DNA from: a virus | Virus record (IMG/VR): IMGVR_UViG_3300037805_000525 | Span: 1 to 64,000 of that record | Strand: one strand, 5' to 3' | DNA length: 64,000 bases | The notes under the pieces: model-generated | Databases searched by the model: none | What the model was told of the DNA's origin: nothing | The model's input: the letters and a program-made list of their open reading frames with translations, nothing else | Part shown: piece after piece, positions 1-64,000 of the stretch | How the letters are laid out: every line of letters starts with the position of its first letter | How positions within the stretch are numbered: the stretch's first letter is position 1 | Translations under genes and position numbers: made by a program

Positions 1-1731
1 GTACGCCCCCTGCTTCAGGGGTGAACGCGAAGTGATCGGCTGGGTGGTGACTGCTCGGGCAGAGGTGCCGGAAAGCGTACCTGACGCAATAGTCGCGGTG
101 ACCGTGTGCGCCTCCTGTGCGCTGAGCACGTTCTCCTGGTCGGACACATCGACACTGAAGTCGTAGTGCAACCACTTCCGGTGAATCACTGGCGAGGCTT
201 CCTGGATGAACTGCGCGGCATCCAGCTGCCATGCCTGCAGCAGCTCGGCGCCGATGACCTGTGCGGCCGCTGACCAGAACTCGGTGACGGGCTCCTTGTC
301 GCCAACGATGTCCCAGAAATCACCGATGTACTTGAAGATGTAGTCGGTGTTCGGGACCCCGCCGAGCAGCTGGTCTGACTTGGCGGCCAGGTATGTTGCC
401 GTCTGCGTGGTGCTCCACAAGTAGCCGTTGTACACGCGAAGCTGCAGCACGTACATCCCGGGCGTTTGTACGAGCAGCACGGGCGACTGCGTGGTCGACG
501 CGGCGCCTCCGCCAAGCGTGTACGTCGCCACGGTAGGTGTGCCGGACAGATCGGTGGTCGCGTCCACGTTCGTTGCGATGAACAGGTTCGTGATGTCGTA
601 GTCTCCGCCTGCCGCGGCCGGGGACTCAAACGCGGCGAGTACTTCGGCTGACGTGATGGAGACGGCACCTGCGCCGTCCACCGGCAGCGCGAACGTGACT
701 CGCTTGCCCGACAGGTCTACCTCGGAGGTGAGTACGCCACCGACGCGCGACTGCTTCACAAACACGAGCTCCCACCCGTTACCTTCTGCGCTCTGTGCGC
801 GGAGTGACACGCGGATCTCGGTATTGGTCGCGGAGGTCCCGATAACCACGTAGCTGTTCGCACCCGCGCCCATCCGGGGCAGCGCAGATCCCGCCGGTCG
901 CTGGATGACGTCCCATTCGTAGGTCAGCGGCAGGCCGATAGGATCAGCCGCCTCGGCGAAGAATCTGGGGGCCTCGTCCAGCGTCCCTGTGGCTGGCCCA
1001 ACGATCTGGCAGGTCGGCAGCAGCGTTGGTGTTCTCTGTGAGGCGGACAGGCGAATGGACTCGAACTGGGCCACAACCTCAGCGCCAGCAGGCGCGTACG
1101 TCTGTATGTCTAGGATTGAGGCCGCGACATCTGCCTGCGGGAGGACTGTCTGCGCGACGATCGACGCGGATATAAGGTCTGGTGTGGCTGCGTAACCTGC
1201 GCCGTCGTTGGAGGTGTAGACGCGCAGCGTTGAGGACGCTGCGTCGAAGACCGTGCGTATCGTGGTCGTCTCACGCGCAGCGCCGCTGTCCCCGAACAAC
1301 GCTGGGCGAGTACCTGGGATTATGCGCGGCGCCGGATCGTTGATCCCGTCGGCAATCGCGATGCCGTGCGTTGTGAGTAGGAGCCCCGTGCGCACCAGCC
1401 CGATCACCGAGAGTGCGACAAACGTACGCGCTTGGGCGGATATCGCTCCGAGTTCGGTGAGCATGCTCACCGTGAACTCGAGTGTGTAGTCACTTGTCAG
1501 GCCGGGTACGGGCAGGCGCAAACGCGCGAGCGCGGCGTGCGACGAATCCGCAGCAAGTGCCGCCACGGCTACGCCATCGCTTACGCCGAGAATGCCCGGC
1601 CCGACGTCTGATCCGAGCACCAGCCCGTTCACGCTGTCAGTGATCGAGGCTGCGCCGACCTCAGTCATGTCCGCGTGTCGTGGGTTCCAGTCGCCGAGCT
1701 CAAATGTGGTTGTAGTGGGGGTCGTGTACAC
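1..1731 (-). CDS. Large virion structural protein with PKD/Ig-like domain (partial, 3' end outside window)
   Basis: The reading frame is open from a GTG at 1731 to the left edge, giving 577 visible codons. GGAG lies about 8 bases before the GTG, inside the end of the baseplate-J gene, so the two are probably translationally coupled. Residues about 240-340 look like a PKD/Ig-like beta-sandwich (YEWDVIQRPAGSALP, then a Val/Ser-rich strand pattern). The remainder is Thr/Ser/Val-rich, as in tail or baseplate accessory proteins. Around residues 455-480 there is an aromatic segment (YIFKYIGDFWDIVGDKEP). By position it probably belongs to the baseplate or tail periphery. The exact role is not known, and the C-terminus is missing. 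Confidence 0.7.
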   Translation of the reverse strand, partial: MYTTPTTTTFELGDWNPRHADMTEVGAASITDSVNGLVLGSDVGPGILGVSDGVAVAALAADSSHAALARLRLPVPGLTSDYTLEFTVSMLTELGAISAQARTFVALSVIGLVRTGLLLTTHGIAIADGINDPAPRIIPGTRPALFGDSGAARETTTIRTVFDAASSTLRVYTSNDGAGYAATPDLISASIVAQTVLPQADVAASILDIQTYAPAGAEVVAQFESIRLSASQRTPTLLPTCQIVGPATGTLDEAPRFFAEAADPIGLPLTYEWDVIQRPAGSALPRMGAGANSYVVIGTSATNTEIRVSLRAQSAEGNGWELVFVKQSRVGGVLTSEVDLSGKRVTFALPVDGAGAVSITSAEVLAAFESPAAAGGDYDITNLFIATNVDATTDLSGTPTVATYTLGGGAASTTQSPVLLVQTPGMYVLQLRVYNGYLWSTTQTATYLAAKSDQLLGGVPNTDYIFKYIGDFWDIVGDKEPVTEFWSAAAQVIGAELLQAWQLDAAQFIQEASPVIHRKWLHYDFSVDVSDQENVLSAQEAHTVTATIASGTLSGTSARAVTTQPITSRSPLKQGAY

Positions 1732-1735
1732 AGAC

Positions 1736-4700
1736 TTACTCCGCGGCCTCGATGGTAACCATGCTCATATCAGCGACCGTAACATGGGTACCGCTGTCGA
1801 GGAGGAGCCGACTCTCCGTGCGGAAAAGGCTCAGCCTACGGTCGCGGCCCATGATGAGGAACCCGGCGCGCATCGGCAGCGTGGCGTAAGTCACACCGAT
1901 GTTGGCTAGGGCACGAAGTAGGTCGAACACCTCAAACACGCGGCTCGGGTACACGGTCTTCATGTACTCGGCCGTTGCGAGTCGAATGGCGTCTAGCGAG
2001 GCGGTACCTGCCACCTTGAGCGTAACTGCCGGGTACGCTGGCGCGAAATGCTTGACCAGCACGTTATGGCAGATCGCCCGCGTGTCTTCCCGAAGAAGGA
2101 ACTCTTGTACGTCCCCGACCTCCGCGCAGGTCTCAACCTGCGCAGATAGCGTGCTATCGGACAAGACGATGGCCGGCTGCAGCGACCGTGCCCCTGGCAG
2201 CAAGAGTGTGGGCGTGACGCTGACGGCGAAATCCTCCAAGACGGAAAGCGCATAAGAGTCCTCCGCCTGTACGTAGTCGTACCCGAGCGTTGTGTAGCCC
2301 GCGATGGTCATGGCCTCGAAGCCGCCCAGGTTCCCGTCCTGTGGGTCCTGGGAGACGATCTTCACGTTCGCGTAGAAGAATGCGCCGTCCGCAATCATCT
2401 GGTCCGGGTACACGACCTGGGCGGCAGCCCGGTTGACCTCGACGGAGTAGCGCGCGCCGTTCCCCCAGGTACGCTCGGGCAAGACGATGTAGGAGGTATC
2501 AGTGACGGAATCGTAGTCAAGCGACGCCACCGTGTACGTCTTAAAGTATGTCGACAGACCAGGCTTGTTGTTGGTGATCGCCAGGGATCCGTTGAACCCG
2601 AGCGTGTCCAGGATCCCGGGAGTACCCGCGTCTGCGACGTACACATGCTGCGCGCTGTGGATGCGCAGGCGATCTGCGTCCACGTCGGCTAGCATGTACG
2701 CTCCGAGCTGCGCGTTGATAGCCGACGCGACCTCGTCAAATCCGACCACACCAACGTCCTGGAAGGTCACGGCGAATTGTGCGTCGTCCACCGAGAACAC
2801 AAGGCGCTGTCCGGTGATCGAGAACGCAGGCGACACATTCACCTCGGTGAGTATGTCCGTCGACACCACCACCAGCTCGTCGCCTGCCCGAATGCCTGCG
2901 GCGAACAGGTTGAAGTCGAACGCGAGCCGTGCACCAACCAGGGCGCCTTCCAGCTCCGACACGCACGACGGCGTACTGTCCGCGCTGGAGAAGATCTCGG
3001 CCTCCTCATCCTGCGACGGGCGGAACGTGCGCGAGGCGCCGTCCGCGCTGTCTGCGGTAAGAACCGTGGTCTGATCCACGTACAGGTACGTACGGTCCTT
3101 GAAGTACACCTTCGCGGTTGCGAGTGCTGGGCGACCGACCGTGAAGCCTACGCCAGACACGTTCGTCGAGCCGACAACGCGATCTAGCGTGAGTGTGGAC
3201 GCCGTCAAGGAGGCCACATAGAAGTGCCGAAGGCCCGCGTCCTGCAGATCGAGTCGCACGGCATCGTTAACGCGTACGCCCTCCACAGCCCAGTCGAACC
3301 CGCCGGCGGTTACTGTAAGCGTCGCGGGGCCCACTGCGTCACACGCCAGTGTGGCATTTTGGCCGACGAGGTCATCCGTTACGGGGTCATCGTTGAAGGA
3401 GGACACCACGGGCGGCGCCACCTCAAGCGGGTGCCTGTAAGGCACGGGAAGTGTCCCGTCAGTGGTCGCTACCTCGAGTGACCGCAGTCGAGTCGCCACA
3501 CCCGTGTACACTTCGGAATCCTGCACGAAGAAGACTCGGTACGCGGCAGCGGCGACACTTGCCAAGATCGGCTCAGTCAGCGTGAGCGTGAATGCACCTT
3601 TGGCACTCACGCGGTACACGCCTTTCGCAGCACCCTCAGTGATCTCCATGTACACGACGTAACTGCTGGGGTCGGCAGTGAACACAATCCCGGTGGGGAC
3701 ACGTACGGTGTACGTACCTGCCGTAGTGATCATGTTCTCGCCGTGCTGTACGAGTACCTTCGGTTCCGCGACACCTGTGGTCGCTGAGCGCACAAGCTGC
3801 CAGCGCAGCCCGACCACCGGGCCAGACAGCCCGTCGAACGTACCTGCGATCTTCACGCCACCTGCGACGTTGTTCAGTGGGCGGAAGGAGGTAATCGACA
3901 GCACACTCGGTGGCTCGAGAATGATTACTGACAGGCTAGAGCCATCTGGTAGCGCGCCAACATACTTGTACTCGCCTGAGCTTAGAGCGTGCACACCTGC
4001 GAGGTAGGACGCAAGCGCGGGGCTGAAGAACGACGAGTCGGACGCCGCCGGATCGACACGCCCATCTCCGCCTTCTGCAACGATGTCGCCCCATGCGGTG
4101 TTCTCAGGCGAGGACACGTAGGACACACCAGTAACCGGGTAGTCGCTGGCGCTGAGGTACACATCCACCAAGCCCCCCATGTGGACTTCGTTCGCGTTGA
4201 ACTGCATCCCGGCGCCGTACTGCTCCGGGAACGGGACGCTACCAGGCATGCCCGTGACGGTGAGCTCTGTCCCGGTGTCCACTGACGCATCCGAAGCGCC
4301 GTAGACCTGCAGCACCTGGTTGTAGAGGCTCGTCCCGAGCGCTGCGGCCCACGTAGGCTCGTCGATGAGCGTGTGTGGGCCGCACGGGTGTGGGAGAAGT
4401 CGACCAGACAATGCGGCTGGGTTGGGTTCCGGGGCTGCCCACCCGACACTGCTTCCGTCTGCGGCTACCTGCGTTTGTCCGCCCACAGCAGGCAGTAGCG
4501 TGGGGGCGTACACGGTCGGGCGCACCACGCCCGACTGCACTTCACGGTCGGCCCAGGTCGGGTACAGCAACTTGAGCAGGTCGGTCTTGTGCGTGAGCGA
4601 CATGTCCAAGTCAACCAGCGTGGCCGCCCAGGCGCGGCCTACTGCGGAATCTGCGCGGAGCTCTTCCGCGAAGTGCTCCTCTAGGCGTACAACAAAGGCC

Positions 4701-6979
4701 CGATGCGACGGGGCGCTCTGGTCGATGGCGGTGTTCTCTGTCGACAGCACGTCCGAGTACAGCCCGTCATCCTTGTACGTGGAGCGCCAAGGGGGCTCAA
4801 TGTCCCCGGCCGCGCCTGCCTTCGCGTACGCCGGGAGGAACTCAAAGTTGTCGTAGGACACGAACTCCGCACCATCGGGCGACACCTGGGCGCGAGTGCC
4901 GCCGTACAACGTCCACAGAAGCCTATACACGCCTCCGTGCGTAGGATCGAACGTGCCGGACGGCCAATCGAATGCGGCGGTCTCAGACGCACTCATTGTG
5001 TCCAGCGGGTATGTGGCCAGGCCTTCCACGCGCAGCGTGTGGTCGGAGGGGATCTCAACGATGCGGCCCCACGCGTGCCACAACACACTCGCGGGCTCCT
5101 GCGCTAGCGTCCCGTCGAAGTACGCACCACCAACGCCGGTAACGTCGTCGTCGACGGACACGGCAACGGAAATGTAGTCGCCTATGGACGCCCCGCGAGA
5201 CTGCCAGCTAGGTGTCGTGGGCTCGAGAGAAATCTCGGCGCGGTTCGAGTCTGTCCCGAGCCCGCCTGACCACACGACCCAGCTTGTGGGGTCCTTCAGC
5301 TGCAGAGTTGCTCCCGCGTTTCGTGTCCAGTCGGACTTCGTGACGCCATCGTAGCGTGTCACAGCCGCGGACTCGCCATAGGCTGGACTGCCGAAGCCCT
5401 TCACATCGACGCCCAGGTGGAAGCTCAGCGAGTCGTCAGTTTCTGGGTACTCGTACAGGCTGCCCACTACGCCCGTACGCTCCTGGTCCGACATGAACGC
5501 GGAGCGCCGCGCCACACGCAGGTAGTTGTCCGTGGGTGAGAGCGCCGCGATCGGATGCATACTCACCGAATCGTGGATGTCGAAGCCCGCACGCGCCTGA
5601 ATACCTGCGCTTGCGAGTACCAAGAAGTCGCGACCCTGCGCGGCTGTCGCAGGCAGCCCAGGAAGCCCTGCGTAGTTTGCGGTGTCCGTGAACGGCAGCG
5701 GTGCGCCACGGAGGTATGTCGTCCCGCTGTAGTCGGTCAGCATCGACCAATAGGTGCCCCGCGCGGGGCTCGGGTTGTACGACACGCCGCCTGCAGCGGT
5801 GTCGATCGTCCCGCCACTCGATGCGGCCAGATCGCTAGCGGGCGCTGGGTACACTGTGAAGTCTGCGAGTACGAGGACTACGTCCGTGCCGTTTGCTACG
5901 GCGCGCGTGACTCGACGCAGGCGACCGAACTCTGCGTCAGCGTAATGCCCGTTGCCGTCGACGACGCGTACATACCGCGCGTTAAGGATGGTCGCCTGTT
6001 GGTCAGCGGTGATGTCACGCACGACCAACCTGTTCGTGAACGGGAACTCTGCGCCGGCGTCCAAGCTGACTACGCGGTCGGACCTGAAGCGGCTCGTTGT
6101 CATCAGTAGGTCACCCACGCCGGCATCAGCCGAGGGGAGCTCCACGGAGAGTATGTCGCGCGTCATCTCCGGTTCTCCGAACCCGACTGCGCGCACAACC
6201 TCCACTGTGCTGAAGTACGGGAGGATGAGCGCCTCTATGCCACGTACGGTCGTTGGGCTGCGCTCGGACACCATGCGTACGGCACGGTCCAGGAAGTCCG
6301 CGTTGGACTCACGCTCTGAGCCTGCGCGAAGCTGGGAGATGTTCGTGACCTTGACCACGCCCTCGACGCCACTCACAGAAGTAAGCAGCCCAGGGGCTAC
6401 TGAGACCGAGGTGGGCTCAAGGGACCGCACCTCAATGTCGATGTAGTACAGCGCGCCACTGCGGCGAAGGTCCTCCTCGCGCACCAGTACGGCGATGTCG
6501 GGGACGTACTGCAGGCCGCGCGCAGTAGAGAATACGGTTGATTGGTCGAAGCCTACGCTGCGGGGTGTGTCGAAGAATACGCGAGCGTACCCGACGCCGT
6601 AGTTCCCTTGGTCACGCGTAACGAACAGGTTGGACAGCTTCCGGTCCACCTCGTCGTCCGACAGCGCTTCTGGGTCATCCGTGGCGTTGGCCGCGGTCAT
6701 CCGGCCGATCTCAATGCGGTACGGCTCAAGCAGCGCCATCAGCGGGTTTACAAACAAGTCTGTGAAGTTCGAGCCCGCGGTCACATCGATCTCTGGGAAG
6801 GTCTCCCGGATGCGCTCGGTGACGAACGCAGCGATGTCTACGACGCGGGCGTCGGTACCCATCCGACGAATCATGGGGTCGATGACGACGGTGTGCATCC
6901 GCGCGCCAGGTGAGGTGCTCAGCGTTGGATCCAACACACTCAACCGAGTGGTCAGGAAGTCGCGGATGTCGTCGTACAT
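1736..6979 (-). CDS. Giant baseplate J-like protein (1747 aa)
   Basis: The N-terminal part reads like baseplate wedge protein J (P2 gpJ/T4 gp6 class). Residues about 1-100 contain a TDLFVNPLMALLEPYR-type helix region, and residues about 215-245 contain LRAGSERESNADFLDRAVRM, the family's conserved turn with the pattern E-S-x-x-F-x-x-R. J-like proteins are usually about 300-700 aa. Here more than 1400 extra residues of beta-rich sequence follow, probably inserted or appended domains that decorate the baseplate. ATG 6979 is preceded by GAGGCAGCAC, and a TATAAT lies further upstream on the same strand. The stop at 1736 almost touches the next gene. The J assignment rests on motif reading only; the rest of the protein is unassigned. 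Confidence 0.72.
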   Translation of the reverse strand: MYDDIRDFLTTRLSVLDPTLSTSPGARMHTVVIDPMIRRMGTDARVVDIAAFVTERIRETFPEIDVTAGSNFTDLFVNPLMALLEPYRIEIGRMTAANATDDPEALSDDEVDRKLSNLFVTRDQGNYGVGYARVFFDTPRSVGFDQSTVFSTARGLQYVPDIAVLVREEDLRRSGALYYIDIEVRSLEPTSVSVAPGLLTSVSGVEGVVKVTNISQLRAGSERESNADFLDRAVRMVSERSPTTVRGIEALILPYFSTVEVVRAVGFGEPEMTRDILSVELPSADAGVGDLLMTTSRFRSDRVVSLDAGAEFPFTNRLVVRDITADQQATILNARYVRVVDGNGHYADAEFGRLRRVTRAVANGTDVVLVLADFTVYPAPASDLAASSGGTIDTAAGGVSYNPSPARGTYWSMLTDYSGTTYLRGAPLPFTDTANYAGLPGLPATAAQGRDFLVLASAGIQARAGFDIHDSVSMHPIAALSPTDNYLRVARRSAFMSDQERTGVVGSLYEYPETDDSLSFHLGVDVKGFGSPAYGESAAVTRYDGVTKSDWTRNAGATLQLKDPTSWVVWSGGLGTDSNRAEISLEPTTPSWQSRGASIGDYISVAVSVDDDVTGVGGAYFDGTLAQEPASVLWHAWGRIVEIPSDHTLRVEGLATYPLDTMSASETAAFDWPSGTFDPTHGGVYRLLWTLYGGTRAQVSPDGAEFVSYDNFEFLPAYAKAGAAGDIEPPWRSTYKDDGLYSDVLSTENTAIDQSAPSHRAFVVRLEEHFAEELRADSAVGRAWAATLVDLDMSLTHKTDLLKLLYPTWADREVQSGVVRPTVYAPTLLPAVGGQTQVAADGSSVGWAAPEPNPAALSGRLLPHPCGPHTLIDEPTWAAALGTSLYNQVLQVYGASDASVDTGTELTVTGMPGSVPFPEQYGAGMQFNANEVHMGGLVDVYLSASDYPVTGVSYVSSPENTAWGDIVAEGGDGRVDPAASDSSFFSPALASYLAGVHALSSGEYKYVGALPDGSSLSVIILEPPSVLSITSFRPLNNVAGGVKIAGTFDGLSGPVVGLRWQLVRSATTGVAEPKVLVQHGENMITTAGTYTVRVPTGIVFTADPSSYVVYMEITEGAAKGVYRVSAKGAFTLTLTEPILASVAAAAYRVFFVQDSEVYTGVATRLRSLEVATTDGTLPVPYRHPLEVAPPVVSSFNDDPVTDDLVGQNATLACDAVGPATLTVTAGGFDWAVEGVRVNDAVRLDLQDAGLRHFYVASLTASTLTLDRVVGSTNVSGVGFTVGRPALATAKVYFKDRTYLYVDQTTVLTADSADGASRTFRPSQDEEAEIFSSADSTPSCVSELEGALVGARLAFDFNLFAAGIRAGDELVVVSTDILTEVNVSPAFSITGQRLVFSVDDAQFAVTFQDVGVVGFDEVASAINAQLGAYMLADVDADRLRIHSAQHVYVADAGTPGILDTLGFNGSLAITNNKPGLSTYFKTYTVASLDYDSVTDTSYIVLPERTWGNGARYSVEVNRAAAQVVYPDQMIADGAFFYANVKIVSQDPQDGNLGGFEAMTIAGYTTLGYDYVQAEDSYALSVLEDFAVSVTPTLLLPGARSLQPAIVLSDSTLSAQVETCAEVGDVQEFLLREDTRAICHNVLVKHFAPAYPAVTLKVAGTASLDAIRLATAEYMKTVYPSRVFEVFDLLRALANIGVTYATLPMRAGFLIMGRDRRLSLFRTESRLLLDSGTHVTVADMSMVTIEAAE

Positions 6980-7005
6980 GTGCTGCCTCGGAATGGTTCC
7001 AAGGC

Positions 7006-7011
7006 ATTATA
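7006..7011 (-). promoter_or_regulatory. Possible -10 box (TATAAT) for the baseplate operon
   Basis: A perfect TATAAT on the minus strand sits 27 bases before ATG 6979. No convincing -35 sequence is found 17 bases upstream. It could be a late promoter or chance. Confidence 0.3.
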
Positions 7012-7034
7012 CTCCGCGACGGGCGTCTCCGGAC

Positions 7035-7355
7035 TTACTCTCCGGTGGAAAGGGACTGCACGTAGTTGCTGGGCAGTCGCTTCTCTCGGGCAGGTCGTAG
7101 GGCGGCGGTGCGTGCCTGGAAGGCGTCCGACACCGCGCGCATCTTCTCGCCGTGCGTGATGATCGTGTCGTCGGCGAACACGAGGCCGCCCTCTGTGTCG
7201 TCATCCTGTGTGACGCGGAGGTACGGGCGAGACTCCGGGTCATTCGGTGCGATGATCTCCAGCGAGTACCCCGCTGGGTGCAGGAGGATTCGGTTCGCCT
7301 CCACGAGGATTCCGGCTTTCCGAATCTGGTCGAGCGTCATTTCTTGGCGGGCCAT
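7035..7355 (-). CDS. Small protein with an NRxxLHPxGY module
   Basis: A 106-aa protein. AGGAG before ATG 7355 supports the start. Residues 20-75 carry ANRILLHPAGYSLE, then an acidic beta segment (LRVTQDDDTEG) and a short helix with KMRAV. The same module recurs near the C-terminus of the GroES-like fusion at 21102-22442 (NRNVLHPLGYAL, then WRTDDPKGIWFD and KLRAA). The function is unknown. It lies between virion genes, just upstream of the baseplate-J gene, so it may act in assembly. Confidence 0.7.
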   Translation of the reverse strand: MARQEMTLDQIRKAGILVEANRILLHPAGYSLEIIAPNDPESRPYLRVTQDDDTEGGLVFADDTIITHGEKMRAVSDAFQARTAALRPAREKRLPSNYVQSLSTGE

Positions 7356-7416
7356 ATGAAAACTCCTGCGCGCGGTTACCGGCGTTTATTCGTCGGTTCG
7401 TTGTGGGAGTATACGG

Positions 7417-7701
7417 TCAATTATCACACTGTGATAATTGTTTCTTACTGCGCACCTCTCTGCGTATGGCGTCTAGGCAGTTCCGTTCTGCGTCACGCAA
7501 CATCGCCCATAGCAGCGTGAGTTCGTCCGGCTCGAGCTTGCGCGTGTAGCAATCAATCCATGGTCCGCCCAGGCTTACCTGCCCTACGACATCGCACGCG
7601 AATACGTCCGTGTCGCGCGTCCCCACCCGGTAGTGTATGCCAAACATGCACTGGCTCAGGCGGATGGACGTGAGCATCTTCGCGGATCGGGTGATAGTCA
7701 T
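7417..7701 (-). CDS. Hypothetical protein, 94 aa, whose last codons run through a palindrome copy
   Basis: ATG 7701 is preceded by GGGAGCG and is preferred over an upstream in-frame ATG at 7746. The protein has an N-terminal helix (ITRSAKMLTSIRLSQ), Cys residues and a C-terminal acidic-to-basic helix (LEPDELTLLWAMLRDAER). The last codons (LSQCDN and the TGA stop) are supplied by the 17-bp palindrome at 7421-7437. No family was recognised. Confidence 0.6.
   Translation of the reverse strand: MTITRSAKMLTSIRLSQCMFGIHYRVGTRDTDVFACDVVGQVSLGGPWIDCYTRKLEPDELTLLWAMLRDAERNCLDAIRREVRSKKQLSQCDN
7421..7437. promoter_or_regulatory. Palindrome copy 1 (TTATCACACTGTGATAA)
   Basis: A perfect copy. Flanking CAA and TTG extend the symmetry to 23 bp, and TTTCTTA follows on the plus strand. 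It overlaps the 3' end of the gene at 7417-7701. The central base is C. Confidence 0.8.
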
Positions 7702-7738
7702 GTGCGCTCCCTGTGCGTGGTACACCACTCTACCGCCC

Positions 7739-7766
7739 GCAGCCACGTGCGCTTATCTGGCATAAG
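7739..7766 (+). promoter_or_regulatory. Promoter of unit A
   Basis: CATAAG at 7761-7766 is preceded by TCTGG. The -35 position (GCAGCC, 16-base spacer) is a weak match. It lies 39 bases before ATG 7806 and shares the consensus of 14 other sites in the window. Confidence 0.6.
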
Positions 7767-7805
7767 AGTTTTGCGAAGCACCCACAGCTTACGCAGGAGG
7801 ATTCA

Positions 7806-8318
7806 ATGAAGACACACAAGATGTTGGACTGCGACGTCCCAGCGCCCACCAACTGCGTTCAGGCCGCGCACGCACGTGCTAAGCGCGACCCATCACTCAA
7901 AGCTGGCGTATGGACGCTGGGCATTTGTAAGCCGCTTGTTGAGCACCCATACGCCATGCGTGCGGTGATCGCGGGCTCCGGAGATCTGTACGCGGCGATT
8001 GAGGTCTACGACGACAAGTACGGCGGGTTCGCGGACTACATCGAGTACACAGGCATCGACCTGGCAATCGAGGCGTTTGAAATCGAGCCTCCCACCGCAG
8101 CGTTGTTCCTCTGGTCCGGCTGCCTGAACGGGTACAGCGCGGTCGACCGTGAAGGTAACCACGAGAGCGATACTTGGCTCACGGGCGTCTCCCGTGAGCT
8201 GACACAGGCGGAGTGGGGGCGCGCTATGCGTGGCGAACAAATCTACATCGAGCTGACGTGCGCGTTCTCATACGCTACGCCGGCCACAACATGCATCAAC
8301 TCGGAGGTACGGCTATGA
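7806..8318 (+). CDS. Hypothetical protein, 170 aa, first gene of unit A
   Basis: AGGAGGATTCA before ATG 7806 sets the start. This is a soluble alpha/beta protein with an acidic core (EVYDDKYGGFADYIEYTG) and scattered Cys residues. No motif was recognised. Its stop overlaps the next start (ATGA). As the promoter-proximal gene of an accessory unit it is a candidate early host-interaction gene. Confidence 0.75.
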   Translation: MKTHKMLDCDVPAPTNCVQAAHARAKRDPSLKAGVWTLGICKPLVEHPYAMRAVIAGSGDLYAAIEVYDDKYGGFADYIEYTGIDLAIEAFEIEPPTAALFLWSGCLNGYSAVDREGNHESDTWLTGVSRELTQAEWGRAMRGEQIYIELTCAFSYATPATTCINSEVRL

Positions 8319-8668
8319 GTACGGATTGGAACGGGCACCAGCAATACGAGGAGCTCCTAATGAAAGTCGTCCTCGGGGTCCTGGCCGGGGCGGTCATTGC
8401 GTTCTGCGCGTACATGTCCGCCATGGAGGGTGCCAACGAGCGCGCTGTGATCGACTGTGCGCGTGCCGCGGGCGTTACGCTGATCGACGGGCCGGTGACC
8501 GCGGACGACAGCAGCGTATGGGTTGTCGTCCGCACACCTGATGAGGACATGCAGGCGAAGGTCGACCCAACCACCTGCGCGATTCACAAGTCCGCTGGGT
8601 ACGTACGGTTCCGTGCCGCAGAGCTGCAGGCTTTTAAGCGTTCGCAGACGTCTAGTTACGACTACTGA
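8315..8668 (+). CDS. Small membrane protein, 117 aa
   Basis: ATG 8315 overlaps the preceding stop, and CGGAGG lies upstream. Residues about 18-38 form one transmembrane segment (VVLGVLAGAVIAFCAYM), followed by a roughly 75-residue soluble domain with two Cys. The likely topology is an inner-membrane anchor plus a soluble tail. Function unknown. Confidence 0.72.
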   Translation: MSTDWNGHQQYEELLMKVVLGVLAGAVIAFCAYMSAMEGANERAVIDCARAAGVTLIDGPVTADDSSVWVVVRTPDEDMQAKVDPTTCAIHKSAGYVRFRAAELQAFKRSQTSSYDY

Positions 8669-8685
8669 CCAACAAAGGAACTTCG

Positions 8686-8733
8686 ATGATTAATAAACTG
8701 CATAGCCGTAACGCGCGCGTGGGGCTCAGCTGA
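8686..8733 (+). CDS. Possible 15-residue leader peptide
   Basis: AAAGGAA precedes ATG 8686, and the TGA overlaps the next gene's ATG by one base (TGATG). The peptide starts MINKLHSRN. The good ribosome site and coupling suggest it is translated. It could simply couple translation of the next gene. Confidence 0.4.
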   Translation: MINKLHSRNARVGLS

Positions 8734-9083
8734 TGACAACTCTCGAACGAAATGCGTTTGTCACCGCGTGCCTTGCAGCGGCGGAGGTGGCACGCAACGC
8801 CTCCGGAACTGTGGACAGCCTTGGCGTAGATATTGAGCTGCGCGACACTGAGCTGCTGGTCGTTCGCTGGAGGCGCAGGTACCCCACACACGTGGGTGTG
8901 TGCCCGCCGGATATTGCACGCGGAAATAGCGATGAGCGCGCCATGGCGCTCTACACGCACCAGCAAGTACTCGACCTCCGCCACTGCGCCCGAATGCATG
9001 GGCGTCAGCGCGAGGTGATCATTTCGTTCACCGCTGGCGTATGGAACTACCTGCAGGACTACCTGCACGATCTGGGCGCGTAA
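8733..9083 (+). CDS. Hypothetical protein, 116 aa
   Basis: The start ATG 8733 is coupled to the short peptide upstream. The protein has an N-terminal helix (ERNAFVTACLAAAEVARNA), a beta strand pair (ELLVVRWRRRYPTHVG) and a C-terminal helix. No family was recognised. Part of unit A. Confidence 0.7.
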   Translation: MTTLERNAFVTACLAAAEVARNASGTVDSLGVDIELRDTELLVVRWRRRYPTHVGVCPPDIARGNSDERAMALYTHQQVLDLRHCARMHGRQREVIISFTAGVWNYLQDYLHDLGA

Positions 9084-9140
9084 TTTTCTGCGCCGCAGGT
9101 GATCCTGCCATGGCAACAACACACGACTACTTGAGGTACC

Positions 9141-10571
9141 ATGCCCGACGAAGTGCGAGCGCCACTCACACAATTTGTGGTGTCTAGAGAAGATGGACGA
9201 GACCTACCAGGCGGTGACCTGGAGGGTGCCGAGTACATTGTGCTCGACATCACAAACAACCGCTACGCAACTACCGGCGTACACGCGTACGCCCGGTCAA
9301 TCGCGCGTAAATTCCCAGAGCTTGCAGAGTCGCTGCGCGCAGCGGCGCACGCGGCCACTGCTGTGCGTAAGGCAGAGCGTGACGGAGACAAGCCCATAAG
9401 TGCGTACAGCGACGCTGACATCGTCGCTGAGTACGAGAAGCGCGGGTCGCTCGAAGCAGCGGCAGCGAGCCTGAAGGTGACCAGGTACGTGTTCACCAAG
9501 CGCGCACGGGCTGCAGGGGTCGAGCCTTACGAGGCGCCCAGCGCTGCCGCCATACGTGCGGCGTACGATAAGTGTGGATCCGTGCGGCAGGTGGCCGAGG
9601 ATCTCAGTACGTCGATGACCCGGGTGTACGGCTTCGTCGACGTACCCAGGCCCCCAAACACGACTAAGTCCCAGGTACTGAAAGCGTTCCAGGTGCACGG
9701 ATCTCACGCAGCCGCTGCTGCTTCGCTTGGTCTCAAGGAGCACACCTACAAAGATCGTTTCAGAGACGCGGGTGGGTACGGGCGGCGCACCCTGAACCGG
9801 GCGCGTATCGTCGCGTCGTGGCGCAGGGGAAACAGCATACGAGACGTGGCGCGGCAGAACAGCGCGAGCACTTCGTCTGTGCGACGCATTCTAAGTGAGG
9901 AAGGTGTGCGGAAGGCGCAGCCCGTTCTTGGGCCCAGCGTCCCGCACTCGACCTTCATGGCTATGTACGAGCGCTGGCCAACGTCAAACACGACAGCTAG
10001 CGCGGCGCTTGGGATGGCCGCGTCATCGTATCGGTCGCGCGTTGCCCGTGCGCGTAAGCGCCCCGAATACGTCAAGCCGTGCCCGCGCAGGGCGGCCAGC
10101 AGATTGCTGCGTTGCCCGGATGTGTCTCTGACCGATTCGCTCGCTGGGCGCCTGACTGCGGAGGTCTATGTCTCCTTGGCGCGCGAGGAGCGCCTTCACG
10201 TCAGATGCTTCGGCGGTGACCAGTTCAGCGAGCTGATCCTGCGCGCAGACGCCGCACAGGCTGTGTCGGAGCAGCTACGTGGGTTTGCGCTGCTAGGCAC
10301 GCTCCCCGCTCAGCCAGGACCTATTCCACGCTACGCGTTCTTGGACGAGCTTAGCAACGAGGGCGCTCTCTACAACAGCGCGTACGTTGCCGAGCCCAGT
10401 TGCTGGTTTGGGGCTTGCGTCGCGAGGACCAAAGTATCCAGCACCAACTCAGTGCGAGGCGCCATGATACAACTCACGGCAGCAATGGCAACAGAGGTTG
10501 CCGGGGCGCTTGACCGATTCATTGAGTGGGAGCGTACGAATGAACCCTTGGAATCGAGACTGGGACCCTGA
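9141..10571 (+). CDS. Tandem helix-turn-helix protein, 476 aa
   Basis: TGAGGT before ATG 9141 supports the start. After an N-terminal segment of about 85 residues come five similar helix-turn-helix-sized repeats: residues about 91-128, 134-170, 174-212, 218-258 and 268-306. Each has the pattern helix, S/G-hydrophobic-x-x-A-A-x-x-L, turn, basic recognition-like helix (for example GSLEAAAASLKVTRYVFTKR and NSIRDVARQNSASTSSVRRI). Residues 310-476 form a separate alpha/beta domain with Cys residues. Single HTH units of this sort are typical of transposase- or resolvase-like DNA binders; an array implies recognition of a long or repeated DNA site. No catalytic motif was seen. Its DNA target is unknown. 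Confidence 0.72.
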   Translation: MPDEVRAPLTQFVVSREDGRDLPGGDLEGAEYIVLDITNNRYATTGVHAYARSIARKFPELAESLRAAAHAATAVRKAERDGDKPISAYSDADIVAEYEKRGSLEAAAASLKVTRYVFTKRARAAGVEPYEAPSAAAIRAAYDKCGSVRQVAEDLSTSMTRVYGFVDVPRPPNTTKSQVLKAFQVHGSHAAAAASLGLKEHTYKDRFRDAGGYGRRTLNRARIVASWRRGNSIRDVARQNSASTSSVRRILSEEGVRKAQPVLGPSVPHSTFMAMYERWPTSNTTASAALGMAASSYRSRVARARKRPEYVKPCPRRAASRLLRCPDVSLTDSLAGRLTAEVYVSLAREERLHVRCFGGDQFSELILRADAAQAVSEQLRGFALLGTLPAQPGPIPRYAFLDELSNEGALYNSAYVAEPSCWFGACVARTKVSSTNSVRGAMIQLTAAMATEVAGALDRFIEWERTNEPLESRLGP

Positions 10572-10887
10572 CTGGATCGACGACGTTGAGCCATACGCGT
10601 ACCACGACTACCTACGCAGCTGCGAGCCTACGCGATGGGAGATCCTCGGCGAGCTGCTCGCGTTCATCGTAGGCATCCCGATTAGCCTACTCACCCACAC
10701 TAGGTGCTGCGGGCCGGTGCGCAGAGTGCGGGTTCCGATAAGTGGGCCGCAGACGATGGAAGATGCGCGCCAGGAACGTGCGGTACTCGCGCAGAGGTCC
10801 GCATGTATGCGTAGCGGCAGGTCCGACCGGAACTGGGGTGCGCGCACAGCTCACAGGTCCAGGTCTAGAAAGCGCTGGCGCGCGTAG
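10540..10887 (+). CDS. Hypothetical protein, 115 aa, possibly membrane-associated
   Basis: ATG 10540 follows GGGAGCGTACGA and overlaps the HTH-array gene by 32 bases. The N-terminus is acidic and Trp/Tyr-rich (NPWNRDWDPDWIDDVEP), then a short hydrophobic helix (LLAFIVGIPISLLT), then a strongly basic tail. Last gene of unit A, just before a terminator. Confidence 0.6.
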   Translation: MNPWNRDWDPDWIDDVEPYAYHDYLRSCEPTRWEILGELLAFIVGIPISLLTHTRCCGPVRRVRVPISGPQTMEDARQERAVLAQRSACMRSGRSDRNWGARTAHRSRSRKRWRA

Positions 10888-10889
10888 CT

Positions 10890-10926
10890 GCGGGGGGGGT
10901 GCTTTGTCACCCCCCGCCGTATTTTT
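10890..10926 (+). terminator. Rho-independent terminator of unit A
   Basis: A GC stem (10890-10901 with 10908-10917) is followed by ATTTTTAG. The same T/A tract supplies the TAA stop of the convergent minus-strand gene at 10925. Confidence 0.8.
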
Positions 10927-11836
10927 AGCCTGCGAACGCCTGCGCCGCCTGCGCGATGAAGTCAAACGCGATGCGCTGTCGGCTGGCAAACAGGACCTCC
11001 AGCGTTACGCCTATGCGGTTTGTGTCGCCACGCTGTTCGGCCACTTTCAGCGGTGTCACCGCAATGATGCGCTCAGACGAGTCATTGTCCGAGGAACTCT
11101 GCCGGGCAATGAGTAGCGCGGCCGCGGCCTGTATCCGACCAACTACCACCGCCACCACGCTTGCCGAGTCTTTACCGTTCGAGTTGATTCCACTGATCGT
11201 ACGCAAGCCTGCGGCAGGGGCGCGCTTGTCGAATACGTTTGTGCCTGGGGTTGCGAGAAGCACCTTAATGAGCTGCCCGACCGCCTTGAGCTCGCCGCTC
11301 ACCGCACGCGGCCCTTTTGACGACAGGGAGTAATCGAACCCAGACTTCGTAGAGAACTGTGTGGCTGCACCAATCAGCGTGACCGCGGCCACCGCGCTGT
11401 CTGTAGCTGTGAGCGCCACGTAGGCGGTCGTGCGCGACAGCGTGGAGAACGGGCGCGACAGCCCGTTGACAACGATCTCCTCGACCTTGTCCATGTCGTT
11501 TGCGTGCACGCGTATCGCGGTGTCCACTATCCGAACGTCCCCAGCCACTGTGGCTTCTGTGCCCGGCGGGAGTGCCGCCTTCACCTCAGACGCAATGTAG
11601 TCCCCGCTGTCGTCGGTGTACTCGAGACGTACGGCAGGCGTGGTCGCCCCCGCGAGTAGCGTCGGGAACACGAGCACAGTCCCGTCGCCCACGTCTACGA
11701 ACGGGACGTCAACACCGGCCACCTTCGCGGCTGCAACCGTGTGCGGCTTCCCTGGGATCAGCCGAAGTACAGACACGTAGTCGTACTGCCGCACGGGCAG
11801 AACCTTTCGGAGGCGGACGGCTTGTATGTCACTCAT
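10925..11836 (-). CDS. Virion protein, possibly gp25-like baseplate wedge component
   Basis: A 303-aa protein. GAGAGG before ATG 11836 decides the start. The N-terminal half is beta-rich. Residues about 190-300 contain LKVLLATPGTNVFDKRAP, a short loop, a helix of the VVGRIQAAAALLI type and a final strand pair (IGVTLEVLFA). This order resembles the gp25/GpW-like baseplate wedge fold (L-x-T-x-P-G, then a helix, then a V/E strand), but the match is weak. It is an isolated minus-strand gene facing unit A. A palindrome copy sits 32 bases upstream of its start. Confidence 0.5.
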   Translation of the reverse strand: MSDIQAVRLRKVLPVRQYDYVSVLRLIPGKPHTVAAAKVAGVDVPFVDVGDGTVLVFPTLLAGATTPAVRLEYTDDSGDYIASEVKAALPPGTEATVAGDVRIVDTAIRVHANDMDKVEEIVVNGLSRPFSTLSRTTAYVALTATDSAVAAVTLIGAATQFSTKSGFDYSLSSKGPRAVSGELKAVGQLIKVLLATPGTNVFDKRAPAAGLRTISGINSNGKDSASVVAVVVGRIQAAAALLIARQSSSDNDSSERIIAVTPLKVAEQRGDTNRIGVTLEVLFASRQRIAFDFIAQAAQAFAG

Positions 11837-11867
11837 GGCGGGACCTCTCGTAACGAACACAACACCA

Positions 11868-11884
11868 TTATCACACTGTGATAT
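11868..11884. promoter_or_regulatory. Palindrome copy 2
   Basis: TTATCACACTGTGATAT, one mismatch at the last base. It lies between the divergent starts at 11836 (minus) and 11956 (plus). Central base C. Confidence 0.75.
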
Positions 11885-11902
11885 CTGCGGCGGCGTGGGA
11901 GA

Positions 11903-11930
11903 ACAAATATTGCGGCGTACTAGGTATAAG
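11903..11930 (+). promoter_or_regulatory. Promoter of unit B
   Basis: TATAAG at 11925-11930 with ACAAAT 16 bases upstream, followed by AGGTTTAG. ATG 11956 is 26 bases downstream. Confidence 0.7.
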
Positions 11931-11955
11931 AGGTTTAGACCGTAGGGAGGCACAC

Positions 11956-12639
11956 ATGGGATATATCGACGTTGAAAATGCACGAGAGGTGGTCTCGTCT
12001 ATGGCCAACAGCACTCCGTGCGAGTTCGACATGGACGCACTACTTGACTGGCTTGACGAGGAGGGCGAGCAGTTTATCTGTGCCGATCTGATCCTGCGTC
12101 TCGCTAAGGATCGCGTAGTAGACACGGGGTGGTTCCTGGAACGGCTTGTGGATCCTGAGCTGCTGCACGATGTCACGCTGTCAGGAGATAAGACGCTGCT
12201 GTACAGGATCGCGTACAACAAATGTGCGGCACACAAGACGTTGCTGTACCTCGCTACGCACGACAACGAGGACGTGCGAGAACGCGTTGCGCACCGCGCG
12301 CCTGCGTCTCTTCAGACGCTACTTGTGAGTGACCCCTCTGCGCACGTGCGCCGGGCGCTTGCAGGGAACACACTGTTGTCCGCCGACGTGCAAGAAGTTC
12401 TAGTGACCTGCTTGGATCGAAAGACCGCGTGGGCCATCGTCTGGAACACGGGCGCTACGGAGGACTCGCTCCGCGCAGTGCACGCCTTCGCCTGTGCGGG
12501 GGGACCGTTCGACAACTACGACATGCGTGCCGTCCGCTCGTCAATCGCAGAGCACCGAGCATGCTCGGCCGAGTTTGAACGGCAGATGGACGAAGAACTT
12601 GACGAGCTTTGGGTAGAAATACGTAAGGAGTCCACATGA
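11956..12639 (+). CDS. LRV/HEAT-like repeat protein, 227 aa
   Basis: GGGAGGCACAC precedes ATG 11956. Residues 1-75 match the N-terminal block of three paralogues at 42-45 kb, including STPC and VVDTGWFLERLVDPELL. Residues about 80-190 are helical repeats of the leucine-rich-repeat-variant or HEAT kind (LATHDNEDVRERVAHRA, LLVSDPSAHVRRALAGN). Such solenoids bind proteins. No enzymatic motif is seen. First gene of unit B. Confidence 0.7.
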   Translation: MGYIDVENAREVVSSMANSTPCEFDMDALLDWLDEEGEQFICADLILRLAKDRVVDTGWFLERLVDPELLHDVTLSGDKTLLYRIAYNKCAAHKTLLYLATHDNEDVRERVAHRAPASLQTLLVSDPSAHVRRALAGNTLLSADVQEVLVTCLDRKTAWAIVWNTGATEDSLRAVHAFACAGGPFDNYDMRAVRSSIAEHRACSAEFERQMDEELDELWVEIRKEST

Positions 12640-13247
12640 AGTCAGCCATCCAGGGATACGTGATCGCTCTACCAGGCAGCGTACACGCGGGCCTGCTTTA
12701 CGCATTTGGCGAGTCGCTCGCCGAATGCGTCACCGCAGAGAACGCAACAACCATTGGGGTCCGCCTATTGGCGTGGGCGTCCCTCGGCGACGAGTACGGC
12801 TTTCGTAACGATGTCGCCGAGGCGGTTGCTCAGGAGCCTGCGGGGCTCACCGTAGACGCGGACTACGAACCCTTCGAGCCGGAGAGCGCGCCAGAAGATC
12901 CGGTTACTGCAGCCTGTGTGTTGAAGCACGAGCTTCGCCTGCTGAAGCTGCGCATCCGCGATGCCTGCCGGCTGCTCCAGTACGGCATCCAGTACAACGT
13001 GCGTGGTCGCCGAGTGTACGCGTACGCCATACCGAACACACACGACTCGAACGACGTGCTTGACGCGTACGCGCGCGTCTTCAACTCTGAACTGCTGCAC
13101 ATCCACCGCGCTAGGCACCTACACCTCGACGGGTGCGCCGGGTACGGCTGTACAAAGAAGACCTTCCAGGGCAACGAAGTGTACGCATGTGCGATCGTCG
13201 ACACAGAGCACGGCGCACAGATCATCCAACACGGGTACGAACACTAG
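12636..13247 (+). CDS. Hypothetical protein, 203 aa, tandem paralogue of the next gene
   Basis: The start overlaps the previous stop (ATGA). The order of segments matches the next protein: an N-terminal helical block, then a helix ending in VRGRRVYAY, then a C-terminal Cys/His-rich part (HLHLDGCAGYGC). The C-terminal His and Cys residues could bind a metal. Function unknown. Confidence 0.72.
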   Translation: MKSAIQGYVIALPGSVHAGLLYAFGESLAECVTAENATTIGVRLLAWASLGDEYGFRNDVAEAVAQEPAGLTVDADYEPFEPESAPEDPVTAACVLKHELRLLKLRIRDACRLLQYGIQYNVRGRRVYAYAIPNTHDSNDVLDAYARVFNSELLHIHRARHLHLDGCAGYGCTKKTFQGNEVYACAIVDTEHGAQIIQHGYEH

Positions 13248-13258
13248 AAAGGCAACAC

Positions 13259-13858
13259 ATGTCAGTGTCCCAACTCGGTATCCTGCTCATGCTCCCATCA
13301 GGGACGCCTGAGGGGGAACTTCCTGCGCTGGCAAAGGAACTCTGCCAGCTCATCACTGCGGAGGGCGCCCCGCACATTGCGGCGCAGCTCGACAAGTTCG
13401 ACTACATCGAAACAATGGACGCGTCAGTTGAGGTGCTCACCCGACTCAGCAAAGAGGGCACCGCATTCGACGAAGACACTATGGAGGCGTACCAGGCGTT
13501 CCTGCCTGAGACGTACCCAGAAGACGCCGGCCTCGAGGACGCCGTGCGGCGCCATGAGGTTGACCTACTCCGTGAGTTCCTCACTGCGGCGGTTCTCGGC
13601 CTACAGGGTGTGCTGCACGCAGAGGTGCGCGGACGCACAGCGTACTGGCGGTCAGAGGACAGCTACGGCGACTGCACCGACAAACTGACGAGCATGCTTA
13701 ACCTCACCGTGTCACGCGTACTGGCCCTCCACTTCGCCGTGCACGAGCACATGCCGGACTGCGACGGGTTCTGCGACCACGTGGAACATTGGGGGATCGG
13801 CGTAAACTCCTGCGGCTTGACCAAGGACGGCGCGCTAGGCGACGGGTACTACGCATGA
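13259..13858 (+). CDS. Hypothetical protein, 199 aa, paralogue of the preceding gene
   Basis: ATG 13259 follows GAAAGG. Shared landmarks with the previous gene are LPSGTPEGELPALAKELCQL, EVRGRTAYW and a Cys/His segment (HMPDCDGFCDH). Identity is low but collinear, so an old tandem duplication is likely. Unit B. Confidence 0.72.
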   Translation: MSVSQLGILLMLPSGTPEGELPALAKELCQLITAEGAPHIAAQLDKFDYIETMDASVEVLTRLSKEGTAFDEDTMEAYQAFLPETYPEDAGLEDAVRRHEVDLLREFLTAAVLGLQGVLHAEVRGRTAYWRSEDSYGDCTDKLTSMLNLTVSRVLALHFAVHEHMPDCDGFCDHVEHWGIGVNSCGLTKDGALGDGYYA

Positions 13859-14334
13859 CCGAAAAACTACACAACGACGAGGAGTTCGAGCTGGAGATTG
13901 ACCTCTTCCTCGCGCGCTCGGCCAACCAACTGCTGCTCGATGACATCCGTACTCTACGCAAGATCCGGTCGCTGATCGTGGAACACATGCTTTCGCTCAC
14001 CCCTGAACGGGACTACGACGAGCCGTCGAGGCTGGTTGGTGGAATCACTCGGCTGGCGACTAGCCTCTGTGGACGTCACGCGCGTGTGTACGGGTACGTG
14101 AAGATCGCCGAAGACAGCGGGACGTCCGACGCGTGGCAACGCGCACGAGACCCGATCGGGCGGTACATACACAGCCTGGTGGATCGCAGTGCGCGCATTC
14201 GTGAGGGGATCACGGAGATGGCCACCAAGCTGCGCGCCATGCGCCACACGATCCCACCGCTGCACGAGCGCGACCCGAACGAGAACCCGCCAAACGTGCA
14301 GTGCTCGAAGATGTCGGTGCACCACCCGAAGTAG
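13855..14334 (+). CDS. Hypothetical mostly helical protein, 159 aa
   Basis: ATG 13855 overlaps the previous stop. Acidic N-terminus, then long amphipathic helices (NQLLLDDIRTLRKIRSLIVE, RIREGITEMATKLRAMRH). The C-terminus carries Cys and two His. No family was recognised. Confidence 0.7.
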   Translation: MTEKLHNDEEFELEIDLFLARSANQLLLDDIRTLRKIRSLIVEHMLSLTPERDYDEPSRLVGGITRLATSLCGRHARVYGYVKIAEDSGTSDAWQRARDPIGRYIHSLVDRSARIREGITEMATKLRAMRHTIPPLHERDPNENPPNVQCSKMSVHHPK

Positions 14335-14379
14335 GTGCGCAGATAGATCCCGCCCAATCTACATGGAAGGCACATCAAC

Positions 14380-14805
14380 ATGAAGAGTACTGACCCATTT
14401 GAGTCCCTGTGCGCCTGCTGCGGAAAGGTCATGCCTGGTCCGGCGCCAGAGGAGTTCACGACGCTGACGAGGTCTCCTGGGAATGCCATTGAAGTTCCGT
14501 GGTGCACTCGGTGCTTCGGGCGCGTTGACGGCGAGGACGGTGGAATCGTCGTAATCGAAACGAAAGTCAACGAAGACGGCTCTGCGGCACGTCGCGGCGT
14601 TGGGCTTATCGGCCCAGAGCTGCTGGACGAGCTGTTCGGCTGTCCCGAGGCACGTGCGCGCTTCGACAGTGACACCGTAGACAAGGTGGTCGCGGACGCG
14701 AAGGAGTGTCGCGTTCTGCGCCTTGGCGTTGAGGCGTTCGCCGCAATCATGGGTGGCGCCGCGCGCGTTACACACGAAGAGATCGACGCTGGGAGGCGCC
14801 AATGA
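14380..14805 (+). CDS. Zinc-ribbon-like protein, 141 aa
   Basis: CACC-type Cys pair at residues 11-14 (CACC) and CTRC at about 42-45 make a treble-clef or ribbon-like metal site. The rest is alpha/beta with acidic patches. AAGG lies before ATG 14380. It may bind nucleic acid or protein. Unit B. Confidence 0.68.
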   Translation: MKSTDPFESLCACCGKVMPGPAPEEFTTLTRSPGNAIEVPWCTRCFGRVDGEDGGIVVIETKVNEDGSAARRGVGLIGPELLDELFGCPEARARFDSDTVDKVVADAKECRVLRLGVEAFAAIMGGAARVTHEEIDAGRRQ

Positions 14806-14870
14806 ATGGTCCGGTGGATGGCCCGCTCGAGCTCAGTGCGGACCCGAAAGACTACGTAACGGACGACTGA
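14802..14870 (+). CDS. Possible 22-residue acidic peptide
   Basis: ATG 14802 overlaps the preceding stop (ATGA), with GGGAGG upstream. The product starts MNGPVDGPLEL and ends YVTDD. The context supports translation; the function is unknown. Confidence 0.45.
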   Translation: MNGPVDGPLELSADPKDYVTDD

Positions 14871-14900
14871 GTGTCGCACACGATCTCGTCCGACGCAGTG

Positions 14901-14949
14901 CGTGGGCCGTACGTGTTCGAGCCGAGTTAGCTCGTCAGCGCGGCCCACG
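14901..14949 (+). other. Two-tier RNA hairpin at end of unit B
   Basis: CGTGGGCCG (14901-14909) pairs with CGGCCCACG (14941-14949), enclosing an inner stem CGAGC/GCTCG (14918-14922 with 14930-14934). No T tract follows directly; instead a palindrome copy and CCTTTCTTA follow. It could be a processing or attenuation structure. Confidence 0.5.
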
Positions 14950-14961
14950 TCTGGGACTGGA

Positions 14962-14978
14962 TTATCACACTGTGATAG
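14962..14978. promoter_or_regulatory. Palindrome copy 3
   Basis: TTATCACACTGTGATAG. Flanking GGA and TCC followed by TTTCTTA make a hairpin with a T-rich tail, so it may also terminate unit B. Central base C. Confidence 0.75.
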
Positions 14979-14996
14979 TCCTTTCTTACCTGTGGG

Positions 14997-15024
14997 GCAA
15001 GAACGGCTGCGGCACGGGTATAAG
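14997..15024 (+). promoter_or_regulatory. Promoter of unit C
   Basis: GCAAGA, 16 bases, TATAAG (15019-15024), then AGCCATAG. The first gene starts at 15064. Confidence 0.72.
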
Positions 15025-15063
15025 AGCCATAGGTGGCCAGACAACTACCTAGGAGGAAGACCA

Positions 15064-15213
15064 ATGCCCGTGCAAGAAATGAAGTTGGCCGAAATGCGCA
15101 TGCAGGACTGGTTCTGGGAAGGGCTGGGAGAATTCGTCGAGCGATCGGGCGCCAGTGCGGACCACGAAGCCTGGGAGACCCCAAAAACAAACAGCCATGA
15201 GGAGTCGACATGA
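15064..15213 (+). CDS. Hypothetical small protein, 49 aa
   Basis: AGGAGGAAGACCA precedes ATG 15064. Acidic, with an amphipathic helix rich in Met and Trp (KLAEMRMQDWFWEGLGEF). Its stop overlaps the next start. First gene of unit C. Confidence 0.68.
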   Translation: MPVQEMKLAEMRMQDWFWEGLGEFVERSGASADHEAWETPKTNSHEEST

Positions 15214-15659
15214 GCATGGTGAGCATCCCTGACCCGGACGAGGTGTTCGGCGTAGACAACACGCTCGAGTTGCTTGAGAAGCGCATTGGCGGCGGCATCA
15301 TCGAGCAACTACTGCTGCGGCAGAAGGCTACCGCAGAGCGCGAGGATACGGACGATCCTGTGGAGCAGTCCGTGTACTACTTCGAGCCGCGAACGCGCTG
15401 GTGTGGCGCGTCGTTCGACAAGCACATCACGCGGGCCGCGCAAGGTGTCGTGTACAGATTCACACAGGCGGGGTATAAGGTGACCACGTACAACCAGGAT
15501 CTCGACACTAGCACGCAGGAGGGGCAGCACTTCCGCCTGCGGCGCAAGCCGCCTGTGGTTATGCGTAAAGACCCTGTGGCGCTGACGGGGGCGCGAATTC
15601 GCGAGAAGAACGTGGCTAATGGGCGCACACTCCACAACCCGTCTGTTGCGCCCAAATGA
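15210..15659 (+). CDS. Hypothetical protein, 149 aa
   Basis: ATGA overlap with the previous gene. Helical N-terminal half (LELLEKRIGGGIIEQLLLRQ), beta-rich middle (GVVYRFTQAGYKVTTYNQD), basic C-terminus. No family was recognised. Confidence 0.7.
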   Translation: MSMVSIPDPDEVFGVDNTLELLEKRIGGGIIEQLLLRQKATAEREDTDDPVEQSVYYFEPRTRWCGASFDKHITRAAQGVVYRFTQAGYKVTTYNQDLDTSTQEGQHFRLRRKPPVVMRKDPVALTGARIREKNVANGRTLHNPSVAPK

Positions 15660-16414
15660 CACACGCAGACTTGACTCAACACCTCGCCTCGCAAGACGTA
15701 TACACGGCTATCCGGGAGTCGCTGGGGGCCGGGCTCGACGGGGTGCCATACACGCTCACCGCGAAAGAGATCAGGCTCGTACTCGAGTCCCTCCCTCAGG
15801 TCGCTCGCCCGGTTAAGCTATTTCTGTACAGGGCGCAAACTCGTACAAGCTTTGAGGCGCGTGCGGCACGGCTGGGCAAATTCGCCGACGGTGTGCCCGT
15901 TCGCGTTCGAGTGGAGCTTCGGTTCTCAGAACTCGCAGAGTTCGGCCACCGTGTTGCCGACAGTGGCCATGCCGACGACATCAGGTTCAGCACCTCACCG
16001 AAGAGTACGAGTGCAATGTCGCTCATCCAGGTGAGTTCCGCCGAAGCCCTGTCGAGGCTCATCGTGCTGTGTGCACCAAGGTACACCGGGCTGGCGTTCG
16101 TCGCGCAGGCCTTACTGCGCGAGCTTGGGTACGTCTGGGTGCCGGAGCTCGTCCTGCTACAGAGCTTTGGGGCCGCTACGGCAGCCCTAGTACCTGTCGG
16201 ACAGGTGGTGGTGTCGGACACGATCGGCGCCAATCCGCTCACGTACGCGCTTGAAGGGAACATGCGTACGGAAGCCCTTCAAGTGTTCAGGAACTGGTCT
16301 GCTGGAACGATCCACCGGCATACCTTCTGGCGCGTCACGGGTGACCCTGGCGAAGAGAAGGCGGCGGAGATTACGGTTCCGAACCAGGTGGACTGGGCGG
16401 GGTTCAGTCCATGA
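15656..16414 (+). CDS. Hypothetical protein, 252 aa
   Basis: ATGA overlap on both sides. Two alpha/beta halves separated by a Ser-rich linker at about residue 120. The second half has hydrophobic strands (GLAFVAQALLRELGYVWVPE, VPVGQVVVSDTIG). No catalytic signature was seen. Unit C. Confidence 0.7.
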   Translation: MTHADLTQHLASQDVYTAIRESLGAGLDGVPYTLTAKEIRLVLESLPQVARPVKLFLYRAQTRTSFEARAARLGKFADGVPVRVRVELRFSELAEFGHRVADSGHADDIRFSTSPKSTSAMSLIQVSSAEALSRLIVLCAPRYTGLAFVAQALLRELGYVWVPELVLLQSFGAATAALVPVGQVVVSDTIGANPLTYALEGNMRTEALQVFRNWSAGTIHRHTFWRVTGDPGEEKAAEITVPNQVDWAGFSP

Positions 16415-16860
16415 CTACCGACAAACTGTGCGAGGAGACGGAGGCAGGTGTCGTGGCGGAGCAGTCCCCGATCGAGAAGCTGCGGACGTACTTTGCCGAT
16501 CAGCTGCCAAACCACCTCAACGCCATCGGCGTGCACCCGCACATTGCGCTCGTATTCAACGACGAGCAGCTCACGGTACTCGCTGTAGACCTACCGCCTA
16601 CGCGGCTGCGGCGCGCCGTAGAGGATGCGATGTACGACAACGCAACCGCGGCGGTCTTCGGCATGGACATTTCGTGCCGCCCCAACCAGGGCACCACGCT
16701 TGCGGACATGATCGCGCTGTTCGAGTGGCTCCCTGGTACAGGTTGGTACTTCGGCGGTGTAATCGAGTACCAGCACGAGCCGCGTATCGTGAGGCCGCTT
16801 GCATTTAACGCGTACTGGGACGAGGCATTCAGTGGCTACGTCTCCCGGATCAACTCATGA
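16411..16860 (+). CDS. Hypothetical protein, 149 aa
   Basis: Coupled by ATGA on both sides. Alpha/beta fold; a possible core strand HIALVFNDEQLTVLAVDL, then helix RLRRAVEDAMYD, then aromatic segment GTGWYFGGVIEY. Function unknown. Confidence 0.7.
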   Translation: MTTDKLCEETEAGVVAEQSPIEKLRTYFADQLPNHLNAIGVHPHIALVFNDEQLTVLAVDLPPTRLRRAVEDAMYDNATAAVFGMDISCRPNQGTTLADMIALFEWLPGTGWYFGGVIEYQHEPRIVRPLAFNAYWDEAFSGYVSRINS

Positions 16861-17222
16861 TCATCAACCGCAAGCGCTTTGAGCGCGTACATACTCTGAA
16901 GAAGCGTGGCGCGCGGCACTACGTCATGACGTTGGAGTTCGAGGGCGTCGGGTGGATCATCGACACCCCCGTGGAGGTGGACCACTTAGAGCCCCTCACT
17001 CTGCGATGGCACTACTGCTCCATCGTGGCGCAGCCTGTGGAGCCTGATGTTGTCGAGGGGCGCATGCACGCAGACGAGACCTGGTACGAGGTTTCGTGGC
17101 GCCTGGTTCCCCCGGGATGGCGTAAGTTCTTCCTGCGCGGGTTCGAAGACTGGCAGTGGCCAGAAATCATCGCCGCAATCAAGGCGACTCTCGAAGTCGA
17201 GGCGGCGGACGATGCCGCGTAA
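16857..17222 (+). CDS. Hypothetical beta-rich protein, 121 aa
   Basis: ATGA overlap at the start. A beta-strand succession with many Trp (RHYVMTLEFEGVGWIID, WYEVSWRLVPPGW) and an acidic C-terminal helix. The next gene begins 11 bases before its stop. Confidence 0.68.
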   Translation: MIINRKRFERVHTLKKRGARHYVMTLEFEGVGWIIDTPVEVDHLEPLTLRWHYCSIVAQPVEPDVVEGRMHADETWYEVSWRLVPPGWRKFFLRGFEDWQWPEIIAAIKATLEVEAADDAA

Positions 17223-17364
17223 GAAGCGGCTGAAGATGTTCACTCGTAGGTGTCATAGGTGTACACGCACCTGGGGCGCGTACACCTGGTCAGACTCATG
17301 CCCGCACTGTAACGGCGGGCGTCCCTGGGCCTTCGGCCCGTATTGTTCAACGAACGTCGCGTAG
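17212..17364 (+). CDS. Zinc-ribbon miniprotein, 50 aa
   Basis: ATG 17212 overlaps the previous gene by 11 bases. Basic start MPRKKRLKMFTRR followed by CHRC and CPHC, a four-Cys zinc ribbon, then a further Cys. This is a compact nucleic-acid or protein-binding module. It is in the right place to be translated, but there is no strong ribosome site. Confidence 0.62.
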   Translation: MPRKKRLKMFTRRCHRCTRTWGAYTWSDSCPHCNGGRPWAFGPYCSTNVA

Positions 17365-17387
17365 CGGCGAGAAATGGAAGTGCCCTC

Positions 17388-17591
17388 GTGGAAGATCTCA
17401 TTATGTTGGTTGTCCTTGGCGGACTGCTCATCGGCTTCTTGTGGCTCGGCCACTACATCGGCGCCACCAAGGGCCGCGGTGGACTGGGCGTGCTCTTGGC
17501 GTTCCTGCTTGGGCCCATTGGGCTGCTCATCGTCGCGGTGATGCCGCCCACAGATGAGAAGCGTCGCCAGGACGCTGCCCGCCTTGACTGA
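17388..17591 (+). CDS. Small two-helix membrane protein, 67 aa
   Basis: GGAAG precedes GTG 17388. Two transmembrane helices (IMLVVLGGLLIGFLWLGHYI and LGVLLAFLLGPIGLLIVAVM) with a Gly/Lys turn and a charged tail. The GPIGLLI pattern is common in small bacterial membrane proteins. It could be a holin-like or superinfection-exclusion protein; nothing in the sequence decides. Confidence 0.68.
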   Translation: MEDLIMLVVLGGLLIGFLWLGHYIGATKGRGGLGVLLAFLLGPIGLLIVAVMPPTDEKRRQDAARLD

Positions 17592-17643
17592 CCGCGAAGA
17601 CGCCGCGCGCGGCTACAACTAGGCGGTGACGTCTGGGACTGGA

Positions 17644-17660
17644 TTATCACGTTGTGATAA
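17644..17660. promoter_or_regulatory. Palindrome copy 4, with terminator-like tail
   Basis: TTATCACGTTGTGATAA inside GGA...TCC, then TTTTCTTAGC. The hairpin plus T tract probably ends unit C. The central base is T. The 20 bases upstream are shared with the copy at 14962. Confidence 0.75.
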
Positions 17661-17687
17661 TCCTTTTCTTAGCTATGACGTACCGGC

Positions 17688-17715
17688 GCAAAACCCACAC
17701 TGCCTACGGCATAAG
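17688..17715 (+). promoter_or_regulatory. Promoter of unit D
   Basis: GCAAAA, 16 bases, CATAAG (17710-17715), then CACCCTAG. A close match to the consensus. Confidence 0.75.
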
Positions 17716-17750
17716 CACCCTAGTAGACACTTCACTACGGAGGGCTGTTC

Positions 17751-18317
17751 GTGTACGAGACATCACCACCTAACCCACTATGGGTAATCTGCGGGAAGCA
17801 GCTCGGGCGGCCCAAAAAGGGTGACCGCGCGTACAAGGCGTATACGCACGACGTGTGCGGCGGAATCTACCACTACACCTGCAATGGGTACGTTGGGGTA
17901 TCGCCCATCTGGCTCCGCCCACGGATGCCCGCGGACCTTACAGATCCGCATCCAGGGAGCGCGCACTGCGAGTTGGGTCATCGCGAAGAGGTCGGGCTGA
18001 GCCTAACCGCCGCAGCTGCTGCGTTGAGGCTTTACGCCCTGTGCTCCAACCACGAGCGCCACAGCGTAGTGCGGCTTCTCCAGGTATTCGTGTGCGCGCG
18101 CGGTGTGCGCTACCCGTACTTCGACCTGTGCCCAACGTGCGTGGAGCGCGGTGAGTACTACGTGGAGAACGACGAGAACCCATACGACGAAGAGGCAGAC
18201 TGGTTGTTTGCGTGGGCCAGCGCCCGACAGGATCCGGAGAATTACATCCGCGACTCAGATGTAGAGTACCCAACCCCAACGCTTGGACAAGGCGTATGCC
18301 AGGAGGCACCCAGATGA
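17751..18317 (+). CDS. Cys/His-rich hypothetical protein, 188 aa
   Basis: GGAGGGCTGTTC precedes GTG 17751. Several Cys and His residues (VCGGIYHYTC, HCELGH, LCSNHERH, LCPTC) suggest one or two zinc sites. The C-terminal third is acidic. First gene of unit D. Confidence 0.7.
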   Translation: MYETSPPNPLWVICGKQLGRPKKGDRAYKAYTHDVCGGIYHYTCNGYVGVSPIWLRPRMPADLTDPHPGSAHCELGHREEVGLSLTAAAAALRLYALCSNHERHSVVRLLQVFVCARGVRYPYFDLCPTCVERGEYYVENDENPYDEEADWLFAWASARQDPENYIRDSDVEYPTPTLGQGVCQEAPR

Positions 18318-19261
18318 AAAAGAGCCGTGACCTACCCTTCCCCGCACAAGTCGTAGCTGACGGCGCAGTGCGGTTGATCGAACACACCGAGTGGGACACC
18401 TCAGGAAACAACTACTACAACTACGATAACGTTGCGGTGTTTCGCGGAAAATCTATCGGATCACTACGTACGGCAGTTACCGCGCGCTTCGTCACCAAAC
18501 ACACAGTGGTGCTGACCCGGTGCGCGCACGACTACCCGATCGGCAGCAGAACGCACGAAACGTACATTAACCGCCGACATAACCTACTCCACGACGCTGG
18601 GCGCAACCACGTAATCAACATGCTTGCCGACTATTGCATCCAGGACGTACGCAGCATGCTGCTAGGCGACTCGGAAGACGGTAGGTGCGAGGCCCGCGCA
18701 CACCTCCAAGACACATGGGAAATGCTCGGCGAAGAGTGGCACATGGTGCACCCCTCGACAGCCTACGCTAAGGGCCCAGAGAACGCGTACGTACGGTCGG
18801 CGGTGGCGATAACCTGCCGCGTAGGTGGGTACGCTCTTACGCGCGTCGCCAGCCCTCAGAGCAGCGAGGCTGCTCCGTTCCCTGCTTCCAAGGACACTCA
18901 CCCGACGGTCATGGCCATCGCCGAGTCCGTCGCAAGCGAGATCAATCTCGACGACGCGGCGTACGCGCTGCTTGATTGCGGCGTCGAGCTCGTGTGCGCG
19001 CACGAGTCAGAAGCTGACGACCCGTGCGGGGTCGAGGTCGAGGACACGGATGATCGCGTGGCACCCGTCGCACGCGGCTGGTGGAGCGTCTACCGGCAGC
19101 TCGACCTGTTCCTCGAAGGCACCACCGCGGGGGACCTACTCCGGGAGCACAGGTTCACTGCGGCTGCTGCCGAGTCGAGTAATCGTTACGTGGAGGGGCT
19201 CCTCGCACTACTGAAGGTGACCTATGTCGCGTACGTAGGCAAGGAGCCTACCGGTGAGTAA
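18314..19261 (+). CDS. Hypothetical protein, 315 aa
   Basis: ATG 18314 overlaps the previous stop. The N-terminal beta region (NNYYNYDNVAVFRGKSIGSL) is followed by helices and a Cys-containing middle; the C-terminal helix is LLALLKVTYVAYVG. No motif was recognised. Unit D. Confidence 0.7.
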   Translation: MKKSRDLPFPAQVVADGAVRLIEHTEWDTSGNNYYNYDNVAVFRGKSIGSLRTAVTARFVTKHTVVLTRCAHDYPIGSRTHETYINRRHNLLHDAGRNHVINMLADYCIQDVRSMLLGDSEDGRCEARAHLQDTWEMLGEEWHMVHPSTAYAKGPENAYVRSAVAITCRVGGYALTRVASPQSSEAAPFPASKDTHPTVMAIAESVASEINLDDAAYALLDCGVELVCAHESEADDPCGVEVEDTDDRVAPVARGWWSVYRQLDLFLEGTTAGDLLREHRFTAAAAESSNRYVEGLLALLKVTYVAYVGKEPTGE

Positions 19262-19643
19262 CAAACCTTCGTACAAAACCAACGACCCGCGAGGTTGGTG
19301 CGGTGACATCTCGAGGGGCGCGGCACTTGGGCGCCCGAGCATACAAGGCACGCTAGGCGGCAAGCTGTACCTCCAACGCGTCTACCTATGCAATGGAGGC
19401 TACGACAAGAACGGTACATACTTCGGACACGGAGATCCTCTGTACTGGGCCTCGTCATCGGACGGTGAGGTCGACTTCATGCTGCGAGGGGAAGACCGAG
19501 ACGCTGCGAAACGCAGGGTTCTGCACGATTACCCAGACGCGCGGTTCTTCGACGGACCGCCCAAAGAGGAGAAAGAATGGACACGCGACCTACGCAATCC
19601 CCACACGACCGCGAGCCTGACACGGAAATCCTCAACACGCTGA
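19254..19643 (+). CDS. Hypothetical protein, 129 aa
   Basis: GTG 19254 lies 7 bases inside the previous gene. Gly/Asp/Tyr-rich (LCNGGYDKNGTYFGHGDP). The last 22 codons overlap the next gene in another frame, and that tail looks poorly constrained. Confidence 0.6.
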   Translation: MSNKPSYKTNDPRGWCGDISRGAALGRPSIQGTLGGKLYLQRVYLCNGGYDKNGTYFGHGDPLYWASSSDGEVDFMLRGEDRDAAKRRVLHDYPDARFFDGPPKEEKEWTRDLRNPHTTASLTRKSSTR

Positions 19644-19834
19644 AGCTGAGCACGGACGAGGCGGACATCATATGGCAGTGCATGTACAGCGTTCGTGCAA
19701 GTCACCTCGCGGGCAACAGGTCTGAGTCTCCGGCTGGGTACACGGACAAGCTCACTGCGATCATGCGCAAGCTCTCGGTCGCAGCCGCGTCGTCTGTCCC
19801 GCGACATGACGCGGGGACGCACAATGGCGAGTAG
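19577..19834 (+). CDS. Hypothetical helical protein, 85 aa
   Basis: AGGAGAAAGA before ATG 19577 is one of the best ribosome sites here, so this start is preferred despite a 67-base overlap with the previous gene. Disordered N-terminus, then helices (LSTDEADIIWQCMYSVRASH). Unit D. Confidence 0.65.
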   Translation: MDTRPTQSPHDREPDTEILNTLKLSTDEADIIWQCMYSVRASHLAGNRSESPAGYTDKLTAIMRKLSVAAASSVPRHDAGTHNGE

Positions 19835-20213
19835 CGCACCGTTAACGACCTTCATGGATCTGTGCGCCGAGATCACCGACTTCGTTGGCAATCTCGGCGT
19901 GGCTGACGCGTCCACCGGCTACGTGATCCTACGGGCGACCCTGCTAATGCTCGCGCAGCTCCCAGAGCTTTCCGGCGTCGAGTTGAGTGGTGGATCGTCT
20001 GGTGCCACCGGCGCTAGCGTTGAGGTCGAATACAATGGTCGTAGCGTGTGGATCATAGCATTCACCTCAGCTGGTGGGTTCTTCTACCGCACGCGAGTTG
20101 AGGGAGATCCGGACGTGCGCGAGGCCGAGCGGCTACACACAGACCGCCTGGTTACCAAGGCTACGGAGCTTGGGCAATGGCTGCGTGGCGAGGGCAAGGA
20201 GGACGTGTCGTGA
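19824..20213 (+). CDS. Hypothetical protein, 129 aa
   Basis: GGGGA before ATG 19824. Helical N-terminus, Gly/Ser loop, two beta strands (ASVEVEYNGRSVWIIAF), C-terminal helix with RLHTDRLVTKATELGQWL. No family was recognised. Confidence 0.68.
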   Translation: MASSAPLTTFMDLCAEITDFVGNLGVADASTGYVILRATLLMLAQLPELSGVELSGGSSGATGASVEVEYNGRSVWIIAFTSAGGFFYRTRVEGDPDVREAERLHTDRLVTKATELGQWLRGEGKEDVS

Positions 20214-20422
20214 AGGTGGCCGCAATCGAACAGAATCGTGAAGCGGGAGAGCGTCGCGCCATGTCGGCGCAGGAACAGGAGGCTTTTCTCAATGCTGCCT
20301 CAGAGGCGTACCACGCGCACCCATCGCACACCACCGCCTGCAGCGTCTACCAGGAGTTCTATGGCACAGGGTGCCCCTGCGAGAAGGCCGCCGAAGCCGC
20401 GCTCAGAGCGGCAGGGTACTGA
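20210..20422 (+). CDS. Cys-rich miniprotein, 70 aa (AYHA/CEKA family, copy 1)
   Basis: GTG 20210 overlaps the previous stop (GTGA). The C-terminal 52 residues match the protein at 39778-39999: EQEAFLNAASEAYHA, H-T-x-x-C, a tyrosine-containing FYGTGCPCEKAAEAALRAAGY. Three Cys and a His are conserved between copies, suggesting a metal site. Function unknown. Confidence 0.7.
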   Translation: MKVAAIEQNREAGERRAMSAQEQEAFLNAASEAYHAHPSHTTACSVYQEFYGTGCPCEKAAEAALRAAGY

Positions 20423-20424
20423 CG

Positions 20425-20658
20425 GTGGCGCGCCTCGAGATTTTACTTCTCATGACGTTCGTACTCGCTTGCGGGATGGGCATCGGCGCCCAACTGGCGT
20501 CTGCGTCGCCAAGCTATGTCGCGCACGTCACCGTAGTCAGAGGGGAAATCCCTGCGGGTGTGCTAGTCGTATACTGCGCTCTCTCGGCTGTGTTCGCGCT
20601 TGTGCGTGTGAGTCACATCTTGCGCGGCCTGGAGAAGGGTTGCGCGCGTAAGCGGTAG
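20425..20658 (+). CDS. Small membrane protein, 77 aa
   Basis: GTG 20425 lies 3 bases after the previous stop. Two hydrophobic helices (ILLLMTFVLACGMGIGAQLA and AGVLVVYCALSAVFALVRV) and a basic C-terminus. Last gene of unit D. Confidence 0.66.
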   Translation: MARLEILLLMTFVLACGMGIGAQLASASPSYVAHVTVVRGEIPAGVLVVYCALSAVFALVRVSHILRGLEKGCARKR

Positions 20659-20667
20659 GTGCGGATG

Positions 20668-20700
20668 CGGGCGGGGGACAACCACCTCGCCCGTTTTCTT
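20668..20700 (+). terminator. Terminator of unit D
   Basis: CGGGCG (20668-20673) pairs with CGCCCG (20688-20693); TTTTCTTAG follows. Confidence 0.72.
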
Positions 20701-20713
20701 AGCTCCGGCCCGA

Positions 20714-20730
20714 TTATCACGCTGTGATAA
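20714..20730. promoter_or_regulatory. Palindrome copy 5
   Basis: TTATCACGCTGTGATAA, immediately before the stop codon of the convergent minus-strand gene at 20731. Central base C. Confidence 0.75.
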
Positions 20731-21105
20731 TTACCACCCGTCAAGCCGGCGGTCCGCCGCTTTGGCGCGCCACACCTCGATAAAGAACCCACACACGTAT
20801 AGCCCGTAATGGCCTTCTACTGTGTGCGCTACGTACGGGTACCACTTGAGCGGAGTGTCCTCATCCCACCCCCACCCGATCAGACACATCAGCGTACGTT
20901 TCCAGGGGCGGAGTCCCGTTGCGAGAAAGACTGCGGCAAAGCTGTCGGGACCTGACAGGAACCACCCGGCTTCGGTCTGAACCGCGCACGTTGTCTTCAG
21001 TGCTCGGATCCTCAGCGACAGGAGCGGGCCATTGGTTATGTTCGCTTCGGTGCCGCAGAACATTGCGCGCACGCCAGACCACACGGTGCGCAGTGCGTCT
21101 CTCAC
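20731..21105 (-). CDS. Hypothetical protein, 124 aa
   Basis: GTG 21105 overlaps the stop of the GroES-like fusion gene (GTGA). Beta-rich with many aromatic residues (LMCLIGWGWDEDTPLKWYPY, GHYGLYVCGFFIEVW). Last gene of a three-gene minus-strand operon. It may act with the GroES-like protein. Confidence 0.68.
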   Translation of the reverse strand: MRDALRTVWSGVRAMFCGTEANITNGPLLSLRIRALKTTCAVQTEAGWFLSGPDSFAAVFLATGLRPWKRTLMCLIGWGWDEDTPLKWYPYVAHTVEGHYGLYVCGFFIEVWRAKAADRRLDGW

Positions 21106-22442
21106 GACTTCTCTACCTTTTCCGCGTTGTACACGTCGCCGAAGGGGTTCTCCGCAGTGCGTGTACACACGGGGATGTACCCCACGGGATGATTTGGATC
21201 ATCGAGTGAGTAGACCGGGATGGTGCCCCGCGGCCGTGTCTTGCGTTCGGAATCCTCCTGTGCTGCGAGCGCGCCGAACGCACGGATGGTGTCCTGGGCG
21301 TCGGTTGTACGGATCAGTGGCCGCTTGGGTTCCTGAGCCGCTTGCGCGGGCTGCACAATGAACCCTGGGTCCACATCTCGCCCAGAGCGCGCCGCCTTCG
21401 CCACCTGCGCCGCACGCAGTTTGGTTGCCGCATCCGCGAAGTGGCTCGGCTTGAACGCAGCGCGATCGAACCAGATGCCCTTGGGATCGTCGGTTCGCCA
21501 CATGAACATCGCCTCGGCGTCCTCGTTGATACCGAGCGCGTACCCGAGCGGGTGCAGGACGTTGCGGTTGATCTCTGCGAGCGCGCCAGTCGACCAGATT
21601 TCCGTGTAGTCCGCCGTCGTCGCGTGCGCGTACTGGTTCTTGGGTAGGTGGAACTGCGTGTTCGCTGCGCCGGCTAAGCGGTTCGTCTGCCGGAGTACCT
21701 CTGCGATGACCTCCTGAGCGAGCGGACCCATCCCCGCGAGGTCCTCTGGCTGGCAGTACCGGCACAGTGCGTTGGTGATGCGCCACGCGAGCTTCTTGGT
21801 GTTCTCGGTTACTGCGTACGCGTCGTCTTTCAGGGACTCATCACGCGTGGCGGGGTAGCCCTCCATAGCTGATCGGAAGGTGCTGTCAGCCGGGATGGGC
21901 TCAGTTGTACAACCCATGCTGTAGGGCACTGGCTTGCCAGACTCTAGCCGCGCTGCTAGATCCCCCGCGTACGCCTCCCACCCTGGCCCGCGAGAGGCGT
22001 CGACCGCGCGCCTTGACTCGGAGGATAAGTGGCGCACGCCCGGCGCCTCTGCAATGGGTACGGGCATGCCTGGAATAGCTGGTGCTGGTCCGGAGATGAA
22101 GACGTCACCATTTGCGTTGACCTCTGTGCGTTGCGGGACATGCGCGACGGTTAGCGAGCACCGGTGCTTCTCGGCATCCTCGTCACTGAGTTCCGCAATG
22201 ACGAGGACGTCCGCCTTCTCCAAGATGAGGTGGGTCACCCCAGCAATGCTGATCTCAGTCCCGGCACCCTCCGCAAAGAAGACGTGGTTGCCCTCTTTGA
22301 TCGCCTCGAACGCGTACAGGTTGTCAGCCAGCTGGGACAGTCCTGGGTGCACAACTACGCCGTGGGGGGACGTGCTGTGCGGGTGCTCCAGCCTGTCTAG
22401 GCGTTTAACAAGAATTGTGCCGGTGGGTGTGAACAGCTTCAT
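21102..22442 (-). CDS. GroES-like co-chaperonin domain fused to a phage module, 446 aa
   Basis: GGAGG five bases before ATG 22442 fixes the start. Residues 1-85 follow the Cpn10/GroES pattern: ILVKRLDRLE, then GVVVHPG, then IKEGNHVFFAEGAGTEISIAG, then HLILEKADVLVIAE (GroES has the same order of K-R, G-x-V, V-K-x-G-D-x-V-x-F, G-T-E and I-L-x-x-x-D-I-L-A). The GroES mobile loop region is short and unusual. Residues about 90-285 are unassigned, with Cys residues at 227 and 230. Residues 289-352 carry the NRNVLHPLGY module shared with the 106-aa protein at 7035. GroES itself is about 97 aa. It may redirect host GroEL to virion or accessory proteins; that is inference. Confidence 0.7.
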   Translation of the reverse strand: MKLFTPTGTILVKRLDRLEHPHSTSPHGVVVHPGLSQLADNLYAFEAIKEGNHVFFAEGAGTEISIAGVTHLILEKADVLVIAELSDEDAEKHRCSLTVAHVPQRTEVNANGDVFISGPAPAIPGMPVPIAEAPGVRHLSSESRRAVDASRGPGWEAYAGDLAARLESGKPVPYSMGCTTEPIPADSTFRSAMEGYPATRDESLKDDAYAVTENTKKLAWRITNALCRYCQPEDLAGMGPLAQEVIAEVLRQTNRLAGAANTQFHLPKNQYAHATTADYTEIWSTGALAEINRNVLHPLGYALGINEDAEAMFMWRTDDPKGIWFDRAAFKPSHFADAATKLRAAQVAKAARSGRDVDPGFIVQPAQAAQEPKRPLIRTTDAQDTIRAFGALAAQEDSERKTRPRGTIPVYSLDDPNHPVGYIPVCTRTAENPFGDVYNAEKVEKS

Positions 22443-22471
22443 GCGCGCCTCCGTGTTGAGTGCGCAATGTA

Positions 22472-22867
22472 CTACACCTGCGCTACAGGCTCCGCAGAAT
22501 TGATCCGAAGCCATACGGCGGGGAACGCAGCTTCCGCGTCTGCACACGCATCCACGAAGCTGAGCGAGGGTGTTGGGAGGAAGAACGTGGTGCTGCTGGC
22601 GTAGCGCGTGTCACCTGTCCGGTCCCACATACCAAGAATCGTCCAGTACGCTACGTGCGTGAGCAGCGCCCGGCTCTGCTTCTGCATTGACCTGCGGTGG
22701 GACACAGTGTTTGTGCCCGGTGCATACGTGCCGTCTGGCGTAAGCGGCAGCCCTTGCTCGCGCAGCATTGTGTACGACGGGTGGTGGCCAGCCGCTGTGT
22801 AGTACCGGTGCCCTACGGCACCCCACACACCAAACATTACTGGGGCGCGCTCTACGGTTTCGGCCAC
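22472..22867 (-). CDS. Hypothetical protein, 131 aa, first gene of the GroES-like operon
   Basis: GAGG precedes GTG 22867. Rich in aromatic and small residues (VWGAVGHRYYTAAGHHPSY). No motif was recognised. A palindrome copy lies 37 bases upstream, between this gene and divergent unit E. Confidence 0.66.
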   Translation of the reverse strand: MAETVERAPVMFGVWGAVGHRYYTAAGHHPSYTMLREQGLPLTPDGTYAPGTNTVSHRRSMQKQSRALLTHVAYWTILGMWDRTGDTRYASSTTFFLPTPSLSFVDACADAEAAFPAVWLRINSAEPVAQV

Positions 22868-22903
22868 GGGAACCTCACTGCCTTCTAAGTGTCCCCCCCA
22901 AGA

Positions 22904-22920
22904 TTATCACACTGTGATAA
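22904..22920. promoter_or_regulatory. Palindrome copy 6, overlapping the unit E -35 position
   Basis: Perfect TTATCACACTGTGATAA. The -35 window of the unit E promoter (22914-22919) falls inside it, so a bound protein should directly affect that promoter. Central base C. Confidence 0.8.
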
Positions 22921-22941
22921 TGGCCTACTTCTTGGCATAAG
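22914..22941 (+). promoter_or_regulatory. Promoter of unit E
   Basis: CATAAG at 22936-22941, then ACATTTAG. The -35 position reads GTGATA, within the palindrome, not GCAAAA. Confidence 0.65.
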
Positions 22942-23025
22942 ACATTTAGTGGGCGGGCAGCACACACGCCTCGACCCTGATGGGGAGTTCCCATCGACGC
23001 ACGTAGACATTCCTGAGGAGAGTTC

Positions 23026-23592
23026 ATGGATCTTCGAAGTTTCACGTCCCTTCTGTGCAACGGCGCCAATCTGCTTGCTGTTGAACAGCGCTACGCCTCC
23101 ATAGACTTCTCTTCGTACGGGCACCGTTTCGTCACGATCCAGTACGCGGGTGTGCACGTTGCGGCGCTCGCGCTACCTGACAAGTTCGTGAAGGCGATCT
23201 CCCGTGCACACGCTAGCGCCAGCGCTACTACGCCGCTGGTCCAGCTGTTCATGTACTGCTGCTACGACAACCTGGCAGCTGCGGCGGCCGCATCCACCGA
23301 TTACACACTCACCACGCCTCGTGGGCGCGTCCCGCACCGGGAGCTCGCTCTAGCGGCCATCCTCAGCGTTATGGGCAGCTGCTGGGTGAGCCAACACATC
23401 GGGCGGCTCCGCACCAGCGCACACGATTCCTGGGGCATGACTGGATTCTCGGAAACGCTGAAGCCTGTGACAGCGGACCACAAGACTAAGTTGCACGCGC
23501 TGGCGAAGCGCGCGTTCCCGCAGTTGGAAGAGTTTGCAGCAACGGCTGCGATGTTCGGGCACCTGCCCGAGGAGGGAAGTGAGTATGCGTGA
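23026..23592 (+). CDS. Hypothetical protein, 188 aa
   Basis: GAGGAGAGTTC precedes ATG 23026. Ala-rich helical protein with Cys-containing segment LFMYCCYDNLAAAAAA and hydrophobic helix LALAAILSVMGSCW. No family was recognised. First gene of unit E. Confidence 0.7.
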   Translation: MDLRSFTSLLCNGANLLAVEQRYASIDFSSYGHRFVTIQYAGVHVAALALPDKFVKAISRAHASASATTPLVQLFMYCCYDNLAAAAAASTDYTLTTPRGRVPHRELALAAILSVMGSCWVSQHIGRLRTSAHDSWGMTGFSETLKPVTADHKTKLHALAKRAFPQLEEFAATAAMFGHLPEEGSEYA

Positions 23593-24058
23593 TCGTTATG
23601 AAGGGCTACGGCAAAAACTCGAGGGCGCGATGAGTACGTGCGGTGGCGACGTGTTCGACCCCGACGAGTGCGCGGTGTTGGCAAGCTTCGTCCCTGATCG
23701 GCTTACGCGCGTGGTTGGGCCGCGGTACATCGTGCCGCCGGCGGACACTTTTATGGACCGTGTGTACGCACTCGGGTGGTTTGAGGACGACGACGGCGAC
23801 GCGCTTCGGTGGATGGTGGAGCTCACGAAAGCTGAGGCGGACACGCTACAGTACATCGACGAGGTGTACCCAGATCGAGACGGCCTGCAGCCGATACGTT
23901 TCACACGGAAGGGGTTAGTATTCGCACTCCACGACTGGTGCGTGCTCTACGAGATCATCGAGCGCTGCGTCCTCGTATGTCAGCCGGCTGAACTGGCGTT
24001 CGCAGAGCGCCTGCTTGGTCTGATGGGCTTCGACTGGGCGCCTAAGGTCGATGTGTGA
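23585..24058 (+). CDS. Hypothetical protein, 157 aa
   Basis: ATG 23585 follows GGGAAGTGAGT and overlaps the previous gene by 8 bases. Acidic and helical with three Cys near the C-terminus (HDWCVLYEIIERCVLVC). Function unknown. Confidence 0.7.
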   Translation: MRDRYEGLRQKLEGAMSTCGGDVFDPDECAVLASFVPDRLTRVVGPRYIVPPADTFMDRVYALGWFEDDDGDALRWMVELTKAEADTLQYIDEVYPDRDGLQPIRFTRKGLVFALHDWCVLYEIIERCVLVCQPAELAFAERLLGLMGFDWAPKVDV

Positions 24059-24180
24059 GGGCACTCTTTATTCGCGCTGTGCACCACGCACTTCTGGCGG
24101 TGCAGAGGTGGTTCGATGAAGGCCTTGTCTGGCCTGCTGTGGCAATGGTCGTGGTGATCATGTCGCTGCCCTCCTGCTGA
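24055..24180 (+). CDS. Membrane miniprotein, 41 aa
   Basis: GTG 24055 overlaps the previous stop (GTGA). Basic N-terminus followed by one transmembrane helix (VWPAVAMVVVIMSLP) ending in SC. A terminator follows immediately. Confidence 0.55.
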   Translation: MRALFIRAVHHALLAVQRWFDEGLVWPAVAMVVVIMSLPSC

Positions 24181-24190
24181 CGCGATTTGT

Positions 24191-24215
24191 GGGGACCGCA
24201 CGGTCCCCTGTTTTT
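24191..24215 (+). terminator. Terminator of unit E
   Basis: GGGGACCG and CGGTCCCC (24191-24208) form a perfect stem, then TGTTTTTAG. Confidence 0.9.
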
Positions 24216-24227
24216 AGATAACGAGAA

Positions 24228-24244
24228 ATATCACACTGTGATAA
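24228..24244. promoter_or_regulatory. Palindrome copy 7
   Basis: ATATCACACTGTGATAA, one mismatch at the first base; just after the unit E terminator and 6 bases before the unit F -35. Central base C. Confidence 0.75.
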
Positions 24245-24250
24245 TCGCAG

Positions 24251-24278
24251 GCAAACCTGCGGCCGTAGGCGGCATAAG
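24251..24278 (+). promoter_or_regulatory. Promoter of unit F
   Basis: GCAAAC, 16 bases, CATAAG (24273-24278), then AGGTTTAG. Confidence 0.75.
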
Positions 24279-24321
24279 AGGTTTAGTACTACAGGTCATC
24301 AACTGCCTTGGGAGGCACTCA

Positions 24322-24702
24322 GTGAACAAGGAACTACGATCCGTACGCAAAGGACTCGACGCGCAGGTCAGGAAGATCGAAACCGCGAGAATCGACGCAC
24401 ACAGCGCGCTCGCAATGGGCGCGTTCAACAACTTCATCCGCCCGTGGTGTGAACTTAACAAGGTCGACTTCCGGGCCGGCATGGGCACCTGGTCCATGCG
24501 CGTGGCTGGTGGTGCGGGCCACGATGTCTGGGCGCGCTGGGTCAACGACCCGTGCAGGGGAGAGGCCGACAGCGACAGGCCGCCCCTTGGTTTTGCGGAC
24601 ATAGCGGACATTCTGGAGGTTGCCGTAGACGGCTACCCACTTGGCTCCTTAATGCCTGACGCGCTGTACGGGCCTGGAAAGCCTACGAGGACATATGACT
24701 GA
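24322..24702 (+). CDS. Hypothetical protein, 126 aa
   Basis: GGGAGGCACTCA precedes GTG 24322. N-terminal basic helix (NKELRSVRKGLDAQVRKIE), then an alpha/beta part with GGAGHDVWARWVNDPC. First gene of unit F. Confidence 0.7.
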   Translation: MNKELRSVRKGLDAQVRKIETARIDAHSALAMGAFNNFIRPWCELNKVDFRAGMGTWSMRVAGGAGHDVWARWVNDPCRGEADSDRPPLGFADIADILEVAVDGYPLGSLMPDALYGPGKPTRTYD

Positions 24703-24907
24703 CTTTGACCAAGCCGCGTTCACTGCCTGGCTCACAGAGGTCGACGAGTGGATCGACGAACTGACGAACGGGAGTGGTTGTACGCAATCCGACTTCGCAG
24801 ATTGGAATTCGCGTGACGCGTTTGATTCCGAGTGTGACCCGAAGGACGCTGCGATACAGTGCCTAGAGAACGATGACATCGGTGAGATGTACCTACAGCT
24901 CACCTAG
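24695..24907 (+). CDS. Hypothetical acidic protein, 70 aa
   Basis: Overlaps the previous gene by 8 bases. Very acidic (WLTEVDEWIDELTNG, NDDIGEMYLQ) with three Cys. The acidity might suggest a DNA-mimic or inhibitor role, but that is speculation. Confidence 0.66.
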   Translation: MTDFDQAAFTAWLTEVDEWIDELTNGSGCTQSDFADWNSRDAFDSECDPKDAAIQCLENDDIGEMYLQLT

Positions 24908-24929
24908 TAGCAAATTGGAGCCTTGTGAC

Positions 24930-25529
24930 ATGAAGCCATTCGAAGGACAACTCGATCGCCGCCCCATCACACACAACACAATTTGGTACATGCGCGTACG
25001 TGGCGTACCTGGCGCGCGTGCGCCCAGGGTGGATGAGTTGGGCACGGACGCGATCAAGGTAGCGTACGCCGTGCGCTTCATCCACGACGAGTACCATGTG
25101 ATTTTCAGCACTGACCCAGACAGCGAGGCGGAAGCACTTCGAGCGCAGGCCATCGAGCGTGCGGCAGAATACAAGACCACGCCCATCGAGGTGAAGTACG
25201 TCGTGGACCCGATGGAAAGCCCACAGCACCTGTTGCAGCACGACGAGCTGATCGTCGAGGGCCCCAAAGAAACCGCCGCGGGGTTCCTTACCGCGATCAC
25301 CGAGCGGCTTAGGGCGACGCTCGGACTTGCAGAGACGCCGACCCTGCGACCGGTAGTTGGCGAATCCTTCGTTGACTCCGAGTCAGGCACCCAAGGCATG
25401 TCCGGGGTTGACGCAAAGGCGATCATGGACGGTTTCTTGAACGCCAAGGGGATCCCCCACGAGTTCTACTACGGGACCTCTCAAGAGGATCCCAAGTCTG
25501 ATGATGCTAGCGGCAAGGAGGATGAATGA
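24930..25529 (+). CDS. Hypothetical protein, 199 aa
   Basis: TTGGAG precedes ATG 24930. N-terminal domain with beta strands (TIWYMRVRGVPG, VAYAVRFIHDEYHVIFSTD), helical middle, Ser/Asp/Glu-rich tail. No family was recognised. Unit F. Confidence 0.7.
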   Translation: MKPFEGQLDRRPITHNTIWYMRVRGVPGARAPRVDELGTDAIKVAYAVRFIHDEYHVIFSTDPDSEAEALRAQAIERAAEYKTTPIEVKYVVDPMESPQHLLQHDELIVEGPKETAAGFLTAITERLRATLGLAETPTLRPVVGESFVDSESGTQGMSGVDAKAIMDGFLNAKGIPHEFYYGTSQEDPKSDDASGKEDE

Positions 25530-26119
25530 CACCCGTAGACACTCTCAGGTACTCATTCGTGAAGACGCACCTGTTCGGAATCCGTCACGGTGAGTGCTTC
25601 CCGGGCATAAGCCTCGTGGACGCGGACAAGTCGGAGTGTATGCAGCTCGGCACGGCACAGGGGTGGCTGCGCACAGCACTTCAGGGATATCCCGTGGTGA
25701 TTCGTCGAGAAGACGCGCTGAAGTTGCGAATCTGGTGCATGACCACTGACGACGCCTACGGTGACCTCCCGATCGCCGTAGCATTGGACACGCTTGCGTA
25801 CCTGAAGTACGTCAGCGAACTCCCGCCGGAACGCGCGACGGGTGTTGAGCAGACGCGTCGTAACGATCACGTTCGGGCGTTGCGTGAGATGCCTTTCCTC
25901 GTGGTCACTGAGCGCCTGAAGTCGCGTACGAAGCTGAACCCGGTAGGCACGTCCTACTGCAATCACCCACACGACTTGTCGACAGGTCGCCCGATTGGTC
26001 ACGAGTGCTACGTGTTGCCGCCGAAGGCCCTCGTTGCGGAGCGTGCCGGGAACGTTGAGTTGAGCATCGAACTCATCCACCAGGCCAAGCCGCTGAAGCA
26101 CCACATGGGTGCACGATGA
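25526..26119 (+). CDS. Hypothetical protein, 197 aa
   Basis: ATGA overlaps on both sides; directly upstream of the DHFR gene. Contains a Cys/His-rich segment near the C-terminus (YCNHPHDLSTGRPIGHEC). Could be metal-binding. Function unknown. Confidence 0.68.
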   Translation: MTPVDTLRYSFVKTHLFGIRHGECFPGISLVDADKSECMQLGTAQGWLRTALQGYPVVIRREDALKLRIWCMTTDDAYGDLPIAVALDTLAYLKYVSELPPERATGVEQTRRNDHVRALREMPFLVVTERLKSRTKLNPVGTSYCNHPHDLSTGRPIGHECYVLPPKALVAERAGNVELSIELIHQAKPLKHHMGAR

Positions 26120-26670
26120 TTGAGATCATCGCAGCAATGGACAAGCGTAGGCTCATCGGCAAGGACGGCGGACTCCCATGGAGCGCCCCCGCAGACCTCC
26201 GCAGGTTCGCCGAGTACACGAAGGGTGGGACGCTCCTGATGGGGCGCAAGACCTTCGAGAGCATCGGGCGGCCGCTGCGCGGGCGGCGCAATGTGGTGGT
26301 ATCTCGCAACCCTGACTGGCGCCCGAAGGGTGTCAGCCTGTTCGGTAGCCTGGAGGCCGCGCTCAGCTCTATGGAGGGCGGTGAGCATGTGTACGTCATC
26401 GGTGGAGCGAGTCTCTACAAGTCCACGATCCCATTCGCGGCGCGCATGCGCCTCACCCTGGTCCACGGCGAGTATCAAGGTGACACGTACTTTCCTCGAC
26501 TCGGAGGAGCGGACGATGAGCCTGTGGGGTGTCGCCGCTGGCAGGTGACCCAATCCAGGCACTACCCCGCAGACGCCAACAACCCGCCAACAACCGACTA
26601 CACCCTAAACGTGGGGCACGGGCGCTGGCCTGACGCCATTAGGTTGTGGTCCGCAGACGAGGAGTTCTGA
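26116..26670 (+). CDS. folA: Dihydrofolate reductase
   Basis: A 184-aa protein reducing 7,8-dihydrofolate to tetrahydrofolate with NADPH, supporting thymidylate and purine synthesis in the cytoplasm. The key landmarks match E. coli numbering closely: LPW at 20-22, the catalytic acid Asp27 in ADLRRF, GRKTFESIGRPL at 43-54, the NADPH-binding IGG at 95-97 and DTYFP at 123-127. It is about 25 residues longer than E. coli FolA, with a C-terminal extension containing a His/Tyr/Trp-rich stretch. No thymidylate synthase gene is visible nearby. It is coupled to both neighbours (ATGA upstream, TGATG downstream). Confidence 0.95.
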   Translation: MIEIIAAMDKRRLIGKDGGLPWSAPADLRRFAEYTKGGTLLMGRKTFESIGRPLRGRRNVVVSRNPDWRPKGVSLFGSLEAALSSMEGGEHVYVIGGASLYKSTIPFAARMRLTLVHGEYQGDTYFPRLGGADDEPVGCRRWQVTQSRHYPADANNPPTTDYTLNVGHGRWPDAIRLWSADEEF

Positions 26671-27065
26671 TGAAGGACATCTACTTTAGGGATATGGACG
26701 AGCACGCACTCCGGGTGTTCGCACTCAACCACTACACCGGAGAGATGCATGTCAAAGTCTTCGGCGACATGCACGCTCGCGTGGATAACCCCGTACAAGC
26801 CCTCCAGGCGCTTGCTCGCTACGCTAACGCCCTACTGGCGTTCCGTACTTCCAGCGAGGACATCCCGCACCATGTACGCCAACAGCTGGCGTACGCATGT
26901 TACTGGGCATACCACCACTTCTGGCGCTGCGCTGGTCGCGAAGGCGCAGGGAAGTACCCGATCCTGTTCGGGCTCCGTGCGCGCCCAACGGGGATGCGCA
27001 CCTATCATGAGGAGAGTGTCTCCCTGATGCAGGTTCCTGAGGTGTACGCCGATGCCGGCGCGTAA
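26670..27065 (+). CDS. Hypothetical protein, 131 aa, paralogue of the next gene
   Basis: GGAG precedes ATG 26670, which overlaps the DHFR stop by one base. Shares with the next protein the pattern P-x-x-A-x-x-A-L-x-R-Y-A-x-A, then a helix with Q, Y and W, then H-H. Function unknown. Confidence 0.7.
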   Translation: MKDIYFRDMDEHALRVFALNHYTGEMHVKVFGDMHARVDNPVQALQALARYANALLAFRTSSEDIPHHVRQQLAYACYWAYHHFWRCAGREGAGKYPILFGLRARPTGMRTYHEESVSLMQVPEVYADAGA

Positions 27066-27429
27066 GGCGCAGAAGGTCAGCTTCTCCCCGATGTCGCTGG
27101 ACGAGGCGCGCGCCTTCTCGTCCTCACTCGTAAACCCTGGCATGCGGCTGGCGCGTGAGTTCTTCGGCGACTCGATTGGGTCCGTCTACCACCCAATACT
27201 CGCAATGCGCGCACTGGGAAGGTACGCGAGCGCGTACCAGGCATATCTGTGCTGCAAAGGGCTCGTCCCTGCCGACAAGTCGGGTGTCAGGGTCTACCAG
27301 CACCAGTGCTACATGGCGATGTGGGACTTCATACACCACTGCGGCGGAGGGTACATCCTAGAGAACATTCGTTGGGGCGTGTACCGCCGACCGCGGGGCA
27401 CGCACCAGAGCCCCCACGACCCCTACTAA
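27052..27429 (+). CDS. Hypothetical protein, 125 aa, paralogue of the preceding gene
   Basis: Overlaps the previous gene by 14 bases. Landmarks HPILAMRALGRYASAYQAYL and QCYMAMWDFIHHCGG align with PVQALQALARYANALLAF and QLAYACYWAYHHFW of the neighbour. An old tandem duplication. Confidence 0.7.
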   Translation: MPARKAQKVSFSPMSLDEARAFSSSLVNPGMRLAREFFGDSIGSVYHPILAMRALGRYASAYQAYLCCKGLVPADKSGVRVYQHQCYMAMWDFIHHCGGGYILENIRWGVYRRPRGTHQSPHDPY

Positions 27430-27452
27430 AACCAACGACTACGAGGTACGCG

Positions 27453-27746
27453 ATGAAGAACGAACAGACAGAGCAAGCCAACACGTCCAAAGATGATGAG
27501 GTGCGTATGAGCGTGCCTGTCGTCATGCCTGCGAAGCCGACCTTCGAGCAGGCGCTGCGAGCGCTGATCAACCGGTACTCGATGGAGAACGGCTCCGGGA
27601 CCCCCGACTACATGCTTGCCGCGTTCCTGATGGGTTGCCTCGACAGCTTCAACGAGGCGGTCAACCGACGTGACGTTTGGTGCGGGTTTGGCGAGGATAC
27701 CGAAGACCTCGAAGAACTCGCTGGGGGTCAACCAAATGCCTCATGA
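27453..27746 (+). CDS. Small conserved-looking phage protein, 97 aa
   Basis: GAGG precedes ATG 27453. Residues about 35-80 carry LINRYSMENGSGTPDYML and CLDSFNEAVNRRDVWCG. I recognise this segment as similar to small uncharacterised proteins found in many phages, but cannot name a family with certainty. Unit F. Confidence 0.68.
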   Translation: MKNEQTEQANTSKDDEVRMSVPVVMPAKPTFEQALRALINRYSMENGSGTPDYMLAAFLMGCLDSFNEAVNRRDVWCGFGEDTEDLEELAGGQPNAS

Positions 27747-28344
27747 AGAAGTCATTACTGAAGCTGAGAAGGCGACCATCGATCAGGCGGTCAGTGATTG
27801 GAACAACGAGGAGGCTGACGCGACAGTCAAAGCGTTCCTGGAGCTCACGCACGCGGGGCAGCAGGCGCTTTTCCGCCGAGTCGGGCTCCTCCCCGTTAGC
27901 GGCGTGTCCGAATTCGTAGAGAGCGTGTACCAGGCTGGGCGCGCACACGGACGTAAGGCGGCCACCGCAGAGCTTACCGCAGCGGCGGTGGCTGAGGTAC
28001 GCCCCATAGACACCCTCGACGATGAGTGCCCCGCGTGGCCGATCAAGCACCTGCTGTTTGACGCAGACGCGATCGGGAGCTCCGAATGGCGCCTCGTTCA
28101 CGACTTCGTAGTCGACATGATCGCAAACCAGTGCACCATCGGGGAGATCAGGTCGTGCCTGGGTGAGATACAGGACTGCGCGGAGTACACTATCCAGTCG
28201 ATCGAGCACCCCGAACGCGCGCTTGTGGACAAGGTTAGTCAGCAACTCTCCTACGGAGACACGCTCATGGAGCTTGAGGGCGAGCACCCGGACCTGGCAG
28301 AGCTGCTGAAGGCGCTCGTCGAGTCGGTACCGCCGATTAAATAA
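27736..28344 (+). CDS. Hypothetical protein, 202 aa
   Basis: ATG 27736 lies 11 bases inside the previous gene. Acidic, almost entirely helical; middle part FVESVYQAGRAHGRKAATAE, C-terminus rich in Glu/Leu. Last gene of unit F. Confidence 0.7.
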   Translation: MPHEEVITEAEKATIDQAVSDWNNEEADATVKAFLELTHAGQQALFRRVGLLPVSGVSEFVESVYQAGRAHGRKAATAELTAAAVAEVRPIDTLDDECPAWPIKHLLFDADAIGSSEWRLVHDFVVDMIANQCTIGEIRSCLGEIQDCAEYTIQSIEHPERALVDKVSQQLSYGDTLMELEGEHPDLAELLKALVESVPPIK

Positions 28345-28379
28345 CTCGCTGGTGCGGGCAAGGCGCCCAGTCCGTAGGT

Positions 28380-28396
28380 TTATCACACTGTGATAA
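28380..28396. promoter_or_regulatory. Palindrome copy 8
   Basis: Perfect TTATCACACTGTGATAA between the last stop of unit F and its terminator. Central base C. Confidence 0.8.
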
Positions 28397-28410
28397 TCGG
28401 CTCATTTAGT

Positions 28411-28435
28411 GAGGACCTCCCGGTCCTCTGTTTTT
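28411..28435 (+). terminator. Terminator of unit F
   Basis: GAGGACC (28411-28417) pairs with GGTCCTC (28422-28428), then TGTTTTTAG. Confidence 0.88.
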
Positions 28436-28444
28436 AGCTAGCGC

Positions 28445-28472
28445 GCAAAAGAACCGGCACACAAGGCATAAG
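28445..28472 (+). promoter_or_regulatory. Promoter of unit G
   Basis: GCAAAA, 16 bases, CATAAG (28467-28472), then ACCCTCAG. A close consensus match. Confidence 0.75.
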
Positions 28473-28507
28473 ACCCTCAGTACTACCGCCATCAGGAGGG
28501 GTCCAAG

Positions 28508-28864
28508 TTGAAGCAACGCTACATATACGTGCGCAGACCATACACCACGCGTACAGACGCAAACGGTGGAGCGCCGCATGTCACCTACGGCCCGCCTACC
28601 TGCTTCGTTTCGGGCGGGGAATACTCGTCAAACAGCTACCCCGGAGGAGGTACGCAGGTACTCCTTGTGGTAGGTCCGCTGGCGCCGACAGACTCGCAGA
28701 TCTTGGGGCGGTTCCTGAAGTGCTACCCAGAGCGTGCGTTGGAAGAGGCGATTCGGCGTGCGGCGTTCGAGAAGGCCTTGGGGCTGCTTCGTGAGCTGGA
28801 GACCGAGCAGCACCTGCGGTTCATCAGGGATGCGTTTGCAGCAGTCTCAAAAGGGGGTGGGTAA
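28508..28864 (+). CDS. Hypothetical protein, 118 aa, TTG start
   Basis: GGAGGGGTCCAAG precedes TTG 28508, a rare start here. Beta-rich N-terminal half with Gly/Ser/Tyr loop (GGEYSSNSYPGGG), helical C-terminal half. First gene of unit G. Confidence 0.66.
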   Translation: MKQRYIYVRRPYTTRTDANGGAPHVTYGPPTCFVSGGEYSSNSYPGGGTQVLLVVGPLAPTDSQILGRFLKCYPERALEEAIRRAAFEKALGLLRELETEQHLRFIRDAFAAVSKGGG

Positions 28865-29283
28865 TGGCACTGTCTATATCGCGGCACGGGCGTGAATTGG
28901 AGAAGCGCCATCACGCCGGCGAAAGCCTGTTCTGCGCTTATGACTACGACGGCGACTGGGGGAAGCGCGTAAGAGGTTGGCGGTCAGACGGTGCAACCGC
29001 GAGTTGCCTTGAGGTCCTGAAGGAGCTCGTACAGGACCTACGTGCTCATCTGCCCCTGGTATCAAACGGCCACTACGACACACGGCACCAGCAGGTCCAA
29101 CTCACATGGACCGCGCGCCCGTCCGGCACAACCATCTTCGCAATCCTGGTTAAGGAGACCGCTGAGATCGAGTGGGCGTTCCGCAAACAAATAAGGGACG
29201 CCAAGACCTACACGGGTAATGGCGACGATTGGATACGGCACGCGCCATACATCGCCAAACTTGTGCGAAAGGGGAAGTTCTGA
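28864..29283 (+). CDS. Hypothetical protein, 139 aa, single copy of the domain repeated in the 426-aa protein
   Basis: ATG 28864 overlaps the preceding TAA. The C-terminal region (VQLTWTARPSGTTIFAILVK, then DDWIRHAPYIAKLV) matches both halves of the 426-aa protein at 29482 (VRVTWTKGAVKLVLW, then RNWLEHMLLF). The fold is probably a beta sheet plus helix; function unknown. Confidence 0.68.
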   Translation: MALSISRHGRELEKRHHAGESLFCAYDYDGDWGKRVRGWRSDGATASCLEVLKELVQDLRAHLPLVSNGHYDTRHQQVQLTWTARPSGTTIFAILVKETAEIEWAFRKQIRDAKTYTGNGDDWIRHAPYIAKLVRKGKF

Positions 29284-29489
29284 TGCCGCATTACGTACAG
29301 ATGCTCTACGAAGGTAAGCGCGAGACCGTCGAAGAGGCCGACGATGTTCGAGAGGCTCGCCGTCTACGCGACGCCCACCAGCGCAGCAACCCCGCTGCGT
29401 ACTACTACACCTCAAATCGCGCGTGCAAGGCATGGCGCGACGAAGTAATAGCCGCACAGGCAGAAAAGGATGCACTCGCCAATGACTGA
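29283..29489 (+). CDS. Hypothetical protein, 68 aa
   Basis: ATG 29283 overlaps the TGA of the previous gene. Small alpha/beta protein (MPHYVQMLYEGKRETVEEAD) with Arg/Glu helices. Unit G. Confidence 0.64.
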   Translation: MPHYVQMLYEGKRETVEEADDVREARRLRDAHQRSNPAAYYYTSNRACKAWRDEVIAAQAEKDALAND

Positions 29490-30762
29490 CAACGTGAACG
29501 ATTTCGAGAGCGCCGTTTGGGCCGTGTACCTCAAGTACGTGACCCGCCCGAGCGAAACAGTCCCACAGTACACGTGCCCGGAGATTGCAGTGTTCGCAGA
29601 TGGCGCCGCGCCGATGCCTGTGCCAGAGGCGTACGCCGCAGGCGGACTGCGCGCTGAGCACAAGCGCTACCTTGGCCACCTCACCATCTCCGAGGTGCGC
29701 CTCATCCTGCCGAAGTTAGATCCGGTGGCGGTGGCGGTGGAGATCTCTAGGCGTGATGCGCGACTCGAGCTCATCAGTTCGTTCGAGGCCAACGAGGAGA
29801 TCCGTGAACGGGATCTACGCTTCGCACTCGGTATCCCGCTGAGCGGTGAGTGCCGGAGTCGTGAGGTGGCTCCCTGGGAGGAGTGGTGGTTGCGCGGGTG
29901 GAGCAACCTTGCGTGCGCGTCCGTAGAGCTGGGCGCGGACCAGGAGCATGTCAACACACTCAGCCGCGCGGTCTACGTCACGATGCAAGCAGTTAAGCGG
30001 AACCCACGGCCGCTCTTGGACGTCGAGCGTACTGCTAAGAAGACGGGCGGTCACCAGCCTGCCGCGGTCATTTGGTCGCGCGGCCGTAACTGGCTGATGC
30101 TCGAAGTGTCGAAAGACGGCGTCCTCCACTGGGGTGCTGGGGAGGGATCTGTGCGGGAGGCGAACATGTCTGTCGCTAAGGGGGTTGACTGGCTGGAGCA
30201 CGCCCACCTTGTCGCCTGGGATATGGACGTCTCCGTCCCAGAGTACTGCGAAAACGCGTGGGTTGGGCGTTCGAGGGTCGTCTCGGCACTTGGCCTACGG
30301 GCCGCGAACCTGCCGCGCCCAAGCGAGCCTGAGTTCCTACAGAACCTGCAGCGCGGTGCGATCACGGGCCGCTACTCGGCGACCAAGGAGAACCGGGTGT
30401 CCGACACCATCTCCCCGGTTGAGGCGTGGTTGGCAAACGTGTGGAAGCCCGCATTGCACAAGTACCTGGTCGACGGGCACCTGTACGAGAACATCCAAGA
30501 GCTGAGCGACCACGTCGTAGACATGCTCACGCGGTCACCCGTTGTGCCGACGCTGAACGTCGAGGGGAACGTAGAGGGGAGCGAGAACCCGTACGTACGC
30601 GTTACGTGGACGAAGGGTGCAGTGAAGCTGGTTCTCTGGAAAGACGAGAACGACACCCTCTGGTGGAGCTGCACGGCGGATTCTAGGTGCCACAACAAGA
30701 AGTCGAAGCTTTACGTCACGCCCGACCGTAACTGGCTCGAGCACATGCTCCTGTTCCTGTAG
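29482..30762 (+). CDS. Hypothetical protein with internal duplication, 426 aa
   Basis: Overlaps the previous gene by 8 bases. Two similar halves: residues about 165-260 (PAAVIWSRGRNWLMLEV, then GVDWLEHAHLVAW) and about 320-426 (VRVTWTKGAVKLVLW, then RNWLEHMLLFL). The neighbour at 28864 has a single copy. No catalytic motif. Last gene of unit G; no clear terminator follows. Confidence 0.68.
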   Translation: MTDNVNDFESAVWAVYLKYVTRPSETVPQYTCPEIAVFADGAAPMPVPEAYAAGGLRAEHKRYLGHLTISEVRLILPKLDPVAVAVEISRRDARLELISSFEANEEIRERDLRFALGIPLSGECRSREVAPWEEWWLRGWSNLACASVELGADQEHVNTLSRAVYVTMQAVKRNPRPLLDVERTAKKTGGHQPAAVIWSRGRNWLMLEVSKDGVLHWGAGEGSVREANMSVAKGVDWLEHAHLVAWDMDVSVPEYCENAWVGRSRVVSALGLRAANLPRPSEPEFLQNLQRGAITGRYSATKENRVSDTISPVEAWLANVWKPALHKYLVDGHLYENIQELSDHVVDMLTRSPVVPTLNVEGNVEGSENPYVRVTWTKGAVKLVLWKDENDTLWWSCTADSRCHNKKSKLYVTPDRNWLEHMLLFL

Positions 30763-30791
30763 GGGGGGCCCCGAGCGCGTGACAGCGACCG

Positions 30792-30819
30792 TCGTATTGG
30801 GCAGCATTTCTGGCATAAG
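30792..30819 (+). promoter_or_regulatory. Promoter of unit H
   Basis: CATAAG at 30814-30819 preceded by TCTGG and followed by GAAACTAG. The -35 position (TCGTAT) does not match. No palindrome is close by. Confidence 0.58.
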
Positions 30820-30895
30820 GAAACTAGGTACCCAGGCACCGCACTCGTTCGGCGCAAGGTACGTTTTTCATTCGACATCATTGAGGAGGACGGCG

Positions 30896-31450
30896 ATGAG
30901 TGAAGCAGTCATGCACCTGATCGGGGCCGGCGGGGAGATTCTCGAGTCCCACGTGTACACCCCCGGCACGGTGTTCCTATTCTTCCTGTCTGCTGTCGGT
31001 GCCAAGGCGGGCATCGCGGTTGACGCAGCGTGGCACAAGAGCGCCACGCAGTGCATCGGACAAAGCCCGGATGTCCCGGAGTTCGTAAAGACTGCGATGC
31101 CCACGACCTACTGCGGGGGCGTCTACCGACGCGCTGACCTACTGGACCTGGCGGACGCCATGGACAGCTGCACGGTCGACTACCACTCCACCGACGTTGC
31201 GTGGCACATGGACAAGCAGGCAGCCCACCTGCGCGCAGCATGGGCAAACGAGGCCGTGCAGTATGTTGGGTTCCAAGGTACCTCGCTCGGGTACAACAAC
31301 TTTTCCGGAGAACAGGCGCACACCACGTGCCCTACGTGCCATCACGAAGAGTACACGGGACAAGACCCATTCAACCTTTTCACGGCGCTGAAGAACAAGC
31401 GCGTGTTCATGGTGACCCGACCACACGAGGAGAGTACGGACAGTGAGTAG
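30896..31450 (+). CDS. Hypothetical protein, 184 aa, with CPTC motif
   Basis: GAGGAGGACGGCG precedes ATG 30896. N-terminal hydrophobic helix (TVFLFFLSAVGAKAGIAVDA), helical middle, then TTCPTCHHEEY, a possible zinc site. First gene of unit H. Confidence 0.7.
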   Translation: MSEAVMHLIGAGGEILESHVYTPGTVFLFFLSAVGAKAGIAVDAAWHKSATQCIGQSPDVPEFVKTAMPTTYCGGVYRRADLLDLADAMDSCTVDYHSTDVAWHMDKQAAHLRAAWANEAVQYVGFQGTSLGYNNFSGEQAHTTCPTCHHEEYTGQDPFNLFTALKNKRVFMVTRPHEESTDSE

Positions 31451-32111
31451 TCCCGAAGTAAAGATAACCAGGAACACGCTCGTGCTGCCCAACGGAAACG
31501 TTGTTGCGGTGCGGGCGTTCAGCCCTCGCCTTTTCTTACAGGCGTACGTCGCCACAGATTACAAAGATAAGCGCGTGTTCTGGGTAGACGGCGGCGGCAC
31601 CGCGAAGATCCCCGGGAACAACCCTGCGGTCATCGAGTACGCGCAGAGCAGCACGCGTCGCTTCAACTTGCCCAAGGTGACGAAGATTGGCCATAAAGAC
31701 GGTAACCCCGTCTATGCGCTTCCTGAGTATGCGTGCTCCCTGAAGAAGTCCAACAGCTACAGCGCGTGGTGCGATTACGTGGAAATCCGGGACACGTGGG
31801 ACCAGGTCAAACTGATGGACCGAGACCGCGGCCGAGGTGAGTGGGGGTACCAGCTGCGGGAGCGGCTACTTGACCGACTGAGGGAGCGCAACAAGCTCCC
31901 TAAGGGGCTGTACACGGCGCTCACAGAGCTATCCGAGGCGTGCGATGCGTTCGGTGAGGACTACTCGTTCCAGTTCATGCCGTCGACGTGTGCGACGGAT
32001 CACCTTGGACGGCTGATCCTGCTTGACGTGGTGTACAGCCCCCTGCTGGTGGAGAAGCACCTGCGTGCGCAGGCTGCCCGCAGGCAGAGCGCGCACCGCA
32101 GTGTCTGGTGA
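31443..32111 (+). CDS. Hypothetical protein, 222 aa
   Basis: GTG 31443 overlaps the previous gene by 8 bases. Beta-rich N-terminus (LVLPNGNVVAVRAF), helical middle, then GEDYSFQFMPSTCATDHLG followed by a hydrophobic strand RLILLDVVY. The last segment loosely recalls a kinase-like C-lobe, but no catalytic residues support that. Confidence 0.66.
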   Translation: MSSPEVKITRNTLVLPNGNVVAVRAFSPRLFLQAYVATDYKDKRVFWVDGGGTAKIPGNNPAVIEYAQSSTRRFNLPKVTKIGHKDGNPVYALPEYACSLKKSNSYSAWCDYVEIRDTWDQVKLMDRDRGRGEWGYQLRERLLDRLRERNKLPKGLYTALTELSEACDAFGEDYSFQFMPSTCATDHLGRLILLDVVYSPLLVEKHLRAQAARRQSAHRSVW

Positions 32112-32118
32112 CTCACTG

Positions 32119-32472
32119 ATGCGGTATGTCACCTGCTGCGTGGAGTCCACCGATGAGTTGATCAGCGACATGACCGCCTCGGAGACGGAGCTGACCTACG
32201 CCGAGTTCTGCGCCCTTGCGGACGGCGTTGACGAGTGGGCGGCGGCGCACGGGTACGACACGGACTTCCCGATCACGGCCGACGAGCATGTCTCGTACCA
32301 CAAGTCCACATACGGGGGAGCGCCGTGCGTGTACCTGCAGTGGTCCGGGATCGAATACATCTGGCTATGGCCTGAGCCAGGCACGGCAGAGGTGCCGCCG
32401 GATGACTGGGGCTACGGAACAGTCCCGCACACGACGCGCTTCGGTGCCACTAATTTCCTCGGGGAGCGTTGA
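32119..32472 (+). CDS. Hypothetical acidic protein, 117 aa
   Basis: ATG 32119 has a GGTGA six bases upstream; a GTG at 32101 in the same frame is an alternative. Acidic helix (YAEFCALADGVDEWAAAHGY) then Trp/Tyr-rich strands (VYLQWSGIEYIWLW). Function unknown. Confidence 0.64.
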   Translation: MRYVTCCVESTDELISDMTASETELTYAEFCALADGVDEWAAAHGYDTDFPITADEHVSYHKSTYGGAPCVYLQWSGIEYIWLWPEPGTAEVPPDDWGYGTVPHTTRFGATNFLGER

Positions 32473-32475
32473 CCT

Positions 32476-32688
32476 ATGGCATCGCGAGAAGAGTTGATGA
32501 AGCTGTACACAGACAATGAGGCGGAGGCGACGCGGTTCAGCGACGCAGGGTACCCAGGGTGCTACGCCATGGGGTACGTACCCGGTGACACCCCCGGGCG
32601 TATACGCAAGGCAACCGCCTACGAACTCGAGGAGATCGAGGTGGTGCGCAAGACCTTGCCGCCGCCTAAACTCACCATCGTAGATTAG
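32476..32688 (+). CDS. Hypothetical protein, 70 aa
   Basis: GGGGAG upstream of ATG 32476. Acidic helix, Gly/Tyr/Pro-rich middle (AGYPGCYAMGYVPGDTPG), C-terminal helix. Last gene of unit H. Confidence 0.64.
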   Translation: MASREELMKLYTDNEAEATRFSDAGYPGCYAMGYVPGDTPGRIRKATAYELEEIEVVRKTLPPPKLTIVD

Positions 32689-32709
32689 GCGCTGGCGCGC
32701 CTACGGTCC

Positions 32710-32731
32710 AAGGGCTCGCGCCCTTGTTCTT
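32710..32731 (+). terminator. Terminator of unit H
   Basis: AAGGGC, TCGC loop, GCCCTT, then GTTCTTACC. Confidence 0.82.
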
Positions 32732-32744
32732 ACCCGTCACTCGA

Positions 32745-32761
32745 TTATCACACTGTGATAA
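32745..32761. promoter_or_regulatory. Palindrome copy 9
   Basis: Perfect TTATCACACTGTGATAA, two bases before the unit I -35 box. Central base C. Confidence 0.8.
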
Positions 32762-32763
32762 GC

Positions 32764-32791
32764 GCTAACTCCTCGCACTATCTGGCATAAG
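32764..32791 (+). promoter_or_regulatory. Promoter of unit I
   Basis: GCTAAC, 16 bases, CATAAG (32786-32791), then TATTTTAG. Confidence 0.7.
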
Positions 32792-32827
32792 TATTTTAGA
32801 GGCTACACACAACGTTTAGGGGGCTAC

Positions 32828-33124
32828 ATGCCAGGTGTGCGAAAATACGAAGTTCTTCGGCTGCTCGCCCAAAATGGTATCTGGGTGCTGGGCACGGAGA
32901 AAATCGCTGACCGTGTCGAGCTACATGCTGCGTGGAATCATGCAGGCGCGGCGGCGCAGTACGTCAAGCACAACCACGCGACTGCTACGCGTTCTGGGCG
33001 TATCATCGGCATGTGCGAGTCGTTCGCCGTTCGCGCACCAGACGACAAGCGCTGGGTCCCGGTGGCGGTGCACATCGACTACGCCCCGCGCATCGTCGCC
33101 AAGCGTATGACGCGGCCCATGTAA
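32828..33124 (+). CDS. Hypothetical protein, 98 aa, possibly winged-helix-like
   Basis: GGGGGCTAC precedes ATG 32828. The order of elements (YEVLRLLAQNGIWVLGTEKI, then helix VELHAAWNHAGAAAQYVKH, then basic strands) resembles a small winged helix, but weakly. First gene of unit I. Confidence 0.62.
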   Translation: MPGVRKYEVLRLLAQNGIWVLGTEKIADRVELHAAWNHAGAAAQYVKHNHATATRSGRIIGMCESFAVRAPDDKRWVPVAVHIDYAPRIVAKRMTRPM

Positions 33125-33201
33125 GAGATACGACGCATCGGAGAGTTGGCCCAGCACGAGCCACACATGGTGCCTCGCAGTAATAATTGGGAAGGGTGAA
33201 C

Positions 33202-33288
33202 ATGTTCGTTCTGAAGGTTCTCCCGCCGAAATCAAGCAGCGCAATGCAGCGCGAAAGGTCGCTATCGTGTGTGAGCCTAAGCAACTGA
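33202..33288 (+). CDS. Possible 28-residue peptide
   Basis: GAAGGGTGAAC precedes ATG 33202. Basic, Ser-rich product (MFVLKVLPPKSSSAM). It overlaps the next gene by 22 bases. The ribosome site is good; the coding nature is uncertain. Confidence 0.4.
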   Translation: MFVLKVLPPKSSSAMQRERSLSCVSLSN

Positions 33289-33473
33289 CTGATCTGGACT
33301 GGAAGCGTTTGAAAGAGTGTTACAGCGAGGCAATCTTCGAGTGTGCAAAGGATGGTCGGGAATATGAGGGTGAAGGGGTCATGACGTCCCTCGGTTATGT
33401 CGATCTTTGGCCTGACGGCGATGTCACGGCATTTGGTGCAGTGGTGGGATCGGCGAAAGCGCAACAAACGTGA
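33267..33473 (+). CDS. Hypothetical protein, 68 aa
   Basis: GTG 33267 is the first start in frame. Acidic helix (LTDLDWKRLKECYSEAIFEC), then beta pair (SLGYVDLWPDGDVTAFG). Its stop overlaps the next GTG. Confidence 0.58.
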   Translation: MCEPKQLTDLDWKRLKECYSEAIFECAKDGREYEGEGVMTSLGYVDLWPDGDVTAFGAVVGSAKAQQT

Positions 33474-33739
33474 AGGTGGTTCGTGACAGAAGCGTGCTGT
33501 GCAATTCACAGCACCCGAATGGTAAACCTATCCTCGCCGAGCCCGGCACATTCGTTGTCGCCCTGGCAGTCGAGGCGGAAGACCTCCTCATGGGTCGCAG
33601 CTTCGCAACCGAAGCCGAAGCTGCTGACTGCGTAAAGGCGCTGCGCGTTGGCTGGCCTGACGCCGACATTGGCATCATCACCCCAGAGAAGTGGAACGCC
33701 GCCTTCGTCGACACGCCCCAGTCGGAGATGGGTGGGTGA
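33470..33739 (+). CDS. W-N-terminal-motif domain protein, copy 1, 89 aa
   Basis: GTGA overlap with the previous gene. Carries one copy of a roughly 55-residue domain: GTFVVALAVEAEDLLMGRSF, a helix with EAEAADCVKAL, then DIGIITPEKWNAAF. Related copies are at 33761, 34392 and 39124 (two). Probably a small beta-alpha-beta unit; function unknown. Confidence 0.68.
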   Translation: MKVVRDRSVLCNSQHPNGKPILAEPGTFVVALAVEAEDLLMGRSFATEAEAADCVKALRVGWPDADIGIITPEKWNAAFVDTPQSEMGG

Positions 33740-33760
33740 CATGTCACAGAAACGACCACG

Positions 33761-34048
33761 GTGGTGCAGAACGTAACTGCTCGCCGCGTTATGAGTATCC
33801 CAGCGGAGGCCGGGGAGTACGTGGTCGTGCAGTCGGTTGACACGGACATAGGGGACGGCGTCTCTGTACGCGCGCGCAGCTTCGCGAGCGCCGAGGACGC
33901 GACCACCCACCAGAAAGCCCTCGTGGCAAGTGGTGACCTCGAGGCGATCACACTGACAGCCAAAGAGTGGAATGCGCAGATGGTGGACCACCGAAGGCTG
34001 ACCAGCGAAGAGTGGGATTCCGAGCTTGGGACGGGTGAACACGGATGA
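33761..34048 (+). CDS. W-N-terminal-motif domain protein, copy 2, 95 aa
   Basis: The GTG at 33761 has no good ribosome site, so the exact start is uncertain (ATG 33791 is an alternative). Domain GEYVVVQSVDTD, RARSFASAEDATTHQKAL, ITLTAKEWNAQMVD, followed by a second short echo (LTSEEWDSEL). Unit I. Confidence 0.62.
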   Translation: MVQNVTARRVMSIPAEAGEYVVVQSVDTDIGDGVSVRARSFASAEDATTHQKALVASGDLEAITLTAKEWNAQMVDHRRLTSEEWDSELGTGEHG

Positions 34049-34527
34049 TTAGGGACATGAAGATGAGTAACACACACCGTGCCGTCGCTGTGGCGGTAGG
34101 GCTGATGCTCACCGCAACGATCGTCTACTGGGATGGTACTACTGGTGTCGCGGGCGACACGTACCGCCTCCGGCACGTCGTGAAGCGCGCTACGACGATG
34201 GTCACCACAGATGACACCGTGGTCAAATCTATGCAGTGCGTCTACATCGACGACCAAGCTGTGGACGCGCAATGCCTTGCGACGCTCGTCGGCCGTGCGG
34301 GGAACACCTCCGTGCGCATCACGTGCAGTCACGGCGAGTTTGAAGTTGCGTGCTGGGTGGCTGACGCCGATCCAGCCGCTGATGGGGGGACATGGTGGGG
34401 CAGATACGTAGTACCGTCCTCGCACTCGCCGCAGACGCGGCCTTCGAAGAGGACCCGTCACGCAGAAGCGCGATACTTGCGCTGGTGGAGAAGGAAAACT
34501 TTATCCGTTACCTGCGCGGACACGTGA
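34045..34527 (+). CDS. Small membrane-anchored protein, up to 160 aa, 3' part overlaps next gene
   Basis: ATGA overlap at the start. Residues about 12-30 are a transmembrane segment (AVAVAVGLMLTATIVYW), then a Cys-containing domain (CVYIDDQAVDAQCLATLVG, CSHGEFEVACW). From about residue 115 the sequence turns Arg/Trp/Ser-rich, and the next gene begins here in another frame. That tail looks less constrained. Confidence 0.6.
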   Translation: MIRDMKMSNTHRAVAVAVGLMLTATIVYWDGTTGVAGDTYRLRHVVKRATTMVTTDDTVVKSMQCVYIDDQAVDAQCLATLVGRAGNTSVRITCSHGEFEVACWVADADPAADGGTWWGRYVVPSSHSPQTRPSKRTRHAEARYLRWWRRKTLSVTCADT

Positions 34528-35066
34528 GCCTGGGCCGCGCAATACTGAGCATGGGCGACGCGCGGTGCGCAATCATGAAAGAGCTGTACAGGCGTCGTGC
34601 CGAGCTCACGGACGCCGAGCTACCTGTCACGCCGTACACGCTCATCACAGTGCGCGAACTCGGTGAGCACGGCATGTACGCAGTGGCTATGGATGGCTCC
34701 ATCACGGATTTCCCCGTAGAAGACGCTATCGTGCACACAGGGTCGACACCCAGGACGGGACGACGCTGGTGGGAGTTCTGGAAGCGTGACGTGGTGCTCG
34801 TTGTGTGGAACGGGTGGCCGGATCGTGTGGTTGCAAACGTGAAACCACTGCGTGCGATCACGTCCGCTGGCCGCCCACTGCCCGTGTCGGAGGGTCGCTA
34901 CGTTGCGGTGTTCGATCAGGATGACGGTCGACGCGCGTACTCATTCCCGCTGCGCTCGGTAGCTGCGGCGTTCGTGGTCCGACAGGCCGAGAAGCATGGC
35001 AATTTCAACAAAGCGAATGTGCTGACCGCCGAGGGGTGGAACAGCAAGGAAGGATTGCGCAGGTGA
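34392..35066 (+). CDS. Hypothetical protein with C-terminal W-N-motif domain, 224 aa
   Basis: ATG 34392 follows a GGGGGG run and lies 136 bases inside the previous gene, a large overlap for this genome. N-terminal helices, middle beta region with WWEFWKRDVVLVVWNGWPDR, C-terminal domain EGRYVAVFDQDDG to ANVLTAEGWNSKE, which matches copies at 33470, 33761 and 39124. Confidence 0.66.
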   Translation: MVGQIRSTVLALAADAAFEEDPSRRSAILALVEKENFIRYLRGHVSLGRAILSMGDARCAIMKELYRRRAELTDAELPVTPYTLITVRELGEHGMYAVAMDGSITDFPVEDAIVHTGSTPRTGRRWWEFWKRDVVLVVWNGWPDRVVANVKPLRAITSAGRPLPVSEGRYVAVFDQDDGRRAYSFPLRSVAAAFVVRQAEKHGNFNKANVLTAEGWNSKEGLRR

Positions 35067-35512
35067 GTTACCCCAAGATGCCCGAGCCCGAGCCACACAG
35101 TAGTCCGCGTGTGCGTGCGGCGCACAACATGCTGGAGCGGGCTAAGAACGTCCTCTCGGTAGCGGAGGCTGCAGATGAACTACACGTGCAACTGCAGGAC
35201 GCCCTGGACCGGTCAGTGGCTGACTTCATCTCAAAGATCGACCGCACGAAGCTGGCGTGGCTGCGGCTGAAGTACGACGGGTTGTACTCGGTCTACGCGG
35301 CAACGAGCACGTCGTCGGACGAGTACATGCGCCGCAAGGATCGTACCGACCGCGCGGAATACGTTTACCGTCGTGAGCAGATGCGTATTGACGAACTTGG
35401 GCACCGGGCACGCGCTATGCGCGTGCAGCACACGTCTGGGACGTTGGCCGCGCGTGACGCGCTTCACCACGCACAGGAGTCTTACGCCGAGGCCTTGGAG
35501 GCTGCCATATGA
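35063..35512 (+). CDS. Hypothetical helical protein, 149 aa
   Basis: GTGA overlap. Coiled-coil-like helices with alternating Arg/Glu/Ala (DYMRRKDRTDRAEYVYR-type segments, then SGTLAARDALHHAQESYAEAL). The protein at 37861 has the same layout and may be a distant paralogue. Unit I. Confidence 0.68.
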   Translation: MSYPKMPEPEPHSSPRVRAAHNMLERAKNVLSVAEAADELHVQLQDALDRSVADFISKIDRTKLAWLRLKYDGLYSVYAATSTSSDEYMRRKDRTDRAEYVYRREQMRIDELGHRARAMRVQHTSGTLAARDALHHAQESYAEALEAAI

Positions 35513-35946
35513 CGTACGTGGACGAGGCAATCGAAATCGCGTGCCAGCGCTGGCCGTGGCAAAAGGAGATCTTCCAAGCACTCCGTCACCGTACGTCTGC
35601 GGCTGCTTGGCTTCTGTGCTTCAACGACCTGGACCGCGCGCACCACGACTTGCTGGTCGCACAGGAGCGCCTGCGCGCTGCGTTGGCGGTCGTGTTCCCG
35701 TGCGCCCCCGTATACTCGCGGGCGATCATGCCCATCTACGCTGTGCGTAGGCAGGCGGGCCTACGAATGGTGTGGGGTGCAGACAAGCTGCGGGACGCGT
35801 TCAGCAGTGTAGACGACGCGACGGACCGACTGGACGTACTCCGGCGCGGCCGGGCAGATACGTGGTTCACGCAGTCTGCGGTGGCGTTTACGTGGAGTGG
35901 CTGGCCTGTGCTGGCGCTCCAGGAGATGCCAGATGACGCGCCTTGA
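35509..35946 (+). CDS. Hypothetical helical protein, 145 aa
   Basis: ATGA overlap. Helices with hydrophobic residues (AAAWLLCFNDLDRAHHDLLV) and a C-terminal Trp-rich strand (VAFTWSGWPVLALQE). Last gene of unit I. Confidence 0.67.
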   Translation: MTYVDEAIEIACQRWPWQKEIFQALRHRTSAAAWLLCFNDLDRAHHDLLVAQERLRAALAVVFPCAPVYSRAIMPIYAVRRQAGLRMVWGADKLRDAFSSVDDATDRLDVLRRGRADTWFTQSAVAFTWSGWPVLALQEMPDDAP

Positions 35947-35972
35947 GTATCCGTAGGCGGTGAGCCGCCAAA

Positions 35973-35989
35973 TTATCACACTGTGATAA
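35973..35989. promoter_or_regulatory. Palindrome copy 10
   Basis: Perfect TTATCACACTGTGATAA, three bases before the unit J -35. The last copy with a central pyrimidine. Confidence 0.8.
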
Positions 35990-35992
35990 TCC

Positions 35993-36020
35993 GCAACATC
36001 GGGCACTACGCGGGCATAAG
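35993..36020 (+). promoter_or_regulatory. Promoter of unit J
   Basis: GCAACA, 16 bases, CATAAG (36015-36020), then AGTTATAG. Confidence 0.72.
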
Positions 36021-36117
36021 AGTTATAGCTGCCGAGAAGATGACGCGAATGCCGAGGTGGTACGCGGAATGCGGCGGCTTGGCCTGGACACACCTTACGA
36101 GGATACGGAGAGCTGAG

Positions 36118-36678
36118 ATGTCACACGAAATGGAACTCACACAGGCGGACGCGGAAACCTTGCAGCGCTGCAAGGTTGTCGTTGAGTGGTTTACCGGGGA
36201 CGGTATCGTTGCCATCGGTGAGTACGAAAAGCTCGACTTAGCTGGGAAGCGGCGCGTGCTTGGCACGCTTGGGTTCACGCGAACGGGGTTTACGGCGGTT
36301 CCTGCGCTCGTCCCAGGCGACCATCGGAATATCGACACCGTTGTGGACCTCATCCACAATGCTGCGGCGTGGGGGGCCGCACGCCGCGGGCGGGAGCTAG
36401 CGAGCGACGAGGAGGCGCGTCGGAGTTCCCTCGAGCAGCTCCGCGCAAAAGACGACCTCAAACACGTGGAGCCGTGTGCCCGCGTCGACTACGTGCACAC
36501 CCGTTGGCTGGATGGGCCGAAGATGTCCGCAGCGCGTCTGTTCCGCATGCTGAGCTCCGAGCGGCAGACTGAGTTCTGTGACTTGATTGGGAATCCGCGT
36601 TTGTGCGCAGAGCTCCTCCGCCTTGTGGTCGCCACCATCGACGAGGACCACCGTGCCCTCATCGCGCCCGTGCCCTGA
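36118..36678 (+). CDS. Hypothetical protein, 186 aa, single gene of unit J
   Basis: GGAGAGCTGAG precedes ATG 36118. Helical, acidic then basic (ELTQADAETLQRCKVVVEWF, RRSSLEQLRAKDDLKH). A Gly-Asp loop (GDGIVAIGEYEKLDL) near residue 30. Function unknown. A strong terminator follows. Confidence 0.7.
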   Translation: MSHEMELTQADAETLQRCKVVVEWFTGDGIVAIGEYEKLDLAGKRRVLGTLGFTRTGFTAVPALVPGDHRNIDTVVDLIHNAAAWGAARRGRELASDEEARRSSLEQLRAKDDLKHVEPCARVDYVHTRWLDGPKMSAARLFRMLSSERQTEFCDLIGNPRLCAELLRLVVATIDEDHRALIAPVP

Positions 36679-36718
36679 AGGTCGTACGATTGCCTGCGGG
36701 TCAATACGCAGGTAGTCG

Positions 36719-36761
36719 GTGGCGTCCCGGATTCGTAGCGTTGCCGGGACGCCACATTTTT
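36719..36761 (+). terminator. Strong terminator of unit J
   Basis: GTGGCGTCCCGG (36719-36730) pairs perfectly with CCGGGACGCCAC (36744-36755), then ATTTTTAG. Confidence 0.93.
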
Positions 36762-36771
36762 AGCCGTTACC

Positions 36772-36799
36772 GCAAACACCTACCGACACATGGCATAAG
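36772..36799 (+). promoter_or_regulatory. Promoter of unit K
   Basis: GCAAAC, 16 bases, CATAAG (36794-36799), then ACCTATGTAG. No palindrome nearby. Confidence 0.72.
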
Positions 36800-36845
36800 A
36801 CCTATGTAGGTGTGCATTCCGTACACCCGCATCTAGGAGGATGCA

Positions 36846-37349
36846 ATGAATATCATCGTTAAGCATGTCTGCCATGTGCGCGACGAGTGCGACTGCGAAG
36901 GTCCGACCACCGACGTGGTGGTCGTGTTGTCCGTGCAGGATATCGAGGTCACTAAGGCGGCGTTCGCCGACGCGCCGTGCGCCATCCACGGAGCGGGTAC
37001 GGTGGCCATCCTTGAAGAGGTTGGCGCGCCGCTTCGCGATCAAGTGAGTCGCGCGGAGATGTTTGCGACTGAACTGGGCGTGTTCCAGTCGCGGGAGACG
37101 GGGCGCGCCTACGGTCGCGTCGCAATCACGTACCCGGGTGCACACCGGGAGTTTGTGATCGGCGCGCTCGTCGCTATCAACCCGGACGGGGGATACGGCC
37201 AGGCTACGGCACTGTGCAGGCGTGCGCGACTGTTCGATTTCCCTGACGTGTTCGAGGGTGAACTCATTGAGTGTGCGCACGCCGCAGGACTTCTACGTGC
37301 TGCAGGCGCCACCACCGTCATCTACCAGACGCACGTGGTGGAAAAGTGA
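36846..37349 (+). CDS. Hypothetical protein, 167 aa
   Basis: AGGAGGATGCA precedes ATG 36846. N-terminal His/Cys cluster (HVCHVRDECDCEG) then an alpha/beta domain with strands VVVVLSVQDIEV and EFVIGALVAINPDG. Possibly metal-binding. First gene of unit K. Confidence 0.7.
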   Translation: MNIIVKHVCHVRDECDCEGPTTDVVVVLSVQDIEVTKAAFADAPCAIHGAGTVAILEEVGAPLRDQVSRAEMFATELGVFQSRETGRAYGRVAITYPGAHREFVIGALVAINPDGGYGQATALCRRARLFDFPDVFEGELIECAHAAGLLRAAGATTVIYQTHVVEK

Positions 37350-37864
37350 GTCGCGTCATAAACAGCTGGGTGTCGGGTGGGGCCAAGTGGTTCGCAATCT
37401 GGGACACGTCTTCGGACCGTCCGGTGACGCCTGCGTACACGAAGTCCGAGATGAGTGCTTACCTGCACATGCTCGGACCGTACGAGCCCGAGTACAGCCA
37501 CGCACACCCGGCCAACAGGATAGCGCGCGCGGCCGATCACGGTTCGTCGTCGCTCGTGTCCCGCAGGTGCGATATGCGTAAGAAGCACAAGGCCCTCGCG
37601 TTGGAATACCGGACGGCGCGTAGACAGCCTGCGAGCCTCAACGGCGAGATCGTTACCATCCGTCAGTTCGCTGAGGCATGGCACGACTCGTTGGTGGGCG
37701 TGACCAACGTGCTACTCGAGGAGACGCTCCTGGAGGATAGCGCCGTAGGACGGGGGCTGTACCGCAAGTCGTGCGAGTACCTGGCGTTTCACGAAGGGTC
37801 TCCGTCGCCGGTGTGGTGGCGTACGTTCTTCGGCCCACTTGACCAAATACAGGAGAAGAGATGA
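37346..37864 (+). CDS. Hypothetical protein, 172 aa
   Basis: GTGA overlap. N-terminal beta pair around FAIWDTSSDRPVTPAYT, Arg/Lys-rich helix in the middle, helical C-terminus. No family was recognised. Confidence 0.68.
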   Translation: MSRVINSWVSGGAKWFAIWDTSSDRPVTPAYTKSEMSAYLHMLGPYEPEYSHAHPANRIARAADHGSSSLVSRRCDMRKKHKALALEYRTARRQPASLNGEIVTIRQFAEAWHDSLVGVTNVLLEETLLEDSAVGRGLYRKSCEYLAFHEGSPSPVWWRTFFGPLDQIQEKR

Positions 37865-38355
37865 CTACGAAAGACCCGAAGTGCGGGCTCAGCCCCGAAG
37901 CGCGTACTGCAAGCCGGGCACACATCGTCGCCGTACAGGATGTGCGCATTGCGCGATCCGTCGAGAACCTCGTGAACGACGCAGATGCGCTCGTAGAGCG
38001 CTTGATCGATGAGTCTGTCCGCGCCATCGACACGTCCGTACTCCGTGCGCGGCACGCGGCCTGGAAGGACGCGCTGGCTGACCTCGTGAAGTTCACGGAT
38101 TCAACGCCGGGCTCGCCGTCCAGCATTGACTATGATTTTGCGAAGGCGCAGGAGCTCAGCGCTGAGGCCCGTTTCGCGTATGGCGTCTACATTCGTGAGC
38201 GGTACCACGTACAACGCCAGGCGGAAGCCATACGCGCCATTCGAGTGATTCCTGGGTCCATGAGTGTCGGTGCGGCGGAGTACGCCGCAGAAGCGACCAA
38301 GGCCGACTTCGCTCTCGCAAAGAAGGCATACCCGCGCACAAACGTCAATGCGTAG
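37861..38355 (+). CDS. Hypothetical helical protein, 164 aa
   Basis: ATGA overlap. Long charged helices (LVNDADALVERLIDESVRAI, QAEAIRAIRVIPGSMSVGAA). The C-terminal half lines up with the 149-aa protein at 35063 (V-Y, then R-E, then R-A-x-R, then S, then A-A repeats), suggesting distant paralogy. Confidence 0.68.
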   Translation: MTTKDPKCGLSPEARTASRAHIVAVQDVRIARSVENLVNDADALVERLIDESVRAIDTSVLRARHAAWKDALADLVKFTDSTPGSPSSIDYDFAKAQELSAEARFAYGVYIRERYHVQRQAEAIRAIRVIPGSMSVGAAEYAAEATKADFALAKKAYPRTNVNA

Positions 38356-38368
38356 CGGGTGGGGCTGC

Positions 38369-38602
38369 GTGGCGAAGCCTGAGGAGCTTGAGACGTACCT
38401 TGAGCGCGACATCGTGAAGGACCCATACTCCGGCAGTATCTACATCGCCGACAAGGGGCACTCATACGGCTCGTTCGCCAACGTGGCGCACTGCAAGGCG
38501 TTCATCGACTGGATGGAGAAGCCTGATCGGAGTGTGCACGAATGGGCCGAGACCGAGAAGCAATTCCTTACAAAAAAAGGAGGCCAAGATGACCGAAGTT
38601 AA
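38369..38602 (+). CDS. Hypothetical protein, 77 aa
   Basis: GTG 38369 follows GGTGGGG; an in-frame ATG at 38348 is the alternative. Contains DPYSGSIYIADKGHSYGSF, then a helix HCKAFIDWMEKP. Basic, Lys-rich tail. Confidence 0.62.
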   Translation: MAKPEELETYLERDIVKDPYSGSIYIADKGHSYGSFANVAHCKAFIDWMEKPDRSVHEWAETEKQFLTKKGGQDDRS

Positions 38603-38915
38603 GGAGCCGACGCTGCGTCGGCGGTACGAAAAGTGCAAGCGGTTGATCGATGCGGTGCGCTGGGGGTCGACCATTGCGGCGCTCTGCGTGCTCGGCGGGA
38701 TGTACGCAGCTGATAGTGGCTGGCGCGACATCCTCATCGTTGGGTTTGCACTTGGCATCGTGGAGCTGATGATTCGCGCGGCGTTGTGGCGGAAGCTCGC
38801 CAAGGAGCTGCTCGACAACGCGGTCTCGCTAGAGGACGTGCAGGCCGCGGCACGCCTCCTGACGGTGGAGCTCGTCAACGGCTCACATGGCATTGGGGTG
38901 CTGAAACCAGACTAG
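38589..38915 (+). CDS. Small membrane protein, 108 aa
   Basis: AGGAGG precedes ATG 38589. Two transmembrane helices (STIAALCVLGGMYAADSGW and ILIVGFALGIVELMIRAAL) between a basic N-terminus and a cytoplasmic helix. Last gene of unit K. Confidence 0.7.
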   Translation: MTEVKEPTLRRRYEKCKRLIDAVRWGSTIAALCVLGGMYAADSGWRDILIVGFALGIVELMIRAALWRKLAKELLDNAVSLEDVQAAARLLTVELVNGSHGIGVLKPD

Positions 38916-38976
38916 CTGGCCACACGGATAGCGGTTGCACTCGAGAGGCCTTCGGGTCGATGCAGCCGCGGGTACA

Positions 38977-39030
38977 GGAGGGGGATTCGCCTCTTCTGTT
39001 CTTAGCTGCGGCTGCCCTTTTCTTAGCCAC
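38977..39030 (+). terminator. Double terminator-like region after unit K
   Basis: GAGG and CCTC (38978-38993) form a weak stem followed by TGTTCTTAG. A longer stem GCAGCCG (38962) with CGGCTGC (39008) is followed by CCTTTTCTTAG. Confidence 0.55.
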
Positions 39031-39047
39031 AACCGACCCCAAATAGC

Positions 39048-39076
39048 GCAAAACGGGCCCCACCTATTGGCATAAG
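39048..39076 (+). promoter_or_regulatory. Promoter of unit L
   Basis: GCAAAA (39048-39053), 17 bases, CATAAG (39071-39076), then AACTATGTAG. Confidence 0.7.
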
Positions 39077-39123
39077 AACTATGTAGCGGAGGCACTTCGC
39101 ACCCACAAAGACGTAAGGAGTCT

Positions 39124-39591
39124 ATGAGCACCCGAAGAGAAGTTCTCCACGGGGACACGCTGAACCTTGTAAAAGCCGGCGCCTGCTTGTTCGCCCCCGA
39201 CGCATCGGAAGTTGTGGTCGCGGCCCTGTACGAGGACGGGACAATCGTGGCGTGTGGGTGCGCAAAGCGCGAGCGCGGTGTTGAAATCCAAGCTCTGTGG
39301 GCCGAGGCGTACCCAGACGCAGAAGTCGTACTATCCCGCGCAGAGGTGTGGAATGGCGGCATTGAGATCGCAGAGATCAAGCACTGCCTTGGCGACTCAG
39401 TTAAGACCGGCGCTCCATTGGTCGGACCAGGGATGTTCGTACTGATCGTGCACGCGACGCGGTGGCGCGTCGGATTCATAAGCACCTTCGGAAGCCGGTG
39501 TGCCGTAGACGCGCTGCATGCCCAGTTGGAGGCGTTGCCGTTCTACGTCAACGTTGATGTCTTCAGCGCCGAGGATTGGAACGCGGCGTAA
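39124..39591 (+). CDS. Two-domain W-N-motif protein, 155 aa
   Basis: GGAGTCT precedes ATG 39124. Residues about 15-80 end in EVVLSRAEVWNGG and residues about 98-155 end in VDVFSAEDWNAA; both halves have the same strand-helix-strand order as the proteins at 33470, 33761 and 34392. An internal duplication. Function unknown. Confidence 0.7.
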   Translation: MSTRREVLHGDTLNLVKAGACLFAPDASEVVVAALYEDGTIVACGCAKRERGVEIQALWAEAYPDAEVVLSRAEVWNGGIEIAEIKHCLGDSVKTGAPLVGPGMFVLIVHATRWRVGFISTFGSRCAVDALHAQLEALPFYVNVDVFSAEDWNAA

Positions 39592-39607
39592 CCCACGTGG
39601 AGGACGC

Positions 39608-39796
39608 ATGCTCATCATCATTGCGCTCGTTGGCGGCGCTATGCACGCCATGACCGGCCCCGGGTTCCTGAACGGCGTTGCTGAGGTCGTACTGACCCTG
39701 GGAGCGTTTCAGGCCGCAATTGACGCGGGTACCCAGGCACACATCTTTAACAAGTATCTCAACGACAAGGAGGCAACATGTTCGAGAAGCCAGTGA
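39608..39796 (+). CDS. Membrane miniprotein, 62 aa
   Basis: GGAGGACGC precedes ATG 39608. Hydrophobic N-terminus (MLIIIALVGGAMHAM) and a second weaker helix (VAEVVLTLGAFQAAIDAG). Overlaps the next gene by 19 bases. Confidence 0.62.
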   Translation: MLIIIALVGGAMHAMTGPGFLNGVAEVVLTLGAFQAAIDAGTQAHIFNKYLNDKEATCSRSQ

Positions 39797-39999
39797 TTGA
39801 CCCAAGCCGGCACGCGGAAGGCAAAAACCCGATGACTGTCGAGGAGCAGGAGAATTTCGTAGACGACGCGTCCACTGCCTACCACGCGTACGGCGCGCAC
39901 ACATCTGACTGCCAGGCGTTTCAGAGCCATTACGGCCGGCGGTGCGACTGCGAGAAGGCTGGGTACGCAGCCCTGCGCCTCGCCGGCTACCCGGGGTAG
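39778..39999 (+). CDS. Cys-rich miniprotein, 73 aa (AYHA/CEKA family, copy 2)
   Basis: AAGGAGGCAAC precedes ATG 39778. Residues about 20-72 (EEQENFVDDASTAYHAYG, then H-T-x-x-C, then CDCEKAGYAALRLAGY) match the protein at 20210-20422 nearly residue by residue in spacing. Conserved Cys and His suggest metal binding. Confidence 0.72.
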   Translation: MFEKPVIDPSRHAEGKNPMTVEEQENFVDDASTAYHAYGAHTSDCQAFQSHYGRRCDCEKAGYAALRLAGYPG

Positions 40000-40003
40000 C
40001 CGG

Positions 40004-40588
40004 GTGCCAATCGAAGACTACAGCGAGGAAGTGCAGGAAGCACTCTCGAAGATCCATGCGGACGCACGCAACGTCCTCGTTCTTGCGATGGACCTTGGGT
40101 TGCAGCGTGGCATCAGCCTTGAATATTTGGAGCGGGGGGCCATTAATATGGCAAACACGTGCATCGTAGCGGAGCCGTGGTCGGAGCCCGAACTGAATGC
40201 CTACTGTGGGGTTGGCGCAGTGCCTTCACGAGGCCGCATCGCCGGCGAAACACGACGCCTGAACGCGCTGCACGACGAAGCGCACCGTGAAATCGCAAAT
40301 GCCGCACAGTCGCACGCCGAGTACATCGCGCAACTACGCCGCACACTATGGGCAACGAAAGGGAACAGTGTGCAGGTGCTCGCGCGTGAACGCGGCGTCT
40401 CTGGGCTCGGCCCTAAGTGGAAGATCATCGCGCGACTTTGTGCAGGGGCACCATTTGAGATGACTCTGCGTCGAGAAAGGTACCGCGTCACCACCGATGT
40501 AGGTGACCCGCCGAAGTGGGCGGTGCCGTACGTGGGCGATGTCCCCGCCGATGCGTGCGGCGCTCAGCCGTACGGCCGTGGACGATGA
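40004..40588 (+). CDS. Hypothetical protein, 194 aa
   Basis: GTG 40004, four bases after the previous stop. Helical N-terminal two-thirds (EVQEALSKIHADARNVLVLA, HREIANAAQSHAEYIAQLRR), then a basic beta region. Last gene of unit L. Confidence 0.68.
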   Translation: MPIEDYSEEVQEALSKIHADARNVLVLAMDLGLQRGISLEYLERGAINMANTCIVAEPWSEPELNAYCGVGAVPSRGRIAGETRRLNALHDEAHREIANAAQSHAEYIAQLRRTLWATKGNSVQVLARERGVSGLGPKWKIIARLCAGAPFEMTLRRERYRVTTDVGDPPKWAVPYVGDVPADACGAQPYGRGR

Positions 40589-40630
40589 CATGGCGTGGTT
40601 GATGAGCTACTCGGACGAGTAGCCGTGGAG

Positions 40631-40657
40631 GGAGGCGCCGAGGCGCCTCCTATTCTT
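40631..40657 (+). terminator. Terminator of unit L
   Basis: GGAGGCGCC, GA, GGCGCCTCC (40631-40650), then TATTCTTAG. It lies between convergent genes. Confidence 0.9.
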
Positions 40658-40671
40658 AGCTAGCGGCGGGG

Positions 40672-41493
40672 CTAAGGGGTTAACTCCTTCTCCATCGGAC
40701 CAACCTTCGACATCTGAACAGCCACCTCCTGGGTGTAGCCCTGCTTCATGGTGTCGTTGCCGTCTATGACGCGCCAGACTGCGCCGTTAGCGTTTCCAAG
40801 CCTGAGGAGTAGATCAAACGCGTCCTCGCGCGTTTCGCCAGCCACCCTCATTTGCAGCTGGCACGTGAACATTTTCAGGTCTGGGGTGTCGTGCGCAGCG
40901 GTTGCAGCGACGAAGCCTGCATCACTCAGCGCATCCTTCGTGCCCACGGTGCCGTCAGGATGGATGTCGACGAGCTCGCCATCCTTGCTGTCAAGCAGTT
41001 GCTCCAACTCAGAGCACGTAGGACGCTCCTGGTCGTCTGTGAGATCTGCGGCCTCCATGGCGTGGCGATCCGCGTCAGCGGTCGACATTGCCACCCACCC
41101 ATTGTTGGGCAGCTTCTTGAACTCGTGGAATGGGTCGCCCTCGGCCCAACGCCCAGACTCCATAAACTCCGTTGCGTCCGTGGCGCCGATAACGCCCTCA
41201 CCCTTCCATGACTCGACTAGGGCGTGTCCGATCGGCCGGTTGTCCGGATCCGGGCGCCACTCGCCGGCCACCCAGCACCGCGCTCCGTCGATGATCGCAG
41301 TTGCGAACACAATGTCGGAGCCGACCCTGTGCTGGACGCTTGAGCCCGGGGCGTTCGCAACATTGACGTACTCACGCAGCGCGTCAGGGGAGCGGTCGAG
41401 CGGAGCAGTGAACGCTGCGTGCGCTGCACTAGTGGCCCACCCATCCTTGTCGATGGTCATGACCTTGAGCAGCTTAGCTTCTTCCGGGATCAT
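40672..41493 (-). CDS. Hypothetical protein, 273 aa
   Basis: GGAGAAGCACA precedes ATG 41493; the longer open frame upstream lacks a ribosome site. Acidic alpha/beta protein; segments DIVFATAIIDGARCWVAGEW and GWVAMSTADADRHAMEAADL; C-terminal GAVWRVIDGNDTMKQGY. No family was recognised. Second gene of a two-gene minus-strand operon. Confidence 0.7.
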   Translation of the reverse strand: MIPEEAKLLKVMTIDKDGWATSAAHAAFTAPLDRSPDALREYVNVANAPGSSVQHRVGSDIVFATAIIDGARCWVAGEWRPDPDNRPIGHALVESWKGEGVIGATDATEFMESGRWAEGDPFHEFKKLPNNGWVAMSTADADRHAMEAADLTDDQERPTCSELEQLLDSKDGELVDIHPDGTVGTKDALSDAGFVAATAAHDTPDLKMFTCQLQMRVAGETREDAFDLLLRLGNANGAVWRVIDGNDTMKQGYTQEVAVQMSKVGPMEKELTP

Positions 41494-41524
41494 TGTGCTT
41501 CTCCAGTGTGTAGTTGTGCTGGCG

Positions 41525-41935
41525 TTAGAAGTCTGACTGCTCGATACGGTAGCCGTCAGGTGAGTCGCCCTCAGAGACCCCGAACTTGGCGCATAGCTCA
41601 GGAAGCCAGGTGTCCAGGATGGACTCGCGCCATTCGAACATGAACCCGACCTCCTCGTAGAGCGCACGTGGGTCAGCCACCATGAACCGTGTGGGCACGC
41701 GTTCGCAGGCAACGATCACACAGTCCTTAATGATCACGCAGTGGCGCTCGCGGATGACCTTATCCGGGTCGGCGCCCAATGCGTCAGGCTCGGTACCGCT
41801 GCAGCCCATGTACCACCCGTCGCTTGGCGCGTTGTCCATGGTGTCGCCCACTTGGTGATCATCGTGAAAGTCATTCCCGGTACTGAACTGTGCGTCGACG
41901 AATTCGTCGTTGGTGCGCACCGTGCTGTAGCTCAT
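41525..41935 (-). CDS. Hypothetical protein, 136 aa
   Basis: A G-rich ribosome-site-like run lies before ATG 41935. Acidic Asp/His-rich N-terminus (NDFHDDHQVGDTM), a strand pair around CVIIKDCVIVAC, then helices. First gene of the minus-strand pair; a palindrome copy lies 45 bases upstream. Confidence 0.68.
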   Translation of the reverse strand: MSYSTVRTNDEFVDAQFSTGNDFHDDHQVGDTMDNAPSDGWYMGCSGTEPDALGADPDKVIRERHCVIIKDCVIVACERVPTRFMVADPRALYEEVGFMFEWRESILDTWLPELCAKFGVSEGDSPDGYRIEQSDF

Positions 41936-41979
41936 GTGCGTGTCCCCCCATCCATTGTATGGCGAAGCGTACCACGCAA

Positions 41980-41996
41980 TTATCACAGTGTGATAA
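41980..41996. promoter_or_regulatory. Palindrome copy 11
   Basis: TTATCACAGTGTGATAA, with symmetric CAA and TTG flanks, between divergent genes. The first copy with a central purine (G). Confidence 0.8.
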
Positions 41997-42021
41997 TTGG
42001 CCGTACCTAGTTGAGTAGAGC

Positions 42022-42049
42022 GCAAAAGTGGGTTGGTGGCGGGCATAAG
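42022..42049 (+). promoter_or_regulatory. Promoter of unit M
   Basis: GCAAAA, 16 bases, CATAAG (42044-42049), then ATACTTAG. Confidence 0.75.
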
Positions 42050-42090
42050 ATACTTAGCGCCAGGCTTCTTGGTGCATGGAGGATTTGACA

Positions 42091-42339
42091 ATGGCTACGT
42101 ACGATTTCCACACAGCGGAAAACGCAGCGGTTGCGCACGTTGTTGTGTACCGCGCAAACCCCGACGGATCGCCGGAGGCGGTGATCGCGGACTTTTACAT
42201 GCTCCCTGGGGAGCCCGACATCCGGAACGCTGAGGAGCGCGCAGGACTGTTTCTGGAGGCCCTACGCCTGGTGGAGCGCGCCGCAGCTTCCAAACGTGCG
42301 TACGAGCGTGCACACGGAGGGGTTGAAGACCATGGATGA
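42091..42339 (+). CDS. Hypothetical protein, 82 aa
   Basis: GGAGGATTTGACA precedes ATG 42091. Beta N-terminal half (AVAHVVVYRANPDG) and an acidic helix (EERAGLFLEALRLVERAAA). First gene of unit M. Confidence 0.68.
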   Translation: MATYDFHTAENAAVAHVVVYRANPDGSPEAVIADFYMLPGEPDIRNAEERAGLFLEALRLVERAAASKRAYERAHGGVEDHG

Positions 42340-43288
42340 CGCAAACAACATCGGTGTTTGGGGTGGCGGAGACCACGACTTGGTCACGCAGTTCAATCTT
42401 GACTCAGCACTCGAGCAGGCATGCCTGGGTACCCCGTGCGCTGATGGGGTGGACGCCGCGCGAGTGTGGCTGGGGGAGTACGGGTCCCGACGTATGGACC
42501 CGCAAGCAATCTTCGACCTGGAGGCGTACTGCAGGGATGAGTACGTCGATAGTGGTGGGGAGGAGCCAGAAGAGGACCTTCAGGTGGTCGACTGGTTCCT
42601 GGCCTCATGCCGCGCGCCATGCGAGTACCTTGAGTACGCCAAGGTGCACAAGGTACTCTCCTGGCTTCCTGGGCTGGCCGCTAACGAGGCGTTGCCGCTT
42701 GACGAGGCACACGCACTCCTGCAGCGTAGGGACTTGCTTCAATACGCGTTCGACGTGCGCCGGGCACTAGCAACACGCCCACTGCACCTGCACACGGCAA
42801 AGATCCTAGCTACTGACGGCGACGAGCATGTGCAGGCAGCGCTGGGGGTCTTCGATGGTACGCACGAGGAGGTTCTCCGTATTGTTAGTGAGAGCACAAG
42901 CAACTTCGCGGCTGCGTCAGTGCTACGAAACCGCAACACGCCTCCTGACGTGGTCGCACGGCTCACGCAGGGTTACCCGGAAGGGGTGGTTGTGCGTGCA
43001 TACCTCTGCCGTGCAGACTGCCGCGAAGACGCGCTGGCGCGCTGGGAGGGGCACACAAGCGCCCACGTACGTGTCTTGGTGGCGAGTACCTCGGGCAGGT
43101 CCGCGGAGTCGCTGATGCGGCTCGCGAAAGATCGAAGTGGTCGCGTCCGGCGCGCAGTCTTCTACAACCCAGAAGCGTCCAGTGAGATCCGCAGCGTTGC
43201 GTGGGACCTAACGCCAGAGCTTCAAGAGTACCGGGCGCGCCCGGTACCCGCTTCTCAAATGTACGTGGACGATGCGGAGCAGGTTTAG
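42332..43288 (+). CDS. LRV/HEAT-like repeat protein, 318 aa
   Basis: Overlaps the previous gene by 8 bases. The N-terminal block has GTPC near residue 35 and VVDWFLASCRAPCEYLEY near residue 90. Residues about 130-300 are helical repeats with the pattern N-x-x-T-P-x-x-V-x-x-L, then V-R-x-x-L/V (NRNTPPDVVARLTQGYPEGV, HTSAHVRVLVASTSGRSAE). One of four paralogues in the window. A protein-binding solenoid is the best guess. Confidence 0.72.
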   Translation: MDDANNIGVWGGGDHDLVTQFNLDSALEQACLGTPCADGVDAARVWLGEYGSRRMDPQAIFDLEAYCRDEYVDSGGEEPEEDLQVVDWFLASCRAPCEYLEYAKVHKVLSWLPGLAANEALPLDEAHALLQRRDLLQYAFDVRRALATRPLHLHTAKILATDGDEHVQAALGVFDGTHEEVLRIVSESTSNFAAASVLRNRNTPPDVVARLTQGYPEGVVVRAYLCRADCREDALARWEGHTSAHVRVLVASTSGRSAESLMRLAKDRSGRVRRAVFYNPEASSEIRSVAWDLTPELQEYRARPVPASQMYVDDAEQV

Positions 43289-43521
43289 TGGAAATCAAGG
43301 ACGCAGATAGCTGGGGCCCTCTCGGAGACCCTTACCCCGGCGATGACCAGCACCTCGCCAGGTACAAGGGCGCATCGGTGGTTGACCACAACGGGGATGG
43401 GTTCCTAGTTGCCAAGTGTGCGCGGTCAGATGACATGTACCTCGTTAAGTTAGCGACAGGCGACCTGGTGCACCACAGCACAGCAGCTTACCCCGTGTGG
43501 CTGACGCCAAATAGCTTCTAG
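43288..43521 (+). CDS. Hypothetical protein, 77 aa
   Basis: GTG 43288 overlaps the last base of the previous TAG. Small beta-rich protein with a possible SH3-like strand order (GASVVDHNGDGFLVAKC, MYLVKLATGDLV). Function unknown. Confidence 0.62.
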   Translation: MEIKDADSWGPLGDPYPGDDQHLARYKGASVVDHNGDGFLVAKCARSDDMYLVKLATGDLVHHSTAAYPVWLTPNSF

Positions 43522-43560
43522 GTAGGCACGCGCCACACATAACACATTCAGGGAGTACAC

Positions 43561-43833
43561 ATGACCACACAGATTGATCTACCAAAGTTCCACGACGGTC
43601 TGTCCGTCCGTACCGTGATTAGCGCGCATTGTGGGCGTAAGCCGTGCGACGAGGCAGTCGAACGGCTCGACACCTACCTCGCGTCCAGCAATGGGTATGG
43701 CAACCGCGCCGTTGAACTCAACGCAGAGTTCGTCGCCGGTTACATGGGCGCTGGCGATATGTTCGCTGACGAGAAAGGCTACTACGACCCAGACGATGAC
43801 GGCCCCGAAACAGACGTCGATTGGTTCCTGTAG
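43561..43833 (+). pseudogene. N-terminal part of an LRV/HEAT-like gene, cut by an amber codon
   Basis: GGGAG precedes ATG 43561. The 90-aa product is the N-terminal block of this family (CGRKPCDEAVERLDTYL, then DVDWFL) and ends at TAG 43831-43833. The same frame continues with RCLNPTHYLEADE and then the helical repeats starting at 43888. Paralogues read through at this point: WFLERLVDPELL at 11956, WFLASCRAPCEYL at 42332, WFLLRCPSPEAY at 44541. So TAG replaces a sense codon, possibly GAG. It could be a nonsense mutation, a leaky stop or a real split into two genes. Confidence 0.65.
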
Positions 43834-43887
43834 CGCTGCCTGAACCCGACGCATTACCTCGAGGCGGACGAATGCAAAGGAAACCTG

Positions 43888-44544
43888 GTGTGGATGGCGG
43901 CGCTGGCACGGAACTCGCGGTGCAGTGCAGAAGAGTTGGACGCGCTCGTGGCGATAAGCGGCGAGCCGGAGTATGAGTACCAGCACGATGTCATCCTCGG
44001 TGTTGTCGGCAATGTGTGTACGTCGGCCACTACGATACAGCGCGTGCTGGACGCACCTGAGTGCCAGAGCCTATGGCGGTTCGTCGCGAGGGCCCCGAAC
44101 ATCACGCCGGAGCAGATCGAGCAGCTGTGGAACGCCGAGACTATGCATGTGACGGTCTTGGAGATCCTGGCCGGCAACGCGAGACTACCCGCGGACATCC
44201 GAGAGCAGGCCAGGACGCACGCCAACGCACACGTACGGCGCGCCTACATGCGCAACCCCTTGTTCACCAAGGAGGACTTGGTGGCCGCGTGCGCAGACGA
44301 GAACCCGTGCATTAGGTGCGCCGCGGTATACAACACGCGCATGACCGGTGAACTACTCGCAACCATGGCGGACGACTGTTCCACGATGGTTCTGCTGGGA
44401 ATTGTTGGGTCGGCGCATGTGCGCTCCGACACCCTGCGTTACATCGCCGACCGCCCTGACGTCACCCTCGAGGTCAGTTCTGCGGCAACCTCACGACTTG
44501 CAAACCTCAGCGTGCTCCAGGCGCATAAAGTGGTCACAAAATGA
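43888..44544 (+). pseudogene. C-terminal repeat part of the amber-split LRV/HEAT-like gene (218 aa)
   Basis: In the same frame as 43561-43833. AAAGGAAACCTG precedes GTG 43888, so independent translation is possible. Helical repeats: LARNSRCSAEELDALVAISG, APNITPEQIEQLWNAE, NARLPADIREQARTHANAHV, matching LRV/HEAT units. If the amber is read through, the full protein is 327 residues, the same size as the paralogues (318 and 333). Confidence 0.65.
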
Positions 44545-45542
44545 CGAAGCCCACATACGACGTTCCGCTACCTCCGCTCGCGTCTAGCCTCTCTGTTGAG
44601 GAGGTGTTGGAGATGTACTGCTCCGAGGAGCCGTGTTGGGAGGCTGTATCCCGTGTGACAGCCTTTTTGGAGGTCGTACACGCGTACAGACCTGTCGAAA
44701 TCAGCGCTGAGTTGCTGCGCAGCTACATCGACACCCAAATCGAACTGGAGGATGTGCGGTGCGGCAGCAACACTCGAGAAGGTGACGTGTACTGGTTCCT
44801 GCTCCGGTGTCCGTCCCCAGAGGCGTACAGCGGGGTAGTGATCGGACCGGGGGGGCCCAACGGGCTGTCCGAGGCTGTGGCGCGCAATCCGGGGTGCAGC
44901 CCAGATACGTTGCACGAGCTGCGCATGTACCCCAGGTGCATAGTGCACGTAGCGCACAACCTGTCGACACGCGAGGATACGCTTGAGGAGGTGGTGCAGA
45001 TAGCCACGCGAGGCGGGAATACGGAGGGCTGGCGAGGCGGGTTGGGTTTGGCGCCCTCGGGTGAGTGGCGGAATGTCTTGAATACGGCGATCATGAACCC
45101 GAACGTGCCCGAAAGTCTTCTCTGTAGGCTATGGGACGAGGGGGACGATGTCCTGCGCGCGGGGATTGTGCGCCACGCGAACGCGTCCGAAGCGCACCGC
45201 GAGTATGGTTACCGAAGCGCAGATCCGTACATGCGTGTGTCGGCCATGCTCAGCCCGCATGCCTCGAGCGAGTACCTGTACGCGTCGTGTACCGACCCCG
45301 CGGTTCGAGTGCGAAAACTGATGGCAGGCGATGACCGCGCAACCGCAGAGATGCTGGGCATCCTCGCGGAGGATATGGACCCCGACGTGTTGTGGCGCGT
45401 GGCGCAGCGCGACGACATTTCGGACGAGGTCCTCCTACGTGCATGGACACGCATGAAGAAGCTGGCGACGTGGTCGCGGCTTGGGTTCATGAACTCAAGG
45501 GCATCTTCTAGGCTGGCCGCGCTTCTTGAGGCGCGTCGCTAG
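44541..45542 (+). CDS. LRV/HEAT-like repeat protein, 333 aa
   Basis: ATGA overlap with the previous gene. N-terminal block (VLEMYCSEEPCWEAVSRVT, then GDVYWFLLRCPSPEAY), then repeats (NPGCSPDTLHELRMYP, NPNVPESLLCRLWDEGDDVL, MDPDVLWRVAQRDDISDEVL). Tandem with the split copy. Last gene of unit M. Confidence 0.72.
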   Translation: MTKPTYDVPLPPLASSLSVEEVLEMYCSEEPCWEAVSRVTAFLEVVHAYRPVEISAELLRSYIDTQIELEDVRCGSNTREGDVYWFLLRCPSPEAYSGVVIGPGGPNGLSEAVARNPGCSPDTLHELRMYPRCIVHVAHNLSTREDTLEEVVQIATRGGNTEGWRGGLGLAPSGEWRNVLNTAIMNPNVPESLLCRLWDEGDDVLRAGIVRHANASEAHREYGYRSADPYMRVSAMLSPHASSEYLYASCTDPAVRVRKLMAGDDRATAEMLGILAEDMDPDVLWRVAQRDDISDEVLLRAWTRMKKLATWSRLGFMNSRASSRLAALLEARR

Positions 45543-45554
45543 GCTCGCCGGGCG

Positions 45555-45580
45555 AAGAGGGCGCGAGCCCTCTTTTCTTA
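45555..45580. terminator. Terminator of unit M, between convergent genes
   Basis: AAGAGGGC, GCGA, GCCCTCTT, then TTCTTACC. The AAGAG side gives a shorter T tract for minus-strand transcripts. Confidence 0.85.
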
Positions 45581-45581
45581 C

Positions 45582-45995
45582 CTATGGCTTGGCCGGGGCG
45601 GGTGCGGGTGCGGTGGCTTCGCGTAGCTGCTTGATCGTGGCGAGCACCTTGTACTTGAGCAGTGAGATCTTGGCCATCTCGGTGCGGCCGCCTGCGTACA
45701 TGGCGTCGGCGGTATTGAAGGGCAGCTCCACATCTGCCGAGTCAACCGGCTCAGGCAATGGCGGACCAATCTTGGCGATGCGTCGGTCCACCGACTCCAG
45801 AAGACTGAGCCCCGTGTAGAAGGAGTCGGCTCGAGTACTGCTCTCGATGAACTGCAGCGCCTCTTGTAATACTTCGTGGATCTTCTCTTGCTGCAGCTGC
45901 GTGGTCTTGGCTGCAGCAGGCACCTGGTAGGGCAGCGGTATGTTCGCTGGGCTCAGCAGGTTGTCTACGCCGAAGACAAATCGTTCATCAGGCAT
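45582..45995 (-). CDS. Virion-operon protein, 137 aa
   Basis: ATG 45995 overlaps the end of the 827-aa gene upstream. Helical with Gln/Glu-rich middle (TTQLQQEKIHEVLQEALQF) and a Pro/Ala tail (ATAPAPAPAKP). Last gene of the right-hand virion operon. Probably structural or an assembly factor; no family was recognised. Confidence 0.62.
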   Translation of the reverse strand: MPDERFVFGVDNLLSPANIPLPYQVPAAAKTTQLQQEKIHEVLQEALQFIESSTRADSFYTGLSLLESVDRRIAKIGPPLPEPVDSADVELPFNTADAMYAGGRTEMAKISLLKYKVLATIKQLREATAPAPAPAKP

Positions 45996-48471
45996 CGTCG
46001 ATCTCCGCGATGTAGTCAGACATGAGGGACGTGCCGAGCGAAGAACTCGCCGCAGGCTCGCTGCCGTATGTACGCATTGCTGCAGCGAGCAGTGCCTCTA
46101 CGGAGTCAGTGTCTGTGAGCGACGTGGGCTCCGTCAACCCGAACACGGACCACTCGAGCGCCATGAGTTTGGTGTGTACCCAGCTCAGGTTGGCTTGGTG
46201 GAGTGCGTTGGACAGGTCAGCGAGCTCCTGGGGTGCGGCGGCACTGTAGCTGGACGACGCGCTGGCTATGCCGTCGAAGATGAGCATGAGCGTGCTGCGT
46301 ACATACGCCCAGGCATCCGGAGACACGCCGTTGAGTGGATGCTGCAGACCAGGGGCGTAGCGTTGGTCTGCTAGTAGCTTGCGAACGGTACGCAGTGTGC
46401 CGCGTAGGTAGCTGGCGGTTACCGGTGTGGTCGTGGGGCCAGCACCATAGATTGCCGCGCCTGCTTCTGCGTAGGCTGCCAGGGTGACCACGCCGCCCAT
46501 GGACGAGCGAACCTCCGCCCATCCGCCGAGGGGGCCGACTGCGTAGTCGCCGGCGCGGATACGGTAGCGAGGACCCGACGCAGTGTATGAGTAGCGGGGC
46601 TGGGTGGCGAACGCCTCGTCGGGCAGTCCGAACTCAGGCCCAGGTCCTCCCCCGGGAACAAGCTCAAAGAGTTGGTTGGAGTCGATGACAAGCTCTGTGG
46701 TCTCCAGGGCGAAGGTGATGTCTACGCTGCCGGCCACGCCCAGTACGTCCAGAGGTAGGACGATAGGGGTGAGCAGCGTGACCTGGGTGGGGTTGGCGGA
46801 GACGACCTGGTGGTACCCGTCGTATGGGGTAAGGACGTGCAGGAACGCAGCTTGTGTTCCGTCGGCTACGTCAATGAGGCTCGCACCGGCTGCGGTGATG
46901 GTGGCTGCGGCAGGCGGGCTACGGTACTGCGTGTTCTGCGTAGGGACGATGTCTAGCGCAGCCGGGTTGGTAATGGTGAGGTCGTTGAACCATACGTCAA
47001 CGCCGTAGCCCTCTACAGGCACGGTGGTGAGTAGGTCATTGAGCGTGGTGGGTGGGGTGATCCAAGTGACGCCATCTACTGCAGTGCTGAGCACGGGAGT
47101 GGTACTGCCCATGGGGATACCCATACGAGCTGCAGAGCCTGCGGTGTCGTAGGTGAACAGCAGATTGCCGCCGGTGGTGTGCACACAGTCTACCGAAGCC
47201 GTAAAGTTCGAAATCTCGGTTGCGAGTTCGGACAGGTTGTACTTCACCGGAGGGGCAAATATCACAGTGTGATAAATCGAATTACCTGCTGCGACGGTGA
47301 CTGTGTAGAAGGGTGACTCGTCGGTTACGAGGTACTTGCGGTAGCTGAAGTGGAACTGCGTGCCGACGGGCAGTTCTTGATCGGTGCCTGGCACAGTGAG
47401 GTCAGCGTAGGCAATAGTGACCTTGCCGGACGTGTAGTCGATGCCGCTAGAAATGTCGAGCGGCCAACCACTTACGCTGACTAGGTTGCCGGTTCCGTCG
47501 TCCGTTATGTGGTCGTTGGCTACGTGCAGCACCAGGGAGCCCGGTACGACATGTTCTCGCAGCGTTCGAACGTACGGACCCTTCCCGCCAGGTGCGTTTA
47601 TCGAGTGGATCCCACTAAACGGGGCAGCCAGGTCCGCACCGTAGACAGAGGTAGTGGTAGCCATCGCCCGGATGGCTGCGGGGGAGGAGATGGTCACCGT
47701 ATTTCCCGGCTCGCCCGAATACTGCAACTCTGCGGAGTCGGTACTCAGGCTGTGGAGCGGAAACGTGCTCCCTTCCATCTTGAAGGGGCCGACCGCAACC
47801 AGGTCTGTGCCCTTTGGGGCGTCTAGGTCTATGTCGACCGCGCTCTCTTCGACAACAGAGGCGGACACAGCGGCTATTGCGGACAAATCCTTGGTTGCGG
47901 TGCCGTCCGGGCGCACGTTAGCTCGTACAGCGTCGTCTACGCTCTGTACAACACGTCTGCGCGTAGCAAAGGCGACGTCTGCCGCCTCCCAGGCTGTACG
48001 AGAGCGTGTAAGCGCGTTCAGTGCAGTCTCGAACTCTACTAGTGCAAGCTGGATCGAGCGCACAGCATTTATCACAATGTGATAATCCACCTCGCTGGAC
48101 GCGGCGGTGGACGAGGCGGACAGTTCGTTGAGAGCGCGCACTGCGCCGCTGCTGCCCTGGTCAAGGTGCAGCAGCGCGTTGTCCGCGGCGTCCACGCTCT
48201 CTGTTGTCAGGGTCTGCGTAGGCGCTCTGCGGGTGGATATGAGCGTAAGGAGGTGTTCCCGCGCTGTACTGGACTTGGCGGCGAGTGTACGAAGGTATGT
48301 GCCGTAGATGGCGTAGTACCCGCATTGGTCGTACTGGAGTGTGCGTGAGCAGAGGTCTAGTGCAACCTCCAGTATCTCCGCGGCTGTCTTGCCTCGCATC
48401 GTTCCGAGATCTACGCTCGGGGACAACCCCTGAGCTAGTCCCGCGATGTAGGCCTCAGAATATCGAGGCAT
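45988..48471 (-). CDS. Large virion structural protein, 827 aa
   Basis: Coupled to both neighbours by overlaps. Residues about 1-190 are helical (TAAEILEVALDLCSRTLQYD), the middle is beta-rich with Gly/Thr/Val repeats and a Pro/Gly loop (ELVPGGGPGPEFGLP), and the C-terminal about 130 residues are helical again. The arrangement resembles tail or neck proteins with long beta domains. Two copies of the 17-bp palindrome are inside it and encode YHIVIN and YHTVIF. The specific role is unknown. Confidence 0.62.
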   Translation of the reverse strand: MPRYSEAYIAGLAQGLSPSVDLGTMRGKTAAEILEVALDLCSRTLQYDQCGYYAIYGTYLRTLAAKSSTAREHLLTLISTRRAPTQTLTTESVDAADNALLHLDQGSSGAVRALNELSASSTAASSEVDYHIVINAVRSIQLALVEFETALNALTRSRTAWEAADVAFATRRRVVQSVDDAVRANVRPDGTATKDLSAIAAVSASVVEESAVDIDLDAPKGTDLVAVGPFKMEGSTFPLHSLSTDSAELQYSGEPGNTVTISSPAAIRAMATTTSVYGADLAAPFSGIHSINAPGGKGPYVRTLREHVVPGSLVLHVANDHITDDGTGNLVSVSGWPLDISSGIDYTSGKVTIAYADLTVPGTDQELPVGTQFHFSYRKYLVTDESPFYTVTVAAGNSIYHTVIFAPPVKYNLSELATEISNFTASVDCVHTTGGNLLFTYDTAGSAARMGIPMGSTTPVLSTAVDGVTWITPPTTLNDLLTTVPVEGYGVDVWFNDLTITNPAALDIVPTQNTQYRSPPAAATITAAGASLIDVADGTQAAFLHVLTPYDGYHQVVSANPTQVTLLTPIVLPLDVLGVAGSVDITFALETTELVIDSNQLFELVPGGGPGPEFGLPDEAFATQPRYSYTASGPRYRIRAGDYAVGPLGGWAEVRSSMGGVVTLAAYAEAGAAIYGAGPTTTPVTASYLRGTLRTVRKLLADQRYAPGLQHPLNGVSPDAWAYVRSTLMLIFDGIASASSSYSAAAPQELADLSNALHQANLSWVHTKLMALEWSVFGLTEPTSLTDTDSVEALLAAAMRTYGSEPAASSSLGTSLMSDYIAEIDDA
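47259..47275. promoter_or_regulatory. Palindrome copy 12, inside a virion gene
   Basis: ATATCACAGTGTGATAA, one mismatch, inside the 827-aa coding sequence. Central base G. Confidence 0.65.
48069..48085. promoter_or_regulatory. Palindrome copy 13, inside a virion gene
   Basis: TTATCACAATGTGATAA inside the 827-aa coding sequence, 810 bases from copy 12. Both arms are perfect; central base A. Confidence 0.68.
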
Positions 48472-48869
48472 TAGTCACAGCTTTCGGGGTTGGTTCCGCG
48501 CAGTCGGCGGATGCCTTGTGCGTCAGCAGTACGGGCCAGCTTACGGACCGTGTGCGGGGAAATGTTGAATGCACCGCATACCGACTCGAACGAGTAGATG
48601 TACGTGGCTGTCTTGAAGTCCGTGATCAGGTCAAATATCCACGACGCAGCATCAGCGCCTAGCTCACGCTTCTGCGCGTCTGGGCTGGACCGGTACAGTA
48701 CATAGTCAGAGACGCCACGACGTAGGACAGCCAACATGAGCTGTGCCGCCCCGGAATCAGCACCCTGATGCGCACGATCCAGTTTGAGGCACTCACACGT
48801 CTGTGGGTCGCAGAGGCCGAGCTGCTTGAGCGTGCACTCGTAGTTTGGATTGTGCTTATTCCTGCTCAC
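48471..48869 (-). CDS. Cys-rich protein with HTH-like C-terminus, 132 aa
   Basis: Overlaps the preceding gene by 4 bases; GGAATAAGCACA-like spacing is not a strong ribosome site. N-terminal Cys cluster (YECTLKQLGLCDPQTCEC) could bind metal. C-terminal segment (FESVCGAFNISPHTVRKLAR) reads as helix-turn-helix. In this operon it could be a packaging or regulatory DNA-binding protein; not resolvable from the sequence. Confidence 0.6.
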   Translation of the reverse strand: MSRNKHNPNYECTLKQLGLCDPQTCECLKLDRAHQGADSGAAQLMLAVLRRGVSDYVLYRSSPDAQKRELGADAASWIFDLITDFKTATYIYSFESVCGAFNISPHTVRKLARTADAQGIRRLRGTNPESCD

Positions 48870-49783
48870 GCGACGGTGACCTCAATCGCGCCAACGAGCG
48901 CGCTCACCAGGTCTCCACCGAACCCAAACCCTTCGGGCAGCTCGACGGGGATTAGCGTAGGGGTGTAGGTGACCACGCCAGCGGCGAGGCCCGTGAACTC
49001 TACGGCCGTGCCTTCAAGAGCCAGGTCAGCCACGTCGGGCACATCCTCGCTCAAGTACACGCGCGAGTCGGTCAACAAGACACCGCTGGTGAGCAGTATC
49101 TTGTAGGTGAGCTCCTTGACCTCGGCTACAGCCAGCGCAAGGGCGGGTGCGGCTCGTGAGAGTTCCGCTGCGCCGTCGAACCAGACAATCCCCGCAACAA
49201 CCGGGAAGATGATGGACATCAGGTCGGCAGACGGAGCGTCTGGTACGTGTATGTACCAGCTGCCTAGCTGCGTGCCCAAGGCTACGCTGTACGTGCGCCC
49301 ACGCAGTAGCGAGACGGACATGCGCCCATCTTTGTCTGCCACGACATCCACCGGCGCTCGGTTGAGTCCGAGGAGGACACTGGATACGTCGCGAACAGAG
49401 TCCCCGCAGTGGATGGTGATTCGCGCGGTGAGATCACCAGACGGCGAGCCGTCCAGGTCCTCGAAGTACCCAGTGCATAGGCACCGTCCGGGGTCGGCCG
49501 ACTGCGGTAGGGTGGGCGACGCCACCAACACTGTAAACAGCACGGGGGCCGCTTGATCGGGCACCACGGCGGAGAACGTGTTGCCGGCGTGTGCGGTGAG
49601 CGGTTGCGGCCCGTGTACCCGCATGGAGTATGTTCCTGCGGGCTGGTCTCCGAGGAAGACGCGCCCCGCTACGTCGGTGTACCCACTGCCTACGAGCGCA
49701 AGCCCGGCGTCGTACATCGCGACGAACACATCCGCGCGGACATCGGCAGGGGTTGAGACCGCTTCAGCGAATACTTGTGGCAC
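48866..49783 (-). CDS. Virion protein with Ig-like/prealbumin-like domains, 305 aa
   Basis: GGAG precedes GTG 49783. Residues about 10-75 look like a transthyretin/Cna-B-type sandwich (YTDVAGRVFLGDQPAGTYSM), and a second similar unit follows at about 110-165 (DKDGRMSVSLLRGRTYSVAL). Such domains decorate phage tails or capsids. A hydrophobic segment near residue 190 is probably buried. Function in the virion is not known. Confidence 0.62.
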   Translation of the reverse strand: MPQVFAEAVSTPADVRADVFVAMYDAGLALVGSGYTDVAGRVFLGDQPAGTYSMRVHGPQPLTAHAGNTFSAVVPDQAAPVLFTVLVASPTLPQSADPGRCLCTGYFEDLDGSPSGDLTARITIHCGDSVRDVSSVLLGLNRAPVDVVADKDGRMSVSLLRGRTYSVALGTQLGSWYIHVPDAPSADLMSIIFPVVAGIVWFDGAAELSRAAPALALAVAEVKELTYKILLTSGVLLTDSRVYLSEDVPDVADLALEGTAVEFTGLAAGVVTYTPTLIPVELPEGFGFGGDLVSALVGAIEVTVA

Positions 49784-49786
49784 TGC

Positions 49787-50413
49787 TCAACTCCAGGCTT
49801 TGGGCATGAACGTGGTTTCGGGGTAAGTGTAGCCCCATTCTTCTGGATACAAGCTGCCTTCTTTTGAGACACACCACGCAACAAGCTGCGCGCTCGTCAC
49901 CACGCCGCCACTGCTGTTGAGCATCAGGACACGCTGGAGTAGTTCGGTGAACGTGTGCTCCCCGTAGCGATCCCCCCAGTTACCCGTGGCCCTGAACATC
50001 GTCTCGACGCCCAAGTACACACATATGGCGTGTCCGTGCAGCTTCCCGTCAGCGCCGATGTAGTTCAGCGACACAACACGGGCAAGCCGATCCGAAGGCA
50101 GTACGGCGGCGGCCCAGGATGCGAAGTCGTCGCAGTCCATTGCCATGCGCGGTGGCTGCGGTTTCCCTTCGGCGATGAGGTCCAACACGTACTGTGTGCG
50201 GCACGGGTGGCCGACGGCGTCCCACAACTCGCGCCAGCCGTCAGACCTGTACGTGAGTTTGTCCATCTCTGTGACCACGCGTGCCGGAGGCAGCTCACGT
50301 GGAAGATGCGCGCTCCACGGGCCGAACAGGCGGTAGAGGTTGGACCAGGCGGCTCGGATGTATCGGTGCGTGCTGTAAGCAGCTCGCCAGACCCACGTTC
50401 GGTAAATATTCAT
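49787..50413 (-). CDS. Transglutaminase-like cysteine protease, 208 aa
   Basis: ATG 50413 overlaps the previous TGA. Landmarks of the transglutaminase-like fold: MDCDDFASWAAAVL with Cys94 at the start of the catalytic helix, KLHGHAICVYL with His128, and GNWG with Asn145 in the region of the third catalytic residue. The family includes bacterial periplasmic and phage virion-associated thiol proteases and amidases. Here it sits between structural genes and could process virion proteins or act on the cell wall; substrate unknown. Confidence 0.68.
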   Translation of the reverse strand: MNIYRTWVWRAAYSTHRYIRAAWSNLYRLFGPWSAHLPRELPPARVVTEMDKLTYRSDGWRELWDAVGHPCRTQYVLDLIAEGKPQPPRMAMDCDDFASWAAAVLPSDRLARVVSLNYIGADGKLHGHAICVYLGVETMFRATGNWGDRYGEHTFTELLQRVLMLNSSGGVVTSAQLVAWCVSKEGSLYPEEWGYTYPETTFMPKAWS

Positions 50414-52107
50414 CACATCGTGCTCTGCTGCCAGCGGTTGTACGGTTGGCGCGCGAAGTTGGCTGCGCCCTGTGCTGCGCCCTGTGCTGCGCCCTGTGCT
50501 GCGCGTGCACCACCGCCCAACGCGCCACGCGCTGTGCGGTATAGTTCGGGGCCAAACATCGCTGCGGGTAGGCCCCAGTTCTTGACGCCAGACCAGACCT
50601 TCTGGCCGGTGCTCTGCGGCATGACACCCTTCAGCGCAGAGACGACCGCCGGGAACATCGTGATCGCCTGCTGAAGCGGGAGCTCGTGTTTGATGCTGCC
50701 GTCTGCATTCAGCGTCCGCACTTTCCCGTTCGCGTACTGCATCTGCTGGTTGTTGATCACTCCGATGTCCACGGCTTGGTTCTTGTCCACCACCTGATCG
50801 GCGGGCCGAGGCTTGCGAGAGAGTGTGCCCCGTCCCGCGCGCTCCTGCCAGTTGGCTGCTGCGTTGTCGAGTCGTGGCTGCCGCGCCACGGCGGTTGCGT
50901 GCTCGTAGTTACGCGGCTGGATCCCTGCCGCGTGCGTGCGACCGGCTACGATGTCCGCCCTGTTGAGGGCCCCGTACTGGCGCTGTGGTGCGACCCAGTC
51001 CGCTGGCGCCTTCTTGGGGCGCTTGACCGCCTTTACCGGACCGATTCGAGGCGAAGCGTTGTACAGCTGGTCTGCGTCGTTCACCCGCCGCTTCACCTGC
51101 CCCGTACCCCAACTGCGCCAGCCGTGCTGGGTTAGCCCCGCGTCCACGTGGCGCGCGGCGTCGGCACCAGGACGCGGCCCAGCTATGTTGATCCGCCTAC
51201 CGAGCTCCTTGGCGCGGCGCGCATCTTCGTAGCCGAGCGAGCCCGCGTCGAGACGCTTACGCGACAACCCCTGAAGCTCGTCAGAGTAGCGAGTCAGGTC
51301 GCGCTGCGCGCCGATCCTCTTCTGGTTCGAGGCGACCACGCCAGCGGCGCGCTGCCGCCCATACCCGGGGATACTACGCCACGCGCCCGCACGTGAGCCG
51401 GCGCCCGCGCTACGTGCGATGGACGCCGCACCAAGGCCTCGGGCTGCATGGGCGCCACGTATGGCGCCCCCCGCTACGCGCAGGCCACCGCTAAGGGCCG
51501 CGCCTGACCCAATCGCGCTGTTACCGAACGGGTTGATTACGTTGAGCCCGGCGCGAACGTAGTTACCCTTCGCCCAGTTGTCTGCCGCGGGCTTACCGAA
51601 TATGGTCTGTCCAATCCGACGACCGATGCTCTGATTACTGTTCGTGCCGCGGAAGTTGTTAGCCATCTGGCCCGCGGCGGCAATGCCACCGAGTACGAGC
51701 GGCACCAACGCGGTCTTCTCCACACCAACAGGTATGTTGCGCATGTGCGCCGACTTCACCTTCATGTTGTCGTTGCCTGCGTTGCGCGGAAGCGACGGCG
51801 CCTTGTCAAACGAGCTTCCCGGGTTGATCGGCGCGACCCGGGCCTTTGGACCAGCTGCAAGGGAACCGCCCCCAGCAATTTGCATTGGCATCTGGTTCTG
51901 CGACTTGCGCTTCGGTGCAGGGGCAGGGATTGCGCGCGTCTGCGCGCTCATCGTTGTGGGCGCCCCCATCGACGCTGTGGGGGGTGGCGCAAAGATCCCG
52001 TCGGCGTTGCCATTCACAAAGCCAGGGTTCGCCAGCGCACCCTCCTTCAGGAGTCCTTGGGACATCACAAGCTCTGTGAACGCGCGTGCGCTCTCTGCCG
52101 TACTCAT
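50413..52107 (-). CDS. Arg/Ala/Gly-rich internal virion protein, 564 aa
   Basis: Coupled to both neighbours by overlaps. Very basic, low-complexity, with Pro/Ala-rich N-terminus, hydrophobic segment near residue 130 (TALVPLVLGGIAAAGQM), long Arg/Ala/Gly middle, and a C-terminal AAQG repeat. It contains VEKTAL, a short motif also seen as HEKTAG in the 447-aa protein. The composition suits an internal or ejected virion protein. Function inferred from composition and position only. Confidence 0.6.
   Translation of the reverse strand: MSTAESARAFTELVMSQGLLKEGALANPGFVNGNADGIFAPPPTASMGAPTTMSAQTRAIPAPAPKRKSQNQMPMQIAGGGSLAAGPKARVAPINPGSSFDKAPSLPRNAGNDNMKVKSAHMRNIPVGVEKTALVPLVLGGIAAAGQMANNFRGTNSNQSIGRRIGQTIFGKPAADNWAKGNYVRAGLNVINPFGNSAIGSGAALSGGLRVAGGAIRGAHAARGLGAASIARSAGAGSRAGAWRSIPGYGRQRAAGVVASNQKRIGAQRDLTRYSDELQGLSRKRLDAGSLGYEDARRAKELGRRINIAGPRPGADAARHVDAGLTQHGWRSWGTGQVKRRVNDADQLYNASPRIGPVKAVKRPKKAPADWVAPQRQYGALNRADIVAGRTHAAGIQPRNYEHATAVARQPRLDNAAANWQERAGRGTLSRKPRPADQVVDKNQAVDIGVINNQQMQYANGKVRTLNADGSIKHELPLQQAITMFPAVVSALKGVMPQSTGQKVWSGVKNWGLPAAMFGPELYRTARGALGGGARAAQGAAQGAAQGAANFARQPYNRWQQSTM
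50462..50505. repeat. 12-bp tandem repeat inside the 564-aa gene
   Basis: CCCTGTGCTGCG occurs three times in a row, encoding Ala-Ala-Gln-Gly. Likely slippage-prone length variation. Confidence 0.85.
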
Positions 52108-53288
52108 AGGTCTCTCCTGAAAGCGGCGGTATTTGTTAGGACCAGCATATCAAACGCATCGTCCGCGGCCTGGGATAGAAGGCCGGCGAGGTCGATCGGG
52201 TCCTGCGCGTCCACTCCAGATGGCACCGTGATGGTCCGACTGAACCCCGCAATCGGCAGTCGTACTGCCAACTTCGCTCCCTGGATCGCCGTGAATTCTG
52301 TGTAGCCGTTCGAGTCCGTGTAGTACGTGTGCACTCGGTCAAGCACCGTAACGCCAGCCAGGAGTACACTCGACGCCAGCAACTCAACCTGCACTGGTGC
52401 GTTGACGTGTGGTGTGGCGTCCGAGCGCCACATGCGGATGTACAGCGTCGCCGCCTCCGGCGGAGGCACTGCCGGGCTGACCGTTGGCGTGAGCGTGTCT
52501 ACGAGTATGTTGACCGTATTGGTCTCGTTCTCGACCACCTCGAACGCGATATTGTTGTAGGAGAACACGTGGCCGTCGCGCAGCAGCGCCACGGTGTACG
52601 CACCTGGCTGAAGGTACCCGTGCGCCTCCCCAGATATGTTCGTGCGCAGCGTAAGCGTCGCAACGCCCTCGCGCATCACAACGAGTTGTGTGGCTGAGTG
52701 CGGCTCTGACGGAGCCGACGAGGTCAGGACCAGGAAGTTACACAGCTCCGTGCCCGCAGGCATGAACAGCGACAGCGTCTCCATGAACTGCGGGATCATG
52801 AACCCACCGACGTCCATTAGCCAGACGACGGTGTACAGGCCTTCCTCGACCAGAGTCAGTGGGTCGGAGACGTACGCACCCTTACCCGCGTCGAACACAA
52901 CTGGGAGCGCGCCGAGCGCGGAACTACCGTGCTGATCGAGGATGTCAAACGTCCACGAATCACCTGCCGGCTGCTCTAGCGGCAGCACGATCTCAGAGCC
53001 GACGAGCGCGTCGCCTGACGGCACTTGGGAACATACCGCTGGTTCAATCTCGACTGAGTCTCCGTCGTAGTCCCACTGAAGCAGGTACGACCCGACGGCG
53101 AGCAATGTGACAGCCTCCGATACGTACACGTTGGGTACCGCGGCGCTCTGCGTCATCGCAAGCGGTCCGACTACTACGACATCATCGCTGTCGGTTACGG
53201 TCAGCGTCAGCAGGGTAATGTCGAGGACGGCGCCGGCACTGTCTAGGTACCCTGCGCGGGTCGGAGTTCCTCTTCGGAAGACAATCAT
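52104..53288 (-). CDS. Virion protein with several Ig-like beta domains, 394 aa
   Basis: ATGA-type overlaps at both ends. Four or so beta-sandwich units with transthyretin/Cna-B-like strands (EGLYTVVWLMDVGGFMIP, LQPGAYTVALLRDGHVF, YYTDSNGYTEFTAIQG) and a Pro-rich linker near residue 275. Likely a tail or capsid decoration protein or adhesin-like fibre component; the receptor is unknown. Confidence 0.66.
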   Translation of the reverse strand: MIVFRRGTPTRAGYLDSAGAVLDITLLTLTVTDSDDVVVVGPLAMTQSAAVPNVYVSEAVTLLAVGSYLLQWDYDGDSVEIEPAVCSQVPSGDALVGSEIVLPLEQPAGDSWTFDILDQHGSSALGALPVVFDAGKGAYVSDPLTLVEEGLYTVVWLMDVGGFMIPQFMETLSLFMPAGTELCNFLVLTSSAPSEPHSATQLVVMREGVATLTLRTNISGEAHGYLQPGAYTVALLRDGHVFSYNNIAFEVVENETNTVNILVDTLTPTVSPAVPPPEAATLYIRMWRSDATPHVNAPVQVELLASSVLLAGVTVLDRVHTYYTDSNGYTEFTAIQGAKLAVRLPIAGFSRTITVPSGVDAQDPIDLAGLLSQAADDAFDMLVLTNTAAFRRDL

Positions 53289-53497
53289 CGTAGAGCTCCA
53301 AGCTGCGCAACAGCGTTGCGTACGGCGGACGAGGTCACCGTGTTGGAGTAGACACGTAGTGCAGCATCTGCGCCGGTGGCTTCGCGTACAGAGATGAGAA
53401 AGGCACGCTCACTCGTGAGCTGGGCCGCGCGCTTTGCGACGTGCGCAAGGAACGCGGACTCTAGCTCATCGAGCAGCGCATCATTTGGCGTAGGCAC
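53285..53497 (-). CDS. Small helical virion-operon protein, 70 aa
   Basis: GGAGGGTTTAAC precedes GTG 53497, which is preferred to a longer upstream start that would run through the 53605 promoter. Helical (NDALLDELESAFLAHVAKRA). First gene of this operon segment. Confidence 0.62.
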   Translation of the reverse strand: MPTPNDALLDELESAFLAHVAKRAAQLTSERAFLISVREATGADAALRVYSNTVTSSAVRNAVAQLGALR

Positions 53498-53582
53498 GTT
53501 AAACCCTCCGTAGATCAATACCTTGAGTCTACCGACTAAACGTCCGCGGGGGGAGCGTGTGTTCGCGAACTTGCGCGGGACA

Positions 53583-53610
53583 CCAAGTGCGTGGCGTTTG
53601 GGGGTATAAG
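53583..53610 (+). promoter_or_regulatory. Promoter of the 98-aa gene
   Basis: TATAAG at 53605-53610; the -35 position is CCAAGT. The palindrome copy at 53638 lies between it and the start codon. Confidence 0.62.
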
Positions 53611-53637
53611 TACTCGAGTGGCTAGGTAACAACGCGG

Positions 53638-53654
53638 ATATCACAGTGTGATAA
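53638..53654. promoter_or_regulatory. Palindrome copy 14, in the 5' leader
   Basis: ATATCACAGTGTGATAA, between promoter and ribosome site of the gene at 53674. The only copy placed downstream of a promoter. Central base G. Confidence 0.75.
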
Positions 53655-53673
53655 TCCGCAGGGAGGCGAAGAT

Positions 53674-53970
53674 ATGACTATATCTGTGGGGTCTAAGAGG
53701 TACGACGCGCGCATCGTTGGTGACGCGGTCATAGTTGTGCAGTTCGTATGCACCGGTGTGCTGTCCACGCACACCACCTGGGAGCGTGTGGGGCGCGAGC
53801 CACAAGAGATGCAAGTGTCCGGTTCAGACGACCCGTGGTCACGCACCAAAACTGAAGCGGTTAGTCGCCTACGGTCCGAGTGCGAACGCGCAGTGCGCGC
53901 GGACACAGCGGCGTTAGCTATCGCGCGTGAGTCGCTGCGCAAGGTCACTCAGTATGCGCGCCGTCCGTAG
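53674..53970 (+). CDS. Hypothetical protein, 98 aa, single plus-strand gene inside the virion operon
   Basis: GGGAGGCGAAGAT precedes ATG 53674. N-terminal beta region (RIVGDAVIVVQFVCTGVL), C-terminal Arg/Ala-rich helix (TEAVSRLRSECERAVRADTA). No HTH is evident. It is a separate transcription unit opposed to the flanking genes, with a palindrome in its leader, so its control is probably special. Confidence 0.65.
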   Translation: MTISVGSKRYDARIVGDAVIVVQFVCTGVLSTHTTWERVGREPQEMQVSGSDDPWSRTKTEAVSRLRSECERAVRADTAALAIARESLRKVTQYARRP

Positions 53971-53983
53971 GTTGGTGGGGGTG

Positions 53984-55327
53984 TCAGCTCGTGAGTAGGT
54001 AGCCGCCGCCAGCGACCCCTGCGGCCGGAAGGAGCCGCAGCATCTCGTTCTTGACGCGTTCTGCACGGATGCGGGCGGACAGCGCGGTGATTCCACGCGC
54101 TGTCCCAAGACCTGCCACAGAGCCCGCCAGCGCGCCAGGGACGGCCTTGCGTGCGAGCAGCGACCCGGCAACTGCGCCGAGCATCGGTAGGGACCGCAGA
54201 GCTGACGCGGACTTGACGTTGGCGCCAAGCAACTCACGTAGCTTGCGCACAGCAGCGCGTGCAGCCGCCGGCGGGTCCATACGTGTCTCTACTGATCGCA
54301 CAGGATTCAGAAGGTCATGCAGGTTACGGTTTGGCCGCACTCGGCCAAGGAGATCAAGGCGCCCACCCGCGGGGGCTCGCAGCTGGCTCCGCACCAGGCG
54401 CGACAGCTCACCGGGTACCGCAATCGCGCGCTGCAGGATTTCTCGGGCACCCGCGGTCTTCTCGTGAGACACCTTGGTGACCGGGGACCCTGCGCGCCAC
54501 AACGCTTGGTTGAACGCATCGTGGAACGGCGGATCGAACTTCCTACCTGCCGCGACCCGGTCGTAGCGTGCCTGTGCGGCTGCGACGTCGGCGGGCATTC
54601 CGCGTGCCTGCGCGGCTGCGCGTCGGTGCGTGGGGCTTGCTGCCCGGCGCGCACCCGCCATTGCCGGACGCATACGCATACGCAACCAGCTAAGCAGCCC
54701 AGGTACGGATTTCACGCCCCGGCCTGCCATCCGCGCACTACCTAGTAGGCCACGGCCTGCCAGCCGCGCCCCGCCCACTGCGCCCTTACCAAGAAGCCGA
54801 GCGCCGGCAACTGAACCAATGAGCGCGGCGCGGCTGGCTGGGTGGTTCATGGCCCTTGTGAGGCCATGGCCTAGGTCCCAAGCCATGTTGCTGCGCAGGT
54901 TGGAGAAGATCTTGCCGAACGGGATAGCCGCCTCTTTAACAGGGAGCTGATCCGCGGCGAGGTGTGCCGCGACAACGGCGTCTTCAGGTGTTTCGCCGGG
55001 GCGGCCTATTACGCTCCGTGTCTTGTCGCCGAGCATGTCGGCTAGTTCGTCACGGTTGTGGTACGCCAACAAGCCGGCGCCAGCGGCGGCCAGAGGCAGG
55101 TACGGGAACGACCGACGTGGCCGTACCGTGTGGCCAAGCAGCGCGGCCGCGGCAACAGGTGTCAGCGCACCGACTGCCGCGATTCCCGCATCGCGCGCAA
55201 ACGTGGTTTGCGCGCTGGACCTCTTCTCGCGAAGCTCGGCCATGACGCGGCTACGCACGCCGCGGCGCTCAGCGTGCGTAGCCGCACTGACGTGTATGGT
55301 AAGTCTTGGTGAGTCCATTATGCTCAT
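53984..55327 (-). CDS. Arg/Ala-rich internal virion protein with hydrophobic segments, 447 aa
   Basis: ATG 55327 overlaps the sigma-factor stop (ATGA). Several hydrophobic stretches (AAVGALTPVAAAALLGH, LPLAAAGAGLLAY, LPMLGAVAGSLLA) alternate with strongly basic Arg/Ala/Gly regions. VSHEKTAGA and LPVKEAAIP are short motifs of unknown meaning. Composition resembles ejected or membrane-active virion proteins. Function inferred. Confidence 0.6.
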   Translation of the reverse strand: MSIMDSPRLTIHVSAATHAERRGVRSRVMAELREKRSSAQTTFARDAGIAAVGALTPVAAAALLGHTVRPRRSFPYLPLAAAGAGLLAYHNRDELADMLGDKTRSVIGRPGETPEDAVVAAHLAADQLPVKEAAIPFGKIFSNLRSNMAWDLGHGLTRAMNHPASRAALIGSVAGARLLGKGAVGGARLAGRGLLGSARMAGRGVKSVPGLLSWLRMRMRPAMAGARRAASPTHRRAAAQARGMPADVAAAQARYDRVAAGRKFDPPFHDAFNQALWRAGSPVTKVSHEKTAGAREILQRAIAVPGELSRLVRSQLRAPAGGRLDLLGRVRPNRNLHDLLNPVRSVETRMDPPAAARAAVRKLRELLGANVKSASALRSLPMLGAVAGSLLARKAVPGALAGSVAGLGTARGITALSARIRAERVKNEMLRLLPAAGVAGGGYLLTS

Positions 55328-56223
55328 GGTGCCTCGTCCAGGTATCCGCGCAATCTCTTCGCGAGGTCCTTTTTTATACGTGATACTCGGTAGCTTTCGA
55401 TGCCGAGCTTTTCTGCGATCTCGCCGGTGCCCAGCATGGGGGCCCCGAGCCCTACAACGTGTCGGTAGACCTTCTCGTCTTCCCCGTCCAACTCGTACAC
55501 GAACATGCGCATGACCTCAGTCTCGCGCTCCGTGGTCATTGTGGTGGGGTCAACCTCAAAGTTCTGACTTACCAGGTCCCCACGTAGCTCAGTGTCCATC
55601 CGGGCGACTTCGGCCTCGGACCAGTCCAGGTGGTCCGCGAGCTCCGCGTCTGTCGGTGTGCGCTTGTGCTGCTCGGACAGTTCCGCGTGAGCGACGGAGT
55701 ATCCCTGAATCTTGTAAACACGGTTCTCTGGGATGCGCGCCACATTCTGGTGCGCGGCCACGTAGCGCTTCACCTTGTGTAGATGGTTCGCAATGTGGGT
55801 GTTGAGCTGTGTTCCACGTTCCGGGTCGTACGTGCGCAGTGCCTTGACCGTACTTAACTTGTACTGCGCCATCAGTGCCTTGTCCGGGATCATCCGTACG
55901 CGGCCCATGTGAATCTTGGCACGTGATTTGATGAACGGGGTCAGGCTCTTCATCAGCGGGGCGAGCTTCTCAGGATCTTCGCCAGAGTCCTTCCACGCCT
56001 GCCACATCGCCATCTCAGACTCACGTCGAGACAGCTTCATGGCGTCGGCAGCACGCTCTTTGACGCCATCACGCGTGTAGCGGGTGACGATGGTGAGCGC
56101 GCCGTCGCGCTTCTTGCGCAGGTGGGCCTTGACGTCGATGCGTCCGGCGGGTCCGGCGGGTGCGCGCTTCTTCTCGGCGAGCTTCAGAAACTCCCCGATA
56201 TGATCTTCACTCGAGGTCGTCAT
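55324..56223 (-). CDS. Sigma-70-family RNA polymerase sigma factor, 299 aa
   Basis: AGGTGA precedes ATG 56223. Region 2 spans residues about 88-160, with the core-binding and -10 helix pattern VKALRTYDPERGTQLNTHIA. Region 3-like helices span about 165-222 (HAELSEQHKRTPTDAELADH). Region 4 spans about 235-295 with an HTH at 266-290 (TGEIAEKLGIESYRVSRIKK). The pattern is closest to alternative sigma factors such as FliA/RpoS; group 1 region 1.1 is absent. It would direct host RNA polymerase to phage promoters. The repeated promoter in this window (GCAAAN, 16 bases, CATAAG) departs from the standard sigma-70 -35 and could be its target; that link is inference. Confidence 0.82.
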   Translation of the reverse strand: MTTSSEDHIGEFLKLAEKKRAPAGPAGRIDVKAHLRKKRDGALTIVTRYTRDGVKERAADAMKLSRRESEMAMWQAWKDSGEDPEKLAPLMKSLTPFIKSRAKIHMGRVRMIPDKALMAQYKLSTVKALRTYDPERGTQLNTHIANHLHKVKRYVAAHQNVARIPENRVYKIQGYSVAHAELSEQHKRTPTDAELADHLDWSEAEVARMDTELRGDLVSQNFEVDPTTMTTERETEVMRMFVYELDGEDEKVYRHVVGLGAPMLGTGEIAEKLGIESYRVSRIKKDLAKRLRGYLDEAP

Positions 56224-56271
56224 CAGTCACCTTTACGGAAGTTGGCGCACACGCCGGAGAGGGCGGTGCGA

Positions 56272-57042
56272 CTACTCCGACTCGGGGCGGAAGTTGAGCG
56301 TCTTGCCCTTGAGGATCGTGGCCGGCTTCTTGCCGAGATTTGCCTTGGCTGGGCCGGCGACGCTGGTGTTCAGCGCGGGGAGCTTGGCCGAGGCCGGGAC
56401 ACCGCCGCTCGGGGGCTTAGCACCACCAAGCCCACGAGCAGGCGTGGGTGCGTCGATCCCACCAGGTGATGTGGCGCCCATGACGCCGCTGCCGCCGCCA
56501 GGGATCTTCGCGTCCTTCGCGAACTTGTACATCTGCCGGATGCAGCGTGGGTCGAAGATGTTTACGAGGTTGTCGTCGGGGTGGCTCATATGGGCTCCTT
56601 GCGTGCTCGAGTTATCCGAGCTGTTTTTCATCATACCAAGTCCGGCGCCTGCCAAACCTGCATATAGCAGATGTTTCGGTGCGAGCCCTGGGCGAGTGGC
56701 TCCTGCGGCGGCACCATACATGTTTCGCAGGCGGCTGGCGCCCAGGCCAGCTTCAGCAAGCGTGTCGACCACGGCACCGCGCTGCGAGGCCGCCTGGTTT
56801 CTTATCAACGCCTCCATGCTACGCCTGCGGCGATCGAACTGCCACTTGCTAAGCAGTGGAATGTCCCCTTGCCCGCGCGCGAGTGCGGCCTCGAGACGTT
56901 GTGTGGTCACCTTCTTAGGAAGGCCGAAGAAGTGGTCCATCTTCGTCACAGGGCGCCCAAGTCCAGCGAGGCTGGTGGCGTCGTAGGGTAGGCGCTTTGC
57001 GCGGCGCCCCACTGCTTGTAGGAGTAGCTGCTTCAGGGACAT
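56272..57042 (-). CDS. Basic virion-operon protein, 256 aa
   Basis: Start ATG 57042 with a GGAGCAG-type site. Starts MSLKQLLLQAVGRRAKR; Arg/Ala-rich helices to residue 110, a Gly/Met hydrophobic stretch (LLYAGLAGAGLGMMK), then a Pro/Gly/Ala-rich disordered C-terminal third. The first eight residues resemble the small protein at 63604 (MTLKQLLLAK). Probably an internal structural protein. Confidence 0.58.
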   Translation of the reverse strand: MSLKQLLLQAVGRRAKRLPYDATSLAGLGRPVTKMDHFFGLPKKVTTQRLEAALARGQGDIPLLSKWQFDRRRRSMEALIRNQAASQRGAVVDTLAEAGLGASRLRNMYGAAAGATRPGLAPKHLLYAGLAGAGLGMMKNSSDNSSTQGAHMSHPDDNLVNIFDPRCIRQMYKFAKDAKIPGGGSGVMGATSPGGIDAPTPARGLGGAKPPSGGVPASAKLPALNTSVAGPAKANLGKKPATILKGKTLNFRPESE

Positions 57043-57102
57043 TGGTACGCTGCTCCTGCGTGGGGCGGTTAGCCTACATAGTACACGTGGTCTAGGGGCT
57101 AC

Positions 57103-57130
57103 CCAAATAACAGGTGCTGCGGGGTATAAG
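57103..57130 (+). promoter_or_regulatory. Promoter of the Nudix gene
   Basis: CCAAAT, 16 bases, TATAAG (57125-57130), then AACTACGTG. No palindrome directly adjacent. Confidence 0.65.
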
Positions 57131-57166
57131 AACTACGTGCGCGATGGTCGCGCGTAGGAGGTAGCT

Positions 57167-57976
57167 GTGCCGGATATTATTCACGTAGTCGCCATGTGTG
57201 TGTCAGACAAGTCGTGTGGGGTGCGTAAATACTTGGTCGGGCGCCGAGCACCCGGCCGTGACTACGAGGGTCTGTGGGAGTTCCCTGGTGGAAAGACGGA
57301 GGTCCACGAAACCTCGTACGATACTGGGCGCCGCGAGATGTTTGAGGAGCTCGGGCTGGCAGCAGAGGCAGATGAGCTAATCGCCTCCGTGCACGTCGAC
57401 CGCCAAGACGCCCCATGTTTTGTGGTGCATATCTACGAGGCCACCGAGGTGTCCAGCCTCGACTGGGACCTCGACTCCGCGCTACCCCTCTGTTCGATGG
57501 ATGGCAGCCACGACCTGATCGAAGCCAAGACGCTCGAGGAGATCGGGAACTTACCTTGCGTCCCATCCATGGACCCGCGGGTCCTGTGGCGCCTGTCGGC
57601 GCACTACGATGACAACTTCGTGAACCGTGCAAGTACGTTGGTGCACACGCGGCGAGCCCTGCAGTCTTCCGACGCTGCTGCTGAGTCCTTCCGCGCGCTA
57701 ACACGTGGGTGCGACCCCTCTAGGCTCTCCACTCACATGTACCGGGGAAGCGTTCGTCGGTGTAACGCCGCGGATTGGGCGGTGCTGCTGGCCTATCACC
57801 AAGACGTCGGTGATAAGGACGCTTACGAAATGTTGACGAGCGAGCTGCCGAGCGTCGGCATGCTCCGTACACTCAGAAGGGTTGTGGATGAATGGGTAAT
57901 CAAAACGAACCTGCTGCTCGATGCGGCTCCTGCGGCCTTGTCCGTCGACGAAAAGGAGACGCGGAGCGAAACCTAG
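57167..57976 (+). CDS. Nudix hydrolase with C-terminal extension, 269 aa
   Basis: AGGAGGTAGCT precedes GTG 57167. The Nudix box (G-x5-E-x7-REUxEExGU) is complete: Gly42, Glu48, then REMFEELGL at 56-64. The N-terminal strand KYLVGRRAPGRDYEGLWEFP is typical of the MutT-like branch, which hydrolyses nucleoside diphosphates linked to other groups. Residues about 130-269 are an extra helical domain of unknown role. A single plus-strand gene inside the minus-strand virion region; it could clean nucleotide pools or act on RNA caps or ADP-ribose. Substrate unknown. Confidence 0.88.
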   Translation: MPDIIHVVAMCVSDKSCGVRKYLVGRRAPGRDYEGLWEFPGGKTEVHETSYDTGRREMFEELGLAAEADELIASVHVDRQDAPCFVVHIYEATEVSSLDWDLDSALPLCSMDGSHDLIEAKTLEEIGNLPCVPSMDPRVLWRLSAHYDDNFVNRASTLVHTRRALQSSDAAAESFRALTRGCDPSRLSTHMYRGSVRRCNAADWAVLLAYHQDVGDKDAYEMLTSELPSVGMLRTLRRVVDEWVIKTNLLLDAAPAALSVDEKETRSET

Positions 57977-58119
57977 CGATCATCCTCATGACCATCGCAT
58001 CCTCGCCTTCAGACGAGGACATCGAGCTCCCGCCAGATGATGTGTGCGACGTGTTGGCGAGATGCTGGAGGCCTGACGACGACTCGTGCCGGCGGCACCT
58101 AGCGCGCGGGGACGCGTAA
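57892..58119 (+). CDS. Possible small Cys-containing protein, 75 aa
   Basis: The start is uncertain: ATG 57892 overlaps the Nudix gene by 85 bases, and ATG 57988 would shorten it to about 43 residues. N-terminal CGSCG, then an acidic segment SPSDEDIELPPDDVCDVLA. A perfect inverted repeat follows. Confidence 0.42.
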   Translation: MGNQNEPAARCGSCGLVRRRKGDAERNLAIILMTIASSPSDEDIELPPDDVCDVLARCWRPDDDSCRRHLARGDA

Positions 58120-58152
58120 GAATAGGGGGGCACGTGCCCCCCTATTCTTACG
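58115..58152. terminator. Perfect 19-bp-arm inverted repeat: bidirectional terminator
   Basis: Arms 58115-58133 and 58134-58152 are exact complements; each contains the G6/C6 run and TATTCTTACG. It lies between convergent units and should terminate transcription from both sides. Confidence 0.92.
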
Positions 58153-58157
58153 TATCA

Positions 58158-58174
58158 ATATCACAGTGTGATAA
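58158..58174. promoter_or_regulatory. Palindrome copy 15
   Basis: ATATCACAGTGTGATAA directly after the bidirectional terminator and before the stop of the minus-strand gene at 58175. Central base G. Confidence 0.78.
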
Positions 58175-58357
58175 TTACTGTTTCTTGGATGAGCCGCCCG
58201 GGTCACAGATCTCGTTGAGCGACGTACGCCGAGCCACCTGTACTAATCGGAGGGTGCAGCATGCACGCTCTCCGGCCTCCCCTCGGGGGAACATGTCACG
58301 TACAGCCTGTTGCGCAGTGCGCGGCTCCTGGGCCTGTGTTCCGGGGCTATTCATCAT
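58175..58357 (-). CDS. Small protein at the end of the hub gene, 60 aa
   Basis: GAGGCGG lies before ATG 58357/58354, and the start overlaps the hub gene's stop. Two adjacent Cys (ACCTLRLVQVARRTSLNEIC) and a Lys/Ser tail ending KKQ. Good coupling supports translation; function unknown. Confidence 0.58.
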   Translation of the reverse strand: MMNSPGTQAQEPRTAQQAVRDMFPRGEAGERACCTLRLVQVARRTSLNEICDPGGSSKKQ

Positions 58358-61300
58358 TTGTCGTCCGCCTCTTCAGCAATGCGCCCTGTAGTAGCTTGGC
58401 GCGTATGTAACGTTCTTCACGAACGTCGATGGTGGGCGAGACGGGCGTCTTGGCCGTCTCCCCGGGTGATGGTTTTATGAACTTGGGTATCAGTTCGCTG
58501 CCGTCCCACCGAAGTAGTGCGTTGGCGGGGATAGGTGCGCCGTCGCGAGAGTCGTAGTCAAGTGTGCCCCACACAGCCCGCGAGCGGCGCTCACCGCTGT
58601 AGAACGCCTCCGCATGGAAGCCGGACCGCTTCGGGTCCCACAGCAGCGCCTCCGCCTGGTCTCGGGTATTTATGTCGATGTCCAGGTTCGCGTTACCTGC
58701 GAACATATCGGCGAACCCGGCGTACTTGCGTGCGATGTACCCGGTTGTGTAGTAGGGGACGTCGCCGCCGGCGTTGCGGATTTCAACCCACGTGCGCGCC
58801 AAGTGCTCCGCCGCGTCGAGTATCGAGTGCTTCTTCTCGAAGAACGTGCGTGGTACCTCGAATGTCTGGTCGCTCGATGGATCCTCTACGTCGAGCTGGA
58901 CAGTGACGTTGACCGCCTCATCCACCAGGTTGCCCTCGCTGTCGAAGTCTCCCGCTCCGGATGGGTCCAGACTAAGGACATCTGAGCTTGTCACGTCGGC
59001 GACGCTGCGGGATGCGGTCGTCCGAACGCCGATCCCCTCAGTGGCCTCCGCACCACGCGCGTCCGTGAACGTACCTTCGTCGATTATGGACGGGCACCCA
59101 ACTACGATGTCGTAGTACTCCTTGCCGATGTTTGACGCATAGAACGACGCGTCAAACCAGGGTGGTGTCAGCAGGTCCTCATTGTCGTACGTGACGGTGA
59201 CCTCCTTAGAGGACGTGCCGCTCTCATAAATGTCGACCACCACACCACTATGTCCGGATAGGCTGGACTGTTTACCGTTAGGGCCGTCGGTGAGTACGTT
59301 GTACCTGTAGCTGACAAACCGCGCGCCTGACGGGTCGATCTCCTCCCCGCCGTACCCGAGTATCTCGCGGTCGCGCCCAACAAGTCCCTGCTCCGCATCC
59401 TGGTCGTTGTAGTTCTTCACGCTGGCCACATACTTGCGGCCCTTGACGCGAGCGTACTCACGCGCACCAGGCTTGAGCGCGAGTGGTGCGCCGTGGCCGA
59501 GAGGCCCGCCCGCGCGCCCGGTGAACCCGGTGCTGCCGGGTACGCGGGCTTCGGTCTTTATGTAGTCGCTGAGCGGTATCACGCCTACTGGTGTCCCAAC
59601 TGGCGTTCCGCTTAGTACATCCGCGCTCGGGCCGGTCGCGTTGTAGACCTGCTGGCTAACAGCTGTCGTGTGATCCTGGATCATGAACAGCTTGTCCAAC
59701 GCACCCAGCTTCCGCCGGATGCGCGCGTCACCCTTCTCGTTGAAGAGCGCGCCGTCCGCGTGCGGAACCACGAACTGGCCCCCGCCCGTGGGCGTAAGCT
59801 TCCTGCGGAACCTACGCATAACATCACGGCGGACCTGGCCCCTCTCCTGGAAGAGGTCTAGGTGCTCGTCGTGGTACCTGCATTTGGTCAGCTGCACCGT
59901 CGTACTCGTGTGGCCGTCGGCGAGGCCATGCGATACGGAGCTCACCATCCCTAGAATGTGCCGCGCGGTGTGTGGCGTTGCCGCGTCGTCAGCAAGTGCG
60001 TGGTCGAGGACCAGCGCAGGAAGGCCGGGCACCAGGTTAGGCATGTACTGCCCAGTGACGGTGCATTGTCTGGAGGCGAAGCGGCTCAGGTAGAAGTAGT
60101 AGTTCGCCGCACGCTGTAGGTAGTTGTTTTTTGTATGCGCTGTGCGGTTCTCGGCCTCCTTCTTACTCACGCGCTTGGACCGGATTGCGGCCTTCATGAT
60201 CCGCCCGAACGCGTCGTCCTCGTCTGCCGACCGGATGTCGGGGATGATGCCGGTGAACCGCTCGTGGTCCATGATGAACCGGTGGCCTTTTGTCACGGCC
60301 TCCTTCGCGGAAATGGTCGCAGATGTCTTGGACTTGGCCTTGAACCCGAGCATGTCGACATTCGGCGCGAAGTACATATTTTTCTTGTCACGCCCGCTGT
60401 TGTAGCGGGTGAACAGCCACAGGCGCGTTGTCTCTGTTAGCCACCGACGCGTAAGAGTGACTGATGTGATCTGGTTAGGGAATATGGTGTTGCACTTCGG
60501 CGGCGGCGCCATGTACAGGTCAGGCATGAGCAGGTACGCATGGAGGCGGTCTCCATACTCGGCATCGACCTCGGTGGTCTTGTATATGCCGTGCCTGCCT
60601 GTACGGAGGTGTTTCAGTGCCTCCGCGAGCAGCCCTCGTGCGGCGCGGAGATTCGGAAGGTTATGTTGGAGGTAGGCGCCCTGAGAGACGGCGACTAGCG
60701 CACTCAACGGGGCGCGCCACGCCGCGAGCAGTGCGTTTAGTCCGTTGCGCAACTTCTGCAGCTTGGACTTGGACCCCGCTACTGACTCCGCCTCCTTCTC
60801 GAACTGCGCCTCCAGCTTTTCGATACCACCTGCGGCGTAGAACGCGGGGAACCCGGTGCCTGTTATGCGCTTGTCAAACAGCGCGTGTTGCTTGCCTGCG
60901 GGCTCCAGCTTCGTGGCGCCTAGCTCGCTCTGCGCGGTGTCCCACCGTGATATGTCCACGCCGTCTGGCGCGGTACGCACCACCTTGATCGCGAAGTCTA
61001 GTCGCGTACGTACGATCTTCTCCATCTGGTCGACCATCTTGAACAGGCGGTCCGCCTCTGTGCCTGCGCCCACGGTTCCGATTCGTACACTTACCTTGCG
61101 CTTCCCGCGCTTGCTGTTGAGGGGCATGTACGGCGGCGCGAGCACCCCAGCAGTACCGTGGAACGTCTTGCCTAGTACTGCGTGTATGAGCTGAGACACG
61201 CTCGCCGTGGCGCGTATGGAGCTGCTAATCCTACGGAAGTGGCGCTTGAACGACGCGTCGTCGATGAACAACCTGGACGTCGTGTCTGAGAACGGGAGGC

Positions 61301-61997
61301 CCAGCATGTGGGTCAGATTCAGGCGGACACCATTGAACGTGAGGAAGTCGTTCAGCCCCTTCGCATACCTGAACACCTTCGCAGTGTTGGTCTTTACCTT
61401 GTTTCCGTGTGAGTTAGGCCCTCCCGGATAAGCCCCGACCGCCAACTCAATCAGGGATATGACGCTGCCGCTGACGCCGTTCAGATGCGGGGCCGAAGTT
61501 GGTTTGCGGCTTAGGATCATCGGAAGTTGGTTGTGCCCGGTGTTCTTCCCGATCTGCGTCGTGACGGCTCCCGCGAATGCGGTACGTCGCGTGTCGTGTG
61601 CGCTGAGGGATCGCGAACCCCAGTACAGCTTCGCGTGGTCCAGGTAGCTCCACATGCCCGTGCACGAGTACGCGACCACCTGCCCGGTAGGTGTGCTGCG
61701 GTACGAGTACGAGTCGATCTCGCCCACGAACAGTAGCTTCCACAGGGAAAGATCATGATGTGAGCTTGCGTGCGTAAGGACGCCGTCCGGTGCGACAGTC
61801 ATCCCATTGTGCGCCTCGAAGTACCACACGGTCACGTACGTGCGTGGCTTCAGTAGCGTCGCTTCACGCACGTATGGTACTGCGATCTGCGCCTGCGTCG
61901 GCGAGCCGATCCCGCCGGACACAGACACAGAGGAGACGGGGACCTCTACACCCTCAACGACCAGGCGTGTTACAACTTTGCCGCCGCTTACAGACAC
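58347..61997 (-). CDS. Very large tail/baseplate protein, hub-like N-terminus, 1216 aa
   Basis: GAGGGTGG precedes GTG 61997. Residues 1-130 (RLVVEGVEVPVSSVSVSGGI, then LFVGEIDSYSYRS, then SCTGMWSYLDHAKL) resemble the beta-barrel start of late-control-D/gp27-type baseplate hubs. The remainder is beta-rich with an Arg/Lys-rich helical centre. Tail hubs are usually about 350-400 aa, so this would be an extended version. Assignment is by pattern and position. Confidence 0.62.
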   Translation of the reverse strand: MSVSGGKVVTRLVVEGVEVPVSSVSVSGGIGSPTQAQIAVPYVREATLLKPRTYVTVWYFEAHNGMTVAPDGVLTHASSHHDLSLWKLLFVGEIDSYSYRSTPTGQVVAYSCTGMWSYLDHAKLYWGSRSLSAHDTRRTAFAGAVTTQIGKNTGHNQLPMILSRKPTSAPHLNGVSGSVISLIELAVGAYPGGPNSHGNKVKTNTAKVFRYAKGLNDFLTFNGVRLNLTHMLGLPFSDTTSRLFIDDASFKRHFRRISSSIRATASVSQLIHAVLGKTFHGTAGVLAPPYMPLNSKRGKRKVSVRIGTVGAGTEADRLFKMVDQMEKIVRTRLDFAIKVVRTAPDGVDISRWDTAQSELGATKLEPAGKQHALFDKRITGTGFPAFYAAGGIEKLEAQFEKEAESVAGSKSKLQKLRNGLNALLAAWRAPLSALVAVSQGAYLQHNLPNLRAARGLLAEALKHLRTGRHGIYKTTEVDAEYGDRLHAYLLMPDLYMAPPPKCNTIFPNQITSVTLTRRWLTETTRLWLFTRYNSGRDKKNMYFAPNVDMLGFKAKSKTSATISAKEAVTKGHRFIMDHERFTGIIPDIRSADEDDAFGRIMKAAIRSKRVSKKEAENRTAHTKNNYLQRAANYYFYLSRFASRQCTVTGQYMPNLVPGLPALVLDHALADDAATPHTARHILGMVSSVSHGLADGHTSTTVQLTKCRYHDEHLDLFQERGQVRRDVMRRFRRKLTPTGGGQFVVPHADGALFNEKGDARIRRKLGALDKLFMIQDHTTAVSQQVYNATGPSADVLSGTPVGTPVGVIPLSDYIKTEARVPGSTGFTGRAGGPLGHGAPLALKPGAREYARVKGRKYVASVKNYNDQDAEQGLVGRDREILGYGGEEIDPSGARFVSYRYNVLTDGPNGKQSSLSGHSGVVVDIYESGTSSKEVTVTYDNEDLLTPPWFDASFYASNIGKEYYDIVVGCPSIIDEGTFTDARGAEATEGIGVRTTASRSVADVTSSDVLSLDPSGAGDFDSEGNLVDEAVNVTVQLDVEDPSSDQTFEVPRTFFEKKHSILDAAEHLARTWVEIRNAGGDVPYYTTGYIARKYAGFADMFAGNANLDIDINTRDQAEALLWDPKRSGFHAEAFYSGERRSRAVWGTLDYDSRDGAPIPANALLRWDGSELIPKFIKPSPGETAKTPVSPTIDVREERYIRAKLLQGALLKRRTTNDE

Positions 61998-62074
61998 AGC
62001 ACCACCCTCAGGTAGTCATCTTCGTGAACTTCGATGTTACTACAGATGCGCAGCGGCGGCACAGCAGTGCTTGA

Positions 62075-62091
62075 TTATCACAGTGTGATAT
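62075..62091. promoter_or_regulatory. Palindrome copy 16
   Basis: TTATCACAGTGTGATAT, one mismatch, in the short gap between the 483-aa gene and the hub-like gene. Central base G. Confidence 0.75.
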
Positions 62092-62100
62092 TGGCGCGCG

Positions 62101-63552
62101 CTACAGGAACTGCATACCCTGCGCGCCGCGATTGTCGTACGCCGGCGGCTTCCAGGTGGCAATCACATCAGGCGACTTGCCTGTTACAGTGCCGCGCAGC
62201 GTGGTGGCTACCGCGGGTACGATGGCGTACGCCATCTTGTCCACAATCTGCTCAACGCTGCCCTCGGTGAAGTACGGAGCAGGGACGCCGCGTGCGGCAA
62301 TTGCGCTACTCCCCCAACCTACACCAGCTGCGAGCGAGCTCGTTATCGTACCGAGATAGCCGAACCAAGCGTTCACCTCACCACGCTGAACGCCCATGTT
62401 GGATTCGAAGTCGCCAGTCTTGGAGACGCCGAGGGCGGTTTCGACCTCGAGCACCGCCGCGGTAGCGCCTGCGTGCAGCACTGAGCGAAGTGATTGCACC
62501 GCTGTCGCCTGCAGGTAGTTCGCGAAGTTGGCTGGGCCACTCAACGCGGCGAATGCCCCGCGCCGTACGGCGGCCAGCGACTCGCCCACGAACTTCTGTG
62601 TGAACGCGTCCGGCGAGGCGCCTGGTACATCCGACTCAGCTGCGGCTGCTGCTGTGGCAGTGATCCACTTATCGCCGAGCACAGGCAACCAGTCGATAAT
62701 CGACTTACGCGTCGAGTTCATATACCTCCCTGGCCTGATCTGCGCGGTGGCCTCCACCTGGTTGTAGTAGTTCCCCTTCCCGGAGAGGAACCCCTTCGTG
62801 CTGGACAGGTCGACGTACCGCGTAACCAAGAACGACATACTGAACGGGAGTAGAGTGTCGGTCTGCGCGTTCTGGCTTGCGGACGCGTTGAGCGGGTACC
62901 CTTCGATCAACACGTCGTCAAACACCAAGTACATCCGCGCATCCATGGCCAGTAGGCGGGACGCACGAAAGAAGTTGTCGTAGTTCTTCCAGAAGACCGC
63001 ACGCCAGTTGAACTCAACTGTGTTGAACAGCTGCCCCGTCAGGTTCAGTACAACCGGCTTCTGGCCGTACGCGTACAGGAAGTTTCCGGAGAACGTCTCG
63101 AGGAGCTGCGTTTTTTCGACGCGCTGTTCCTGGATCCCGGTGAGCGACCAGTCGGTCCATGCGTAGGAGTTCGGCTTGTCGAGCCGCGCCTTGTTGCGTG
63201 CTTGGTCAACGTCAGGCTGTGCGGGTAGTCCGGCGGAGTTCACACGCAGTCGGACGTTGTCCGCACTAACGTCGATATCGCTTAGATTGCTGTACAGCTC
63301 TACGGGCGTGCCATCCGACCGAACAACCTGTGCGAATGCGAAGCTATCTGGCTTCGTGGAGTGCCCGACGTACGGCCGGGACACACGTGTGGTGTCCGTG
63401 ACGTGCCGGCTGATCCCTGCGCGCTGCTCTGGCGCCCCGTCGTACAGGCCAGGGTGCTCAAGTCGTGACTTGATCGAGGGGATGTACGACGCGCGCGTCG
63501 ACGCTGCGGTGAGGAACGGATCGGGCGTAATCATGAACGTTGGGTGGGCCAT
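62101..63552 (-). CDS. Tail-associated virion protein, 483 aa
   Basis: GGAGGCGCGCAC precedes ATG 63552. Central region with KPVVLNLTGQLFNTVEFNWR and LVFDDVLIEGYPLN followed by LPFSMSFLVTRYV, a strand pattern seen in tail-tube/baseplate-linked proteins. C-terminal 180 residues are Ala/Gly-rich helices. Upstream of the hub-like gene in the same direction. The exact role is not known. Confidence 0.62.
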   Translation of the reverse strand: MAHPTFMITPDPFLTAASTRASYIPSIKSRLEHPGLYDGAPEQRAGISRHVTDTTRVSRPYVGHSTKPDSFAFAQVVRSDGTPVELYSNLSDIDVSADNVRLRVNSAGLPAQPDVDQARNKARLDKPNSYAWTDWSLTGIQEQRVEKTQLLETFSGNFLYAYGQKPVVLNLTGQLFNTVEFNWRAVFWKNYDNFFRASRLLAMDARMYLVFDDVLIEGYPLNASASQNAQTDTLLPFSMSFLVTRYVDLSSTKGFLSGKGNYYNQVEATAQIRPGRYMNSTRKSIIDWLPVLGDKWITATAAAAAESDVPGASPDAFTQKFVGESLAAVRRGAFAALSGPANFANYLQATAVQSLRSVLHAGATAAVLEVETALGVSKTGDFESNMGVQRGEVNAWFGYLGTITSSLAAGVGWGSSAIAARGVPAPYFTEGSVEQIVDKMAYAIVPAVATTLRGTVTGKSPDVIATWKPPAYDNRGAQGMQFL

Positions 63553-63603
63553 GTGCGCGCCTCCAGCAGGTCTGGCGGTTGCCCGCGGTTGGGGATCTTA
63601 CGC

Positions 63604-63747
63604 CTATTTGGGGGGGACCGGAATGGTGCGTCGGGGCACTGTAGGCGCGAGGGCTGCCTTCTGTGCGCGGCTTGTGGTCCGCACTGCCTGTTGGATGCGG
63701 TGCTTCGCCAGGAGCAGCTGCTTGAGTGTCATCGAGACCATGCGCAT
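63604..63747 (-). CDS. Small basic protein, 47 aa
   Basis: CGGAG precedes ATG 63747. Begins MRMVSMTLKQLLLAKHR, then Arg/Ala helix and Pro-rich tail ending VPPK. The segment MTLKQLLL resembles the start of the protein at 56272. Probably a virion or assembly protein. Confidence 0.6.
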   Translation of the reverse strand: MRMVSMTLKQLLLAKHRIQQAVRTTSRAQKAALAPTVPRRTIPVPPK

Positions 63748-63759
63748 GTAGCACTCCGA

Positions 63760-63987
63760 TCAGTAGCGCGGCACGAGCTGCGCGATGGTTGTTAGCGGTA
63801 CGGGCGTGATTGGCACGCCGTCGCGCATCTTGAGGTTGAACAAGTACACGCCGGACTGGTGCAGGAGAACCATTTCGGGCGAAAGTTTGTCTACAAGACG
63901 TACACGGTGCGCACCTGTTGGCGACCTCACAACTGTAGATGTTTCGTTTCCGGGCGTGCCAGAGACGAGCTGCGATTCGTCGGTCAC
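63760..63987 (-). CDS. Small virion-operon protein, 75 aa
   Basis: GGAGG followed by CGCCC and GTG 63987 makes a good start; the frame continues upstream to the window edge, so a longer form cannot be excluded. Beta-rich (AHRVRLVDKLSPEMVLLHQ, GVYLFNLKMRDGVPITPV), ending RY. Function unknown. Confidence 0.58.
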   Translation of the reverse strand: MTDESQLVSGTPGNETSTVVRSPTGAHRVRLVDKLSPEMVLLHQSGVYLFNLKMRDGVPITPVPLTTIAQLVPRY

Positions 63988-64000
63988 GGGCGCCTCCAAG

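Follow-up and report, generated by a model that had tools for sequence, protein, structure and literature searches.

The window analysed here, bases 1-64000 of the 109,093-base virus record IMGVR_UViG_3300037805_000525, has a gene set that includes a myovirus-type tail (a baseplate wedge gp6-like protein and a tail sheath) and a sigma-factor-like gene. At 21102-22442 lies the gene P0001, apart from the virion gene block and on its own within a run of small plus-strand genes. The first-pass annotation had described a fusion gene at this position without naming its strand; the open frame is real and runs on the minus strand—the plus-strand reading of the same bases being full of stops—and its 446-aa product is, as claimed, over four times the length of GroES. 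Translation starts at the ATG at 22442, with a GGAGG (22448-22452) 5 bases upstream. The codon-position G+C of P0001 (0.65/0.48/0.75) matches that of the baseplate gene of the same phage (0.64/0.48/0.76), and the composition stays broadly alike across all five segments, which argues for one coding frame and against a chance ORF. The features discussed below are as follows.

1736-6979, minus strand: baseplate wedge-like gene, 1747 aa (phrog_6, E 1.1e-10)
7035-7355, minus strand: stand-alone DUF7415/phrog_3954-type protein, 106 aa (viral module HMM)
21102-22442, minus strand: fusion gene P0001, 446 aa plus stop (open frame, GGAGG, typical codon-position composition)
22188-22442, minus strand: predicted Cpn10/GroES-type beta-barrel, residues 1-85 (PF00166, NCBIfam, AlphaFold, Foldseek)
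22362-22400, minus strand: shortened linker in the place of the mobile loop, residues 15-27, LDRLEHPHSTSPH (viral GroES comparison)
21993-22187, minus strand: proline/alanine-rich linker, residues 86-150 (no family or PDB match)
21615-21992, minus strand: predicted helical region, residues 151-276 (low-to-middling model confidence; no relatives found)
21345-21614, minus strand: DUF7415/phrog_3954-type module, residues 277-366 (phrog_3954, viral HMM, invariant residues, Foldseek)
21105-21344, minus strand: C-terminal region, residues 367-446, predicted helix plus beta-hairpin (382-424) (no relatives found)
22472-22867, minus strand: possible 131-aa gene directly upstream of P0001 (weak coding evidence)

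A family search with the 131-aa ORF gave nothing above chance; being on the same strand, this ORF and P0001 possibly form a two-gene operon.

The N-terminal barrel and its shortened loop

Profile matches and the predicted fold both indicate that residues 1-85 of P0001 are a real Cpn10/GroES-type barrel, in line with the GroES likeness originally proposed for them. Residues 26-81 match the Pfam Cpn10 family (PF00166) with an E-value of 2.4e-4 and 21.5 bits, above the curated cut-off of 21.1; PHROG GroES matches at 2.5e-4, and ten NCBIfam GroES models do so with scores under the strict NCBIfam cut-offs. Using an HMM derived from 39 viral proteins and E. coli GroES, P0001 was the sole match among the 795 ORFs of the window. 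The whole-domain GroES profile scored 35.9 bits against 3.5 ± 2.2 for shuffled sequences (maximum 13.1), and the conserved first barrel strand alone reached 9.8 bits, a score equalled by none of 2000 shuffles. An AlphaFold model of the barrel, the input for which included an alignment of 30 viral GroES proteins, had a mean pLDDT of 80.9 and placed strands at residues 9-15, 27-32, 53-56, 62-66, 69-75 and 79-83. When this model was compared with the PDB using Foldseek, the top 34 matches were all Cpn10-family chains (best E 4.6e-6), followed by a sharp drop, and the top matches in a viral library were again GroES proteins; the predicted fold thus agrees with Cpn10, with the qualification that the canonical GroES alignment partly imposes it, so that the fold evidence is not wholly independent of the sequence evidence. 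The end strands that GroES uses for subunit pairing are retained, and the roof hairpin stretch is 16 aa long (9-19 in other GroES), with no strands predicted there. A search for close relatives of the barrel found none, and a weak Cpn10 resemblance in a structural protein of phage CBB turned out to be at chance level. Separately, we observed a 174-aa viral protein (L091:1237-1758, in G023) in which a weak match to Cpn10 follows a cysteine-rich N-terminal part, possibly another type of Cpn10 fusion.

The known phage co-chaperonins are small lids for GroEL with a single domain. GroES binds GroEL directly through its mobile loop, residues 17-34 (PMC5653362), in which Ile-Val-Leu contacts GroEL and the exchange L27A abolishes the interaction (PMC3514286); the mobile loop of T4 gp31 is longer still, with 22 residues instead of 16 (PMC6318259). 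P0001 shares with the GroES/Cpn10 family (PF00166, including T4 gp31 and RB49 CocO) the beta-barrel, as judged by profile and predicted fold, and the pairing strands, but it is joined to other domains and its mobile-loop stretch is about ten residues shorter. The linker between its first two strands measures 13 aa, as opposed to 21-24 aa in all 30 viral GroES proteins compared, and is devoid of the hydrophobic triplet; the strict loop motif occurs in 28 of those 30, and a mobile loop with a GroEL-binding hydrophobic tripeptide is absent from P0001.

An alternative placement, with HGVVVHPG as the loop, was considered and rejected: it would cost the barrel a strand and scores 26.0 bits, a 10-bit penalty relative to the alignment with loop loss. 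HGVVVH forms a barrel strand both in the AlphaFold model and in local HMM alignments. Alignments of few sequences are ambiguous in this respect—MAFFT can set HGVVVHPG on the loop motif—whereas deep ones agree on loop loss. The shortening of the loop is thus shown at the sequence level, and the barrel appears to have lost the GroEL-binding mobile loop altogether. Of the co-chaperonin pattern read into residues 1-85 by the first-pass annotation, the barrel therefore stands and the mobile loop does not. The further suggestion that the fusion delivers substrates to host GroEL finds no support, since a 13-aa linker with no hydrophobic triplet makes a conventional substrate-delivering GroEL lid unlikely.

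The DUF7415/phrog_3954-type module and its company

Residues 277-366 match phrog_3954 with an E-value of 9.8e-6. An HMM of modules from other viruses, from which both proteins of this phage had been excluded, matched exactly two of the 795 window ORFs: P0001 (1e-14) and the stand-alone ORF at 7035-7355 (4.5e-13), which precedes the baseplate wedge gene, on the same strand, by 55 bases. The C-terminal module had been said to recur alone beside the baseplate gene; the recurrence is borne out, but it concerns only about 90 aa and not the whole 360 aa, and what had been called an uncharacterised module, though indeed so in function, belongs to the already known phrog_3954/DUF7415 family. Nine module columns are invariant over 41 sequences, P0001 among them, and all nine hold in P0001; the family motif E-x-N-R-x2-L-H-P-x-G corresponds to residues E290, N292, R293, L296, H297, P298 and G300. 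In the viral library, the best Foldseek matches of the module were DUF7415 proteins, with probabilities of up to 0.99 though an E-value of 0.03, and its sequence gave no match in the PDB. The Pfam model of DUF7415, PF24187, did not match P0001 directly up to an E-value of 1; applied to intermediate module relatives, it matched two (L018 and L011) weakly and a third (L049) at 2.4e-13. The two modules of this phage, which may be duplicates of each other, both sit on long branches. Barrel and module were treated in two separate models; MAFFT misplaced the GroES rows in a combined all-domain alignment.

A single pattern scan of viral contigs yielded 77 module relatives, the majority of them stand-alone and roughly 95-110 aa long, and DUF7415 proper is known from 892 or more phage records, T4-like and T5-like ones among them. 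In P0001, by contrast, the module is the C-terminal domain of a Cpn10 protein. A close parallel exists in LR745206.1, an uncultured phage of 634,780 bases, where a module is likewise joined to a host-type co-chaperone (L005:2989-3687); there the module is N-terminal and is joined to the Hsp70-system protein GrpE (PF01025, E 7.7e-19, residues 85-229), with a DnaJ gene (L005:4554-5636) 0.9 kb downstream. This fusion is probably derived, because six other viral GrpE proteins all lack the module. Another viral contig (L060:2968-4389) contains two overlapping tandem module ORFs and, 14 bases further on, a J-domain ORF (E 1e-16). Both module fusions to a recognised domain met here thus have a co-chaperone as partner (2/2), which is suggestive of a tie between the module and folding machines. 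J-domain genes were present in 13 of 50 virus records with the module and in 2 of 40 with GroES (p = 0.01 by record), but the module-bearing set consists of longer records and the enrichment loses its significance per base (p = 0.16); we accordingly rejected it as a significant association. The neighbours of stand-alone modules showed no constant theme, and neither GroEL nor DnaJ was found in the contig of P0001. A phage J-domain protein, encoded by gene 057w of the T4-related phage RB43, has been characterised experimentally (PMC3486835). It resembles the present case as a phage-encoded co-chaperone engaging a host chaperone, and RB43 also carries a DUF7415 protein; it differs in belonging to the Hsp70 system, with no DUF7415 fusion known.

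The remaining parts of P0001, residues 86-276 and 367-446 (~270 residues), gave no relatives in family searches, nor did 86-276 in the PDB, and the confidence of their structure models is modest. Whole-length relatives were absent from 50,697 phage records, and from viral and genome contigs in searches that reach close relatives only. None of the 50 module-bearing virus records contained a module-Cpn10 fusion, and none of 73 viral GroES loci a module. The same virus group, as defined by the major capsid protein, was represented by distant members only (G005 and G011), neither with a GroES-like gene above chance, and a literature search found no description of a phage Cpn10 fusion. As far as these searches reach, the architecture of P0001 and its loopless Cpn10 are new, both parts being members of known families.

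Possible roles of the fusion protein

The reading that we tentatively put forward—quite possible, short of probable—is that P0001 is a folding or assembly adaptor of a myovirus-type phage, made of a loopless Cpn10 barrel, an unassigned middle predicted to be helical and a DUF7415/phrog_3954-type module on display. The barrel probably forms a ring, or at least a scaffold, because the end strands of GroES subunit pairing are kept. A ring or barrel of this kind would present several copies of the module; as an adaptor, the module would bind a folding partner or client proteins of the phage, so that P0001 would be engaged in phage folding or assembly rather than in capping host GroEL. Several lines of evidence point this way: the Cpn10 fold with its conserved first strand, the 13-aa loop stretch and the 10-bit preference for loop loss; the module with all its invariant residues, its fusion to GrpE near a DnaJ gene, and the tandem modules next to a J-domain; and, at the level of records, the J-domain counts in module-bearing viruses, together with the lack of GroEL and DnaJ genes in this contig. 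Against it stand the 892 phage DUF7415 records with no known chaperone link, the lack of a constant theme around stand-alone modules, the J-domain enrichment that fades per base, the six other viral GrpE proteins devoid of the module, the single instance of the fusion and a barrel model that leans on the canonical GroES alignment. A more general proposal is decidedly doubtful: that modules of the DUF7415 type serve to target clients or partners and have been put on varied co-chaperones (GroES-type here, GrpE in LR745206, with J-domain neighbours in L060), the GroES barrel serving here as a ring-shaped display platform. Should the adaptor reading be true, a part of the chaperone machinery would have been reused—a Cpn10 barrel minus its GroEL grip plus a phage domain. 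The two independent fusions to co-chaperones also provide a first, testable functional lead for DUF7415, one that connects it with protein folding.

The strongest rival is a structural role unrelated to folding: the barrel would serve for structure or binding, with no chaperone link, for instance within a virion protein or an assembly protein; we regard it as a serious possibility, though on balance an unlikely one. GroES-like barrels also serve in other enzymes, and the loss of the mobile loop, the minus-strand orientation shared with the virion genes and the position of the stand-alone module beside the gene for the 1747-aa baseplate protein would all suit such a role. P0001 itself, however, is isolated among small plus-strand genes away from the virion gene block, and the module-GrpE fusion and the adjacency of module and J-domain point to folding instead. 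It is improbable that P0001 is a working phage co-chaperonin with an unusually short loop, which would cap a host (perhaps unusual) GroEL and use its fused parts to hold or select phage substrates. Its significant GroES similarity and Cpn10 fold, the precedent of phage co-chaperonins such as T4 gp31 (PMC6318259) and the few-sequence MAFFT alignments of HGVVVHPG to the loop motif speak for this view; the short, triplet-free linker and the assignment of HGVVVH to a strand, by the model, local HMM alignments and the bit cost of loop placement alike, speak against it, and a GroEL lid would presumably be crowded by seven 38-kDa tails.

The loss of the loop from an otherwise GroES-like barrel could mark a decoy or inhibitor, a defective lid blocking host co-chaperonin function, but a loopless barrel has no known means of docking to GroEL, nothing suggests that it poisons host GroES by mixing with it as a subunit, and the large extra domains would go unexplained; we consider this very improbable. 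Hardly credible at all is an artefact, that is, a chimeric assembly or a read-through joining two genes: the fusion is a single instance with no whole-length relative, yet its codon-position composition is broadly even over the whole frame and the gene has its own ribosome-binding site.

Further features of the contig

Apart from P0001, several observations on the contig and related sequences were made. A 19-base near-palindrome, ATTATCACA(C/G)TGTGATAAT, has 24 sites in the 109-kb contig, mostly intergenic, and suggests an operator, stoperator or promoter element used throughout the phage. In the window, the central base is C (T at one site) to the left of 36 kb, where the genes lie on the plus strand, and G (A at one site) to the right of 42 kb, where they lie on the minus strand. 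The sigma-70-like factor listed here is a candidate partner of these repeats.

7420, 11867, 14961, 17643, 20713, 22903, 24227, 28379, 32744, 35972, 41979, 47258, 48068, 53637, 58157, 62074: near-palindrome sites in the window
26116-26670, plus strand: phage dihydrofolate reductase (PF00186, E 1.4e-46)
55324-56223, minus strand: sigma-70-like factor (region 3 match, 5.2e-8)

Beyond the window, at 105.7-108.9 kb of the contig (L004:1723-4938, minus strand), four consecutive and otherwise different proteins of 151-362 aa have in common an N-terminal peptide of the type SVFDPRFLRHxTKLA, possibly a tag for targeting or packaging. Finally, a minus-strand frame near the capsid gene (L003:11108-11698) contains a long proline-glutamate (PE) repeat.
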